This document shows, piece after piece, positions 1-43,821 of a DNA stretch of 43,821 nt (position 1 is the stretch's first letter; each line of letters starts with the position of its first letter). The notes under the pieces are model-generated. The model made no database searches, was not told the DNA's origin, and saw nothing but the letters and a program-made list of their open reading frames with translations. The position numbers were made by a program, and so were the translations under genes. This DNA comes from Flavobacteriaceae bacterium. Lineage in GTDB: Bacteria; Bacteroidota; Bacteroidia; Flavobacteriales; Flavobacteriaceae. The stretch lies in contig CANBWX010000010.1 of assembly GCA_947373225.1 (NCBI GenBank), forward strand, positions 1 through 43,821. Direction: 5' to 3'.

Positions 1-860
1 TTTTCTAATTTCTTAAAAGATAAGGCATCATCAAAATCTTTTGCATCTTTGGGATCAATGGTAAAAGTCAAAGTATCCCGCATATCCCGACGGTTTTTAA
101 TCTCCTCTTCATGGATTGTTGTATCAATTTTTTGAGCATAAACCTCTACTTCTACCGGAAATTCAGAAGGTAAACCGTATTCTGCTAAAATAGCATGAAT
201 CTCGGTATCATGTTCACCAGGTTTTCCCAGCACTTTAACAACAGTTCCAAAAGGACTATCGGCTCTTTTTGGCCAATCTTCTATATGAACTAAAACTACA
301 TCGCCTTGCTCCGCTTCACCTAATTTATCTTTTGGAATAAAAATATCGGTGTACATTTTTGGATTGGCTGTCGATACAAAAGCAAAGTTCTTCTGAATAT
401 CAATAACACCAACAAAATCGGTTTTTTTTCTTTCGACAACTTCTATTACTTCACCTTCGGGTCTTCTTCCCTTTCTACGATTATAAACATAAACTTTGAC
501 AATGTCTTTATCTAAAGCGCGGTTTAAATTATTCGTCGGAATAAATACATCTTCTTCAAGTTCAGGACAAACAAAATAAGCCGTTTTTCTACCTGTCATA
601 TCAATTGTTCCTTCGTAATAATCTTGGCTTATAGCTTTAACAAGATATTTTCCTGGTTCTGTTTCTACAATTTTTTTTGTAGAAGCTAGAATCTTTAAAT
701 CTCTAATAATTTCGTTTCTTGATTTTGTATCATCAAGATCTAAAATAGCGGCTATTTGCTTATAGTTAAATGCTTTATTAGCATTTTGTGATAGTATTTT
801 TATAATTTTATCGGAGAAGTCTTTCTCACTTTTTACTGGTTTTCTCAGTTTTTTACTCAT
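1..860 (-). CDS. rnr: Ribonuclease R, N-terminal part (3' end cut by window)
   Basis: Encodes the first ~286 residues of RNase R, a processive 3'-5' exoribonuclease that degrades structured RNA in the cytoplasm. Visible in order: start MSKKLRKPVKSEKDF, a winged-helix-like N-terminus (~15-60), tandem cold-shock-type beta-barrels (~75-230, with GTIDMTGRKTAYFV and DFVGVIDIQKNFAFV), and the start of the RNB catalytic domain with TIDPKDAKDFDDALS (~270-284), whose Asp cluster binds the catalytic metals. The rest of RNB and the S1 domain lie beyond base 1. The start codon is the ATG whose complement is at 858-860. It is divergent from the next gene. No convincing promoter was found in the short gap. 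Confidence 0.95.
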   Translation of the reverse strand, partial: MSKKLRKPVKSEKDFSDKIIKILSQNANKAFNYKQIAAILDLDDTKSRNEIIRDLKILASTKKIVETEPGKYLVKAISQDYYEGTIDMTGRKTAYFVCPELEEDVFIPTNNLNRALDKDIVKVYVYNRRKGRRPEGEVIEVVERKKTDFVGVIDIQKNFAFVSTANPKMYTDIFIPKDKLGEAEQGDVVLVHIEDWPKRADSPFGTVVKVLGKPGEHDTEIHAILAEYGLPSEFPVEVEVYAQKIDTTIHEEEIKNRRDMRDTLTFTIDPKDAKDFDDALSFKKLE

Positions 861-968
861 AAATCGTTTCTTAAAAGTCTAAAATTACGAAATTGTATTC
901 AGTGAATCGTATTCTGAGTTGAGTTTTAAAAAAATAATAACTTTTGTACCTTTATAAAAATATTAAAA

Positions 969-1202
969 ATGGAAGAATTTAAAACAATTACTATATTCAA
1001 TTATACGCATGAAATCGTGGTTTTAAAACATAAATTGGATCAAGAAGGAATTCATTATTTTTTCGAAAATGAAACCATGTCTTCCATTGCTCCTTTTTAT
1101 TCAAATGCTTTGGGCGGAATTAAATTAAAAATTCATCCTAACGATTTTGAAAACGTTCAAACCATTTTAGACGATTTAAAAACAAATTTAAATATTGTTT
1201 AA
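969..1202 (+). CDS. Small DUF2007-like protein
   Basis: A 77-residue soluble protein without signal peptide or membrane segment. The sequence (hydrophobic beta strand TITIFNYTHEIVVLKHKLDQEGI, then FFENETM, then GGIKLKIHPNDFENVQTILDDL) matches the pattern of DUF2007 'putative signal transducing' proteins: a ferredoxin-like fold in which a position-specific loop precedes a conserved 'L.V...D...A..IL' end. Its job is not known. It is divergent from rnr and followed by a long gene-free stretch, so it is probably transcribed alone. A near-consensus -7 element (TACCTTTA) lies at 947-954. Confidence 0.7.
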   Translation: MEEFKTITIFNYTHEIVVLKHKLDQEGIHYFFENETMSSIAPFYSNALGGIKLKIHPNDFENVQTILDDLKTNLNIV

Positions 1203-1748
1203 TTTTCGAAAGTTGTCAACATATATTAAATACAACAAAAAGAAAATTTAAATTTAAATTAAATCTTAGTGGTTATTATAGCGTGTTAATAGTTACAATA
1301 ACTTTCTTTTTAAAAGGTTTTATTTGTAGTTAAGTGTTTTTATAATGACTTATTAACATGCTTATTTTATTTTAAACGCTTCATTTTAAAGTAAATTTAA
1401 AAAACAATGAACAATGGTTAATAAATAGAAATCAATTAGTTTTGTAAACAAGTTTACTATTTAATTTTTGTTAATAATAGTGTTTTTTTTACCCATAACT
1501 TTTCTAAAAATTCATCAAACTTTATTAGTTTATTCCATCTGCATTTTGGATTACATTTTTATTCAACACAAACAAGAAATAGTTCTAATATTCTATCTAA
1601 ACTTATAAACATTTAATGTTAACACAACGTTAATTGATTTCCAAACGTTTACATTACATTATTAACATAACATTAAATTAATAATTTATTTAAAAAGAAA
1701 CTTTTATATTTAATAAGTTTATAGGTTAATGTTTTTATTAGAAACATC

Positions 1749-1764
1749 AGATTATTAATAATCT
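1749..1764. repeat. Perfect 16-bp palindrome
   Basis: AGATTATTAATAATCT is identical to its reverse complement. It sits about 60 bp upstream of the rpiB -7 element, a position compatible with an operator for a dimeric regulator, but no regulator can be assigned. Confidence 0.5.
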
Positions 1765-1823
1765 AAGAGTTATAAAATTGAGATAATAAATTAATAAAAA
1801 ATACAAATCTTATTTTCTTTGAG

Positions 1824-1831
1824 TAAATTTG
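1824..1831 (+). promoter_or_regulatory. Bacteroidota -7 promoter element for rpiB
   Basis: TAAATTTG fits TAnnTTTG exactly and lies 24 bp before the rpiB ATG. No clear -33 TTG is seen at the usual distance. Confidence 0.6.
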
Positions 1832-1855
1832 TAGGCAAAATTTAAAACAAACAAA

Positions 1856-2284
1856 ATGAAAATTTCAATAGGAAACGATCACGCAGGACCAGATTATAAA
1901 AAAGCAATTGTTCAATATTTAGAATCGAAAGGACATGTAGTAACCAATTACGGAACCGATACAATTGACAGTGTTGATTATCCTGATTTTGGTCATGCTG
2001 TTGCCAAAGATGTTTCTGAAGGAAAAGCTGATTTTGGAATAGTTATTTGTGGTTCAGGAAACGGAATTGCAATGACGGTGAATAAACATGCAAAAGTTCG
2101 TGCAGCATTATGTTGGATGAAAGAAATTGCTGCTTTGGCTCGACAACATAATGATGCTAATGTTATAAGTATTCCGGCGCGTTATACTTCAATTCAGCAA
2201 GCTATAGAAATGGTAGATACATTTTTAAACACTGAATTTGAAGGCGGAAGACACCAAATAAGAGTTAATAAAATAAGCTGTTAA
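1856..2284 (+). CDS. rpiB: Ribose 5-phosphate isomerase B
   Basis: Interconverts ribose 5-phosphate and ribulose 5-phosphate in the non-oxidative pentose phosphate pathway (RpiB/LacAB family, cytoplasmic). The 142 residues show the family hallmarks: GNDHAG with the phosphate-contacting His9, the catalytic loop ICGSGNGIAM with Cys65, and the HNDANVIS segment with the second conserved His near residue 99. Length is normal for the family. The ATG is 24 bp after a good -7 element. The CDF exporter gene starts 2 bp after this stop, so the two are probably co-transcribed and translationally coupled. Confidence 0.95.
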   Translation: MKISIGNDHAGPDYKKAIVQYLESKGHVVTNYGTDTIDSVDYPDFGHAVAKDVSEGKADFGIVICGSGNGIAMTVNKHAKVRAALCWMKEIAALARQHNDANVISIPARYTSIQQAIEMVDTFLNTEFEGGRHQIRVNKISC

Positions 2285-2286
2285 TT

Positions 2287-3213
2287 TTGGTACATAATCA
2301 CAGTCATAGTCACGGTCATAGCCATAACCACAGTCACGGAGTACAAGGTAAAAACCTGTTATATTCCATTTTTTTAAATCTTGTAATAACGGTTGCGCAA
2401 TTTATTGGTGGACTTATTTCAGGAAGTTTGGCTTTGATGTCGGATGCATTGCATAATTTTTCAGATGTTCTTTCCTTAGGTTTTAGTTACATAGCTCATA
2501 AATTATCTAAGAAAGAAGCTTCGGTTAATCAAACTTTTGGTTATAAAAGAGCGGAACTTATAGCTGCTTTTGTAAATGCAATGACTTTAATTATTGTTGC
2601 TTTATTTCTAATTTATGGTGCTATTGAAAGGTTTTTCGATCCACACAAAATAGCATCCGATTTAGTAATTTGGCTTTCACTTTTAGGTATTGTTGTAAAC
2701 GGTTTATCTGTTTTAATGTTAAAGGAAGATGCTGACAAAAATATAAATATGAAATCGGCGTATTTGCATTTATTTACAGATATGTTGGCTTCAGTTGCGG
2801 TTTTAATTGGTGGTATATTAATGAAATATTTTCAATGGTATTGGGTCGATAGCGTAATGACATTGATTATTGCTATTTATTTGATCGTTGTGGGTTTTGA
2901 TTTATTGAAAACATCTACAAAAATGTTAATGCTTTTTACACCAGCTCATATCGATATAAAAGACATTGTTACCGAAGTGCATAAAATAAGAGGGGCAGGC
3001 AAATTACACCATATTCATGTTTGGTATCTTAACGATGAAGAATTACACCTCGAAGCACATTTGGATTGTTTAGAAGATATAAAAATGTCCGAATTCAACG
3101 AAATGTTGCATCAATTAGAACACGTTTTAATGAATAAATTTCAAATTAACCATATTAATATTCAACCCGAATTTAATAAGGAAGACCCAATGGATTTTAT
3201 CGTTCAAGACTAG
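2287..3213 (+). CDS. CDF-family zinc/cation efflux protein (CzcD/ZitB-like)
   Basis: Inner-membrane divalent-cation/proton antiporter of the cation diffusion facilitator family, 308 residues, six membrane segments (~22-215) and a cytoplasmic C-terminal ferredoxin-like domain (~220-300). The N-terminus is a His-rich metal-binding tail (nine His in the first 18 residues). The transport site is H-x3-D in TM2 (HNFSD) and H-x3-D in TM5 (HLFTD), the pattern of zinc-selective members. The start is TTG at 2287, 2 bp after the rpiB stop; the next in-frame ATG would delete the His-rich tail and TM1. Real substrate (Zn, Co or Cd) is inferred. No metal-responsive regulator is adjacent. Confidence 0.9.
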   Translation: MVHNHSHSHGHSHNHSHGVQGKNLLYSIFLNLVITVAQFIGGLISGSLALMSDALHNFSDVLSLGFSYIAHKLSKKEASVNQTFGYKRAELIAAFVNAMTLIIVALFLIYGAIERFFDPHKIASDLVIWLSLLGIVVNGLSVLMLKEDADKNINMKSAYLHLFTDMLASVAVLIGGILMKYFQWYWVDSVMTLIIAIYLIVVGFDLLKTSTKMLMLFTPAHIDIKDIVTEVHKIRGAGKLHHIHVWYLNDEELHLEAHLDCLEDIKMSEFNEMLHQLEHVLMNKFQINHINIQPEFNKEDPMDFIVQD

Positions 3214-3218
3214 TCGAC

Positions 3219-3291
3219 GACTGAATTAATGTAAATTCAGTCAATCAACTGACTGAATTAATGTAAATTCAGTCAGTTGATTGACTGAATT
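3219..3291. repeat. Palindrome array: two 24-bp palindromes plus a third half
   Basis: The unit is gactgaatt-aatgta-aattcagtc, an inverted repeat with 9-bp arms. It occurs at 3219-3242 and 3251-3274, followed by a half unit gactgaatt at 3283-3291. The two linkers, aatcaact (3243-3250) and agttgatt (3275-3282), are exact reverse complements of each other, so the whole block has nested symmetry with a 32-bp period. It starts 6 bp after the CDF stop and ends 15 bp before the -7 element of the ATPase gene. It could be a multi-site operator, a strong transcript hairpin/terminator for the CDF gene, or a palindromic mobile remnant. Confidence 0.85.
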
Positions 3292-3305
3292 TGTGTTTTT
3301 ATTAT

Positions 3306-3313
3306 TATATTTG
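3306..3313 (+). promoter_or_regulatory. Bacteroidota -7 promoter element for the AAA/DUF4143 gene
   Basis: TATATTTG matches TAnnTTTG and lies 25 bp before the ATG at 3339. The only well-spaced TTG (3281-3283, 22 bp upstream) falls inside the palindrome array, so a protein bound to the array would cover the -33 region. Confidence 0.6.
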
Positions 3314-3338
3314 TAGTATAATTTTAAAAATACAAGCT

Positions 3339-4478
3339 ATGTTTTTTTTGGAACGAGGTATAAATACTTTATTTAACAAAAAGGTTTTACCTAATAAAGT
3401 ATTGATTTTATTGGGCGCAAGACGTGTTGGTAAAACGGCTTTTATCAAAAACTACCTTTCCACAATTCTCAAAGAGGATTATTTGCAATTGAACGGCGAA
3501 GATATTCAAGATGCCAATTTGCTAAAAGAGCGATCGGTAAGTAATTACACCCGACTTTTAACCAATATTAAATTATTGGTTATTGATGAAGCCCAAAATA
3601 TTCCAGACATTGGACTGATTTTGAAATTGATTGTTGACTCCATTGATGGAATCAAAATTATTGCAACAGGATCATCCGTTTTTGATTTATCAAACAAATT
3701 GGGCGAACCTTTGGTGGGTAGAAAAAATACGATATATTTATTTCCGTTGGCTCAAATGGAGTTTGCCAATCAAGAGAATTTCAAGGAAACTACTCTTAAA
3801 TTAGAAGAAAGATTGCTTTTTGGAAGTTATCCAGAACTAGAACAATATCCCGATTGGAATGATAAAATCAATTATCTCAAAGAGATCATCAATTCCTATT
3901 TATTGAAAGATATTTTGGTTTATGAAGGAATAAAACAATCCAATAAAATTCTGGATTTACTAAAATTAATTGCTTTTCAAGTGGGTCAAGAAGTTTCTTT
4001 GCAGGAATTAGCCAGACAATTGGGTATTTCTAAAAATACGGTCGAAAGTTATTTAGACTTGCTTTCTAAAGTTTTTGTGATTTATAAAGTACCAGGTTTT
4101 AGTAGAAATTTGCGAAAAGAAATTACAAAATCGAATAGATGGTATTTTTATGATAATGGAATTCGCAATGGTATTATTGCCAATTTTAGCCGATTGGATT
4201 CTAGAACAGACGTTAGTGCCTTATGGGAAAATTATCTAGCATCAGAACGAATAAAGTATCAAAATTATACTCAAAAAACAGTTTCCAATTATTTTTGGCG
4301 TACGTATGACCAACAAGAATTAGATTGGTTAGAAGAAGAAAATGGTGTTTTGCGAGGCTACGAATTCAAATGGAACGAAAATAGAAAAGCAAAAATTCCC
4401 ACTGCTTTTGCAAAAGCCTATCCAGATGCGAGTTTTGAAGTGATAAATAAGGGGAATTATTTGGAGTTTATCACTTAG
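3339..4478 (+). CDS. AAA-family ATPase with DUF4143 C-terminal domain
   Basis: A 379-residue cytoplasmic ATP-binding protein of the AAA_14/DUF4143 family, common in bacteria and often associated with mobile or defence-related loci; exact function unknown. Visible: Walker A GARRVGKT (26-33), Walker B LLVIDEAQ (Asp83-Glu84), sensor-like ATGSS (~110), a winged-helix segment LQELARQLGISKNTVESYLDLL (~215-240), and a C-terminal DUF4143 region with YFYDNGIRNG and ELDWLEEENGVLRGYEFKWN, whose D...E-x-K spacing recalls PD-(D/E)xK nucleases. I place the start at ATG 3339, because upstream in-frame codons would overlap the promoter at 3306. Its end overlaps the convergent DUF1294 gene by 8 bp. Confidence 0.85.
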   Translation: MFFLERGINTLFNKKVLPNKVLILLGARRVGKTAFIKNYLSTILKEDYLQLNGEDIQDANLLKERSVSNYTRLLTNIKLLVIDEAQNIPDIGLILKLIVDSIDGIKIIATGSSVFDLSNKLGEPLVGRKNTIYLFPLAQMEFANQENFKETTLKLEERLLFGSYPELEQYPDWNDKINYLKEIINSYLLKDILVYEGIKQSNKILDLLKLIAFQVGQEVSLQELARQLGISKNTVESYLDLLSKVFVIYKVPGFSRNLRKEITKSNRWYFYDNGIRNGIIANFSRLDSRTDVSALWENYLASERIKYQNYTQKTVSNYFWRTYDQQELDWLEEENGVLRGYEFKWNENRKAKIPTAFAKAYPDASFEVINKGNYLEFIT

Positions 4479-4740
4479 AAGAATAGAACCATAAAAAAGC
4501 AATTAAGCATTGAATAATTACAATTCCCCAAAATCTCCATAAATAAGAGGTTTTAGAAGTTTTATGTCTAAAAATAAGCATCGCTAAACCAGAACCAATA
4601 GTTCCTCCTAAAAAAACAAAACCTAAAAGTGTCCGCTCAGGAATTCTATGTTTGCGCGCTTTTGCCAAATGTTTGTCATAAGTTGTTAATAAAAAACCAA
4701 TTGCATTCAAAATAAAAAAATAATACAATAAAAGATTCAT
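4471..4740 (-). CDS. DUF1294 small membrane protein
   Basis: An 89-residue protein with three hydrophobic segments (about 3-20, 38-58, 69-86). The central signature TYDKHLAKARKHRIPERTLLGFVFLGG followed by FRHKTSKTSY is the DUF1294 pattern (D-K-x-A, R-I-P-E, G-G, F-R-H-K-T). The family is found alone here or fused to cold-shock domains elsewhere; its function is unknown. It is transcribed toward the ATPase gene and overlaps its 3' end by 8 bp, and it is divergent from tex with a 55-bp gap. Confidence 0.85.
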   Translation of the reverse strand: MNLLLYYFFILNAIGFLLTTYDKHLAKARKHRIPERTLLGFVFLGGTIGSGLAMLIFRHKTSKTSYLWRFWGIVIIQCLIAFLWFYSSK

Positions 4741-4795
4741 TTAACTCAAATTAAGTTCCAAAGATATTATTTTAGCTGTCCGAAAAAACCAAAAA

Positions 4796-6919
4796 ATGAC
4801 CAACATACAATTCATCTCCAAAACCGTTCAAACGGCAGCCATAAACATTCAAAACACCGTTCAATTATTGCAAGAAGATTGTACAATTCCGTTTATTTCT
4901 CGGTATCGAAAAGATAAAACAGGTAATCTTGACGAGGTTTTTATCGAGCAAATTGCCAAATTTCAAAAAGATTATGAAGTCATCGTCAAGCGAAAAGAAG
5001 CGATTTTAAAATCGATTGAAGAACAAAATTCACTTTCGCCAGAATTAGATAAAAAAATCCAACAAAGCTTCGATTTACAGGAATTGGAGGATTTTTATTT
5101 GCCTTATAAAAAGAAGAAAAAAACCCGCGCCGATGTTGCTCGTGAAAACGGATTAGAACCGCTGGCAAAAATCATTATGGCGCAAAATAATGAGGATGTC
5201 GATTTTATTTCTACCCAATATTTGAACGATAAAGTGCCCAATGAAGATCAAGCTTTGCAAGGTGCGCGAGACATTATTGCCGAATGGATCAACGAAAATA
5301 TTTATGTCCGCAAGCAATTGCGAAGACTTTTTCAGCGCAAAGCAACCATAACAACAAAGCTTGTAAAAGCTAAAAAAGATGAGGAGAAAGCCCAAAAATT
5401 CGACCAATATTTCGATTGGTCAGAACCATTAACAAAAGCGCCTTCGCACCGATTGTTGGCAATGCTTCGGGCCGAAAATGAAGGTATTATCAAGTTTAAA
5501 ATCGAAGTCGAAAACGAGGAAGCCATTGATAGGATTGATGAGTTAATCATCAAAAACAAAAAAAATACCACGCCACATTTACAATTGGCAATTGAAGACA
5601 GTTACAAAAGATTGCTAAATCCTGCAATTTCAAACGAAGCTTTGCAAGAAGCTAAAGCCAAGGCAGATGCCAATTCTATTCAGGTTTTTGCCAATAATTT
5701 AGGGCAATTATTGTTAGCGCCGCCTTTGGGCGAAAAAAGAATTCTGGCAATTGATCCAGGATTTCGCTCGGGTTGCAAAGTGGTTTGTCTGGACGAAAAA
5801 GGGGATTTATTGTACAACGAAAATATTTATCCTCATGCGCCACAGAACGAAACGACGATGGCGATGAAAAAAATCCGTTCGATGGTCAATGCCTATCAAA
5901 TTGACGCGATTTCTATCGGGAACGGAACGGCTTCTCGTGAAACCGAATTCTTCATTAAAAAAATTGCTTTCGATAAACCAGTTCAAGTTTTTATCGTTTC
6001 CGAGGCAGGAGCTTCGGTTTATTCGGCATCGAAAATTGCACGCGAGGAATTCCCCAATTATGATGTTACGGTTCGTGGCTCGGTTTCTATCGGGAGGCGA
6101 CTTTCTGATCCTTTGGCCGAATTGGTAAAAATTGACCCAAAAGCAATAGGAGTGGGGCAATATCAGCACGATGTAGATCAAACCAAACTGAAAGAAGAAC
6201 TGGATAATACGGTAATTCGTTGCGTAAATTCGGTTGGGATAAACATCAATACGGCGAGCAAGCATTTGTTGAGTTATGTGAGTGGAATAGGAGAGAAACT
6301 GGCCGAAAATATTGTACAATATCGCACCGAAAACGGGCCTTTTGAAGACCGAAAACAATTGAAAAAAGTACCTCGTTTAGGCGAAAAAGCCTACCAACAA
6401 GGAGCAGCTTTTATCCGAATTTCGAAAGGTAAAAATCCATTGGATAATTCAGCTGTTCATCCCGAAGCCTACCCTATTGTTGAGAAAATGGCAAAAGATT
6501 TAAAGTTTTCACTCTTAGATTTAATTGGAAATAAAGAGAAAATTGCACAAATAAAACCAGAAAATTATATTACTTCAGAAATCGGAATTTTAGGAATAAA
6601 AGATATTATCAAAGAGCTCGAAAAACCAGGATTAGATCCGAGAAAAGCAGCCAAAGTTTTTGAATTTGATCCCAATGTAAAAACCATTAAAGACTTGAAA
6701 ACTGGAATGATTTTGCCGGGAATTGTCAACAATATTACCAATTTTGGTTGCTTTGTAGATCTTGGAATCAAAGAAAGCGGCTTGGTTCACATTTCGCAAC
6801 TCAAAGCGGGTTTTGTAAGCGATGTAAATGAAGTGGTCAAATTACACCAACATGTTCAGGTAAAAGTCACAGAAGTTGACGAGGAGCGAAAAAGAATACA
6901 GTTGACGATGGTTATTTAA
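4796..6919 (+). CDS. tex: Tex-family RNA-binding transcriptional accessory protein
   Basis: A 707-residue cytoplasmic nucleic-acid-binding protein of the Tex family, related to eukaryotic Spt6 and implicated in transcription. Domains in order: N-terminal helical/HTH region (~1-180), YqgF-like RNase H fold starting at ILAIDPGFRSGCKVV (~316), helix-hairpin-helix region with INTASKHLLSYVSGIGEKLA (~480-560), and an S1 RNA-binding domain at the end (from ~636, GMILPGIVNNITNFGCFVDLG). Length is slightly below the ~770 residues of proteobacterial Tex, but all domains are present. ATG 4796 follows an A-rich leader. A hairpin terminator follows the stop, so tex appears to be a single-gene unit. Confidence 0.95.
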   Translation: MTNIQFISKTVQTAAINIQNTVQLLQEDCTIPFISRYRKDKTGNLDEVFIEQIAKFQKDYEVIVKRKEAILKSIEEQNSLSPELDKKIQQSFDLQELEDFYLPYKKKKKTRADVARENGLEPLAKIIMAQNNEDVDFISTQYLNDKVPNEDQALQGARDIIAEWINENIYVRKQLRRLFQRKATITTKLVKAKKDEEKAQKFDQYFDWSEPLTKAPSHRLLAMLRAENEGIIKFKIEVENEEAIDRIDELIIKNKKNTTPHLQLAIEDSYKRLLNPAISNEALQEAKAKADANSIQVFANNLGQLLLAPPLGEKRILAIDPGFRSGCKVVCLDEKGDLLYNENIYPHAPQNETTMAMKKIRSMVNAYQIDAISIGNGTASRETEFFIKKIAFDKPVQVFIVSEAGASVYSASKIAREEFPNYDVTVRGSVSIGRRLSDPLAELVKIDPKAIGVGQYQHDVDQTKLKEELDNTVIRCVNSVGININTASKHLLSYVSGIGEKLAENIVQYRTENGPFEDRKQLKKVPRLGEKAYQQGAAFIRISKGKNPLDNSAVHPEAYPIVEKMAKDLKFSLLDLIGNKEKIAQIKPENYITSEIGILGIKDIIKELEKPGLDPRKAAKVFEFDPNVKTIKDLKTGMILPGIVNNITNFGCFVDLGIKESGLVHISQLKAGFVSDVNEVVKLHQHVQVKVTEVDEERKRIQLTMVI

Positions 6920-6922
6920 ACG

Positions 6923-6968
6923 AAAATTCCAAACCCAAGAATAAAATTGATTGAGTTTGGAATTTTTT
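6923..6968. terminator. Bidirectional hairpin terminator between tex and tatA
   Basis: AAAATTCCAAAC (6923-6934) pairs with GTTTGGAATTTT (6955-6966), loop 20 bases, followed by T residues. It lies between the convergent tex and tatA stops and can serve both strands because A/T tracts flank the stem on each side. Confidence 0.8.
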
Positions 6969-6989
6969 ACAGTTGAAAATTAAAGAAAT

Positions 6990-7187
6990 TTATTCTTTCT
7001 TTTCTTCTTCTTTTTTATCAGCTGGTTTTTCGTCTTCTTTAGCGGCGTTTTTGAATTCTTTAATTCCACTACCTAAACCTTTCATTAATTCTGGAATTTT
7101 TTTGCCTCCAAAAAGTAATAAAGCAATTGCCAATACAACAACAACATGTGATGGAGATAAGTTTAAAAAAATGATTAGAAAATTCAT
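6990..7187 (-). CDS. tatA: Twin-arginine translocase subunit TatA/E
   Basis: A 65-residue pore-forming subunit of the Tat system, which exports folded proteins across the inner membrane. One short N-terminal membrane helix (~8-26, [13 protein letters not shown]) is followed by the hinge [20 protein letters not shown], the classic TatA amphipathic helix with F-G-x-x-x-I/L-P-E, then a highly charged Lys/Glu tail. A -7 element in reverse orientation (CAAATTTA, 7216-7223) lies ~30 bp upstream of the start. It is divergent from the M23-like gene. TatC is not in the window. Confidence 0.93.
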
Positions 7188-7215
7188 GATTCCTATAAAT
7201 TAAATTATTATTAAG

Positions 7216-7223
7216 CAAATTTA
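7216..7223 (-). promoter_or_regulatory. -7 promoter element for tatA
   Basis: CAAATTTA on the plus strand is TAAATTTG on the minus strand, an exact TAnnTTTG match 28 bp before the tatA start. Confidence 0.5.
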
Positions 7224-7312
7224 TAAAAATAATTCGAAAAAACTATTTTTTGATAGCAAAGAAAGATAACATAGACGTTTTCAAATCTAAGTATAACTAA
7301 GTTTTTAATTAT

Positions 7313-7320
7313 TATATTTG
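7313..7320 (+). promoter_or_regulatory. -7 promoter element for the M23-like/GH3 gene pair
   Basis: TATATTTG matches TAnnTTTG and ends 18 bp before the ATG at 7339, the short-leader arrangement usual in flavobacteria. Confidence 0.6.
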
Positions 7321-7338
7321 TAAAATAAACTTTAATCT

Positions 7339-7848
7339 ATGGCTGAAAAGAGGCTTAAAATAAGAAAACTACATAATAAATTATTCACAAAAAACCGACT
7401 TGTTATTTTGAATGAGGAAACATTTGAAGAACTTTTTTCTTTTAAATTGAATCTAATGAATGTTTTTGTAGCAGCAACTTTGGGTGCTATTTTATTGATT
7501 ACATTTACTACTTATATCATTGCTTTCACACCTTTACGCGAGTTTATTCCCGGTTATTCATCTTCTAAATTGAAAAAAGATGCAACAGTTCTGGCCTTAA
7601 AATCAGATTCCCTTTCTTTTGCTCTAAAGAAAAATGAAGCGTATATAAAATCAATTCAAAAAGTATTGACGGGCAATCTTGACTTTGCAAAATTTAATAA
7701 AGATTCTATTCTTGTTGAAAAAGAAGTAACGCCGACAAAAGTTGATTTGTCCCCTTCAAAAGAAGAACTGGAATTACGAAAAGATGTCGCTAAAGAGGAC
7801 AAATCCTCCCAACAAAGTCATTCAAAAAAGAAGGTTAAAACACACTAA
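7339..7848 (+). CDS. Bitopic membrane protein resembling the N-terminus of membrane M23 peptidases, no catalytic domain
   Basis: A 169-residue protein: basic cytoplasmic head (1-45, RLKIRKLHNKLFTKNRLVILNEETFEELFSF), one membrane helix (~46-67), then FTPLREFIPGYSS and a short periplasmic coiled-coil-like region (LKSDSLSFALKKNEAYIKSI), ending in a Ser/Lys-rich tail. The layout and the P-L-R-E-x-I-P-G-Y motif resemble the front part of flavobacterial membrane M23 (LytM) endopeptidases, but there is no LytM domain: no H-x3-D, no H-x-H. The next gene begins 16 bp after the stop, so there is no room for a decayed catalytic part. Probably co-transcribed with the GH3 gene. It may be an envelope scaffold; function unproven. 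Confidence 0.7.
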   Translation: MAEKRLKIRKLHNKLFTKNRLVILNEETFEELFSFKLNLMNVFVAATLGAILLITFTTYIIAFTPLREFIPGYSSSKLKKDATVLALKSDSLSFALKKNEAYIKSIQKVLTGNLDFAKFNKDSILVEKEVTPTKVDLSPSKEELELRKDVAKEDKSSQQSHSKKKVKTH

Positions 7849-7863
7849 AATAAACACTCATAA

Positions 7864-9351
7864 ATGTCTTTAAAACCTTTTTTTGCTAAAATATTTGCCA
7901 AAAAAATATATCGAAAAACGCAACTTTGGGCTAACAATCCAATAGAAACGCAACGCAATGTTTTTGAAGGTTTAATTCGTCAAGCGAAAAACACAAAATT
8001 TGGCATAGACCATCATTTTGAACAAATAAAAACAACGGAAGATTTCGCTAAAAACGTTCCTGTTCGCGATTATGAAGAGTTGAAATCTTATATAGAAAGG
8101 GTCGTAAAAGGGGAGGAAAACATTCTCTGGAAAGGTAAGCCCATTTATTTTGCCAAAACTTCGGGAACCACTTCGGGAGCAAAATATATTCCGCTTACTA
8201 AGGAATCGATGCCGTTTCATATTGAAGCCGCTCGAAATGCTATTTTGCATTATATTCACGAAACAGGAAATGCCGATTTTGTAGATGGAAAAATGATTTT
8301 TCTCCAAGGAAGTCCAATATTGGAAGAAAAAAATGGAATAAAACTGGGAAGATTATCCGGAATTGTGGCGCATTTTGTTCCGAAATATTTGCAAAAAAAC
8401 CGAATGCCTTCCTGGGAAACCAATTGTATTGAGGATTGGGAAACCAAGGTAAATGCGATTGTCGAAGAAACATTTGATCAGAATATGACAGTGATTTCTG
8501 GAATTCCGTCTTGGGTGCAAATGTATTTTGAGAAACTGCATCAAAAAGGAGGAAAGCCTGTTGGCGAAATTTTTAAAAACTTCAATTTGTTTATTTACGG
8601 CGGCGTCAATTATGAACCGTATCGCGCAAAATTCGAAAACCTCATTGGACGAAAAGTAGACAGTATTGAATTATTTCCAGCTTCGGAAGGATTTTTTGCC
8701 TACCAAGATTCTCAAAAAGAAAAAGGAATGTTGTTATTATTGAATTCAGGTATTTTTTATGAATTTATAAAAAGCGATGAATTTTATACCAAAAACCCAA
8801 GACGATTCACCATTGGCGAAGTCGAATTGAGCGTCAATTATGTGTTGATAATTTCTACCAATGCAGGACTTTGGAGTTATAACATTGGCGACACCGTTCA
8901 GTTTACCAGCTTGAAGCCATATCGAGTTATTGTCTCGGGAAGAATCAAACATTATATTTCGGCATTTGGCGAACACGTGATTGGCAAGGAAGTCGAAAGT
9001 GCTTTGCAGGAAGCTATAATTGGCACAACTATTCGCATCAACGAATTTACCGTTGCGCCACAAATTACTCCAAATGAAGGCTTGCCATACCATGAATGGT
9101 TTATCGAATTCGAAAATGAACCAGAGAATTTGGATGCTTTTTCGGAAGCATTAGATCATGCGATGCGCAAACAAAACATGTATTACGATGATTTGATTGT
9201 GGGTAATGTGTTGAAAAAAGTGGTTGTCACCAAAGTGGTCAAAAATGGTTTTCAAGACTATATGAAATCCATTGGAAAACTGGGCGGACAAAACAAAATA
9301 CCAAGGTTGAGCAATGACAGAAAAATTGTAGATTTATTGAACAAGAAATAA
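7864..9351 (+). CDS. GH3 auxin-responsive promoter family protein (acyl-adenylating, ANL superfamily)
   Basis: A 495-residue cytoplasmic enzyme of the GH3 family. In plants these conjugate acyl acids such as jasmonate or indole-acetate to amino acids; in bacteria the substrate is unknown. The three adenylation motifs are visible: KTSGTTSGAKYIPL (~98-112, ATP phosphate loop), ELFPASEGFFAY (~263-274) and SYNIGDTVQF (~338-348, the YxxGD motif), and the C-terminal lobe contains GRIKHYISAFGEHV. Length is near the family norm (450-600). It follows the M23-like gene by 15 bp and precedes the DUF6909 gene by 32 bp, suggesting an operon. Confidence 0.9.
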   Translation: MSLKPFFAKIFAKKIYRKTQLWANNPIETQRNVFEGLIRQAKNTKFGIDHHFEQIKTTEDFAKNVPVRDYEELKSYIERVVKGEENILWKGKPIYFAKTSGTTSGAKYIPLTKESMPFHIEAARNAILHYIHETGNADFVDGKMIFLQGSPILEEKNGIKLGRLSGIVAHFVPKYLQKNRMPSWETNCIEDWETKVNAIVEETFDQNMTVISGIPSWVQMYFEKLHQKGGKPVGEIFKNFNLFIYGGVNYEPYRAKFENLIGRKVDSIELFPASEGFFAYQDSQKEKGMLLLLNSGIFYEFIKSDEFYTKNPRRFTIGEVELSVNYVLIISTNAGLWSYNIGDTVQFTSLKPYRVIVSGRIKHYISAFGEHVIGKEVESALQEAIIGTTIRINEFTVAPQITPNEGLPYHEWFIEFENEPENLDAFSEALDHAMRKQNMYYDDLIVGNVLKKVVVTKVVKNGFQDYMKSIGKLGGQNKIPRLSNDRKIVDLLNKK

Positions 9352-9383
9352 AAGGCTTACATTTGGTTACAAAATAAAATGTG

Positions 9384-11066
9384 ATGAAAGAAATTAAAAA
9401 CATATCGAGATCTAGAGCGCAAGAATCTTCGGCGGCAATTGAAAAAATGTATATCACAATGCGCCATTTATTTAACCGTGGTTTTTACAAACCTATGGGA
9501 GTTTCGGGCGAAACATTACGCGAAGCATTGCTTTCGTTACGACCTGAAATTTATGGAAATATTGGTGAAGAAAAAGTAGAATTAAACGGGCTTTTGTATG
9601 TTATAGAACGCCTTCCAATAGGAATTGAGGAATGTAGATTTATCAATTTGACTTCGGATGAAGGCTACTCAAAATCTCATTTTCAGGCAATCGTTCCACC
9701 AAAAAGACGACGAAATTGTTACCGAATTGATGAAGAACAAATGAATGTTGAAATCACTCGAGGACGTTCGGATATTTATGATATTTTGACACACTTGACG
9801 TTTATATTCATCGAATCGCATAAAATTAAAAATAGAGTTTTACTTGATGAAGGAGGCGAAGTTTCTCGCGATTGGCAAAAACTAGAACATGCGGTTTCCC
9901 AAAAGAAAAAGCTTACGCAAATAGAAAAAGAAAAAGCAGTTTCGCACGCAGCCAACATTCTTGGAAGAACATTTATCGAAGTTTTATACATTTATGATGC
10001 TTTTGGATCCCAATTAGCGCCAGATCGTTTTTTACACGTAATTTATTGGTTAGGAAAATTAGCGATTGAGGAAGTTGTAGAAGACAACAAAAGAACCATT
10101 ACTTTCAGTCCAATTTTAAGAGAACGATTAGGACATCATATTCACGGTGAAATTTGGGCAACAAACATCAAGGAGGTATTAAAAGAAAACAATCTTTTAG
10201 AGCGTCCGATACACGTTATTAGTGCCAATATGCACAGTGTGATGAACTCTATTTTTGCAACATCGGTGTTGAAAACGACCTATAAAGACAAATCTGATTT
10301 CTTTATTTTTGAAGAATTGAGTAAATCAGGAGCCAATGAGGTTAGAGATAAAGTCGAGGAATTTGCAAAACTGCACGGAATGATTGCTGTTCCTGATGAT
10401 TCTGGAACTAATATTGACGTTCAAATTTTTGACACAGCAAAAATAGATTGGGCAAAATCATCCTTTCCAACAGCAAAAATTAAAGGCGAAAATCCTGTAA
10501 TTATTGTTATGGATTATGCTTTTGGAGAACAGGCTTATGAAACTATTGATGAATTATTGAAACCATTCAAGAAAGACAATAGTTTAATAAATGTCGAATC
10601 CATTTCTATAATGGGAAAAGCAGGAATTCTGGAAGGCGGAAAAGGGGACATCATGATCCCAACAGCTCACATTAACGAAGGAACTGGTGATAATTATTTT
10701 TTCGATAATGAACTAAAGCCAGAAATGTTTGAAGGAAATGACATTGCGGTTTTTGCGGGTCCAATGGTAACGGTTTTAGGGACATCTTTACAAAATAAAG
10801 ATTTATTGAAGTTCTTTCACGAATCTACTTGGGGCGTTATTGGTTTAGAAATGGAAGGTTCTTATTATCAAAAAGCCATTCAATCAGCCTCTAAAATCCG
10901 AAAAAGCATCCCACACAATGTAAAAGTGAGATATGCTTATTACGCATCGGATAATCCGCTAGAAACCGGAAGCACATTGGCTTCGGGAGGTTTGGGAGCA
11001 TCAGGAGTAAAACCAACTTATTTGATAACAATTAAGATATTGGAACAAATTTTTATTGTAAAATAA
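9384..11066 (+). CDS. DUF6909-like protein with nucleoside-phosphorylase-like C-terminal half
   Basis: A 560-residue protein I recognise as a conserved flavobacterial family (DUF6909). No signal peptide or membrane helix. The N-terminal half contains VPPKRRRNCYRIDEEQMNVEITRGRSDIYDILTH and HHIHGEIWATNIK. The C-terminal half (~360-550) reads like a nucleoside phosphorylase/AMP-nucleosidase fold: IIVMDYAFGEQA, then SIMGKAGILEGGKGDIMIPTAH (~405-425, compare the G-x-x-G-G-L...GD-I-V/I pattern of PNPs), FAGPMVTV, and GLEMEGSYYQKAI (~488-500, compare the conserved E-M-E of the ribose site). Catalysis is inferred, not known. I chose ATG 9384 over the GTG just upstream. It may share a transcript with the GH3 gene. 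Confidence 0.7.
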   Translation: MKEIKNISRSRAQESSAAIEKMYITMRHLFNRGFYKPMGVSGETLREALLSLRPEIYGNIGEEKVELNGLLYVIERLPIGIEECRFINLTSDEGYSKSHFQAIVPPKRRRNCYRIDEEQMNVEITRGRSDIYDILTHLTFIFIESHKIKNRVLLDEGGEVSRDWQKLEHAVSQKKKLTQIEKEKAVSHAANILGRTFIEVLYIYDAFGSQLAPDRFLHVIYWLGKLAIEEVVEDNKRTITFSPILRERLGHHIHGEIWATNIKEVLKENNLLERPIHVISANMHSVMNSIFATSVLKTTYKDKSDFFIFEELSKSGANEVRDKVEEFAKLHGMIAVPDDSGTNIDVQIFDTAKIDWAKSSFPTAKIKGENPVIIVMDYAFGEQAYETIDELLKPFKKDNSLINVESISIMGKAGILEGGKGDIMIPTAHINEGTGDNYFFDNELKPEMFEGNDIAVFAGPMVTVLGTSLQNKDLLKFFHESTWGVIGLEMEGSYYQKAIQSASKIRKSIPHNVKVRYAYYASDNPLETGSTLASGGLGASGVKPTYLITIKILEQIFIVK

Positions 11067-11135
11067 AGAATTGACTAGATAAAAGGAAATATTTAATATT
11101 CTATTTATAAACACTAAAAAATCAAATTAACACAT

Positions 11136-12488
11136 TTGAAAACGAAAACAGGAAGATATTCGGGCTATATACGGCCATTCTCGTACTTGATTGATTTAAT
11201 AATCATCAATGTATTGGCTATTTATATTATGCCATTTCATGCAAATGAAATTTATTATTCTGTTTTTATAAGTTTCGCTTGGTTTATAATTGCTGCAAAT
11301 CTTGGTTTTTATGAAGTGTATCGCTATACAAAAGTTATTTCAATACTAAACTGCACAGTAAAACAAGGGATTTTATTTACCTTATTTTGTATTGCTTTAG
11401 AGTATTTTTATTCAGAAACTTCAAATCAGAAATCGGTGGCTTTCTTTGTTGTTTCAACACTGTTGCTGATTTTAGCAATCAAACTTTTTATTTATTATTT
11501 TCTTCGAAAATTCAGAGTTTTATTTGGCGGTAACTTTAGAACCGTGGTACTGCTAGGAAATGATATTAACGTTAAACCTTTAAAGGCTTTTTTTACTGAA
11601 AACCCGGATTATGGATATAAATTAATAAAAGTATTTACCCTTGAAGACCATAAAAAACAAAGAATTGATGACTGTCTTTCCTTTGCTTTAGAAAACAAAA
11701 TGGACGAAATATATTGTTCAATGGCAGATTTATCGGATAGTCAAATAAATGAAATCATTAATTTTGCCGACAATAACTTAAAGACATTAAAATTCATTCC
11801 TAATGAAAAGCAAATCCTTTCTAGGAGTGTTAAGTTCGAATACTATGATTATATTCCAGTTATTTCATTAAGGAATATTTTGCAAGACGAAACATTAAAT
11901 AAAATCTTCAAACGTGTTTTTGATCTTGTTTTTTCTTCTTTAATTATTATTGGTATTCTTTCATGGCTTACACCAATATTAGCAATAATAATTAAATGGG
12001 AATCAAAAGGACCATTGTTTTTTATCCAAAAAAGAAACGGATTGAATTACAAAGAATTCAATTGTTACAAGTTCCGGTCGATGGAGGTAAATGACAAGGC
12101 CGATTTAGATTTAGCATCAAAAAATGACATACGAATAACCAAAGTTGGTAAATTTATTCGAAGAACTAGTATTGATGAATTACCTCAGTTTTTTAATGTT
12201 TTTTTAGGCGAAATGTCTGTTGTTGGACCTAGACCACACATGGTTAGTGTTACTAACATATATGCTTTAAAAGTTGATAAATTTATGGTACGCCATTTTG
12301 TTAAACCAGGAATCACAGGACTTGCACAAACAAAAGGATTTAGAGGCGAAGTAGAGACCGATGAGGATATTATAAATAGAGTTAAATATGATATTTTCTA
12401 TATGGAAAATTGGTCTATTTTATTAGATATCAAAATCATTTTCAATACCATTTTCAACACTTTAAAAGGAGATGAAAAAGCCTATTAA
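11136..12488 (+). CDS. Undecaprenyl-phosphate sugar phosphotransferase (polyprenyl glycosylphosphotransferase)
   Basis: Starts polysaccharide repeat-unit assembly by transferring a sugar-1-phosphate from a nucleotide sugar to undecaprenyl phosphate at the inner membrane. 450 residues: four or five N-terminal membrane helices (~14-125), a soluble Rossmann-like middle (~130-250), one further helix (~262-285) and the catalytic bac_transf domain with KRVFDLVFSS, GPLFFIQKRNG, YKFRSM, DELPQFFNVFLGEMSVVGPRPH and KPGITGLAQ. Domain order is that of WbaP/WcaJ-type enzymes; the sugar cannot be read from sequence. The start is TTG 11136; no in-frame ATG precedes the first helix closely. The GT2 gene overlaps its end. 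Confidence 0.9.
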   Translation: MKTKTGRYSGYIRPFSYLIDLIIINVLAIYIMPFHANEIYYSVFISFAWFIIAANLGFYEVYRYTKVISILNCTVKQGILFTLFCIALEYFYSETSNQKSVAFFVVSTLLLILAIKLFIYYFLRKFRVLFGGNFRTVVLLGNDINVKPLKAFFTENPDYGYKLIKVFTLEDHKKQRIDDCLSFALENKMDEIYCSMADLSDSQINEIINFADNNLKTLKFIPNEKQILSRSVKFEYYDYIPVISLRNILQDETLNKIFKRVFDLVFSSLIIIGILSWLTPILAIIIKWESKGPLFFIQKRNGLNYKEFNCYKFRSMEVNDKADLDLASKNDIRITKVGKFIRRTSIDELPQFFNVFLGEMSVVGPRPHMVSVTNIYALKVDKFMVRHFVKPGITGLAQTKGFRGEVETDEDIINRVKYDIFYMENWSILLDIKIIFNTIFNTLKGDEKAY

Positions 12489-13272
12489 TATGGAAAATCC
12501 TTTAGTATCCATAATAACGCCAACTTTTAATTCTGAAAAATTTATCACCCAAACCATAAAATCGATTCAAGATCAGACCTATATAAATTGGGAAATGATT
12601 ATCGTTGATGATTGTTCTAGTGACAAAACAGTTTCGATTATTGCTGATTTTGTTAAGTTAGATTCAAGAATTCAACTTTTTCAACTCGAAAAAAATTCTG
12701 GAACCGGAATAGCTAGAAATTATGCTTTAACCAAAACAAAAGGTCGCTATATTTCTTTTTTAGATTCGGATGATTTATGGAAACCAGAGAAACTCGAAAA
12801 GCAAATTAATTTCCTTTTGACAAACAAATTACCCTTTACTTTTTCCTTTTACGAATGTATTGATGAATCTGGTAAATCATTGAATAAAAGGGTAGAAGCG
12901 CCAATAAATCTTTCCTATAAACAATTATTTTTTTGTAATTATGTTGGGAATCTTACCGGGATTTATGAGGTGAAATATTTTGGAAAAATCACCATTTCTT
13001 CTATCAGGAAACGCCAAGATTGGATGTTATGGCTTACGATTCTAAAAAAGATAAAATCAGCGCAAGCCATTCCTGAAAGTCTGGCTTATTATCGAATAAG
13101 AGAAAACTCAATTTCTGCTTCAAAAATCGATTTGCTAAAGCATAATTTTGCCGTTTACAGGACTTTTCACAGGTATAATTTAACTGTCGCGTTAATGTGT
13201 ATGATTGGGTTTTTATTCACTCAATTAATCGTAAAACCATTTTATATCAAGACAATCAAAGCATCGATTTAA
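12472..13272 (+). CDS. Family 2 glycosyltransferase
   Basis: A 266-residue GT-A inverting glycosyltransferase that most likely adds a sugar to the lipid-linked intermediate made by the preceding enzyme. Visible: VSIITPTFNSEKFITQTIKS (nucleotide-binding strand), WEMIIVDDCSSDKT, and the metal-binding D-x-D in SFLDSDDLWKPEKL. A hydrophobic C-terminal stretch (VALMCMIGFLFTQLIV) may anchor it to the membrane. The ATG at 12472 overlaps the previous gene by 17 bp; an in-frame ATG at 12490 (MENPLVSII) leaves a 1-bp gap and is equally plausible. Its 3' end overlaps the convergent CapK-like gene by 17 bp. Confidence 0.88.
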   Translation: MKKPINMENPLVSIITPTFNSEKFITQTIKSIQDQTYINWEMIIVDDCSSDKTVSIIADFVKLDSRIQLFQLEKNSGTGIARNYALTKTKGRYISFLDSDDLWKPEKLEKQINFLLTNKLPFTFSFYECIDESGKSLNKRVEAPINLSYKQLFFCNYVGNLTGIYEVKYFGKITISSIRKRQDWMLWLTILKKIKSAQAIPESLAYYRIRENSISASKIDLLKHNFAVYRTFHRYNLTVALMCMIGFLFTQLIVKPFYIKTIKASI

Positions 13273-14566
13273 ACTGTTTCAATTTTCCACGATTGCTTCG
13301 TTCGAGTGTGTTTTTTCGAATAAATGTGAAAGTCAAACCTTTTTCTAGATAAAGAGCAATTGCCTCTTCAATTTTATTGATATGTGCCAAATTCAACTCG
13401 GTTTCGCTCACATATTCAATCTCAAAAGTATCGATTTTGGCTTGCTTAATCACAAATTCTTTTATGTTTCCGTCGTCTTCAATAATGCTTTTGGTGACAT
13501 AATAAAATGTCAATCCTGGCGATTTTTTCCCGCTTGGTAAAAGTGCAATATCATTGGTTCGACCAATTAATTGTTGAAGAATGGGTTTTTTCAAAGTACT
13601 TTTTTCGTCCAAAATTCCAATATCTCCAATATCGTATCGAATAAATGGATGTGCTTTATTAAACAAAGAAGTTATCACGATTCGTCCTTCTTTTCCGTAA
13701 GGCAAAACCTTGTTATCATCATCCAAAATTTCTACAAATAGCGTTTCTGAATTGATTTGCCATTTGCCTTCTGGATTTTCGAAAGCAATCAAATCAAGTT
13801 CCGAAGCTCCATATTCATTGACAACAGGAATTCCGAATTGTTTTTCTAAAAGAATTTTGTCATCTTCAAAAAGCATTTCCGAAGTAACAACACATACTTT
13901 CAAAGTGGGGCAAATGGCTTTAAGAACGATATTTTTCTTCTGCAAAAACTTGGCAAACAAAACAATCGAACTTGTATAACCGTTGATATAATCGAATTTT
14001 TTTGTTTTGAATTTTTGTAAAAATCCTTCAAAAATTGCATCTGATAAATCAAAAATCGGAAACCGAAACCGATGGCTAAGAAAATCCTTGAAACGCTCTT
14101 TTTTATGACCCATAAAATCTAACGGAATTCCATAAAAACGAGCTTGGTAAGAACTGTTAAAATCAATATTAAACCAGCCAAAACGATATATATTTGAAGC
14201 CCAAGTTAAGGCGTGCGAATAATTGTCTTTGGCAAAAACAAATGGATCTCCGCTAGAACCTGAAGTTTTATTGACGTACACATTTTTCGAAGAATATCCT
14301 TTTGATAATCTTTCTTGCAAAGGTTTTTGAAGGTTTTGTTTGTTTAAAATTGGTAAATTATTCCAATTCTCGAAGGACTTTAAATTTGTTAATTCCTGAT
14401 AAAACGAATTATTCTGCAAATGAAAGTTTACAATTTCAGCTTTTTTGTTTTCAAGGAAAATTTCATATTCTTTCTCGGAAAGTGCCACAATTTTTCGCAA
14501 TTCGGTTTTGGCTTTCTTTATTGGAAAACCATTTATTTGAAGCGATAAATCGAAAAGTGGAAACAT
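13256..14566 (-). CDS. CapK/phenylacetate-CoA-ligase-like adenylate-forming enzyme
   Basis: A 436-residue ANL-superfamily enzyme of the CapK group, usually found in capsule or O-antigen clusters, where it is thought to activate an acyl group for transfer. Motifs: KTSGSSGDPFVFAKD (ATP loop, ~100), NEYGASELDLIAFE (~255), FIRYDIGDIG (the YxxGD motif, ~330) and the C-terminal lobe QLIGRTNDIALLPSGKKSPG. It faces the GT2 gene tail-to-tail and overlaps it by 17 bp. Placement beside two polysaccharide genes supports a role in modifying surface glycans; substrate unknown. The next gene, purD, is divergent. Confidence 0.82.
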   Translation of the reverse strand: MFPLFDLSLQINGFPIKKAKTELRKIVALSEKEYEIFLENKKAEIVNFHLQNNSFYQELTNLKSFENWNNLPILNKQNLQKPLQERLSKGYSSKNVYVNKTSGSSGDPFVFAKDNYSHALTWASNIYRFGWFNIDFNSSYQARFYGIPLDFMGHKKERFKDFLSHRFRFPIFDLSDAIFEGFLQKFKTKKFDYINGYTSSIVLFAKFLQKKNIVLKAICPTLKVCVVTSEMLFEDDKILLEKQFGIPVVNEYGASELDLIAFENPEGKWQINSETLFVEILDDDNKVLPYGKEGRIVITSLFNKAHPFIRYDIGDIGILDEKSTLKKPILQQLIGRTNDIALLPSGKKSPGLTFYYVTKSIIEDDGNIKEFVIKQAKIDTFEIEYVSETELNLAHINKIEEAIALYLEKGLTFTFIRKNTLERSNRGKLKQFKSML

Positions 14567-14667
14567 TTTTGCGAATATATTTTACCAAAAATAATATTTA
14601 CCAACAACTATTGACCAATAACCAACAACTTTTTGAGAATTAATTATTTTTTAAGTTCAAAAGCAAT

Positions 14668-14675
14668 TATTTTTG
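14668..14675 (+). promoter_or_regulatory. -7 promoter element for purD
   Basis: TATTTTTG fits TAnnTTTG and ends 24 bp before the purD ATG. No PUR-box-like palindrome is evident. Confidence 0.55.
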
Positions 14676-14699
14676 CGGTTCATAACTAATAACTACACA

Positions 14700-15974
14700 A
14701 TGACAATTTTACTATTGGGTTCGGGAGGAAGAGAACATGCTTTTGCTTGGAAAATGATTCAAAGTCCGCTTTGCGACAAACTTTTTGTAGCGCCGGGAAA
14801 TGCCGGAACTGCTTCAATAGCAAATAATGTTGAAATGAATCCAACGGATTTTGATGCTTTAAAAGCATTTGTCCTTCAAGAAAAAGTAGAAATGGTAGTG
14901 GTTGGTCCAGAAGATCCGTTAGTAAAAGGAATTTTCGATTTCTTTAAAAATGATGAACTTTTAAATCATATTCCAGTTATTGGCCCATCAAAATTAGGCG
15001 CAACTCTTGAAGGAAGTAAAGAATTTGCGAAAGAATTCTTGATGAAACACAATATTCCGACAGCAGCTTATGATAGTTTTACGGCAGAAACTGTAGAAAA
15101 AGGATGTGATTTTCTGGAGACTTTGAAACCTCCATATGTTTTGAAAGCAGATGGATTGGCAGCTGGAAAAGGAGTTTTAATCATTCATGATTTGGCAGAA
15201 GCCAAGGACGAATTAAGAAATATGTTGGTACATGAGAAATTCGGTACTGCAAGTTCAAAAGTGGTAATCGAAGAATTTCTTGACGGGATAGAATTGAGTT
15301 GTTTCGTTTTGACCGACGGAAAAAGCTATAAAATTTTGCCAACGGCCAAAGATTACAAACGTATTGGCGAAGGCGATACAGGATTAAACACAGGCGGAAT
15401 GGGAGCGGTTTCTCCAGTTCCTTATGTTGACGCCATTTTGATGGAAAAAATCGAAACACGTATCGTAAAACCTACAATTGAAGGTTTTCAAAAAGACGGA
15501 ATCGAATACAAAGGATTTGTTTTTATTGGTTTGATAAACGTAAATAATGAGCCAATCGTAATTGAATACAACGTGAGAATGGGAGATCCTGAAACCGAAG
15601 TTGTGGTTCCAAGAATGAAATCCGATTTAGTGGAATTATTTTTGGCTGTGGCCAATGAAAAACTAGACGAATTCGAACTTGAAATTGACGAACGTAGCGC
15701 CACGACAATTATGCTTGTTTCGGGTGGTTATCCGGAAGATTTCGATAAAGGAAAAGTGATCACAGGATTAGAAAATATTACAGATTCTATCGTTTTTCAA
15801 GCAGGAACAAAACTAGATAACGGTAATGTGGTTACAAATGGAGGAAGAGTTTTGGCAGTTACATCATACGGAAATGATTTTCAAGAAGCCATAAAAAAAT
15901 CTTATCAAAACATAGAAAAACTAAATTTTGATAAGATGTATTTTAGAAAAGATATTGGCTTCGACTTACTTTAA
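14700..15974 (+). CDS. purD: Phosphoribosylamine-glycine ligase
   Basis: Catalyses the ATP-dependent joining of glycine to phosphoribosylamine, the second step of purine synthesis. 424 residues of normal length and order: N-domain MTILLLGSGGREHAFAWK, GPEDPLVKGI, the ATP-grasp domain with VLKADGLAAGKGV, EEFLDGIELS, GDTGLNTGGMGAVSP, and EYNVRMGDPETEVVVPRM, and a C-domain with GGRVLAVTSYG. I use the ATG at 14700; an in-frame ATG 27 bp upstream lies essentially at the promoter. It is the only pur gene in the window. Its stop overlaps the convergent DUF6341 gene by 9 bp. Confidence 0.97.
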   Translation: MTILLLGSGGREHAFAWKMIQSPLCDKLFVAPGNAGTASIANNVEMNPTDFDALKAFVLQEKVEMVVVGPEDPLVKGIFDFFKNDELLNHIPVIGPSKLGATLEGSKEFAKEFLMKHNIPTAAYDSFTAETVEKGCDFLETLKPPYVLKADGLAAGKGVLIIHDLAEAKDELRNMLVHEKFGTASSKVVIEEFLDGIELSCFVLTDGKSYKILPTAKDYKRIGEGDTGLNTGGMGAVSPVPYVDAILMEKIETRIVKPTIEGFQKDGIEYKGFVFIGLINVNNEPIVIEYNVRMGDPETEVVVPRMKSDLVELFLAVANEKLDEFELEIDERSATTIMLVSGGYPEDFDKGKVITGLENITDSIVFQAGTKLDNGNVVTNGGRVLAVTSYGNDFQEAIKKSYQNIEKLNFDKMYFRKDIGFDLL

Positions 15975-16196
15975 GAAAGAATGAGCCGTTGTATCTTGGT
16001 TTTCTTCGCCGTTATTTTCTTGTATAATTAATTGTTTACACCAATAAACAATAGCAGCAGCGCAGATAATCATAAAAATCCAGTTGATTGCATTAGCAGC
16101 AAACCAGCTTTTAAGCTCTAGTGCTCTTAAAAAATTGTGAAGTGCGAAAAAAATGTTTTCAAATAACCACTGAATTCCATCAAAAAATGTTTTCAT
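15966..16196 (-). CDS. Small DUF6341-like membrane protein
   Basis: A 76-residue protein with an amphipathic N-terminus (MKTFFDGIQWLFENIFFALHNFLRALEL) and one clear membrane helix (~38-56, INWIFMIICAAAIVYW), then a polar acidic tail. I recognise it as a flavobacterial family (DUF6341) usually encoded next to DUF6427 and upp, as here. Function unknown. A reverse -7 element lies at 16225-16232. It is divergent from DUF6427 with a 48-bp gap and overlaps the end of purD by 9 bp. Confidence 0.7.
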   Translation of the reverse strand: MKTFFDGIQWLFENIFFALHNFLRALELKSWFAANAINWIFMIICAAAIVYWCKQLIIQENNGEENQDTTAHSFLK

Positions 16197-16224
16197 CTTT
16201 ATACAAGTATTATATTTACAGTCA

Positions 16225-16232
16225 CAAAAGTA
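16225..16232 (-). promoter_or_regulatory. -7 promoter element for the DUF6341 gene
   Basis: CAAAAGTA on the plus strand is TACTTTTG on the minus strand, an exact TAnnTTTG match 28 bp before the start. A one-off match for the divergent gene (TATATTTA, near 16211-16218) overlaps this 48-bp gap. Confidence 0.5.
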
Positions 16233-16244
16233 TAAAATATCCTT

Positions 16245-17174
16245 ATGATAACAAGTGTTTTTAGAAAATCTACACCAATTAATTTAATTTTTGTTGTAAT
16301 TCTACTACTGGTTTTCTTTTTAACCTATCAATTTCAAGATTTATCTTGGACAAATTCGGCTATTTTAATTTTAAAAAAAACGGGATTATTTTTCATTTTA
16401 TTAGGATCAGTTTTTCTAACTGATTTTATTGCAAAGAAGAACGGATTGAGCAAAGACAGTAGCTACACAATCTTTTTCTATTTTTTATTCCTGCTTTTTT
16501 TCCCTTCGGTGCTAAGTAATACTAATTTAGTTGTGTCTAATTTCTTTGTCTTATTAGCGCTTCGTAGATTAATTTCTTTACAATCATTAAAGGCATCTAA
16601 AGAAAAAATATTTGATGCTTCTTTGTGGATTTTTTTAGCATCATTATTCTATTTTTGGAGTATTCTGTTTATAATATTGGTTTTTATTTCGATAATTTTT
16701 CATGTTTCTAGAGATTATAGAAATTGGGTATTGCCTTTTATTGCTTTTTTTGTTGCGGGTATTATCTCCATCTTTTTTTCGATGATTTTATATGAAAATG
16801 CTTTTGGATTCATAAATGCAAATATAATTATGAATTTTAATATCGACTATTTTACAAATAATTATCAAAATTTGGCATTTTCAATTTATGCGACTGTGGC
16901 ATTGTTTTTTGTCGTTTCGATGTTTGCTACGTTAGCAAATAGACCCCAAGTACTGCATACATCGTTTAAAAAAATTATCGGATTCTTTTTTATTGGAATC
17001 TTAATCTTTGTGATTTCCTCTAATAAAAGCAATGATTTATTGTTATTTACGATGGCGCCACTGTCGATTATGGCAACAAGTCACATCGAAATTAAACAAC
17101 TAAAATTGAAACAAGAAATGGTTTTATTTGTACTAATTGCCTGTAGTTTGTTTGCTTTTTTCTCTCAATTATAA
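16245..17174 (+). CDS. DUF6427-like polytopic membrane protein
   Basis: A 309-residue integral membrane protein with roughly nine to ten hydrophobic segments spread over the whole length (for example ~13-30, 43-63, 75-95, 125-150, 160-182, 213-230, 247-264, 290-306). The opening MITSVFRKSTPINLIFVV is typical of a flavobacterial family (DUF6427). No transport or enzymatic motif is recognisable. Divergent from DUF6341; overlaps the 3' end of the convergent upp gene by 6 bp. The conserved association with upp and DUF6341 is the main hint of a role, but it does not define one. Confidence 0.75.
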   Translation: MITSVFRKSTPINLIFVVILLLVFFLTYQFQDLSWTNSAILILKKTGLFFILLGSVFLTDFIAKKNGLSKDSSYTIFFYFLFLLFFPSVLSNTNLVVSNFFVLLALRRLISLQSLKASKEKIFDASLWIFLASLFYFWSILFIILVFISIIFHVSRDYRNWVLPFIAFFVAGIISIFFSMILYENAFGFINANIIMNFNIDYFTNNYQNLAFSIYATVALFFVVSMFATLANRPQVLHTSFKKIIGFFFIGILIFVISSNKSNDLLLFTMAPLSIMATSHIEIKQLKLKQEMVLFVLIACSLFAFFSQL

Positions 17175-17822
17175 TTTATTTCCGTAAGCCAAATCTCCTG
17201 CATCGCCCAATCCTGGAACGATATATTTTTTGTCATTCAATTTTTCGTCTAAAGTTGCCACCCAAAGATGACAGGAATCTGGCAAATGTTCTTCAAGATA
17301 TGCAACGCCTTCTGGAGCGGCAATAATTACGGCAATATGAATTTCCTTTGGAAAACCTTTTTGTATTAATTTATTAAAAACAGCAACCATTGATTGTCCT
17401 GTTGCAAGCATTGGATCAATTAAAAGTAAAGTCTTGTTTTCAATATTTGGAACAGCTTGGTATTCGACTAAAATATCAAAAAACTCATCATTGTTAGGAT
17501 GATGTCTGTAGGCCGAAACAAAACCATTTTCAGCGCTGTCAAAATAATTCAAAAAACCTAAATGTAGCGGTAAACCAGCTCTAAGAATAGAACATAAAAC
17601 TAATTGATCTTCTATTTCTGTGGTTTTTTTGATACCAAGCGGAGTTTGAATTTCAATATTTCTATAATGTAAATCTTTGCTTAATTCATAAGCCATTACT
17701 TCACCAATTCGCTCGATATTTCTTCGAAAACGCATGCTGTCGTGTTGAATGTTTACGTTTCTAATTTGTCCAAGAAAATGATTAAGAATGCTGTTATCTT
17801 CAGATAAATAATGTGTTTTCAT
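17169..17822 (-). CDS. upp: Uracil phosphoribosyltransferase
   Basis: Converts uracil and PRPP to UMP in pyrimidine salvage (cytoplasmic). 217 residues with the UPRT fold: LVLCSILRAGLPLHLGFLNYF (the dimer/PRPP arginine region), the PRPP-binding loop LLIDPMLATGQSMVAVF, and the uracil-recognising C-terminal VPGLGDAGDLAYG. Length is typical. It is divergent from DUF4254 and overlaps the DUF6427 stop by 6 bp. Confidence 0.95.
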   Translation of the reverse strand: MKTHYLSEDNSILNHFLGQIRNVNIQHDSMRFRRNIERIGEVMAYELSKDLHYRNIEIQTPLGIKKTTEIEDQLVLCSILRAGLPLHLGFLNYFDSAENGFVSAYRHHPNNDEFFDILVEYQAVPNIENKTLLLIDPMLATGQSMVAVFNKLIQKGFPKEIHIAVIIAAPEGVAYLEEHLPDSCHLWVATLDEKLNDKKYIVPGLGDAGDLAYGNKL

Positions 17823-17881
17823 GTTTTAAAAATTGATGTTAAACTTCCAAATATTTTAGTAGTCTATAAAAGTATAAAAAG

Positions 17882-17889
17882 TATCTTTG
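17882..17889 (+). promoter_or_regulatory. -7 promoter element for the DUF4254 gene
   Basis: TATCTTTG matches TAnnTTTG and ends 19 bp before the ATG at 17909. Confidence 0.6.
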
Positions 17890-17908
17890 TCTTTTAATAG
17901 ATAAAGAT

Positions 17909-18514
17909 ATGTTTTCTAAATTAGCTTATTCCGTTTTCGAACAAAGTATTAAGGATTATCATTTATTTGATAATGTAGACCAACCTATAAATAATCCTTT
18001 TCCGAAGGAGAAAATCGAGCATTTATTGTATCTAAAAAATTGGATTGACACTGTTCAATGGCATTTTGAAGATATTATTCGTGATCCCAATATTGATCCA
18101 GTTGCGGCATTAACCTTGAAAAGAAGAATCGATGCTTCTAATCAAGAACGTACAGATATGGTAGAATATATTGATGGTTATTTTCTTCAAAAATATGCTC
18201 ATGTTACCGTGAAAGATAATGCCAAAATCAATTCGGAAAGTCCAGCTTGGGCGTTTGATAGATTGTCTATTTTAGCGTTAAAAATTTATCACATGAATGA
18301 AGAAGCTACTCGTGCAGCCACTTCGCAAGAGCATAGAGACAAATGTCAAGCAAAATTAAATGTCTTATTAGAACAAAGAACCGATTTGTCAACCGCTATC
18401 GAAGATTTGTTGAAAGACATTGAAAACGGGGATAAATACATGAAAGCATACAAACAAATGAAAATGTATAATGATGATGATTTGAATCCGGTTTTGTACC
18501 AAAATAAAAAATAA
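17909..18514 (+). CDS. DUF4254 protein
   Basis: A 201-residue soluble, mainly alpha-helical protein without signal peptide. Conserved-looking features are NWIDTVQWHFEDIIRDPNIDPVAALTLKRRID and a C-terminal helix INTALEDLLKDI-like segment (LSTAIEDLLKDIENGDKYM). It fits the Bacteroidota DUF4254 family, which is often encoded next to GT9/heptosyltransferase genes, as here (the GT9 gene is 126 bp downstream). This suggests a link to lipopolysaccharide or surface glycan synthesis, by neighbourhood only. A palindromic repeat element separates the two genes. Confidence 0.75.
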   Translation: MFSKLAYSVFEQSIKDYHLFDNVDQPINNPFPKEKIEHLLYLKNWIDTVQWHFEDIIRDPNIDPVAALTLKRRIDASNQERTDMVEYIDGYFLQKYAHVTVKDNAKINSESPAWAFDRLSILALKIYHMNEEATRAATSQEHRDKCQAKLNVLLEQRTDLSTAIEDLLKDIENGDKYMKAYKQMKMYNDDDLNPVLYQNKK

Positions 18515-18527
18515 TCACTTATTCTAT

Positions 18528-18622
18528 CATTTCGACGAAGGAGAAATCGCATTAGTTGCTCTCGTTATGTGATTTGCTTCGCCTGTTCGAGCATAGCTCT
18601 TGGGTCTCCTTCGTCGAAATGA
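18528..18622. repeat. 95-bp REP/MITE-like palindromic element
   Basis: The ends TCATTTCGACGAAGGAG (18528-18544) and CTCCTTCGTCGAAATGA (18606-18622) are a perfect 17-bp inverted repeat. Inside are a second imperfect arm pair (aaatcgcat near 18544-18552 with atgtgattt near 18568-18576) and a small GAGC-ata-GCTC hairpin (18589-18599). The element lies exactly between DUF4254 and GT9 and is much more GC-rich than its surroundings. It has the look of dispersed palindromic elements I associate with flavobacterial genomes; it could also act as a transcript hairpin. Confidence 0.8.
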
Positions 18623-18640
18623 CAAATTTAAACACTCTTT

Positions 18641-19681
18641 TTGTCAAATAAAATTCAACATATTGCCGTCATTAGACTTTCCGCAATGGGAGATGTCGCT
18701 ATGACGGTTCCTATTTTAAGAGCCTTTGTTGCGCAATATCCAAAGATTAAAATAACCATAATTTCAGTTCCGTTTTACAAACCGTTTTTTGAGGACCTTC
18801 CAAATGTTTCTTTTTTTGCTTTCGATAGTAAAAACCGCCACAAGGGAGTCGTTGGGTTATTTCGATTATTCCAAGATTTGAAAGAATTACATATAGATAC
18901 TTTTGCCGATTTACATAATGTTTTACGTTCTAAATTTCTTAGAAAACTTTTTAGATTTTCTGGAATTTCGACAGCATTTGTCGATAAAGGTCGCGCCGAA
19001 AAAGCAGCTTTGACAAGAGCGAAATATAAAATTTTCAAGCCTGTGCTTTCCATGTTCGAAAGACACGCTAATGTTTTTAAAGAATTAGGTTTTCCAATAG
19101 ATTTGTCAAACCCAACATTCCCACCGAAACAAAATTTAGATTCCCGAACGCTTGTTTTAACGGGAGAAAAAAACCAAAAATGGATAGGAATCGCACCTTT
19201 CGCACAATATGATTCCAAAGTTTATCCTTTGGATTTAATGCAAGATGTTATCGATAAACTATCGGAAAAGGTAGCTTATAAAATCTTTCTTTTTGGTGGC
19301 GGAAAAGTAGAAATAGAACAATTAGATTCACTTTCAAATCAAAGAGAAAATGTAGTTACTATTGCAGGAAAAATAAATTTTAAGCAGGAATTACAACTCA
19401 TAAGCAATCTCGATATTATGCTTTCTATGGATTCCGGAAACGCTCATATTGCTGCAATGCTTGGTTTAAAAGTAATTACACTTTGGGGTGCAACGCATCC
19501 TTTTGCGGGTTTTTCACCGTTTAATCAGCCATTAGAAAACGCCTTGGTTTCGGACAGAAATTTGTTTCCAAAATTACCTACTTCGGTGTATGGAAATAAA
19601 AAAGTAGAAAGTTACGAAAGTGCCATGCGAACAATTTTACCAAAGACAGTTGTTGAGAAAATCACGACTTCCTTAAAATAA
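18641..19681 (+). CDS. Family 9 glycosyltransferase (heptosyltransferase-like)
   Basis: A 346-residue GT-B enzyme of the ADP-heptose:LPS heptosyltransferase family, acting on the cytoplasmic face of the inner membrane in LPS core assembly. Visible: HIAVIRLSAMGDVAMTVPIL (the N-terminal R-x-S-x-x-G-D-V motif), ADLHNVLRSKFLR, GIAPFAQYDSKVYP, IFLFGGGKVE, and the donor-binding SMDSGNAHIAAMLGLKVITLWGATHP. The start is TTG 18641, because the next in-frame ATG falls inside the conserved loop. True donor sugar unknown. A terminator hairpin follows the stop. Confidence 0.9.
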   Translation: MSNKIQHIAVIRLSAMGDVAMTVPILRAFVAQYPKIKITIISVPFYKPFFEDLPNVSFFAFDSKNRHKGVVGLFRLFQDLKELHIDTFADLHNVLRSKFLRKLFRFSGISTAFVDKGRAEKAALTRAKYKIFKPVLSMFERHANVFKELGFPIDLSNPTFPPKQNLDSRTLVLTGEKNQKWIGIAPFAQYDSKVYPLDLMQDVIDKLSEKVAYKIFLFGGGKVEIEQLDSLSNQRENVVTIAGKINFKQELQLISNLDIMLSMDSGNAHIAAMLGLKVITLWGATHPFAGFSPFNQPLENALVSDRNLFPKLPTSVYGNKKVESYESAMRTILPKTVVEKITTSLK

Positions 19682-19709
19682 AAAAACTTCCCTGAAAAGA
19701 GAAGTTTTC
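19682..19709. terminator. Hairpin terminator shared by GT9 and the PaaE-like gene
   Basis: AAAACTTC (19683-19690) pairs with GAAGTTTT (19701-19708) around a 10-base loop, between the convergent stops at 19681 and 19728. A tracts and T tracts on either side allow termination from both strands. Confidence 0.65.
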
Positions 19710-19727
19710 GGTATCATTTAGACTTTA

Positions 19728-20780
19728 TTAAACATCATCATAATCCACCACAATTTCTGCGGATGTAGGATGCGCTTGACATGTAAGAACTAAACCTTCG
19801 GCGATTTCGCTATCCGTTAGAATAGAGTTTTTAGTCATTTCGGCAGTTCCAGATTTAACACGAGCCAAACAGCTGCTACAAATTCCGCCTTGGCAAGAAT
19901 AAGGAGCGTCAACGCCTTGTTTTAAAGCTGCATCAAGAATGGTTTGTTTTTGTGACATTTCGAAAGTCGTTTCCTCATCATCAACCATAACGGTAATTTT
20001 GGTATGACCTTCTAGCGATTTTTCGATTTTATTTTCGACAGAAGAACTAGAGAATAATTCGAATTTAATATTCTTTTCGACAATGTTATGTGCTGCTAAA
20101 ACTGCCGAAACAGTATTGATCATTTCTTCGGGACCGCACAAATAAAATTTATCAAAAGACAATTCCTTGTGTTTATTATTCAAGATAAAATTCACCACCG
20201 ATTTATCTATTCTTCCAAATAATTCCCCGTCAACTTTGGCTTGACTGAAAACATATTGAATAAATAATCGCCCTGTATATTTAGAATGTAAGTCGTGTAA
20301 TTCTTGGTGAAAAATGGTTTCTTCGGGTGATTTGTTTCCGTAAACCAAAACAAAAGTGCTTTTAGGTTCGCTTTTCAACACCGATTTCAAGATTGATATT
20401 GCTGGTGTAATTCCGCTTCCAGCTACAAATGCAGCGTAGTTTTTTTGGCGATCAGTTTGCGGTTCGAAAGTGAATTTTCCTTCTGGTTTTCCCACTTCGA
20501 GAACATCACCCGCTTTTAGTTTTGTATTGGCAAACTGCGAGAAAGCACCGTTTTTTACGGCTTTCACCGCAATTCGTAATTCACCACTTTCGGGCGAAGA
20601 ACTTATAGAATAGGCGCGACGAATTTCTTTACCGTCAAGCGTTAATTTCAAATTTATATATTGACCGGCTATAAAAGTATAATTCGGTTTTAATTCTTCG
20701 GGAACATTAAAAAGGATAGAAACCGCAGAAGGCGTTTCGCGGGTTATTTCTTTTATGACCAATTTCTTGAATGATGGCAT
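19728..20780 (-). CDS. Ferredoxin:NAD(P)H oxidoreductase, PaaE-like (FAD + 2Fe-2S)
   Basis: A 350-residue cytoplasmic electron-transfer flavoprotein. Domains in order: FAD-binding barrel (~1-105, with RRAYSISSSP and GPEGKF-type GKPEGKFTF), NAD(P)-binding domain (~110-235, AAFVAGSGITPAISIL and FYLCGPEEMI), and a C-terminal plant-type 2Fe-2S ferredoxin domain with CQGGICSSC (C-x4-C-x2-C) and the distal Cys in LTCQAHP. This order is that of PaaE, the reductase of phenylacetyl-CoA epoxidase, and of other class IB reductases. No paaABCD genes are nearby, so a different monooxygenase or desaturase partner is possible. A reverse -7 element lies just upstream. Confidence 0.88.
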   Translation of the reverse strand: MPSFKKLVIKEITRETPSAVSILFNVPEELKPNYTFIAGQYINLKLTLDGKEIRRAYSISSSPESGELRIAVKAVKNGAFSQFANTKLKAGDVLEVGKPEGKFTFEPQTDRQKNYAAFVAGSGITPAISILKSVLKSEPKSTFVLVYGNKSPEETIFHQELHDLHSKYTGRLFIQYVFSQAKVDGELFGRIDKSVVNFILNNKHKELSFDKFYLCGPEEMINTVSAVLAAHNIVEKNIKFELFSSSSVENKIEKSLEGHTKITVMVDDEETTFEMSQKQTILDAALKQGVDAPYSCQGGICSSCLARVKSGTAEMTKNSILTDSEIAEGLVLTCQAHPTSAEIVVDYDDV

Positions 20781-20795
20781 GAGATTATTTTTTTA

Positions 20796-20803
20796 CAAAG
20801 ATA
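20796..20803 (-). promoter_or_regulatory. -7 promoter element for the PaaE-like gene
   Basis: CAAAGATA on the plus strand is TATCTTTG on the minus strand, an exact TAnnTTTG match 15 bp before the start. Confidence 0.55.
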
Positions 20804-20880
20804 GTAAAGACTTGAGATTTCTAAAAATCAAAATGTTTGAAATTTTTATACCTAAATAAACTATGTATAAGATTCTTATG

Positions 20881-20888
20881 TATATTTG
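20881..20888 (+). promoter_or_regulatory. -7 promoter element for the padR operon
   Basis: TATATTTG matches TAnnTTTG and lies 44 bp before the PadR ATG. The upstream stretch (20850-20890) contains ATGTATAA and CTTATGTATAT words; PadR-type operators often contain ATGT/ACAT, so autoregulation is possible. Confidence 0.55.
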
Positions 20889-20932
20889 TAATCTAAAACC
20901 GAGATTGATTTTCAACTCGCGATGACAAAAAA

Positions 20933-21268
20933 ATGAAAAACTCACAATTATACAAAGGAAGTCTCAATACAATAATCATGAAATTGCTCGAAGAAAACGG
21001 CAAAATGTATGGCTATGAAATCACCCAAAAAGTAAAAGCGATTACCCAAGGCGAACTTACGATTACCGAAGGCGCTTTGTATCCCGCCTTGCACAAACTA
21101 GAAGCCGAAGGTTTGCTCGATGTTGAGGTCGAAAAAGTGGATAATCGTTTACGGAAATACTATAAACTCACTGAAACCGGAACAAAAGAAACCGTAAATC
21201 GACTGACGGAACTGGAAGATTTTATCCGAAATATGCAGACTTTAGTAAATCCGAAATTAGAATTTTAA
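20933..21268 (+). CDS. PadR-family transcriptional regulator
   Basis: A 111-residue winged-helix DNA-binding repressor (PadR-s subfamily, without the long C-terminal dimer domain). Visible: YKGSLNTIIMKLLEENGKMYGYEITQKVKAITQGELTITEGALYPALHKLEAEGLL, the canonical PadR signature, with a wing around NRLRKYYKLTETG and a dimerising C-terminal helix. It heads a run of five same-strand genes (two membrane proteins, a permease and an ABC ATPase) with short gaps, and most likely controls that operon. The inducing signal cannot be read from sequence. Confidence 0.92.
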   Translation: MKNSQLYKGSLNTIIMKLLEENGKMYGYEITQKVKAITQGELTITEGALYPALHKLEAEGLLDVEVEKVDNRLRKYYKLTETGTKETVNRLTELEDFIRNMQTLVNPKLEF

Positions 21269-21278
21269 TCTATAAAAA

Positions 21279-21950
21279 ATGAAACTAACTACCGAACAAA
21301 TCGCAGAAATAGACGAAACTTTAGTTTTAAATGGACTCATTTATGATGACATAAAACTAGAAGTTACAGATCATATTGCTTCTGAAATTGAAGCTAAAAT
21401 GGATGAAAGTAGCATCTCGTTTGATGATGCTTTGTTTCAAGTTTTATTGAATTGGAAAGAGCAAATGAAACCGAGTTCATCGTTTTTGATTGGAAGAAAG
21501 AATGCACAACCAAAAATTGTAATTGATAAATGGGTATCAATTCATAAACAACAATCTTTAAATATTTTAAAATCATTATTTATAATCAGTTTGATTTTAA
21601 TTCTATTTACTAGAATAGTTACTGTTGAAAAGTTTTCTAAAGAAATTACAATCGTAATAAGAAGTTTTTATTTGATTTTTTGGATTTCAATTGTAATATG
21701 TAGAATGATTATTTACAAATCTAAAAAAATGACAATAACAGGATTAATCTTCAAAAACAATAGTTTAATTTATATTGTCGCTCTTTTCACTTTAGGTGTT
21801 GGAATAAGTCCGATTCATTTATTTAACAGCAATTCTTCATTTAATTTATGGACAGATTTATCTACAATTCTATTCTTTATTGCCTCATTTTCACTTTTGC
21901 AACTCGCCTACAAACACTTTCAATTCGAGAAAAAACTTAAAATTTCTTGA
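21279..21950 (+). CDS. HAAS-like membrane protein 1 (PadR-linked)
   Basis: A 223-residue protein: helical cytoplasmic N-terminus (1-~85) followed by four hydrophobic segments (~98-112, 125-145, 160-178, 195-212). The N-terminus, MKLTTEQIAEIDETLV...YDDIKLEVTDHIASEIEAKMDE, ends with a D-H-[IL]-A-x-x-I-E helix resembling HAAS domains, which accompany PadR regulators in many bacteria and are thought to sense or relay membrane signals. It begins 10 bp after padR and ends 4 bp before a paralog with the same architecture. Function is not known; the HAAS relation is inferred from pattern only. Confidence 0.6.
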   Translation: MKLTTEQIAEIDETLVLNGLIYDDIKLEVTDHIASEIEAKMDESSISFDDALFQVLLNWKEQMKPSSSFLIGRKNAQPKIVIDKWVSIHKQQSLNILKSLFIISLILILFTRIVTVEKFSKEITIVIRSFYLIFWISIVICRMIIYKSKKMTITGLIFKNNSLIYIVALFTLGVGISPIHLFNSNSSFNLWTDLSTILFFIASFSLLQLAYKHFQFEKKLKIS

Positions 21951-21954
21951 AACG

Positions 21955-22659
21955 ATGAAACTAACCACCGAACAAATAGACCAACTTTTTACTTTCACCC
22001 GCCAGCATTATGTAGAATGGTATGATTTACAATCCGAATTGGTAGATCATTTGGCGAATGCCATAGAAACCCAATGGCAAGAAAATCCAAAGTTAACTTT
22101 TGACGAAGTTCTAAATAAGGAATTCGGAAAATTTGGAGTTTTTGGATTTATGGGCGTGGTCGAAGAACGCCAAAAATTTCTTGGAAAAAAATACAATCGC
22201 CTGATTTGGAAATATTATAAAGAGTTTTTCAGGTTGCCAAAGATTATTTTGACAACAGCTTTAATCTATGGGTTGTACACTTTTCTAAACTTTTTCGAAA
22301 ATCCCGCAGCTATTTTTATGGGAACTTATATTTTTACATTGATTGTTTCTTTTGTCTTATTCTTAAAAGCAAGAAAAGAATTGAAACAAAAGCAAAAACG
22401 AACAGGAAAGAAATGGCTTTTTGAAAATAATGAAAATAGCTTAATTGCAATTCAGCTTTTTATTTTAGGTTATAGTATTTCCAATACTATTATTTATGTA
22501 TCAAAAATTAATATTTGGCATAGAGAATATTCAATTATTGCTTCGAGTGTATTGGTTTTAATTACACTTTATATTTTTATCCAACTAAAAATCATCCCCA
22601 ATAAAGTTTCCGAAGAACTCGCCAAAACATATCCAGAATATAAGCTCGAAAAATTGTAA
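21955..22659 (+). CDS. HAAS-like membrane protein 2 (PadR-linked paralog)
   Basis: A 234-residue protein with the same start MKLTTEQI as its upstream neighbour and an aligned motif YDLQSELVDHLANAIETQW, then FDEVLNKEFGKFG and three to four membrane segments (~103-121, 126-144, 165-185, 195-215). I place the start at the ATG 4 bp after the upstream stop, since it restores the shared N-terminus. Together the two look like an old tandem duplication. C-terminal ends differ; this one ends in a cytoplasmic NKVSEELAKTYPEYKLEKL. Probably a membrane-bound partner of PadR; unproven. Confidence 0.6.
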   Translation: MKLTTEQIDQLFTFTRQHYVEWYDLQSELVDHLANAIETQWQENPKLTFDEVLNKEFGKFGVFGFMGVVEERQKFLGKKYNRLIWKYYKEFFRLPKIILTTALIYGLYTFLNFFENPAAIFMGTYIFTLIVSFVLFLKARKELKQKQKRTGKKWLFENNENSLIAIQLFILGYSISNTIIYVSKINIWHREYSIIASSVLVLITLYIFIQLKIIPNKVSEELAKTYPEYKLEKL

Positions 22660-22706
22660 CATTTTCTTACTTTTAGCGACTAATCACAAAACCAAAACAA
22701 ATTACC

Positions 22707-24170
22707 ATGATTAAAAAATTCCTTTATCTCGAATGGAAAGCTTTTATAAGATCGGCTTCATTTGGAACTAATCTAGCCTTCAATATCTTTATGGGTTTGT
22801 TAGTTATTCTATATGCTGCCTTGTTATTAGGTGCGGGTATTGCGGTTTTTTATGGTTTGAAAGAAAGACATTTAGATCCTTTGCACGAGGTGAACAAATA
22901 CTTGGCTTACTATTTTTTAATAGGTATTGCCATGCGATTAGTCATGCAAAAAATCCCAGTACTTAACATTCGTCCTTTGTTGGTTTTACCAATAAAAAAA
23001 GTATTAATGGTCAATTTTTCTTTAGGAAAAACGGTATTGTCTGCACCAAATTTGCTTCAAGCTTTTTTCTTTTTACCTTTTTCTATTATTCTACTGGTTG
23101 AGGGTTATGAAGTCCTGGGTGTTATTTTTTGGCATTTATCAATGATGGCATTGGTTTATAGCAATAATTTTTTGAATATTATTCTGAATAACAAAGACAA
23201 TTTGTTTGTTATTTTTCTAGGAATTGCAGCTGTTCTTGGCGGATTTCAATATTATGAAATTTTCAATATTACAGATTATACTGTAGTATTTTTTGACGGA
23301 TTGTTTGCTTCAAAAGGACTATTTTTTGTTCCTCTTACAATATTGATTGGCTTGTACTATTACACGTTCAACTATTTCAAAAGTGAGTTGTATCTTGATG
23401 CAGGACTTTCGACCAAGCAAGAAATTGCCAAAACCGAAAATCTAACTTGGTTAAACCAATTTGGATCATTAGGAACCTTCCTGAAAAATGATATTAAACT
23501 CATCAAAAGAAATAAACGTTCAAGAAACACGATTTTTATGAGTTTTTTGTTTTTATTCTACGGAATAATTTTTTTCAAAGAACATTCACATCAACCAGCA
23601 GTAATGAATATTTTTGCTGGGATATTCGTTTCGGGTGGATTTTTATTCACTTTCGGACAGTTTGTTCCTAGCTGGGACAGTGCTTATTACCAGTTAATGA
23701 TGACACAAAATATTTCTTACAAAGGTTATTTGAACTCAAAATGGTGGCTTGTTGTAATTGCTACTTTGATCTCGACCATTTTGGCTTCGTTTTATTTGTA
23801 TTTTGGATGGCAAGTTTACCTTACGATTGTTGTTGGAGCGATTTATAATATTGGTGTCAATTCGCATTTGGTTTTGCTTGGCGGTGCTTATACAAAAACG
23901 CCAATAGATTTGGCTTCTAGCAAAGGCGCTTTTGGCGATAAAAAGGCTTTTAATGTGAACACAATGCTAATTTCGTTGCCAAAATTACTCTTACCAGTTT
24001 TACTATATTGGGCGGGTTCTTCATTAATGAATGCAAATTTAGGACTTGTATTTGTTGCAATTGCAGGAGTTTTAGGTTTTGCTTTTAGAGACAAAGTGTT
24101 TTCTTTAATCGAAAAAATATACAGAACCGAGAAATACAAAACAATTGATGCTTACAAACAAAAAGCTTAA
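22707..24170 (+). CDS. DUF5687 ABC-2-like permease
   Basis: A 487-residue polytopic membrane protein with about twelve hydrophobic segments arranged over the whole length. The start MIKKFLYLEWKAFIRSASFGTNLAFNIFMG resembles ABC-2 exporter permeases ('L...E...'), and a second such motif occurs after mid-protein: LKNDIKLIKRNKRSRNTIFMSFLFLFYG (~262-290), suggesting an internal duplication of two six-helix halves. It fits Bacteroidota DUF5687. The ABC ATPase gene follows 49 bp later, so both form an exporter of unknown substrate, in the PadR operon. Confidence 0.75.
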   Translation: MIKKFLYLEWKAFIRSASFGTNLAFNIFMGLLVILYAALLLGAGIAVFYGLKERHLDPLHEVNKYLAYYFLIGIAMRLVMQKIPVLNIRPLLVLPIKKVLMVNFSLGKTVLSAPNLLQAFFFLPFSIILLVEGYEVLGVIFWHLSMMALVYSNNFLNIILNNKDNLFVIFLGIAAVLGGFQYYEIFNITDYTVVFFDGLFASKGLFFVPLTILIGLYYYTFNYFKSELYLDAGLSTKQEIAKTENLTWLNQFGSLGTFLKNDIKLIKRNKRSRNTIFMSFLFLFYGIIFFKEHSHQPAVMNIFAGIFVSGGFLFTFGQFVPSWDSAYYQLMMTQNISYKGYLNSKWWLVVIATLISTILASFYLYFGWQVYLTIVVGAIYNIGVNSHLVLLGGAYTKTPIDLASSKGAFGDKKAFNVNTMLISLPKLLLPVLLYWAGSSLMNANLGLVFVAIAGVLGFAFRDKVFSLIEKIYRTEKYKTIDAYKQKA

Positions 24171-24219
24171 ACTAATTTTCTAAAACGATTCAACAAATAA
24201 CCGAATAAACCTTTTTTAA

Positions 24220-24915
24220 ATGATACAAGTAAGCAATCTTTCGAAAACATATAACGGAACTACCGTACTTAAAATAGAAAATCTAGAAATCCCAAAAGGA
24301 CAAAGTTTTGGTCTTGTGGGCAACAATGGCGCCGGAAAAACTACATTTTTTAGTTTAGTTTTAGATTTGATTCAACCATCAACGGGGCATATTATCAACA
24401 ACGAAGTTCAGGTAAATACCAGTGAAAACTGGAAACCTTTTACCGCTTCTTTTCTTGACGAAAGTTTCTTGATTGGCTATTTGACGCCAGAAGAATATTT
24501 TTATTTTATTGGCGATTTACGTAATCAAAACAAAGCCGACGTTGATGCTTTATTAGCCAAACACGAAGAATTTTTTAATGGTGAAATTCTGAAAAACAAA
24601 AAATATTTGCGTGATTTATCCAAGGGAAACCAAAAGAAAGTAGGGATTATTGCCACACTTATTGGTAATCCCGAAGTGGTAATTCTTGATGAACCTTTTG
24701 CTAATTTGGATCCAACAACAGTAAGTCGATTAAAAAAAATCATCAAGGAACTTGCCGAAAATCCTGATGTTACCGTCCTAGTTTCGAGCCATGATTTGCA
24801 ACATACAGTTGAGGTTTGCGACCGGATTTTGGTTCTAAACAAAGGCGAAGTTGTAAAAGATATTCAAACATCAAAGGAAACCTTACAAGAGCTAGAAACG
24901 TTTTTTGCGGTTTAA
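24220..24915 (+). CDS. ABC transporter ATP-binding protein
   Basis: A 231-residue nucleotide-binding subunit, cytoplasmic. Walker A GNNGAGKT (~34-41), Q-loop region FTASFLDESFL (~80), signature LSKGNQKKVGIIATLIG (an LSKGN variant of LSGGQ, common in ABC-2 exporters), Walker B VVILDEPFANLDPTT and switch His in VSSHDLQHTVEVCD. It energises the DUF5687 permease upstream. The LSKGN signature and stand-alone arrangement fit exporters of peptides, lipids or drugs; no substrate is indicated. Confidence 0.93.
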   Translation: MIQVSNLSKTYNGTTVLKIENLEIPKGQSFGLVGNNGAGKTTFFSLVLDLIQPSTGHIINNEVQVNTSENWKPFTASFLDESFLIGYLTPEEYFYFIGDLRNQNKADVDALLAKHEEFFNGEILKNKKYLRDLSKGNQKKVGIIATLIGNPEVVILDEPFANLDPTTVSRLKKIIKELAENPDVTVLVSSHDLQHTVEVCDRILVLNKGEVVKDIQTSKETLQELETFFAV

Positions 24916-25002
24916 ATTTCGATATTTAAAAAAGAAACGTATTTTTACCAGTCATTATACTAAAACGTTGTTTTAAAAGTTAAATGATTAAAAAGGCTAC
25001 CA

Positions 25003-27765
25003 TTGAAAACCAATACGTATAAATACACATTTATTTTAGGATTTTTATTTTTCTTGATAGCTTGTTCTACTAAGAGAGACACTTTTTTGGCTAGGAATTC
25101 CCACGCACTTAGCACAGAATACAACATTCTTTTTAACGGGCAAATAGGTTTAGACAAAGGAATAAAAAGTATTGAATCTAAAAACAAAGACAATTTTTGG
25201 AAACGATTGCCAATAGAAAAAATGCAATTTATTGACGATAATTCGGCTGCTCCAAAACCCAAAAACGCCGATTTTGAACTTGCTGAAGCCAAAGCTACAA
25301 AGGCAATTCAAAAACATTCCATGAATATTGACGGCAGAGAACGAAATATGCAAATGGACGAAGCCTATTTGATGCTAGGAAAAGCCAGATATTACGACCA
25401 AAGATTTATTCCTGCGATCGATGCTTTCAATTATATTTTGTACAAATACACGAATAGCGACAAGATTTATGAAGCTAGAATTTGGCGCGAAAAAACGAAT
25501 ATGCGCTTGGGTAATGATGAACAGGTTATAAAAAACATCAATAAACTTTTAGACCAGAAAAAACTTAAAAACCAAGTCGTTGCTAATGCGAATGCCCTAC
25601 TTTCGGAAGCATTTTTAAATCTTGAACAAACAGATAGTGCGCTAGCAAAATTAAAAATTGCTGAAAAATACACCAAAATAAATACCGAAAGAGCTCGATA
25701 TCGTTTTATTTTAGGACAATTGTATCAAGAATTAGGAAAAAAAGATAGTGCTTTATATAGTTATCAATCGGTGATTGCTATGAATAGAAAATCTAGTCGG
25801 GAATTTGTTATTCAAGCGTATGCTAAAAAAGCTCAATTATTCGATTATGAAAAAGGAGATGCCAATACCTTTATAAAAACATTTAATAAGCTGGTTGCCG
25901 ACAGAGAAAACAGACCGTTTTTGGATGTTATTTATTATGAAATGGGTGTGTTTTATGACAAACGAAATGACCAGAAATTGGCTTCTAAATATTATAATTC
26001 TTCTCTAAAAAGAAAATCATCCGACAACTATTTAGTAGCTTCAGATTATAGAAACATAGGAAATATGCACTTTAAAAATGCGGAATATCCCCTTGCCGCA
26101 AAGTATTATGACAGCACATTAGTTAAACTTGAAACAAAAACAAGAGAATACATACACATTAAAAAAGTCCGAAAAGATTTAGATGAAGTGATCGAATATG
26201 AGTTAGTTGCCAAAACAAATGACAGTATATTAAAGGTAGTTTCTTTGACAGAAGCAGACCGAGTTTTATACTATGAAAATTATATAGAAAAGCTTAAAAA
26301 AGCGGATATAGCCAAGAAAAAAGCGGAGGAAAAAGAAAAACAAAGATTAGAAAATATAGCAAGAAACAGTAAAGTAGCTTCGGCTGATCCTGCTTTTGGC
26401 GCTCAATCACCAGGAAAAGCAGTCAAGAAAGCAGCTTCAGGACCGCCTTCAATTGCAGATGCTTCGATTAATGCCGCTGCAAGTGCTTTCTATTTCTATA
26501 ATCCCACAACTGTGGCTTATGGAAAAGTAGAATTCAAAAAAAGGTGGGGTGACAGAGCATTAAATGGAAATTGGAGACAACCAACCAATGCGATAAGTCC
26601 AAGTGTTAATGACACAATCAACAAAAACAAACCAGCGGAAGAAAATAAATTAGCGGAAGATAAAATCCCCGAAAAATACACTACTGATTTTTATCTAAAA
26701 CAACTTCCGAAAACGCAAGTGGAAATAGATAAAATTGCCAAGGAGCGTAATGTTGCTTATTATGAACTTGGGGTTATTTATAAAGAAAAATTCAAGGAAT
26801 ATCAATTAGCCACTAACAGACTAGAACTGTTATTGCAGCAAAATCCAGAAGAAAAACTGATTCTTCCGGCGATGTATAATTTATATAAAACATACCAAAT
26901 TACCAATGTAAATAAGGCAGAGGCGATGAAAGCCAGAATTTCGAGCCAGTATTCAAATTCGCGTTATGCTCAGATAATAAACAATGCAAATCCTACCGAG
27001 GCTCTTGAAAAAGGAAGTCCCGAAAACATATATAATAAATGGTATAAATTGTATCAGGGTGAACAATTCGTTACTGTTTTGGGAGCTATTGATGAACTGA
27101 TTAATCAGTTTTCGGGTGATGAAATTGTATCTAAATTCGAATTACTAAAAGCTAATACTATAGGAAAACTCAAAGGATTAGAAGCGTATAAAAAAGCGAT
27201 GCAATATGTTGCCGATACGTATCCAAAAAGTGAGGAAGGGAAAAACGCTAAAGAAATTTTGACTACACAAATTCCATTTTTAGAAAAGATGAGTTTTGAT
27301 GTGATTGACAAAAAAAACTGGAAAGTTCTTTATAAAGTTGCCGATTTGGAAGGCAAAAGCACAGCGGATTTACAAATTAAAATTAGCAAGTTATTTGGTA
27401 ATGAAATCTATAAAGAATTATTCTTTACGTGTGAAAATTATTCGGAAAAGGAAAGTTTTGTTATGATTCAGGGCATAAATTCAGAAGCCTATGCAAAAAC
27501 AATAGTTAGTATATTAAAAGACAAATATAAAATTACGGAAGCTGCAATTATAATTTCGGATGAAAACTACAAAATAGTCCAAATTAAGAAGAATCTTGAG
27601 GAATATTTGGCTCCACCAAAGACAATAATAATACCTAATCAACAAGCAGTTTCTCAACCATTAAACACAAATCAAGATACACCCTTGGAAAAGTTTCCAC
27701 CAATTCAAAATCCGAACAGAAAAGATAAAATTAACACAAGCCCTAATTCACCAAAAAAGCCGTAG
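25003..27765 (+). CDS. sprE: Type IX secretion/gliding TPR lipoprotein SprE/PorW
   Basis: A 920-residue lipoprotein of the type IX secretion system, needed in Flavobacterium johnsoniae for secretion and gliding. Signal peptide with lipobox FLIAC (Cys21), then the diagnostic CSTKRDTFLARNSHALSTEYNILFNGQIGLDKGI, followed by TPR-like helical repeats (~120-400: DEAYLMLGKARYYDQRFIPAIDAFNYIL and so on), a Lys/Ala/Glu-rich central stretch (~440-480), a second helical block (~560-760) and a low-complexity Pro/Asn tail. The start is TTG 25003; the nearest ATG upstream is out of frame. It is followed by the bactofilin gene only 2 bp later. Confidence 0.9.
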   Translation: MKTNTYKYTFILGFLFFLIACSTKRDTFLARNSHALSTEYNILFNGQIGLDKGIKSIESKNKDNFWKRLPIEKMQFIDDNSAAPKPKNADFELAEAKATKAIQKHSMNIDGRERNMQMDEAYLMLGKARYYDQRFIPAIDAFNYILYKYTNSDKIYEARIWREKTNMRLGNDEQVIKNINKLLDQKKLKNQVVANANALLSEAFLNLEQTDSALAKLKIAEKYTKINTERARYRFILGQLYQELGKKDSALYSYQSVIAMNRKSSREFVIQAYAKKAQLFDYEKGDANTFIKTFNKLVADRENRPFLDVIYYEMGVFYDKRNDQKLASKYYNSSLKRKSSDNYLVASDYRNIGNMHFKNAEYPLAAKYYDSTLVKLETKTREYIHIKKVRKDLDEVIEYELVAKTNDSILKVVSLTEADRVLYYENYIEKLKKADIAKKKAEEKEKQRLENIARNSKVASADPAFGAQSPGKAVKKAASGPPSIADASINAAASAFYFYNPTTVAYGKVEFKKRWGDRALNGNWRQPTNAISPSVNDTINKNKPAEENKLAEDKIPEKYTTDFYLKQLPKTQVEIDKIAKERNVAYYELGVIYKEKFKEYQLATNRLELLLQQNPEEKLILPAMYNLYKTYQITNVNKAEAMKARISSQYSNSRYAQIINNANPTEALEKGSPENIYNKWYKLYQGEQFVTVLGAIDELINQFSGDEIVSKFELLKANTIGKLKGLEAYKKAMQYVADTYPKSEEGKNAKEILTTQIPFLEKMSFDVIDKKNWKVLYKVADLEGKSTADLQIKISKLFGNEIYKELFFTCENYSEKESFVMIQGINSEAYAKTIVSILKDKYKITEAAIIISDENYKIVQIKKNLEEYLAPPKTIIIPNQQAVSQPLNTNQDTPLEKFPPIQNPNRKDKINTSPNSPKKP

Positions 27766-27767
27766 AT

Positions 27768-28178
27768 ATGTTTAATAAAAAGCCAAAATCATACACCGAA
27801 CTTTTAGGAAAAACAAATAGAATTGTTGAGGGAACCTTAATAAAAGGAGATATTATTTCGCAGGCCGATTTTAGATTAGACGGCGAATTAATAGGAAATT
27901 TTCAGTCTAAAGGAAAAATAGTTATTGGGCCAGCAGGAAGTGTTACCGGTGATATTGTATGCAAAAATGCCGATATTGAAGGAAAATTTAACGGAAGAAT
28001 TCAGGTTTTAGAAATACTGAATGTAAAATCAAAAGCCATAATTCACGGAGAAGTAACAGTAGGAAAATTATCGGTAGAACCAGGTGCCGATTTCAGTGCT
28101 TCTTGTATCATGAAGACTAATCCAAAAAATCACATTGGCAATGAAGGACAACCAAAACCCGAACAAGCAAACCAATAA
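27768..28178 (+). CDS. Bactofilin-family cytoskeletal protein
   Basis: A 136-residue polymer-forming protein of the bactofilin family. The core (~15-110) is a right-handed beta-helix of short repeats visible as RIVEGTLIKGDIISQADFRLDGELIGNFQSKGKIVIGPAGSVTGDIVCKNADIEGKFNGRIQVLEILNVKSKAIIHGEVTVGKLSVEPGADF, with an Asn/Gln-rich tail. Bactofilins form nucleotide-free filaments at the inner membrane and guide envelope enzymes or motility machinery. It begins 2 bp after sprE, and its last 38 bp overlap the AtpZ/AtpI-like gene, so the three genes look translationally linked. Confidence 0.9.
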   Translation: MFNKKPKSYTELLGKTNRIVEGTLIKGDIISQADFRLDGELIGNFQSKGKIVIGPAGSVTGDIVCKNADIEGKFNGRIQVLEILNVKSKAIIHGEVTVGKLSVEPGADFSASCIMKTNPKNHIGNEGQPKPEQANQ

Positions 28179-28371
28179 GTGGCTTGCCTTTATTAATATT
28201 CCTATACAAATGGGAGCAATCATTTTTTTGTTCTCCTATTTAGGAAATTGGTTGGATGGAAAATATATAAATTCATATAATGTGTTCGTCAAAACGTTAA
28301 CCCTAGTTGGTGTTGCGATTGCCTTTTATAATTTAAATAGACAACTCAAGGACATCAACGAATCTTCATAA
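28141..28371 (+). CDS. AtpZ/AtpI-like small membrane protein
   Basis: A 76-residue protein with two membrane helices (~16-35 and 48-66) and the motif FLFSYLGNWLDGKYINS, typical of AtpI/AtpZ-type proteins placed in front of F-type ATP synthase operons, where they assist c-ring assembly or take up Mg/Ca. I use the ATG at 28141; a TTG two codons upstream is also in frame. It overlaps the end of the bactofilin gene by 38 bp in another frame, which implies reinitiation or coupling. Confidence 0.82.
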   Translation: MKDNQNPNKQTNKWLAFINIPIQMGAIIFLFSYLGNWLDGKYINSYNVFVKTLTLVGVAIAFYNLNRQLKDINESS

Positions 28372-28378
28372 AACCCCA

Positions 28379-28777
28379 ATGAATTTAAAAAAATACCAAC
28401 TAGTTTTTGAAATTACAGCGATTTCGATTTTGGTTTATATACTACACAAATTAGTTTTCTTCCTAAATGAAGATAATCCCAAATTGCAAAATTTTCATTT
28501 TCCAATAGAATTGATCTACGGATTTTTCTTTATTTGCTCCCTACTAATCATTTTACTACTTCTTAAGGTTAAGCAAAAGAATATAGATAATGTAGGCTAT
28601 ACTTTTTTACTATTAACTAGTATTAAGATGATAATTTCTTTTACTGTTTTGTATCCAATTACGCATTCTGGAAACATAAATAGGACCAATGAGAAAATAA
28701 ACTTTTTTATCATTTTCGCCTTGTTTTTAACAATTGAGACCATTGTAACCATTAGAATATTAAACAATAAGCAATAA
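28379..28777 (+). CDS. DUF6168-like membrane protein
   Basis: A 132-residue membrane protein with four hydrophobic segments (~11-27, 40-60, 72-90, 108-126), starting 7 bp after the AtpZ-like stop. Position (between AtpZ and atpB) and topology match the flavobacterial DUF6168 family and parallel the AtpI position in other phyla, so it may assist F0 assembly; this is inference. No recognisable catalytic motif. Confidence 0.7.
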   Translation: MNLKKYQLVFEITAISILVYILHKLVFFLNEDNPKLQNFHFPIELIYGFFFICSLLIILLLLKVKQKNIDNVGYTFLLLTSIKMIISFTVLYPITHSGNINRTNEKINFFIIFALFLTIETIVTIRILNNKQ

Positions 28778-28823
28778 ATCACAACAAAAGCATCAATTAT
28801 GGCAAAATATTTCATTTAATACT

Positions 28824-28853
28824 TTTGGCATATTAATTTATAATGTACCTTTG
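28824..28853 (+). promoter_or_regulatory. Strong Bacteroidota promoter for the atpB operon
   Basis: TTTG (28824-28827) and TACCTTTG (28846-28853) are separated by 18 bp, matching the -33/-7 pattern of highly expressed Bacteroidota genes. It lies 42 bp before the atpB ATG, so the structural atp genes have their own promoter besides read-through from sprE. Confidence 0.8.
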
Positions 28854-28894
28854 CACCCAATTTCAGAAAGTAAAAATTAATATATATAACAGAT

Positions 28895-30037
28895 ATGGTG
28901 ATTTCAAACAAACCACTTAGATTTATAATAGCAATTTTAGTAGCGTGTCTTCCGCTAGTTGGCTTTGCCAATGCCGAGACAGAAACTACGCCAGCACAAA
29001 CTGAAACAACAGCAGTTGTAGCAGAAAATGCTACAAAAACAGTTGATGAAAAATCGAATATTGTAGAAAAAATAGCAGAGAAAAAAGCACATCACGTACT
29101 TGATGCTCACGAATTTTCTTTATTTGAAGACGAAGCTACAAATACGTATTATGGTTTTCCTTTACCTATAATTTTATGGGATAATGGAGTTCAACTATTT
29201 TCATCATCAAAATTCAATCACGGAGAAGCGGTAGCAGAATCAAATGGAAATTTTTATAAATTAGGTCACAACGAAAAAATTTATAAAACTGATGCATCGG
29301 GAACAATGACAGGTGACGAACATCATCCATCAAATCCACAAGTTTTAGATTTTTCTATAACTAAAAGTGTTTTCACAATGATGATTGTTGCTCTTTTAAT
29401 GTTTTTATTATTTTCTGGATTAGCAAAATCATATTCTAAAAACGGTGGAATTTCTGCGGGAGCAGGACGTCTTTTCGAGCCAATCGTTTTGTACGTTCGT
29501 GACGAAATTGCGATTCCAAATATTGGTGAGAAACATTACAAACGTTACATGAGTTTCTTATTGACCATATTTTTCTTTATTTGGTTCTTAAATATTTTTG
29601 GATTAACGCCACTAGGAATCAATGTTACAGGAAACATTGCTATTACAGCTGGTCTAGGAATTATTACCTTTATTATTACAACATTTACAGCAAATAAAAA
29701 TTATTGGGGACACATTTTCTGGATGCCAGGGGTGCCAACACCAATGAAAATAATATTGGCGCCAATCGAATTATTGGGAATATTCATCAAACCTTTTGCA
29801 TTAATGATTCGTCTTTATGCCAATATGATTGCAGGACACATTGTTGTAATGAGTTTGCTTGCTTTGATCTTTATTTTCAAAAATATTGGTATGGGTGCAT
29901 TTTCATTGATATTAACATTTATAATATCGATTATCGAAATATTAGTTGCAGCATTGCAAGCATATATTTTTACTATGTTAGCCGCTTTGTATTTTGGTTC
30001 AGCAGTAGAGGAGCACCATCACGAAGAAGCACATTAA
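28895..30037 (+). CDS. atpB: F-type ATP synthase subunit a
   Basis: The F0 proton-channel subunit of ATP synthase in the inner membrane. 380 residues, longer than the ~270 of E. coli because of an N-terminal signal-like helix (RFIIAILVACLPLVGFANA) and an acidic/Thr-rich periplasmic domain (~25-150) common in Bacteroidota. Conserved channel segment KPFALMIRLYANMIAGHIVV carries the essential Arg (Arg306), and the C-terminal helix ALQAYIFTMLAALYFG matches the family. The C-terminus is His/Glu-rich (VEEHHHEEAH). Followed by a repeat-bearing spacer, then atpE. Confidence 0.95.
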   Translation: MVISNKPLRFIIAILVACLPLVGFANAETETTPAQTETTAVVAENATKTVDEKSNIVEKIAEKKAHHVLDAHEFSLFEDEATNTYYGFPLPIILWDNGVQLFSSSKFNHGEAVAESNGNFYKLGHNEKIYKTDASGTMTGDEHHPSNPQVLDFSITKSVFTMMIVALLMFLLFSGLAKSYSKNGGISAGAGRLFEPIVLYVRDEIAIPNIGEKHYKRYMSFLLTIFFFIWFLNIFGLTPLGINVTGNIAITAGLGIITFIITTFTANKNYWGHIFWMPGVPTPMKIILAPIELLGIFIKPFALMIRLYANMIAGHIVVMSLLALIFIFKNIGMGAFSLILTFIISIIEILVAALQAYIFTMLAALYFGSAVEEHHHEEAH

Positions 30038-30039
30038 TT

Positions 30040-30325
<286 letters not shown>

Positions 30326-30337
30326 TTAAAAAAAGCT

Positions 30338-30377
30338 AAACAAAAACTGTAACGGTTGGTTGCAGTTTTTGTTTTAA
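30338..30377 (+). terminator. Hairpin with T-run after atpE (possible internal attenuator)
   Basis: AAACAAAAACTG (30338-30349) pairs with CAGTTTTTGTTT (30363-30374), loop TAACGGTTGGTTG, followed by TAATTTT. It looks like an intrinsic terminator but lies inside the atp operon between atpE and atpF, so partial termination or transcript stabilisation of atpB-atpE would raise subunit c output. Confidence 0.65.
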
Positions 30378-30426
30378 TTTTACAAGTTACATTATTACAA
30401 TATACATACATTATACATAAATAAAG

Positions 30427-30927
30427 ATGGAAAAATTGTGGGAAGATTTCGGATTTGGATTGTTCTTTTGGAACGCCATTATTTTCATAGGATTAATATT
30501 CTTATTGAGAAAATTTGCTTGGAAACCAATTCTTGATTCTGTTAACGAAAGAGAAGAAGGCATCAAAAACGCATTACTTTCTGCAGACAATGCTAGAAAA
30601 GAAATGCAAAACCTTCAATCGGACAATCAACGTATTTTGCAAGAAGCAAGATTAGAGCGTGACTCATTATTGAAAGATGCACGTGAAATGAAAGAAAAAA
30701 TGGTTGCAGACGCCAAAAATGAAGCTCAAGCTCAAGGTCTAAAAATGATCGAACAAGCTAAAGCGGCTATCGAAAGCGAAAAAAATGCTGCTATGGCAGA
30801 ATTGAAACTTCACGTTTCTACATTGTCAATTGAAATTGCTGAGAAATTATTAAAAGACGAATTGTCTAACAAAGAAGCTCAAGTAAAATTAGTGGAAAAA
30901 ATGTTAGGTGACGCTAAATTAAACTAA
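30427..30927 (+). CDS. atpF: F-type ATP synthase subunit b
   Basis: A 166-residue peripheral-stalk subunit: N-terminal membrane helix (~8-26, GLFFWNAIIFIGLIFLLRKFAW), then FAWKPILDSVNEREEGIKNAL, the conserved start of the dimeric coiled coil that runs to the C-terminus, which binds subunit delta. It follows the hairpin after atpE by about 50 bp and ends 1 bp before atpH, so these two are coupled. Confidence 0.95.
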   Translation: MEKLWEDFGFGLFFWNAIIFIGLIFLLRKFAWKPILDSVNEREEGIKNALLSADNARKEMQNLQSDNQRILQEARLERDSLLKDAREMKEKMVADAKNEAQAQGLKMIEQAKAAIESEKNAAMAELKLHVSTLSIEIAEKLLKDELSNKEAQVKLVEKMLGDAKLN

Positions 30928-30928
30928 T

Positions 30929-31462
30929 ATGGCAAGTACAAGAGCAGCAATTCGTTATGCAAAAGCCATTTTAGAAATAGCCGACTCTAAGAAAGTGGCG
31001 TCTGAAGTGAGTGCCGATATGGCATTGATTGCATCAACAATTACAGGAAATTTAGAATTAAGTTCTTTTATCGAAAATCCGCTTATAAAAACGGAAACTA
31101 AAAAAGATGTTGTTTCTGAAGTTTTTGTATCTGTTAATCCAGTAACAAAAAGTCTTTTCCATTTATTATTGGAAAACAAAAGATTCGAAATTTTGGATGC
31201 TATTGCAATAGAGTACAATAATTTGTTTGACATTATGAATGGTATTGAAGTGGCAAAAGTTACTACCGCTATTGCTATGGACGCGGCTTTAGAAGCGAAA
31301 GTTTCAGCTAAAATCGCCACATTTTCAAACAAAAAAATTACGATTGAAAACACTATAGATCCTTCCATCATTGGAGGTTTTATTTTAAGAATAGGCGACA
31401 AGCAATATAACGCTTCAATTGCCAACAGATTACAAGTATTAAAAAGAGAATTAAGTAACTAG
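30929..31462 (+). CDS. atpH: F-type ATP synthase subunit delta
   Basis: A 177-residue subunit linking the peripheral stalk to the top of the alpha/beta hexamer. N-terminal helical bundle (ASTRAAIRYAKAILEIADSKK) and the C-terminal signature TIDPSIIGGFILRIGDKQYNASIANRL match AtpH. ATG starts 1 bp after atpF and the gene ends 16 bp before atpA, all consistent with a single transcript. Confidence 0.95.
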   Translation: MASTRAAIRYAKAILEIADSKKVASEVSADMALIASTITGNLELSSFIENPLIKTETKKDVVSEVFVSVNPVTKSLFHLLLENKRFEILDAIAIEYNNLFDIMNGIEVAKVTTAIAMDAALEAKVSAKIATFSNKKITIENTIDPSIIGGFILRIGDKQYNASIANRLQVLKRELSN

Positions 31463-31478
31463 TTATTTATAAATAATT

Positions 31479-33056
31479 ATGGCGGAAATTAAACCTGCTG
31501 AAATTTCAGCAATATTAAAAAAGCAAGTAGAAGGTTTTGAATCTGGTGCTACATTAGAAGAAGTGGGTTCTGTACTTCAAGTTGGAGATGGAATTGCTCG
31601 TGTTTACGGACTTTCTAATGTTCAATATGGAGAACTTGTAGAATTCGATAACGGACTAGAAGGTATCGTTTTGAATCTTGAAGAAGACAATGTGGGTGTG
31701 GTACTTTTAGGACCATCTACAGGAATCAAAGAAGGTTCAACTGCAAAAAGAACACAACGTATTGCTTCCCTAAAAACAGGTGAAGGAATCGTAGGTCGTG
31801 TAGTAAACACACTTGGTTTTCCTATTGATGGAAAAGGACCAATTACAGGTGAATTATACGAAATGCCATTAGAAAGAAAAGCTCCTGGAGTTATCTTTCG
31901 TCAACCAGTTACCGAGCCATTACAAACAGGTATCAAAGCAGTAGATGCAATGATCCCAGTAGGTCGTGGACAACGTGAGCTAGTTATTGGTGACCGTCAA
32001 ACAGGTAAATCTACGGTTTGTATTGATACCATTTTGAATCAAAAAGAATTTTATGATGCAGGAAAACCTGTATTCTGTATCTATGTTGCAATTGGGCAAA
32101 AAGCATCAACTGTAGCAGGAATCGCAAAAATGTTGGAAGAAAAAGGAGCAATGGCTTACACAGTAATTGTGGCTGCTAATGCATCTGATCCAGCTCCAAT
32201 GCAAGTATATGCTCCAATGGCAGGTGCTGCAATTGGTGAATATTTTAGAGATTCAGGTCGTCCAGCGTTAATTGTTTATGATGATTTATCTAAACAAGCT
32301 GTTGCTTACCGTGAAGTTTCTCTTTTATTAAGAAGACCACCGGGACGTGAGGCATATCCTGGAGACGTTTTTTACTTACACTCTCGTTTATTAGAAAGAG
32401 CTTGTAAAGTAATTGCTGATGATGGAATTGCAAAAAACATGAACGATTTACCAGATTCATTGAAAGGTATCGTAAAAGGTGGTGGTTCTTTGACTGCTTT
32501 ACCAATTATCGAAACTCAAGCTGGTGACGTTTCTGCATATATCCCAACTAACGTAATTTCGATCACTGATGGTCAGATTTTCCTTGATGGTGATTTGTTT
32601 AATTCTGGTGTTCGTCCAGCGATCAACGTAGGTATTTCGGTATCACGTGTTGGAGGAAATGCACAAATTAAATCAATGAAAAAAGTAGCAGGAACTTTAA
32701 AATTAGATCAAGCGCAATACCGTGAATTGGAAGCGTTTGCTAAATTTGGTTCTGACTTAGATGCAGTTACTTTAAACGTAATCGAAAAAGGAAAAAGAAA
32801 CGTTGAGATCTTGAAACAAAATCTTAATGACCCTTATACTGTTGAAGATCAAACAGCTATTATCTACGCTGGTTCTAAAAACTTGTTGAGAAATGTTCCT
32901 GTTAATAAAGTAAAAGAATTCGAGAAAGATTTCTTAGAATATTTAAACAACAAAAACAGAGCAACTCTTGATGCGTTGAAAGCAGGTAAATTGACTGACG
33001 AAATTACAGATGTACTTGAATCAGTAGCAAAAGAAGTTTCAGCAAAATATAACTAA
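31479..33056 (+). CDS. atpA: F-type ATP synthase subunit alpha
   Basis: A 525-residue subunit of the F1 hexamer carrying the non-catalytic nucleotide sites. Beta-barrel start ([20 protein letters not shown]), P-loop GDRQTGKS (171-178), the alpha-specific [10 protein letters not shown], and the signature [27 protein letters not shown]. Sequence is clean and full length. A 105-bp spacer with short GTC/GAC repeats follows before atpG. Confidence 0.98.
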
Positions 33057-33058
33057 AA

Positions 33059-33157
33059 TTAGTCAAAGGTCTTAAAGCCGAAAGTCTAAAGTTAAATCTA
33101 ACGATTCGATACTTTAACAGACTTTTATCTTTATGACTTTATGACATTAGACTTTTA
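33059..33157. repeat. AGTC-type degenerate short repeats between atpA and atpG
   Basis: Repeated words such as agtcaaaggtc, aaagtctaaagtt, ctttaacagactttt and ttatgactttatgacattagac fill the spacer. The left half (AAAGTCTAAAGTTAAA, ~33080-33096) is an imperfect inverted repeat of the right half (CTTTAACAGACTTTT, ~33112-33126). It resembles the block between atpB and atpE. Confidence 0.6.
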
Positions 33158-33161
33158 TAAA

Positions 33162-34022
33162 ATGGCAAATTTAAAGGAAATCCGTAATAGAATTACTTCC
33201 GTTTCATCAACGATGCAGATTACTTCTGCGATGAAAATGGTTTCTGCAGCAAAGCTAAAGAAGGCACAAGATGCCATCACGGCAATGCGCCCTTATGCCG
33301 AAAAATTAACGGAATTGTTGCAAAACCTTTCATCAACTCTTGATGGAGATGTTGGAGGTGAGTACACGACACAACGCGAGGTTAAAAAAGTATTAATGGT
33401 TGCTATAACTTCAAATAGAGGTTTGTGTGGCGCTTTTAATAGTAATGTAATCAAGGAAGTTAAAATTCGTTCTGAATATTACGCAGGAAAACAAGTAGAT
33501 GTTTTTGCCATTGGTAAAAAAGGAAACGATATCTTGAGTAAAACGCTTTCTGTGGTTGACAATCAAAGTCACGTTTTTGATGATTTGACTTTCGATAATG
33601 TTACCAAAATTGCTGAAACTTTGACACAAAAATTTGTGTCTGGTGAATATGACAGAATCGAATTGGTTTACAATCAATTTAAAAATGCAGCGACTCAAAT
33701 CGTTCAAACTGAACAATTTTTGCCTTTAGCACCAATTAAATCTGATAAACCAGCTTCAACAGGTGATTATATTTTTGAACCATCCAAAGAAGAAATTGTA
33801 TTGACTTTGATTCCAAAATCATTGAAAACACAATTGTACAAAGGAATTAGAGATTCATTTGCCTCCGAACACGGAGCGCGTATGACTGCCATGCACAAAG
33901 CAACAGACAATGCAACTGAGTTGAGAGACCAATTGAAATTGACTTATAACAAAGCTCGTCAAGCTGCAATTACCAATGAAATCTTGGAGATTGTTGGTGG
34001 AGCGGAAGCTTTGAAAGGATAA
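33162..34022 (+). CDS. atpG: F-type ATP synthase subunit gamma
   Basis: The 286-residue central shaft subunit. Begins MANLKEIRNRITSVSSTMQITSAMKMVSAAKLKKAQ (conserved N-terminal coiled coil) and ends with ARMTAMHKATDNATELRDQLKLTYNKARQAAITNEILEIVGGAEAL, the C-terminal helix signature. I use the ATG at 33162 rather than an in-frame ATG 21 bp earlier, which lies in the repeat spacer and would add a non-conserved MTLDFYK. A rho-independent terminator follows. atpD and atpC (beta, epsilon) are not downstream. Confidence 0.96.
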   Translation: MANLKEIRNRITSVSSTMQITSAMKMVSAAKLKKAQDAITAMRPYAEKLTELLQNLSSTLDGDVGGEYTTQREVKKVLMVAITSNRGLCGAFNSNVIKEVKIRSEYYAGKQVDVFAIGKKGNDILSKTLSVVDNQSHVFDDLTFDNVTKIAETLTQKFVSGEYDRIELVYNQFKNAATQIVQTEQFLPLAPIKSDKPASTGDYIFEPSKEEIVLTLIPKSLKTQLYKGIRDSFASEHGARMTAMHKATDNATELRDQLKLTYNKARQAAITNEILEIVGGAEALKG

Positions 34023-34044
34023 GATTTTTTATTCTAAAAATATT

Positions 34045-34075
34045 AAAGAGCTACGAATATCGTGGCTCTTTTTTT
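34045..34075 (+). terminator. Intrinsic terminator of the atp operon
   Basis: AAGAGCTACG (34047-34056) pairs with CGTGGCTCTT (34061-34070, one G-U) around an AATAT loop and is followed by a run of seven T. It marks the end of the operon at atpG. Confidence 0.85.
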
Positions 34076-34114
34076 GTTTAAATTTATACTATAATTTCAT
34101 AAATAACAGGAATA

Positions 34115-34552
34115 TTGAAAACCATCGAACTTACTACAATTGAAGAAATGCTGGCTCAATTTGAATTGATGAAGCACTTATATCCTAATTTTACATTAGA
34201 GAAATATACCGATTTTCTTCAAGAAATGATTCTACATAATTATACTCAAGTTGCAGTTTTCGAAAACGAAGAATGCCTTGGCCTTACCGGTTTATGGTTT
34301 GGAACTAAGCTTTGGTCAGGTAAATATTTAGAAATAGATAATTTTATTGTTCATCCTGATCATCGTTCTAAAGGCGTTGGAAAACTTTTAACCGATTTTG
34401 TAAACCAAAAAGGAATGGATTTAGGATGTACCATGATTGTTCTCGATGCTTTTACAGGGAATTTTACAGCACATCGGTTTTATTATAATCAAGGTTATTT
34501 CCCAAGAGGCTTCCATTTTATTAAAACGCTAAACGAAGACGGCTTGACGTAA
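34115..34552 (+). CDS. GNAT-family N-acetyltransferase
   Basis: A 145-residue acetyl-CoA-dependent transferase. The GNAT core is clear: beta strands AVFENEECLGLTGLWF, then EIDNFIVHPDHRSKGVGKLLTDFV with the acetyl-CoA loop [RQ]-x-x-G-x-[GA] (R-S-K-G-V-G), and C-terminal DAFTGNFTAHRFYYNQGYFPRGFHF. Substrate unknown. The start is TTG 34115. It lies alone between the atp terminator and the flippase gene. Confidence 0.85.
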   Translation: MKTIELTTIEEMLAQFELMKHLYPNFTLEKYTDFLQEMILHNYTQVAVFENEECLGLTGLWFGTKLWSGKYLEIDNFIVHPDHRSKGVGKLLTDFVNQKGMDLGCTMIVLDAFTGNFTAHRFYYNQGYFPRGFHFIKTLNEDGLT

Positions 34553-34603
34553 TAAACTACGCAGTTTGAATCAATAAAAGCATTATTAAACCATAGAAAT
34601 ACT

Positions 34604-34611
34604 TATTTTTG
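34604..34611 (+). promoter_or_regulatory. -7 promoter element for the flippase/dut genes
   Basis: TATTTTTG matches TAnnTTTG and ends 25 bp before the TTG start at 34637. Confidence 0.5.
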
Positions 34612-34636
34612 CTTCATAAAATAAAAACATACCTCC

Positions 34637-36097
34637 TTGGGATTATATAAAAATCTTTTTAAACAAACAGCCATTTACGGACTCGCGACGGTTTTGCCGC
34701 GAATGTTCAGCTTTTTATTGGTGCCTCTTTACACTAATTTGCTCCCAAAAGAAGAATATGGTAAAGTTTCCATCATTTTTGCCTACATGATTTTCTTTAA
34801 TGTAATCTTGGCTTACGGAATGGAAACGGCTTTTTTTAGATTTTACAATAATGAATCCGATAAAAAATCGGTTGTCGAAACTACCACTGTTTCCGTTTTC
34901 TGGACAACCATATTGTTCTTGTTTCCAGCATTATTGTTCCGGAATTCATTGGCTTCCTTTTCTGGAATTGATGTTCAGTATATTACCTATACGATTTGGA
35001 TTTTAGTTCTTGACGCACTTGTAATTGTCCCCTTTTCGAAGTTGAGAGCCTTTCAAAAACCAATGGTTTATGCCATTATTAAAATAGGAAATGTAATTGT
35101 TAACCTTAGTTTAAACATCTTCTTTTTAATTTATTTGCCTAAAATTGCGGAGTCAAATCCAAGTGGCTTTTTAAGTTCTTTGTATGCCGAAAACTTCCAA
35201 ATTGGTTATATTTTTGTGGCTAATATTGTTGCCAGTTTACTCACATTTGTAGTGTTGTCGCCCGATTATTTTTCATTAAAATGGAATTTCGATTTCGGTT
35301 TATGGAAACGCATGATGAAATACGGCTTGCCAATTATGGTTGCAGGAATTGCCTTTGCCATCAATGAACAATTCGATAAAATCCTGTTAGGAAAATTATT
35401 GCCCGCCAATATCGCCGATGCACAAGTGGGTGTTTATTCCGCCTGTTATAAACTGGGATTGTTCATGGTTTTATATCGAACCGCCTACACATTAGGAATT
35501 GAACCTTTCTTTTTTAGCCATGCTTCCAATGAAAATGCTCCGCAAACCTATGCGACGATAACCAAATATTTCGTGATTTTTGGTTCCTTTATTTTGCTAA
35601 CGGTAATCGTTTTTGCCGATATTTTCAAATACCTCATGATTCGGGATTCTTCCTATTGGGAAGCCATGAAAGTAGTTCCACTAATCATATTGGCCAACTT
35701 TTTTCTGGGGATTTACACCAATCTTTCCGTTTGGTACAAATTGATCGATAAGACACATATTGGGGCTTATATTTCGATTGTAGGTGCCGTTGTGACACTT
35801 GCGCTTAACTTCTTGCTGATTCCTTCCATGAGTTACTATGGTTCGGCAATTGCCACAATAGCAGCTTACGGAACGATGATGTTGATTTCCTATATTTTGG
35901 GCAACAAATACTATCCAATTCCTTACGACATCAAAAAAATAAGTGCATATTTGGGACTTTCAATTGGGTTTTCTATCGTGTCATTCTATTATTTCCGCGA
36001 AAACTATTTTGTCGGAGTTCCATTGTTAGCGCTATTCTTGTATTTCATTTATCACAATGAGAAAGAAACCATTTTAGGAATGATGAAACGAAAATAA
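34637..36097 (+). CDS. Polysaccharide/lipid flippase (MOP superfamily, Wzx-like)
   Basis: A 486-residue integral membrane protein with about 12-14 helices, of the polysaccharide synthesis (PST/RfbX) branch of the MOP superfamily, which flips lipid-linked sugars across the inner membrane. The start LYKNLFKQTAIYGLATVLPRMFSFLLVPLYTNLLPKEEYG is characteristic, as is MKYGLPIMVAGIAFAINEQFDKILLGKLL in the middle. The start is TTG 34637. It is not inside a glycosyltransferase cluster; followed by dut 61 bp later, with a palindrome between them. Confidence 0.88.
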   Translation: MGLYKNLFKQTAIYGLATVLPRMFSFLLVPLYTNLLPKEEYGKVSIIFAYMIFFNVILAYGMETAFFRFYNNESDKKSVVETTTVSVFWTTILFLFPALLFRNSLASFSGIDVQYITYTIWILVLDALVIVPFSKLRAFQKPMVYAIIKIGNVIVNLSLNIFFLIYLPKIAESNPSGFLSSLYAENFQIGYIFVANIVASLLTFVVLSPDYFSLKWNFDFGLWKRMMKYGLPIMVAGIAFAINEQFDKILLGKLLPANIADAQVGVYSACYKLGLFMVLYRTAYTLGIEPFFFSHASNENAPQTYATITKYFVIFGSFILLTVIVFADIFKYLMIRDSSYWEAMKVVPLIILANFFLGIYTNLSVWYKLIDKTHIGAYISIVGAVVTLALNFLLIPSMSYYGSAIATIAAYGTMMLISYILGNKYYPIPYDIKKISAYLGLSIGFSIVSFYYFRENYFVGVPLLALFLYFIYHNEKETILGMMKRK

Positions 36098-36110
36098 TTA
36101 CTGACGTATT

Positions 36111-36138
36111 GTACGGACAAGTCGCGACTTGTCCCTAC
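36111..36138. repeat. Near-perfect 28-bp palindrome between flippase and dut
   Basis: The core GGACAAGTCGCGACTTGTCC (36115-36134) is a perfect 20-bp palindrome; extended arms GTACGGACAAG/CTTGTCCCTAC have one mismatch. It is GC-rich compared with the surroundings, a REP-like feature. Confidence 0.75.
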
Positions 36139-36158
36139 CAATTAAATAATCAAAAATA

Positions 36159-36593
36159 ATGAACATTAACATCATCAATAAATCGCAGCACGCTTTGCCA
36201 AACTATGAAACCATAGCTTCGGCAGGAATGGATTTGCGTGCTAATTTAACCCAATCAATCACCTTGCAACCTTTAGAAAGAGCCATTGTAAAAACGGGAC
36301 TTTTCATCGAATTACCTATTGGTTATGAAGCGCAAGTGCGACCAAGAAGCGGCTTGGCAGCCAAAAAAGGAATCACCGTACTCAATTCACCAGGAACTGT
36401 CGATGCTGATTACCGTGGAGAAATTGGTGTAATTTTGGTAAATTTATCCAATGAAGTTTTCGTTATCGAAAACGGCGAACGCATTGCGCAACTCATCATT
36501 GCCCAACACGAAAGAGCTGAATGGATTGAAGTTCAGGAATTATCCGAAACCTCAAGAGGCGAAGGCGGTTTTGGAAGTACGGGAGTGAAGTAA
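36159..36593 (+). CDS. dut: dUTP diphosphatase
   Basis: Hydrolyses dUTP to dUMP, keeping uracil out of DNA and supplying dUMP for thymidylate synthesis. 144 residues with all trimeric dUTPase motifs: AGMDLRA (I), RPRSGLA (II), [13 protein letters not shown] (III), NGERIAQLI (IV) and the flexible C-terminal [10 protein letters not shown] (V) that closes the active site. Full length and normal. Confidence 0.96.
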
Positions 36594-36653
36594 TCTTTAA
36601 TTGGCGTAATGTATTGGAAAGGAAACTCGAGCAAAACAACAGATAATTGAAAT

Positions 36654-37184
36654 ATGAAAATTAGAATATTAGTAATCATTGTGTTAGTTTTTATTTCTTG
36701 TAAAAAAGAAATTGAAAACCAATCCAAAATAGCGAAAACCACAAAAAAAGAAACTACAGATAAAGGGATTGACACGATTACAATTTCTAATAAACACAAA
36801 ATAAACAAAATTCTTTGTGATTTAGACGGAGATAAATTGAATGAAACTGTTGAAATTGTAAGAAGTACTAAAAGCGGAAAAAGTGGTTTAAGAATAATAT
36901 TTGGAAACGGAAATAGAATAGATTATTTAGGAATGGGAAATAATATTTTAGAACAAGGGTTTGATGAAATAGATTGGGCTGGAATATTTGAAAAAGCACC
37001 AAAAAACGGAATTTATTGGAATAATGTAAATGATGATGGTGAAATATTAACTGAAGGTGAAATAAAAGAAACTGATAAAATAAAATTATTAAATGATGGA
37101 ATATTTCTGCACGCCGAAGAAAGTTGTGGTGGTGGAATAATCTATTTAAAAGACGGAAAATACAAATGGATTCAACAAGAATAA
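36654..37184 (+). CDS. Orphan lipoprotein, function unknown
   Basis: A 176-residue predicted lipoprotein: short signal peptide with lipobox VFISC (Cys16), a Lys/Thr-rich linker (~17-45), then a compact domain. NKILCDLDGDKLNETVEIVRS resembles the D-x-D-G-D (FG-GAP/EF-hand-like) start of VCBS-like or 'DUF-type' calcium-binding repeats; the C-terminal half (WAGIFEKAPKNGIYWNNVNDDGEILTEGEIKET ... ESCGGGIIYLKDGKYKWIQQE) has no family I recognise. It is flanked by repeat sequence on both sides (36111-36138, 37284-37324) and breaks an otherwise envelope/nucleotide gene run, so a recent insertion is possible. Confidence 0.6.
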   Translation: MKIRILVIIVLVFISCKKEIENQSKIAKTTKKETTDKGIDTITISNKHKINKILCDLDGDKLNETVEIVRSTKSGKSGLRIIFGNGNRIDYLGMGNNILEQGFDEIDWAGIFEKAPKNGIYWNNVNDDGEILTEGEIKETDKIKLLNDGIFLHAEESCGGGIIYLKDGKYKWIQQE

Positions 37185-37283
37185 ATTGACAACACTTCTG
37201 ATACAAAAATTGATTTTAACTGTAGGATTAATATAATCCGAAACCATTTTTAGAAATAAGAAGTCATAAATAACAACAATAAA

Positions 37284-37324
37284 AAACCTTCGTGAACTTT
37301 GCGGAAACCTCTGCGAACTTTGCG
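37284..37324. repeat. Tandem CTTTGCG-type short repeat
   Basis: Two 20-bp units, 37284-37303 and 37305-37324, share aaacct...gaactttgcg and differ only in the four middle bases (tcgt against ctgc). They lie 17 bp before the nucleotidyltransferase start. A small hairpin GGATTA-ata-TAATCC lies upstream at 37225-37239. Confidence 0.7.
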
Positions 37325-37340
37325 CTTAAAACAATAAAAA

Positions 37341-38351
37341 ATGAAAATAATAGTACCAATGGCTGGACGAGGATCCAGATTAAGACCACACACATTAACA
37401 ATTCCTAAACCATTAATTCCTATTGCTGGTAAACCAATCGTACACCGTTTGGTCGAAGATATTGCAGGGGTTTTAAATCAAGATATTGAAGAAATAGCTT
37501 TTATCATTCACGAAAGTTTTGGCAAAAAAGTAGAAGAAGATTTAATTGCTATTGCCGAAAAACTAGGTTCAAAAGGAACTATTTATTACCAAAACGAAGC
37601 GCTTGGAACCGGTCATGCCATTATGTGTGCCAAAGAATCTTTGAGCGGACCAGCAGTTATTGCTTATGCCGATACTTTAATCCGTGCCGATTTCGAATTA
37701 GACGCCACTGCCGATAGCGTTATTTGGGTAAAACAAGTCGATCAACCGGAAGCTTTTGGTGTGATTAACTTAAATGAAAAGAATGAAATAATCGAATTGG
37801 TCGAGAAACCAAAAGAGTTTGTTTCGGATCTTGCCGTAATCGGAATTTACTATTTCAAAGACGTTGCCGTTCTAAAAAACGAACTGCAATTAGTGTTAGA
37901 CAATAACATTATTCATGGTGGAGAATACCAAATCAATGACGGAATCAAACAAATGATGGCAAAGGGCATGAAATTTGTTCCAGGAGAAGTAGCGGAATGG
38001 ATGGATTGCGGTAACAAAGATGTTACGGTTGAAACTAATTCTAGAATGCTTGGTTTCTTGCATAATGATGGAGAACATTTAGTTGCTTATGATGTAAAAT
38101 TAGAGAATTCAACTATTATTCCTCCTTGTTATATTGGTGAAAATGTAGTTTTAATTAACTCAACCGTGGGACCAAATGTTTCTTTAGGAAACGGATGTCA
38201 CGTGAGTGATAGCAAAATAAAAAACAGTTTGGTACAAACACATTCTCATATAAAAAATGCCAATTTAGACAACGCAATGATTGGTAATCACGCCATTTTC
38301 GACGGTAAATTTACAAGCATAAGCATCGGTGATTATTCGGTATTGGAATAA
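37341..38351 (+). CDS. Sugar nucleotidyltransferase (glucose-1-phosphate thymidylyl/uridylyltransferase-like)
   Basis: A 336-residue enzyme that makes an NDP-sugar from a sugar 1-phosphate and NTP. N-terminal Rossmann domain with MAGRGSRLRPHTLTIPKPLIPIAGKPI (the G-x-G-x-R-x2-P-x-T...P-K pattern), GTGHAIMCAKESL, YADTLIRADFELDA and NDGIKQMMAKGM; C-terminal hexapeptide-repeat left-handed beta helix (~240-335: STIIPPCYIGENVVLINSTVGPNVSLGNGC). The beta helix points to the RmlA-long/mannose-1-phosphate guanylyltransferase-like type. Sugar cannot be told. Starts a run of four plus-strand genes. Confidence 0.88.
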   Translation: MKIIVPMAGRGSRLRPHTLTIPKPLIPIAGKPIVHRLVEDIAGVLNQDIEEIAFIIHESFGKKVEEDLIAIAEKLGSKGTIYYQNEALGTGHAIMCAKESLSGPAVIAYADTLIRADFELDATADSVIWVKQVDQPEAFGVINLNEKNEIIELVEKPKEFVSDLAVIGIYYFKDVAVLKNELQLVLDNNIIHGGEYQINDGIKQMMAKGMKFVPGEVAEWMDCGNKDVTVETNSRMLGFLHNDGEHLVAYDVKLENSTIIPPCYIGENVVLINSTVGPNVSLGNGCHVSDSKIKNSLVQTHSHIKNANLDNAMIGNHAIFDGKFTSISIGDYSVLE

Positions 38352-38361
38352 TTTATAATAA

Positions 38362-39705
38362 ATGAAAAAAATAATTTTGACATTTCTATTCTTGGTTTTG
38401 CTTTGCAATCCGGCGGTGCTTTTGGCACAAACGGAACCAGAGGAAATCAAGCCTGAAACGGATAAATTTCAAGATTATTTTTATGAGTCATTGATGCAAA
38501 AAGGGATCGAGAATTATGACAAAGCCATTACGGCTCTCGAACAATGTTTGAAAATAAAACCAAACGATGCCACAGTTTATTTCGAATTGGGAAAAAATCA
38601 GTTGGCTTTAAAACAATATGATAAAGCCTATAGTTCATTCGAAAAAGCAACACAAATTGAACCAAGCAACAAATGGTTTTGGTTAGGAATGTACGATGTG
38701 AGTTATCAAACCAAGGATTTCAAACAAGCGATTGTCACGATCAATAAGTTGATAACATTTGATGAAGTTTATAAAGAGGATTTGGTTTCGCTTTATATGA
38801 ATACGCAACAATTTGACAAAGCGCTCGTTCTTATAAATGAGCTAAATGATAAGGTTGGAAAATCGGATAGAAGGGATTTATACAAAATGCAGATTTTGTC
38901 CCAAGGGAAATATCAAAATGCTGAAATAGTAAATTTGGCAGACCAAATCAATAAAAATCCAAAAGAAGAATCGAATTATATTGCTTTAATTCGGTTATAT
39001 TCGGAAAATAATGAGGTCGATAAAGCACTTGAAATCACAAAGAAACTCGAAGCCGAAATCCCGACTTCGGTATGGGCGCAAGTGGGATTATTCAAATTTT
39101 ATTTGGATAAAAACGAAGGACAGAAAGCAATACATTCGATGAATATGGTTTTGGCCAGTTCGAAAATGGATTCGAAAATCAAACACCGAATCCTGAATGA
39201 ATTCTTGATTTTTGTAGATACGAATACTCAATATTCAATTGATTTAGAAAAAGCAATTTCTTATTTCGATAATGACAACGAAGTGGATGTTTCCAAAGAA
39301 ATAGGGAAGTATTATCATAATAAAAAGCAATGGGATAAGGCGGTAAAATACTATGAGCAAGCTTTAAGGAAAAATTCAGGGCAAGATGTCGAAACTAATT
39401 TGCTTTTGTTTCAAGCTTATGTCGAAACGAAACAATTTAATTTGCTTGCCAAAAAAGCAACTGCAATGATCGAAAGTTTCCCGACACAGCCTCAGTTTTA
39501 TTATTTTTCGGGTTTGGCAAACAATCAATTGCAGCAATTTAAAAAAGCAAAGGAAATGCTCGAAATGGGAATGGATTATCTGGTTAACGATGTCGTTTTG
39601 GAAATCAATTTCAACATTCAACTTGGCGAAGCCTATAATGGCTTGGGAGATTTGAAGAAAAAAGAGCTTTATTTTTCTAAAGCCAATCAATTATTAAAAA
39701 AATAA
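38362..39705 (+). CDS. Exported TPR protein
   Basis: A 447-residue protein with a signal peptide (MKKIILTFLFLVLLCNPAVLLAQ) and about ten TPR-like helical pairs (for example AITALEQCLKIKPNDATVYFELGKNQLALKQYDKAYSSFEKATQIEPSNKWFWL), so it is likely a periplasmic scaffold. It begins 10 bp after the nucleotidyltransferase and is 6 bp before the DUF4292 lipoprotein, followed by the EnvC-like gene: a conserved-looking envelope set in flavobacteria. No specific role is visible. Confidence 0.85.
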   Translation: MKKIILTFLFLVLLCNPAVLLAQTEPEEIKPETDKFQDYFYESLMQKGIENYDKAITALEQCLKIKPNDATVYFELGKNQLALKQYDKAYSSFEKATQIEPSNKWFWLGMYDVSYQTKDFKQAIVTINKLITFDEVYKEDLVSLYMNTQQFDKALVLINELNDKVGKSDRRDLYKMQILSQGKYQNAEIVNLADQINKNPKEESNYIALIRLYSENNEVDKALEITKKLEAEIPTSVWAQVGLFKFYLDKNEGQKAIHSMNMVLASSKMDSKIKHRILNEFLIFVDTNTQYSIDLEKAISYFDNDNEVDVSKEIGKYYHNKKQWDKAVKYYEQALRKNSGQDVETNLLLFQAYVETKQFNLLAKKATAMIESFPTQPQFYYFSGLANNQLQQFKKAKEMLEMGMDYLVNDVVLEINFNIQLGEAYNGLGDLKKKELYFSKANQLLKK

Positions 39706-39711
39706 ATTTAA

Positions 39712-40500
39712 ATGAAAAGATCCATTGTATTACTAATAGTTGTTTGTTTCACTAGCTTGTTGACTTTCGTTTCTTGTAAATCGAAAGCTGCAGTGGTTGA
39801 TATAATAAAACCAGAAACTCATGTGAAATCTAGCAATGTAATAGAAAATTATAGCAATAATAAAACTAATTTTTCTACATTAAATATTAAGTCAAACGTT
39901 CAATATGCAGATGATAAACAAACACAGAATGTTACCGCCGAAATAAAAATTAAGAAGGACGAACAAATTTTGGTAAGTATTCGGTTTTTGGGAATTACGA
40001 TGGCAAAAGCTTTGATTACACCAACAAAAGTAAGCTATTACGAAAAAATAAACGGAAGTTATTTTGAAGGTGATTTTAGTGCTTTGAGCCAATGGCTGGG
40101 AACGGATTTAGATTTTAATAAAATTCAAAATATGTTGTTAGGTCGTGCAATTGACGAGTTGAAAAACGGAAAATACACGGAATCATTAGCAGATCAAACC
40201 TATAGATTGGATGATGCTTCTGGGAATAATACCAAGAAATCTTTCTTCTTAGATGCGGATAAATTTTTTGTAAAAAAACAAGAAATTACACAAACTGCCG
40301 AAGGACGAATGATTCAGGTTACGTATGCAAATGAAGTTTTTTACAAAGAAGCAACAATGCCTACTAGCGTGATTATAAAAACTTTTCAAAAGAATAGTAA
40401 AAGTGAGATAAATCTAGATTACAACACAATAAGCTTTAACGAAGAACTTTCTTTTCCTTATAGTGTTCCAAATGGTTACAAAAGAATTTTAATTAAGTAA
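39712..40500 (+). CDS. DUF4292 lipoprotein
   Basis: A 262-residue lipoprotein: signal peptide with lipobox TFVSC (Cys22), then a beta-rich domain resembling LolA/LolB-type or DUF4292 folds (NIKSNVQYADDKQTQNVTAEIKIKKDEQILVSIRFLGITMAKALITPTKVSYYEKINGSYFEGDF). DUF4292 proteins are Bacteroidota outer-membrane lipoproteins of unknown function, possibly lipid handling. Between the TPR and EnvC-like genes with gaps of 6 and 23 bp (using the EnvC ATG), hence one operon. Confidence 0.82.
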   Translation: MKRSIVLLIVVCFTSLLTFVSCKSKAAVVDIIKPETHVKSSNVIENYSNNKTNFSTLNIKSNVQYADDKQTQNVTAEIKIKKDEQILVSIRFLGITMAKALITPTKVSYYEKINGSYFEGDFSALSQWLGTDLDFNKIQNMLLGRAIDELKNGKYTESLADQTYRLDDASGNNTKKSFFLDADKFFVKKQEITQTAEGRMIQVTYANEVFYKEATMPTSVIIKTFQKNSKSEINLDYNTISFNEELSFPYSVPNGYKRILIK

Positions 40501-40523
40501 GTTTGCACAAATATATTTTTAAG

Positions 40524-41840
40524 ATGCCAAAATTTCTCCTAAGCCTGATTTTTATATGCTTGACTTCAATTATGTGGAGCCAATCTACTCAACAAGAAAA
40601 ACTAGAAGAACGCAAAGCCCAAATTCAAAAAGAAATTCGGGAAAATGAAGCATTGTTGCAATCCGTAAGTAAAAAAGAGAAATCGGCCGTGACTGTATTT
40701 ACAATTCAGACCAAAAAAATTAAGCTAAAGGAAACGCTGATAAATACAACCGAAAAGCAAACCAAGCTATTGAATAATGACATGTACATTAATCAAGTAC
40801 AAATTAATAAGCTAAAAGGACAACTAGATGTACTTAAAGAAGATTATTCTCGAATGATTGTAAAGTCTTATAAAAGCCGGTCTGAACAAAGTCGAGCCAT
40901 GTTTATATTGTCATCAAATAATTTTTTGCAGGCATATAAAAGAGTGCAATACATGAAGCAATATACGAATTATAGAAAATTGCAGGGTGAGGAAATTAAA
41001 TCAAAAACAAGCCAATTGATTGTTTATAATGGAAAGCTGAATGTTCAAAAAACTGCCAAACAAAAACTGGTTGAAGAAAATGAAAAAGAGCGTTTGTCTT
41101 TATTGAAGGAAAAACAAGAGCAAGAAAAATTGGTAAAAACTATTAAAAAAGATAAAAATAAAATAGCAGGCGAAATCAAGAAAAAACAACAAGAATCACG
41201 CGCTATTGACAAACAAATAGATCGATTAATTCGGGAAGCAATTGCTGAAGCCAATAGAAAAGCGGCAATGGAAAGAGCCATGGAAAAAGCCAAAGCAATG
41301 GCCAAAGCGGCATCAAAAGTCGAATCTAACGAGGAACTTAAAACTCGAGCAAAAGCTATTGTTTCTTCGGAAGCCTCAGTGTCATCATCAAAAATTGAAC
41401 TTACCGCTGAATCGAAAATACTAGCTGATAATTTCAAGGCCAATAGAGGAAAATTACCTTGGCCAGTTGAAAGAGGTGTTGTATCTTCGGCTTATGGAGA
41501 TCATCCTCATCCTGTCATTAGCACATTGATGGTACACAATAGTGGTGTAGATATTACCACCGATCAAGGCGCATCTGCAAGAGCCGTTTTTGGAGGTGTT
41601 GTAACAAGTGTTTTAGTTACTTCTCCTATTACCAAAGCTGTTGTTATACAGCATGGAGATTATTTTACGGTATATCAAAATTTAAGTTCCGTTTCTGTGA
41701 GCAAAGGCGATAAAGTAAGCATAAAACAAAACATTGGAAAAATACGAACTAGTGGCGATAGCGGAAAAACGATAATGAAGTTTATTATTATGCAAAATAC
41801 AATTTATAACAATCCTGCAAGTTGGTTGTTTAATATGTAA
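40524..41840 (+). CDS. EnvC-like murein hydrolase activator (degenerate LytM domain)
   Basis: A 438-residue exported protein: signal peptide (MPKFLLSLIFICLTSIMWSQ), a long coiled coil (~25-260, Lys/Glu/Gln-rich, including a MERAMEKAKAMAKAA stretch), then a C-terminal LytM/M23 domain (~310-435). The zinc site is degenerate: HNSGVD has the His displaced by one residue (Asn339 in the usual place), YQNL replaces Y-x-H-L, and KFII replaces the final H-F-E. This matches EnvC/NlpD-type activators, which regulate amidases rather than cut murein. I use ATG 40524; the TTG 21 bp upstream would spoil the signal peptide. Confidence 0.88.
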   Translation: MPKFLLSLIFICLTSIMWSQSTQQEKLEERKAQIQKEIRENEALLQSVSKKEKSAVTVFTIQTKKIKLKETLINTTEKQTKLLNNDMYINQVQINKLKGQLDVLKEDYSRMIVKSYKSRSEQSRAMFILSSNNFLQAYKRVQYMKQYTNYRKLQGEEIKSKTSQLIVYNGKLNVQKTAKQKLVEENEKERLSLLKEKQEQEKLVKTIKKDKNKIAGEIKKKQQESRAIDKQIDRLIREAIAEANRKAAMERAMEKAKAMAKAASKVESNEELKTRAKAIVSSEASVSSSKIELTAESKILADNFKANRGKLPWPVERGVVSSAYGDHPHPVISTLMVHNSGVDITTDQGASARAVFGGVVTSVLVTSPITKAVVIQHGDYFTVYQNLSSVSVSKGDKVSIKQNIGKIRTSGDSGKTIMKFIIMQNTIYNNPASWLFNM

Positions 41841-41861
41841 TTGGGTAGTTTAGTCTAATCG

Positions 41862-41926
41862 TTACAATTTTATGCCGCTATTAACATCATTTTTCAATGA
41901 TATTTAATAGCGGCATAAAATTGTAA
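41862..41926. terminator. Long bidirectional hairpin (22-bp perfect stem)
   Basis: TTACAATTTTATGCCGCTATTA (41862-41883) is the exact reverse complement of 41905-41926. The 21-base loop contains a second hairpin ATCATT-tttc-AATGAT (41887-41902). It fills the 96-bp gap between the convergent EnvC-like and transglutaminase-like genes and should stop transcription from both sides. Confidence 0.85.
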
Positions 41927-41936
41927 AATAATTACT

Positions 41937-42884
41937 TTATTGTTGCTGTTGATGCTGTTGTTCCAAATGTTTAATTTGCTCCTGATGTTCAACGCTAACT
42001 TCTTGCAATTTTACATTGTTTATTTCTTCAAATTGTCTTCCGTCTTCGTAACCAATAGAAACGCTTACAGAAAGCGTTTGTTTAGAAAGTCCTTTGAAAG
42101 TTCCTTTTACTAATGTACAATCCTCGAAATGTCTTCCAACCGAAAGTTTCACATGATTATCCATTGTCCAGATATTATTGGTAGGATCTAAGCCTAACCA
42201 ACCCTGTGTTGGTGTATAAAATTCAACCCAAGCATGCGTGGCGCCTTCGCCTCTTAAGCCCGTTTCGTTAGGGCAAACATAGCCGCTTACATATCTTGAA
42301 GGAATTCCCGCAGTACGTAATAGTTGAAGTAAAATATGGGCAAAATCTTGGCAAACCCCTTTTTTAATTTCTAAAATTTCATCTATAGTAGTTTCTATAT
42401 TTGTAATTCCTTTAGTATAGGTAAAGTTTTTATACACATATTCATTGCATTGTTGCGCAATTTCTATAATAGACTTTTCTTCGCAATTCATTTTTTTTAA
42501 AATGGCGTCTATTTTCTTTTGCTTAGCAATGATTTTTGGATAACAATACCGAAGTAATTCAATACTTTTTGCTTTTTCACTTTCCAAATCTTTGACACTG
42601 GTTGCATCGATTTCAGGAATTTTTAGCGAGTGATTAACTCGAACAATCATTCTTGATTCGATGGTCATTTCTTTATGAGCTTCTAAAGTATTGAAATTTC
42701 CAATCCTATTTCCAAATGTATCTTTCGAAATTTCAACAATTGGATTATTGCTAATAACAAGCTGGTGTTGAAGCACATCTTGGTTGTCAAAATTATGTGG
42801 AAATAAACGAATTTCGTTAATGCTTTCTTTTATTGGCCAACTATATTGATATTTTGTAATATGAACTATTTTGAAAATTGCCAT
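41937..42884 (-). CDS. Transglutaminase-like cysteine protease-fold protein
   Basis: A 315-residue cytoplasmic protein with an N-terminal beta domain (~1-150, IFKIVHITKYQYSWPIKESINEIRLFPH, the bacterial 'transglutaminase N' motif) and a transglutaminase/protease core with the triad visible: Cys in KKGVCQDFAHILLQLLRTAGIPSRYVSGYV, His in GATHAWVEFYTP and Asp in GWLGLDPTNN. The C-terminus is a polyGln/His tail (LEQQHQQQQ). In bacteria this pair with alpha-E genes suggests peptide cleavage/ligation next to a predicted amidoligase. The alpha-E gene precedes it by 4 bp, so they are one operon. Confidence 0.88.
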   Translation of the reverse strand: MAIFKIVHITKYQYSWPIKESINEIRLFPHNFDNQDVLQHQLVISNNPIVEISKDTFGNRIGNFNTLEAHKEMTIESRMIVRVNHSLKIPEIDATSVKDLESEKAKSIELLRYCYPKIIAKQKKIDAILKKMNCEEKSIIEIAQQCNEYVYKNFTYTKGITNIETTIDEILEIKKGVCQDFAHILLQLLRTAGIPSRYVSGYVCPNETGLRGEGATHAWVEFYTPTQGWLGLDPTNNIWTMDNHVKLSVGRHFEDCTLVKGTFKGLSKQTLSVSVSIGYEDGRQFEEINNVKLQEVSVEHQEQIKHLEQQHQQQQ

Positions 42885-42888
42885 GATT

Positions 42889-43821
42889 TTAGGTATAAGA
42901 GAAGAATAATTTTGAAAAATCGATCGAAAATTTGATTAATTCTGCTTTTGTGTGATTAAGCAAATCTTCCAGTTGTTGATTAGTAAGATTGTGATAATCA
43001 GTAAATTCTACATAGCTTTTTAATCTTCCAAATTGATTGCGCAAAGTTCTTGCTTCATTCAAATTGTTGTCTTTAAAAAGGCTTTCTAGATATACTTCGA
43101 TTAAGCTTAAGGTATAAATCACCGAATGAGCAAACTCATCGTTGAAGATAACTTGTTGTACTACTTTTCGATTATGGGGAATATTGCTATAGCTTTTCAA
43201 ATACAATTCGTATCCAGAAAGTGATAGCAAAAGCCTTCTCCAGTACATTAAATCTTCTTTTCCTTCAAGGTTATAATGAATAGGGGCATAGTAGGATTGC
43301 GTCAATGTAATGGTTTGCAAACATCTTTCGATATGTTTTCCAATACTTGAAAACCACCATCCTAATCCTCTTGGCATCGTTACATTAACAATACCATTAT
43401 ACATTAATAATTTCTTATTAAGTTTAGAAATAATGGTTGAAGCCTCTGCAGTTTCCAGTCTTTTTGGCAAATCAGGAGCATTCATAAAGTGATACATAGA
43501 GTTAATATGTTCCCAAAGTTCCTTGGTAATTTTATCTTGTGATCCTCTAGCATTTTCTCTGGCTTTTGTGACAAGATTTTTCACCGAATTTTGGTTTTGA
43601 CTATCGCACACAATGTATTTCAAAACATAAGTACTGTCATATTGCGCCTGACTTATTTGTGTTTTGGACAAACTAGTGTAATATTCCAATAAGGGTTTAT
43701 AGCCAAGAGAATCTTCCATTTCTTTGTCGAAAGACAAGATGTAAAAGGTGTTAAGAGTAAGCAACATTCCATCTGTTCTTTCCATATATCGGTTGAGCCA
43801 AAACATTCCGTCTGCAACCCG
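42889..43821 (-). CDS. Alpha-E domain protein (5' end beyond window)
   Basis: An all-helical protein of the alpha-E family. The frame runs open to the window edge; upstream of the ATG at 43804-43806 the codons read R-V-A-D-G, so the usual start (MLxRVADxxFWLxRYMER) is just outside, and only a few residues are missing. Conserved motif RVADGMFWLNRYMERTDGM opens the protein; GLGWWFSSIGKHIERCLQTI is a second helical motif. Members accompany transglutaminase-like and circularly permuted ATP-grasp (DUF404/407) genes; the latter would be expected upstream, beyond 43821. Function unknown. Confidence 0.88.
   Translation of the reverse strand, partial: RVADGMFWLNRYMERTDGMLLTLNTFYILSFDKEMEDSLGYKPLLEYYTSLSKTQISQAQYDSTYVLKYIVCDSQNQNSVKNLVTKARENARGSQDKITKELWEHINSMYHFMNAPDLPKRLETAEASTIISKLNKKLLMYNGIVNVTMPRGLGWWFSSIGKHIERCLQTITLTQSYYAPIHYNLEGKEDLMYWRRLLLSLSGYELYLKSYSNIPHNRKVVQQVIFNDEFAHSVIYTLSLIEVYLESLFKDNNLNEARTLRNQFGRLKSYVEFTDYHNLTNQQLEDLLNHTKAELIKFSIDFSKLFFSYT

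Follow-up and report, generated by a model that had tools for sequence, protein, structure and literature searches.

A padR gene run of a Flavobacteriaceae bacterium with a candidate operator, tandem membrane proteins bearing a putative PadR-partner domain, and a separable DUF5687-ABC neighbour

The padR gene run and its candidate operator

The window analysed here is a stretch of 43,821 nt from a Flavobacteriaceae bacterium. As listed in Table 1, padR, the genes of two membrane proteins (M1 and M2), a DUF5687 gene and the gene of an ABC ATPase form a single run on one strand, at the positions that a preliminary description of this DNA had claimed. The Pfam gathering cut-offs were exceeded by PadR (PF03551) and DUF5687 (PF18940). 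The DUF5687 protein, for which no match at E up to 1 was found among PDB sequences, is presumed to be the permease of an ABC pair, a role taken from the neighbouring ATPase. The ATPase stayed below the NCBIfam cut-offs; its best matches were LptB, GldA and DrrA, and these family matches reveal no substrate.

Table 1. Genes and putative regulatory elements of the padR run in the window
Feature	Position	Strand	Description
Putative PadR operator	20848..20868	+	inverted repeat ATACCTAA-N5-CTATGTAT; 1 mismatch to ATACMTAAN5TTAKGTAT
Extra operator half-site (putative)	20876..20883	+	TTATGTAT; overlaps start of -7 element
-7 promoter element of padR operon (presumed)	20881..20888	+	TATATTTG; fits TAnnTTTG
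padR	20933..21268	+	PadR family repressor, 111 aa; PF03551 75 bits (cut-off 27); PadR relatives with solved structures
M1	21279..21950	+	membrane protein, 223 aa; putative N-terminal three-helix partner domain
M2	21955..22659	+	234 aa; M1 paralogue, closes the array
DUF5687 gene	22707..24170	+	PF18940 628.7 bits, E 1.3e-188 (cut-off 33); presumed permease, optional neighbour
ABC ATPase	24220..24915	+	PF00005 74.1 bits (cut-off 25); paired with DUF5687

The padR promoter shares part of its sequence with a 21-bp palindrome, which is also present at most of the related padR genes. The window contains two matches to this candidate operator at up to 2 mismatches, compared with 0.10 expected from shuffles, the second of which (20863-20883, 2 mismatches) overlaps the first. 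The -7 element in Table 1 is assigned by its fit to the consensus TAnnTTTG. An element of this form follows the operator in 20 of 28 padR loci of the genus, at an offset of 33 in 13 and of 35 in 4, and an extra half-site occurs in 19 of the 26 genus padR loci listed. In the bacterium's own genome (96% complete, 178 contigs) the operator was found within 1 mismatch at two places only, one in the padR promoter and the other within a coding gene; therefore, control by PadR looks local. A genome-wide regulon was considered and found no support, the same genome having 10 places at up to 2 mismatches versus 14 for the backward control.

The N-terminal domain of M1 and M2 and its relatives

Both M1 and M2 open with MKLTTEQI and have E28-x-x-D31-H32 in common, in which D31 and H32 are invariant among 56 homologous domains. 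Comparison of the M1-type profile with the M2-type profile (a 24-sequence alignment) gave an hhalign probability of 99.3%. The paralogy is therefore real, and the two proteins are tandem paralogues sharing the D-H helix, just as had been proposed before. The predicted model of M1 (pLDDT 93.2) has helices at 5-17, 23-44 and 48-58 and then four long helices, each containing a hydrophobic stretch, while that of M2 (pLDDT 91.1) has helices at 5-17, 23-43 and 49-91, the third of which runs on, plus four long helices, three of them above a simple hydrophobicity threshold. Foldseek searches of the PDB with the two models returned nothing at E up to 0.001, and the best E in a profile search of PDB sequences with the domain was 0.49.

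Conservation is concentrated in the N-terminal domain (N-domain), whose identity exceeds that of the rest of the protein in 819 of 820 M1-type pairs (means 0.33 versus 0.13) and in 275 of 276 M2-type pairs (means 0.57 versus 0.24), beside a mean identity of 0.80 for PadR. For the scoring of loci, an N-domain profile replaced an automatic membrane-protein profile, the last rounds of which had drifted to proteins of about 130 aa encoded behind a TPR gene; those proteins were dropped.

The N-domain passed no Pfam or NCBIfam cut-off among the scores listed, and PF22564 (HAAS) is absent among the 25 of 40 families listed in a Pfam scan of the 56 members. The preliminary description had called M1 and M2 HAAS-like. 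When the N-domain was compared with 26 Bacteroidota HAAS sequences, hhalign gave PF22564 a probability below 1%, 10 to 30 of 100 column shuffles scored as well (one value in the shuffle series, which also served the perm_prefix comparisons below, duplicates the preceding one), and reversing the M1 set raised its score above that of the true set. The GxP motif, which kinks helix 3 of HAAS, was present in 2 of 56 N-domains versus 27 of 29 PF22564 stretches. On this comparison with Bacteroidota sequences, Pfam HAAS was rejected as a relative.

A better match was obtained with perm_prefix_1 (NF038403), a prefix of permeases adjoining PadR, for which hhalign gave 61-82% over 45-55 columns in register. 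The scores were 28-32 versus shuffle maxima of 17-20, none of 100 shuffles being as good in each of four sets, and reversed sets scored 10-18. In a search with NF038403, 10 of the 56 members matched at E up to 1 (best 1.6e-4), and every bit score listed for an N-domain gene, 24.4 bits (G338) and lower, was under the curated cut-off of 30 bits. E-L-x-x-H was found in 55 of 56 N-domains and 15 of 17 perm_prefix_1 domains (by slightly different patterns), and for 15 of these 17 padR is in the locus, as it is for M1 and M2, with operators of a related type. Unlike perm_prefix_1, the M1/M2 domain sits on a four-helix membrane part and not on a permease. As a relative, perm_prefix_2 (NF038404) was also rejected, on a less clean result: at 10.5% probability the short-domain set scored above all 100 shuffles, while for the remaining three sets 1, 12 and 1 of 100 shuffles scored as well. 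The N-domain remotely resembles perm_prefix_1 and is not detectably Pfam HAAS.

Linkage with padR and separability of the DUF5687-ABC genes

Among 296 genomes sampled from the phylum, 24 contain the N-domain, and 23 of these 24 have one or more copies in the same run as a padR gene (loci were fetched for 30 of the 44 N-domain matches). In two genomes (L253 and L254) the N-domain is fused to an FtsX/MacB permease directly behind padR, in the position of a permease prefix; no such fusion was seen in M1 and M2, only in these relatives. The part of the HAAS-like label that implied a PadR-linked N-terminal domain accordingly stands. As for exceptions, padR was not found near the divergent N-domain protein of G169 (L257), and an N-domain gene was not found at 2 of 27 PaaE-linked padR loci (L059 and L136).

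The class of the partner domain goes along with the PadR clade and, it appears, with the type of operator. On the PadR tree, which was built from few columns, with 17 of 102 branches starred and 22 of 127 PadR rows dropped, sorting by partner-domain class needs 3 changes, the minimum, versus a shuffled mean of 55.6. With a wider pattern, chosen after the N and perm_prefix_1 sites had been seen, the operator was found within 2 mismatches at 29 of 32 and 19 of 26 padR genes in two sets of the N-domain class and not found at that threshold at the other 3 and 7, locus L249 being excluded from both sets. The same pattern gave 10 of 15 perm_prefix_1, 3 of 29 HAAS and 0 of 25 perm_prefix_2 loci; for these three classes a stricter pattern derived from N sites gave 5 of 15, 0 of 29 and 0 of 25, respectively. 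One set of more distant padR genes had the operator at 7 of 16, or 7 of the 12 with an N-domain partner.

It had been suggested that PadR, M1, M2, DUF5687 and the ABC ATPase may together make up a self-contained system for envelope stress or for drug/lipid export. The two cassettes are adjacent here, and 67 genomes compared at this site divide into 17 with both, 8 with PadR-M only, 29 with DUF5687-ABC only and 13 with neither (odds ratio 0.95, P 1.0). In other words, DUF5687-ABC is present in 17 of 25 genomes with padR at the site versus 29 of 42 without it. Only loci in which PaaE matched at more than 300 bits entered this comparison; the truncated loci L057, L098, L116 and L123 were dropped, L058 is absent, and so is L051, which has a PaaE fragment and comes from the genome already counted as L136. 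On the tree there are 15 changes of PadR-M and 10 of DUF5687, and no joint gain or loss was seen, a test of low power with few differing pairs: in 8 independent pairs differing in PadR-M, DUF5687 changed the same way in 0.4, the opposite way in 0.5 and not at all in 7.1 on average. Outside the family, 12 of 12 loci carry the PadR-N pair without DUF5687-ABC. This counter-evidence is qualified by 5 of the 8 PadR-M-only genomes, in which a DUF5687 gene is present elsewhere. A single system would also agree with the presence of both cassettes at 4 of 5 sister-genus outgroup loci (loci found through the N-domain) and with G222, where both remain adjacent in altered order. Furthermore, the gap between array and DUF5687 is 45-70 bp in 14 of 17 genomes. 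In the 150 bp that precede DUF5687, TAnnTTTG occurs in 1 of 17 genomes with an array, compared with 11 of 29 without (9 of these 11 from one clade), so that co-transcription is likely where the two are adjacent. Taken together, the exporter looks separable from PadR-M, an optional add-on and not a fixed part, and we hold the single-system proposal to be improbable.

The site itself may be a hot spot of gene turnover, in which the array would consist of accessory, perhaps defence-like, membrane proteins that change under attack, with PadR only silencing them. Consistent with this, close relatives differ by the presence of a segment of some 0.95 to 3.2 kb (four pairs compared), arrays have 0 to 6 genes, copies are broken or missing at L039, L041 and L059, and the membrane half is strongly divergent. 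However, searching M1 and M2 against the PADLOC models gave nothing at E up to 0.01, and the conservation of N-domain and operator speaks for a role in regulation. We consider this explanation very improbable.

A possible switch with membrane-anchored partners

The explanation we favour, and think somewhat more probable than not, is a switch in which PadR represses its own operon and has partner proteins anchored in the membrane; the exporter would be an optional output. PadR would bind the palindrome over its own promoter and keep the operon off. M1 and M2 would use their four helices to keep the three-helix domain against the membrane's inner face. Once the membrane part senses a signal from envelope or lipids, the N-domain may bind or release PadR and thereby lift the repression of the operon. 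In this scheme PadR, the operator and the N-domain, which are conserved, would serve as wiring, and input would come through the variable membrane half. When the array is immediately followed by DUF5687-ABC, as in the window, induction of this pair by read-through is probable, though the pair would not be a required part of the switch.

Alternatively, PadR itself may sense a small hydrophobic compound, as is thought for LmrR and LftR, and M1 and M2 would then be membrane-altering effectors rather than partners. Among PadR relatives with known structures, drugs are bound in the pore of the dimer. Variable membrane halves would suit effectors facing changing attackers, and Listeria offers a further argument: LftR is reported to respond to aurantimycin, and in the accessible text deletion of lftS (DUF1048) alone left lieA repressed, LftR repressing it with or without LftS (PMC4517056). 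The drug ABC transporter lieAB, likewise under LftR repression, is located outside the lftRS operon. On that text, the partner role of such proteins is therefore unproven even in Listeria. Nevertheless, the N-domain is conserved and its class tracks the PadR clade, as would be expected of an interface more than of an effector. Fusions of the domain to FtsX permeases encoded behind padR also count against effectors, and a PadR that senses by itself seems to us rather unlikely. For the switch with membrane-anchored partners, a further parallel is Listeria LltR (lmo0599-0600-0601), a PadR that, as is proposed here, represses its own operon, by ~107- to 151-fold in the accessible text; the two further genes of that operon are called trans-membrane proteins, one being a DUF1700 protein (PMC6624303). 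The partners in LltR and LftR-LftS-LieAB differ from M1 and M2, being DUF1700/DUF4097 and DUF1048, respectively, in another phylum.

The general PadR/HAAS unit has already been described as the HAAS-PadR dyad, a proposed alternative to two-component signalling with FtsX-fused forms (Ravi et al. 2024, PMC11237479). Judged by the accessible text, the present locus is like the dyad in having a standalone padR directly upstream of membrane proteins with an N-terminal domain of three predicted helices. It is unlike the dyad in the domain, which lacks detectable PF22564 similarity and mostly the GxP motif, in the several tandem membrane proteins per PadR and in the candidate operator. What is new is the unnamed family of putative partner domains, the arrays in which one PadR is accompanied by as many as six putative sensors, and the candidate operator.

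Since class, clade and operator type seem to coincide, the partner classes may be separate, insulated wiring codes. Tentatively, and with less confidence than in the switch itself, we suggest that, through this Bacteroidota partner-domain family, a remote kin of perm_prefix_1, a single conserved PadR receives input from an array with as many as six diversified membrane sensors; the same wiring would serve four-helix sensors, FtsX permeases or gliding-motor-like membrane domains, and exporters would be removable outputs. The separability of the exporter warns that a shared gene run need not be one system. PadR/HAAS signalling has been proposed only recently, and the reported experiments, as far as found, have yet to show a partner controlling PadR. 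With a compact array, a candidate operator, a candidate interface of 65 residues and natural pairs with and without the array, the central claim, that a membrane-anchored domain controls PadR, would be directly testable.

The gene run and its two membrane proteins

The five genes named in the preliminary description, padR, the genes of the two paralogous membrane proteins M1 and M2, the DUF5687 gene and the ABC ATPase gene, were all found, in this order, on the plus strand within 20933-24915. The host genus was taken to be Flavobacterium.

Locations of the features considered in this analysis
Feature	Position	Strand or placing	Basis
Reductase with FAD, NAD and 2Fe-2S domains, which we take to be PaaE	19728-20780	opposite strand, upstream of the run	domain matches
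Candidate operator	20848-20868	upstream of padR	one mismatch; overlaps a second copy
Protein with weak TPR matches, presumably PorW	25003-27765	downstream of the run	domain matches
N-domain/Gld-like protein of locus L251	8110-9360	minus strand	GldL_N above cut-off; GldM first-domain E 8.7e-13

No Pfam family scored above its cut-off for M1 or M2, and neither protein had an NCBIfam match at E up to 1. AlphaFold models, for which the relatives collected in this analysis were supplied separately for each protein, were confident (mean pLDDT 93.2 for M1 and 91.1 for M2), and in both an N-terminal three-helix domain (N-domain) is followed by four long helices. Since hydrophobic stretches, called by a simple threshold, coincide with these long helices (all four in M1, three of four in M2), both are membrane proteins.

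The padR loci linked to the reductase gene carry 0 to 6 N-domain genes (n = 27, including two truncated at a contig end). Conservation falls from PadR (0.80) through the N-domain to the membrane half; the mean identities of the DUF5687 protein and the ABC ATPase are 0.57 and 0.84, respectively. The nearest relative lies within the same array for 14 of 77 N-domain genes, by which most of the paralogues seem to be old. Three loci (L059, L039 and L041) hold decaying arrays, in which padR is kept and the M genes are missing or broken.

Relationship of the N-domain and its linkage to padR

Residues D31 and H32 are invariant across an alignment of 56 N-domains. When these were scanned singly, none of the Pfam families shown (25 of the 40 matched) recurred in more than two of them, and the sole NCBIfam family standing out was the permease prefix domain perm_prefix_1 (NF038403), seen in 10 of the 56 (best E 1.6e-4), those scores that were listed being under the family cut-off. 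Reference sets were drawn from HAAS (PF22564, in 37 of 296 Bacteroidota genomes; 30 loci taken, 26 sequences used), perm_prefix_1 (above cut-off in 17 of 296 genomes, one locus per genome) and perm_prefix_2 (NF038404, matches in 17 of 198; 30 loci). Against perm_prefix_1 profiles four N-domain sets scored 28-32, while 100 column shuffles per set peaked at 17-20 and the reversed sets reached 10-18. Against the HAAS profile, 10 to 30 of 100 column shuffles matched the real score. The GxP motif, given for HAAS by Ravi et al. (PMC11237479), occurs in 2 of 56 N-domains; the counts are 27 of 29 for HAAS stretches and 4 of 17 for those of perm_prefix_1. By these scores, shuffles and motif counts, the N-domain is a remote relative of perm_prefix_1 and is not demonstrably HAAS; the earlier term "HAAS-like" holds for its setting and predicted three-helix shape but not for the profile or the motif.

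The N-domain profile matched 24 of the 296 genomes. Thirty of the 44 matches were taken for locus inspection, and padR was present within a short locus for 24, in two of these behind the N-domain gene; five of the remaining six were distal array members, whose padR was found in other loci fetched. For the sixth, a divergent N-domain protein at locus L257 of genome G169 (E 9.2e-9), no padR was found nearby. In two genomes the N-domain prefixes a roughly 900-residue protein that carries MacB_PCD and FtsX domains and is encoded directly behind padR; there the N-domain occupies the usual position of a permease prefix domain. An FtsX/MacB-fused form is classed as HAAS by Ravi et al. (PMC11237479). 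In L251 the N-domain stands ahead of GldL- and GldM-like domains with padR adjoining, which makes it a PadR-coupled protein resembling the gliding/type IX motor. Loci L138, L140 and L144 encode short padR-linked N-domain proteins, the membrane part of which matches GldL_N below cut-off.

The candidate operator and PadR clades

A 21-bp inverted repeat, ATAC[AC]TAA-N5-TTA[GT]GTAT, lies upstream of padR, where its two overlapping copies compare with 0.10 matches expected in the window. Within two mismatches it was found at 26 of 28 padR genes of the genus and at 16 of 19 in the phylum set. A third set gave 7 of 16, made up of 7 of 12 with an N-domain partner and 0 of 4 with another partner. For two of the phylum misses the N-domain gene precedes padR, and the best sites upstream of that gene have 3 and 2 mismatches. 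Of 28 genus loci, 20 have a TAnnTTTG element after the operator, in most cases at an offset of 33 or 35 bases from its start; bound PadR would thus block its own promoter. The main target of repression by LltR and LstR of Listeria is their own operons (PMC6624303), and LieA is repressed by LftR with or without LftS (PMC4517056).

With a wider pattern, selected after the sites had been seen, matches occurred at 29 of 32 and 19 of 26 padR genes of the N-domain class, 10 of 15 of perm_prefix_1, 3 of 29 of HAAS and 0 of 25 of perm_prefix_2; for the perm_prefix_1, HAAS and perm_prefix_2 classes a stricter pattern gave 5 of 15, 0 of 29 and 0 of 25. By the wider pattern, the candidate operator is common to the padR genes of the N-domain and perm_prefix_1 classes and mostly absent for HAAS and perm_prefix_2. 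PadR proteins sort by partner class with the minimum possible number of changes, on a tree built from a short alignment, with good support for only 17 of its 102 branches. Each of the 29 Bacteroidota loci with Pfam HAAS proteins (L150-L178) has a padR, and many of these proteins lie in open frames some 500-770 residues long; the loci form a separate PadR circuit of the phylum, with PadR proteins of another clade. One genome (G332; locus L270) has 14 perm_prefix_1 matches, 11 of them within open frames of 885-920 residues.

The exporter and the standing of the module

The preliminary description had joined PadR, the membrane proteins and the exporter into one possible system. Among the 67 genus genomes scorable at the reductase gene, the site held both cassettes in 17, padR with M genes alone in 8, DUF5687 with the ATPase alone in 29 and neither in 13; this is no association, and the joint export system is not supported. 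A DUF5687 gene was present elsewhere in five of the eight genomes with the padR cassette alone. A reductase tree of 72 rows, including five added sister-genus loci, gave 15 changes of the padR cassette and 10 of DUF5687 and no indication that the two changed together, though the paired test had too few differing pairs to be powerful. The tree cannot separate gain from loss. In each of four closely related pairs, a segment of roughly 0.95 to 3.2 kb sets the two members apart. Both cassettes were present in four of the five sister-genus loci, which had been found via the N-domain. In the genus, genes have repeatedly been gained and lost in the interval 20780-25003, between the reductase and TPR genes, and close relatives show four states there. 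In 14 of the 17 genomes with both cassettes the gap between array and DUF5687 gene is 45-70 bp; with so short a gap the exporter of this genome is likely co-transcribed with the array, and for this reason it is a plausible output, not a component.

DUF5687 was absent from the open-licence literature searched. No description of the padR/N-domain array was found in the titles and abstract beginnings of the open-licence papers listed, which is weak evidence of absence. The PadR/HAAS dyad has already been published (PMC11237479; PMC12419801). The padR/N-domain array is a real, conserved regulatory module of this recently proposed kind; what is new is a partner domain without a name in the libraries searched, a candidate operator, and an unusual layout of one repressor with many sensors.
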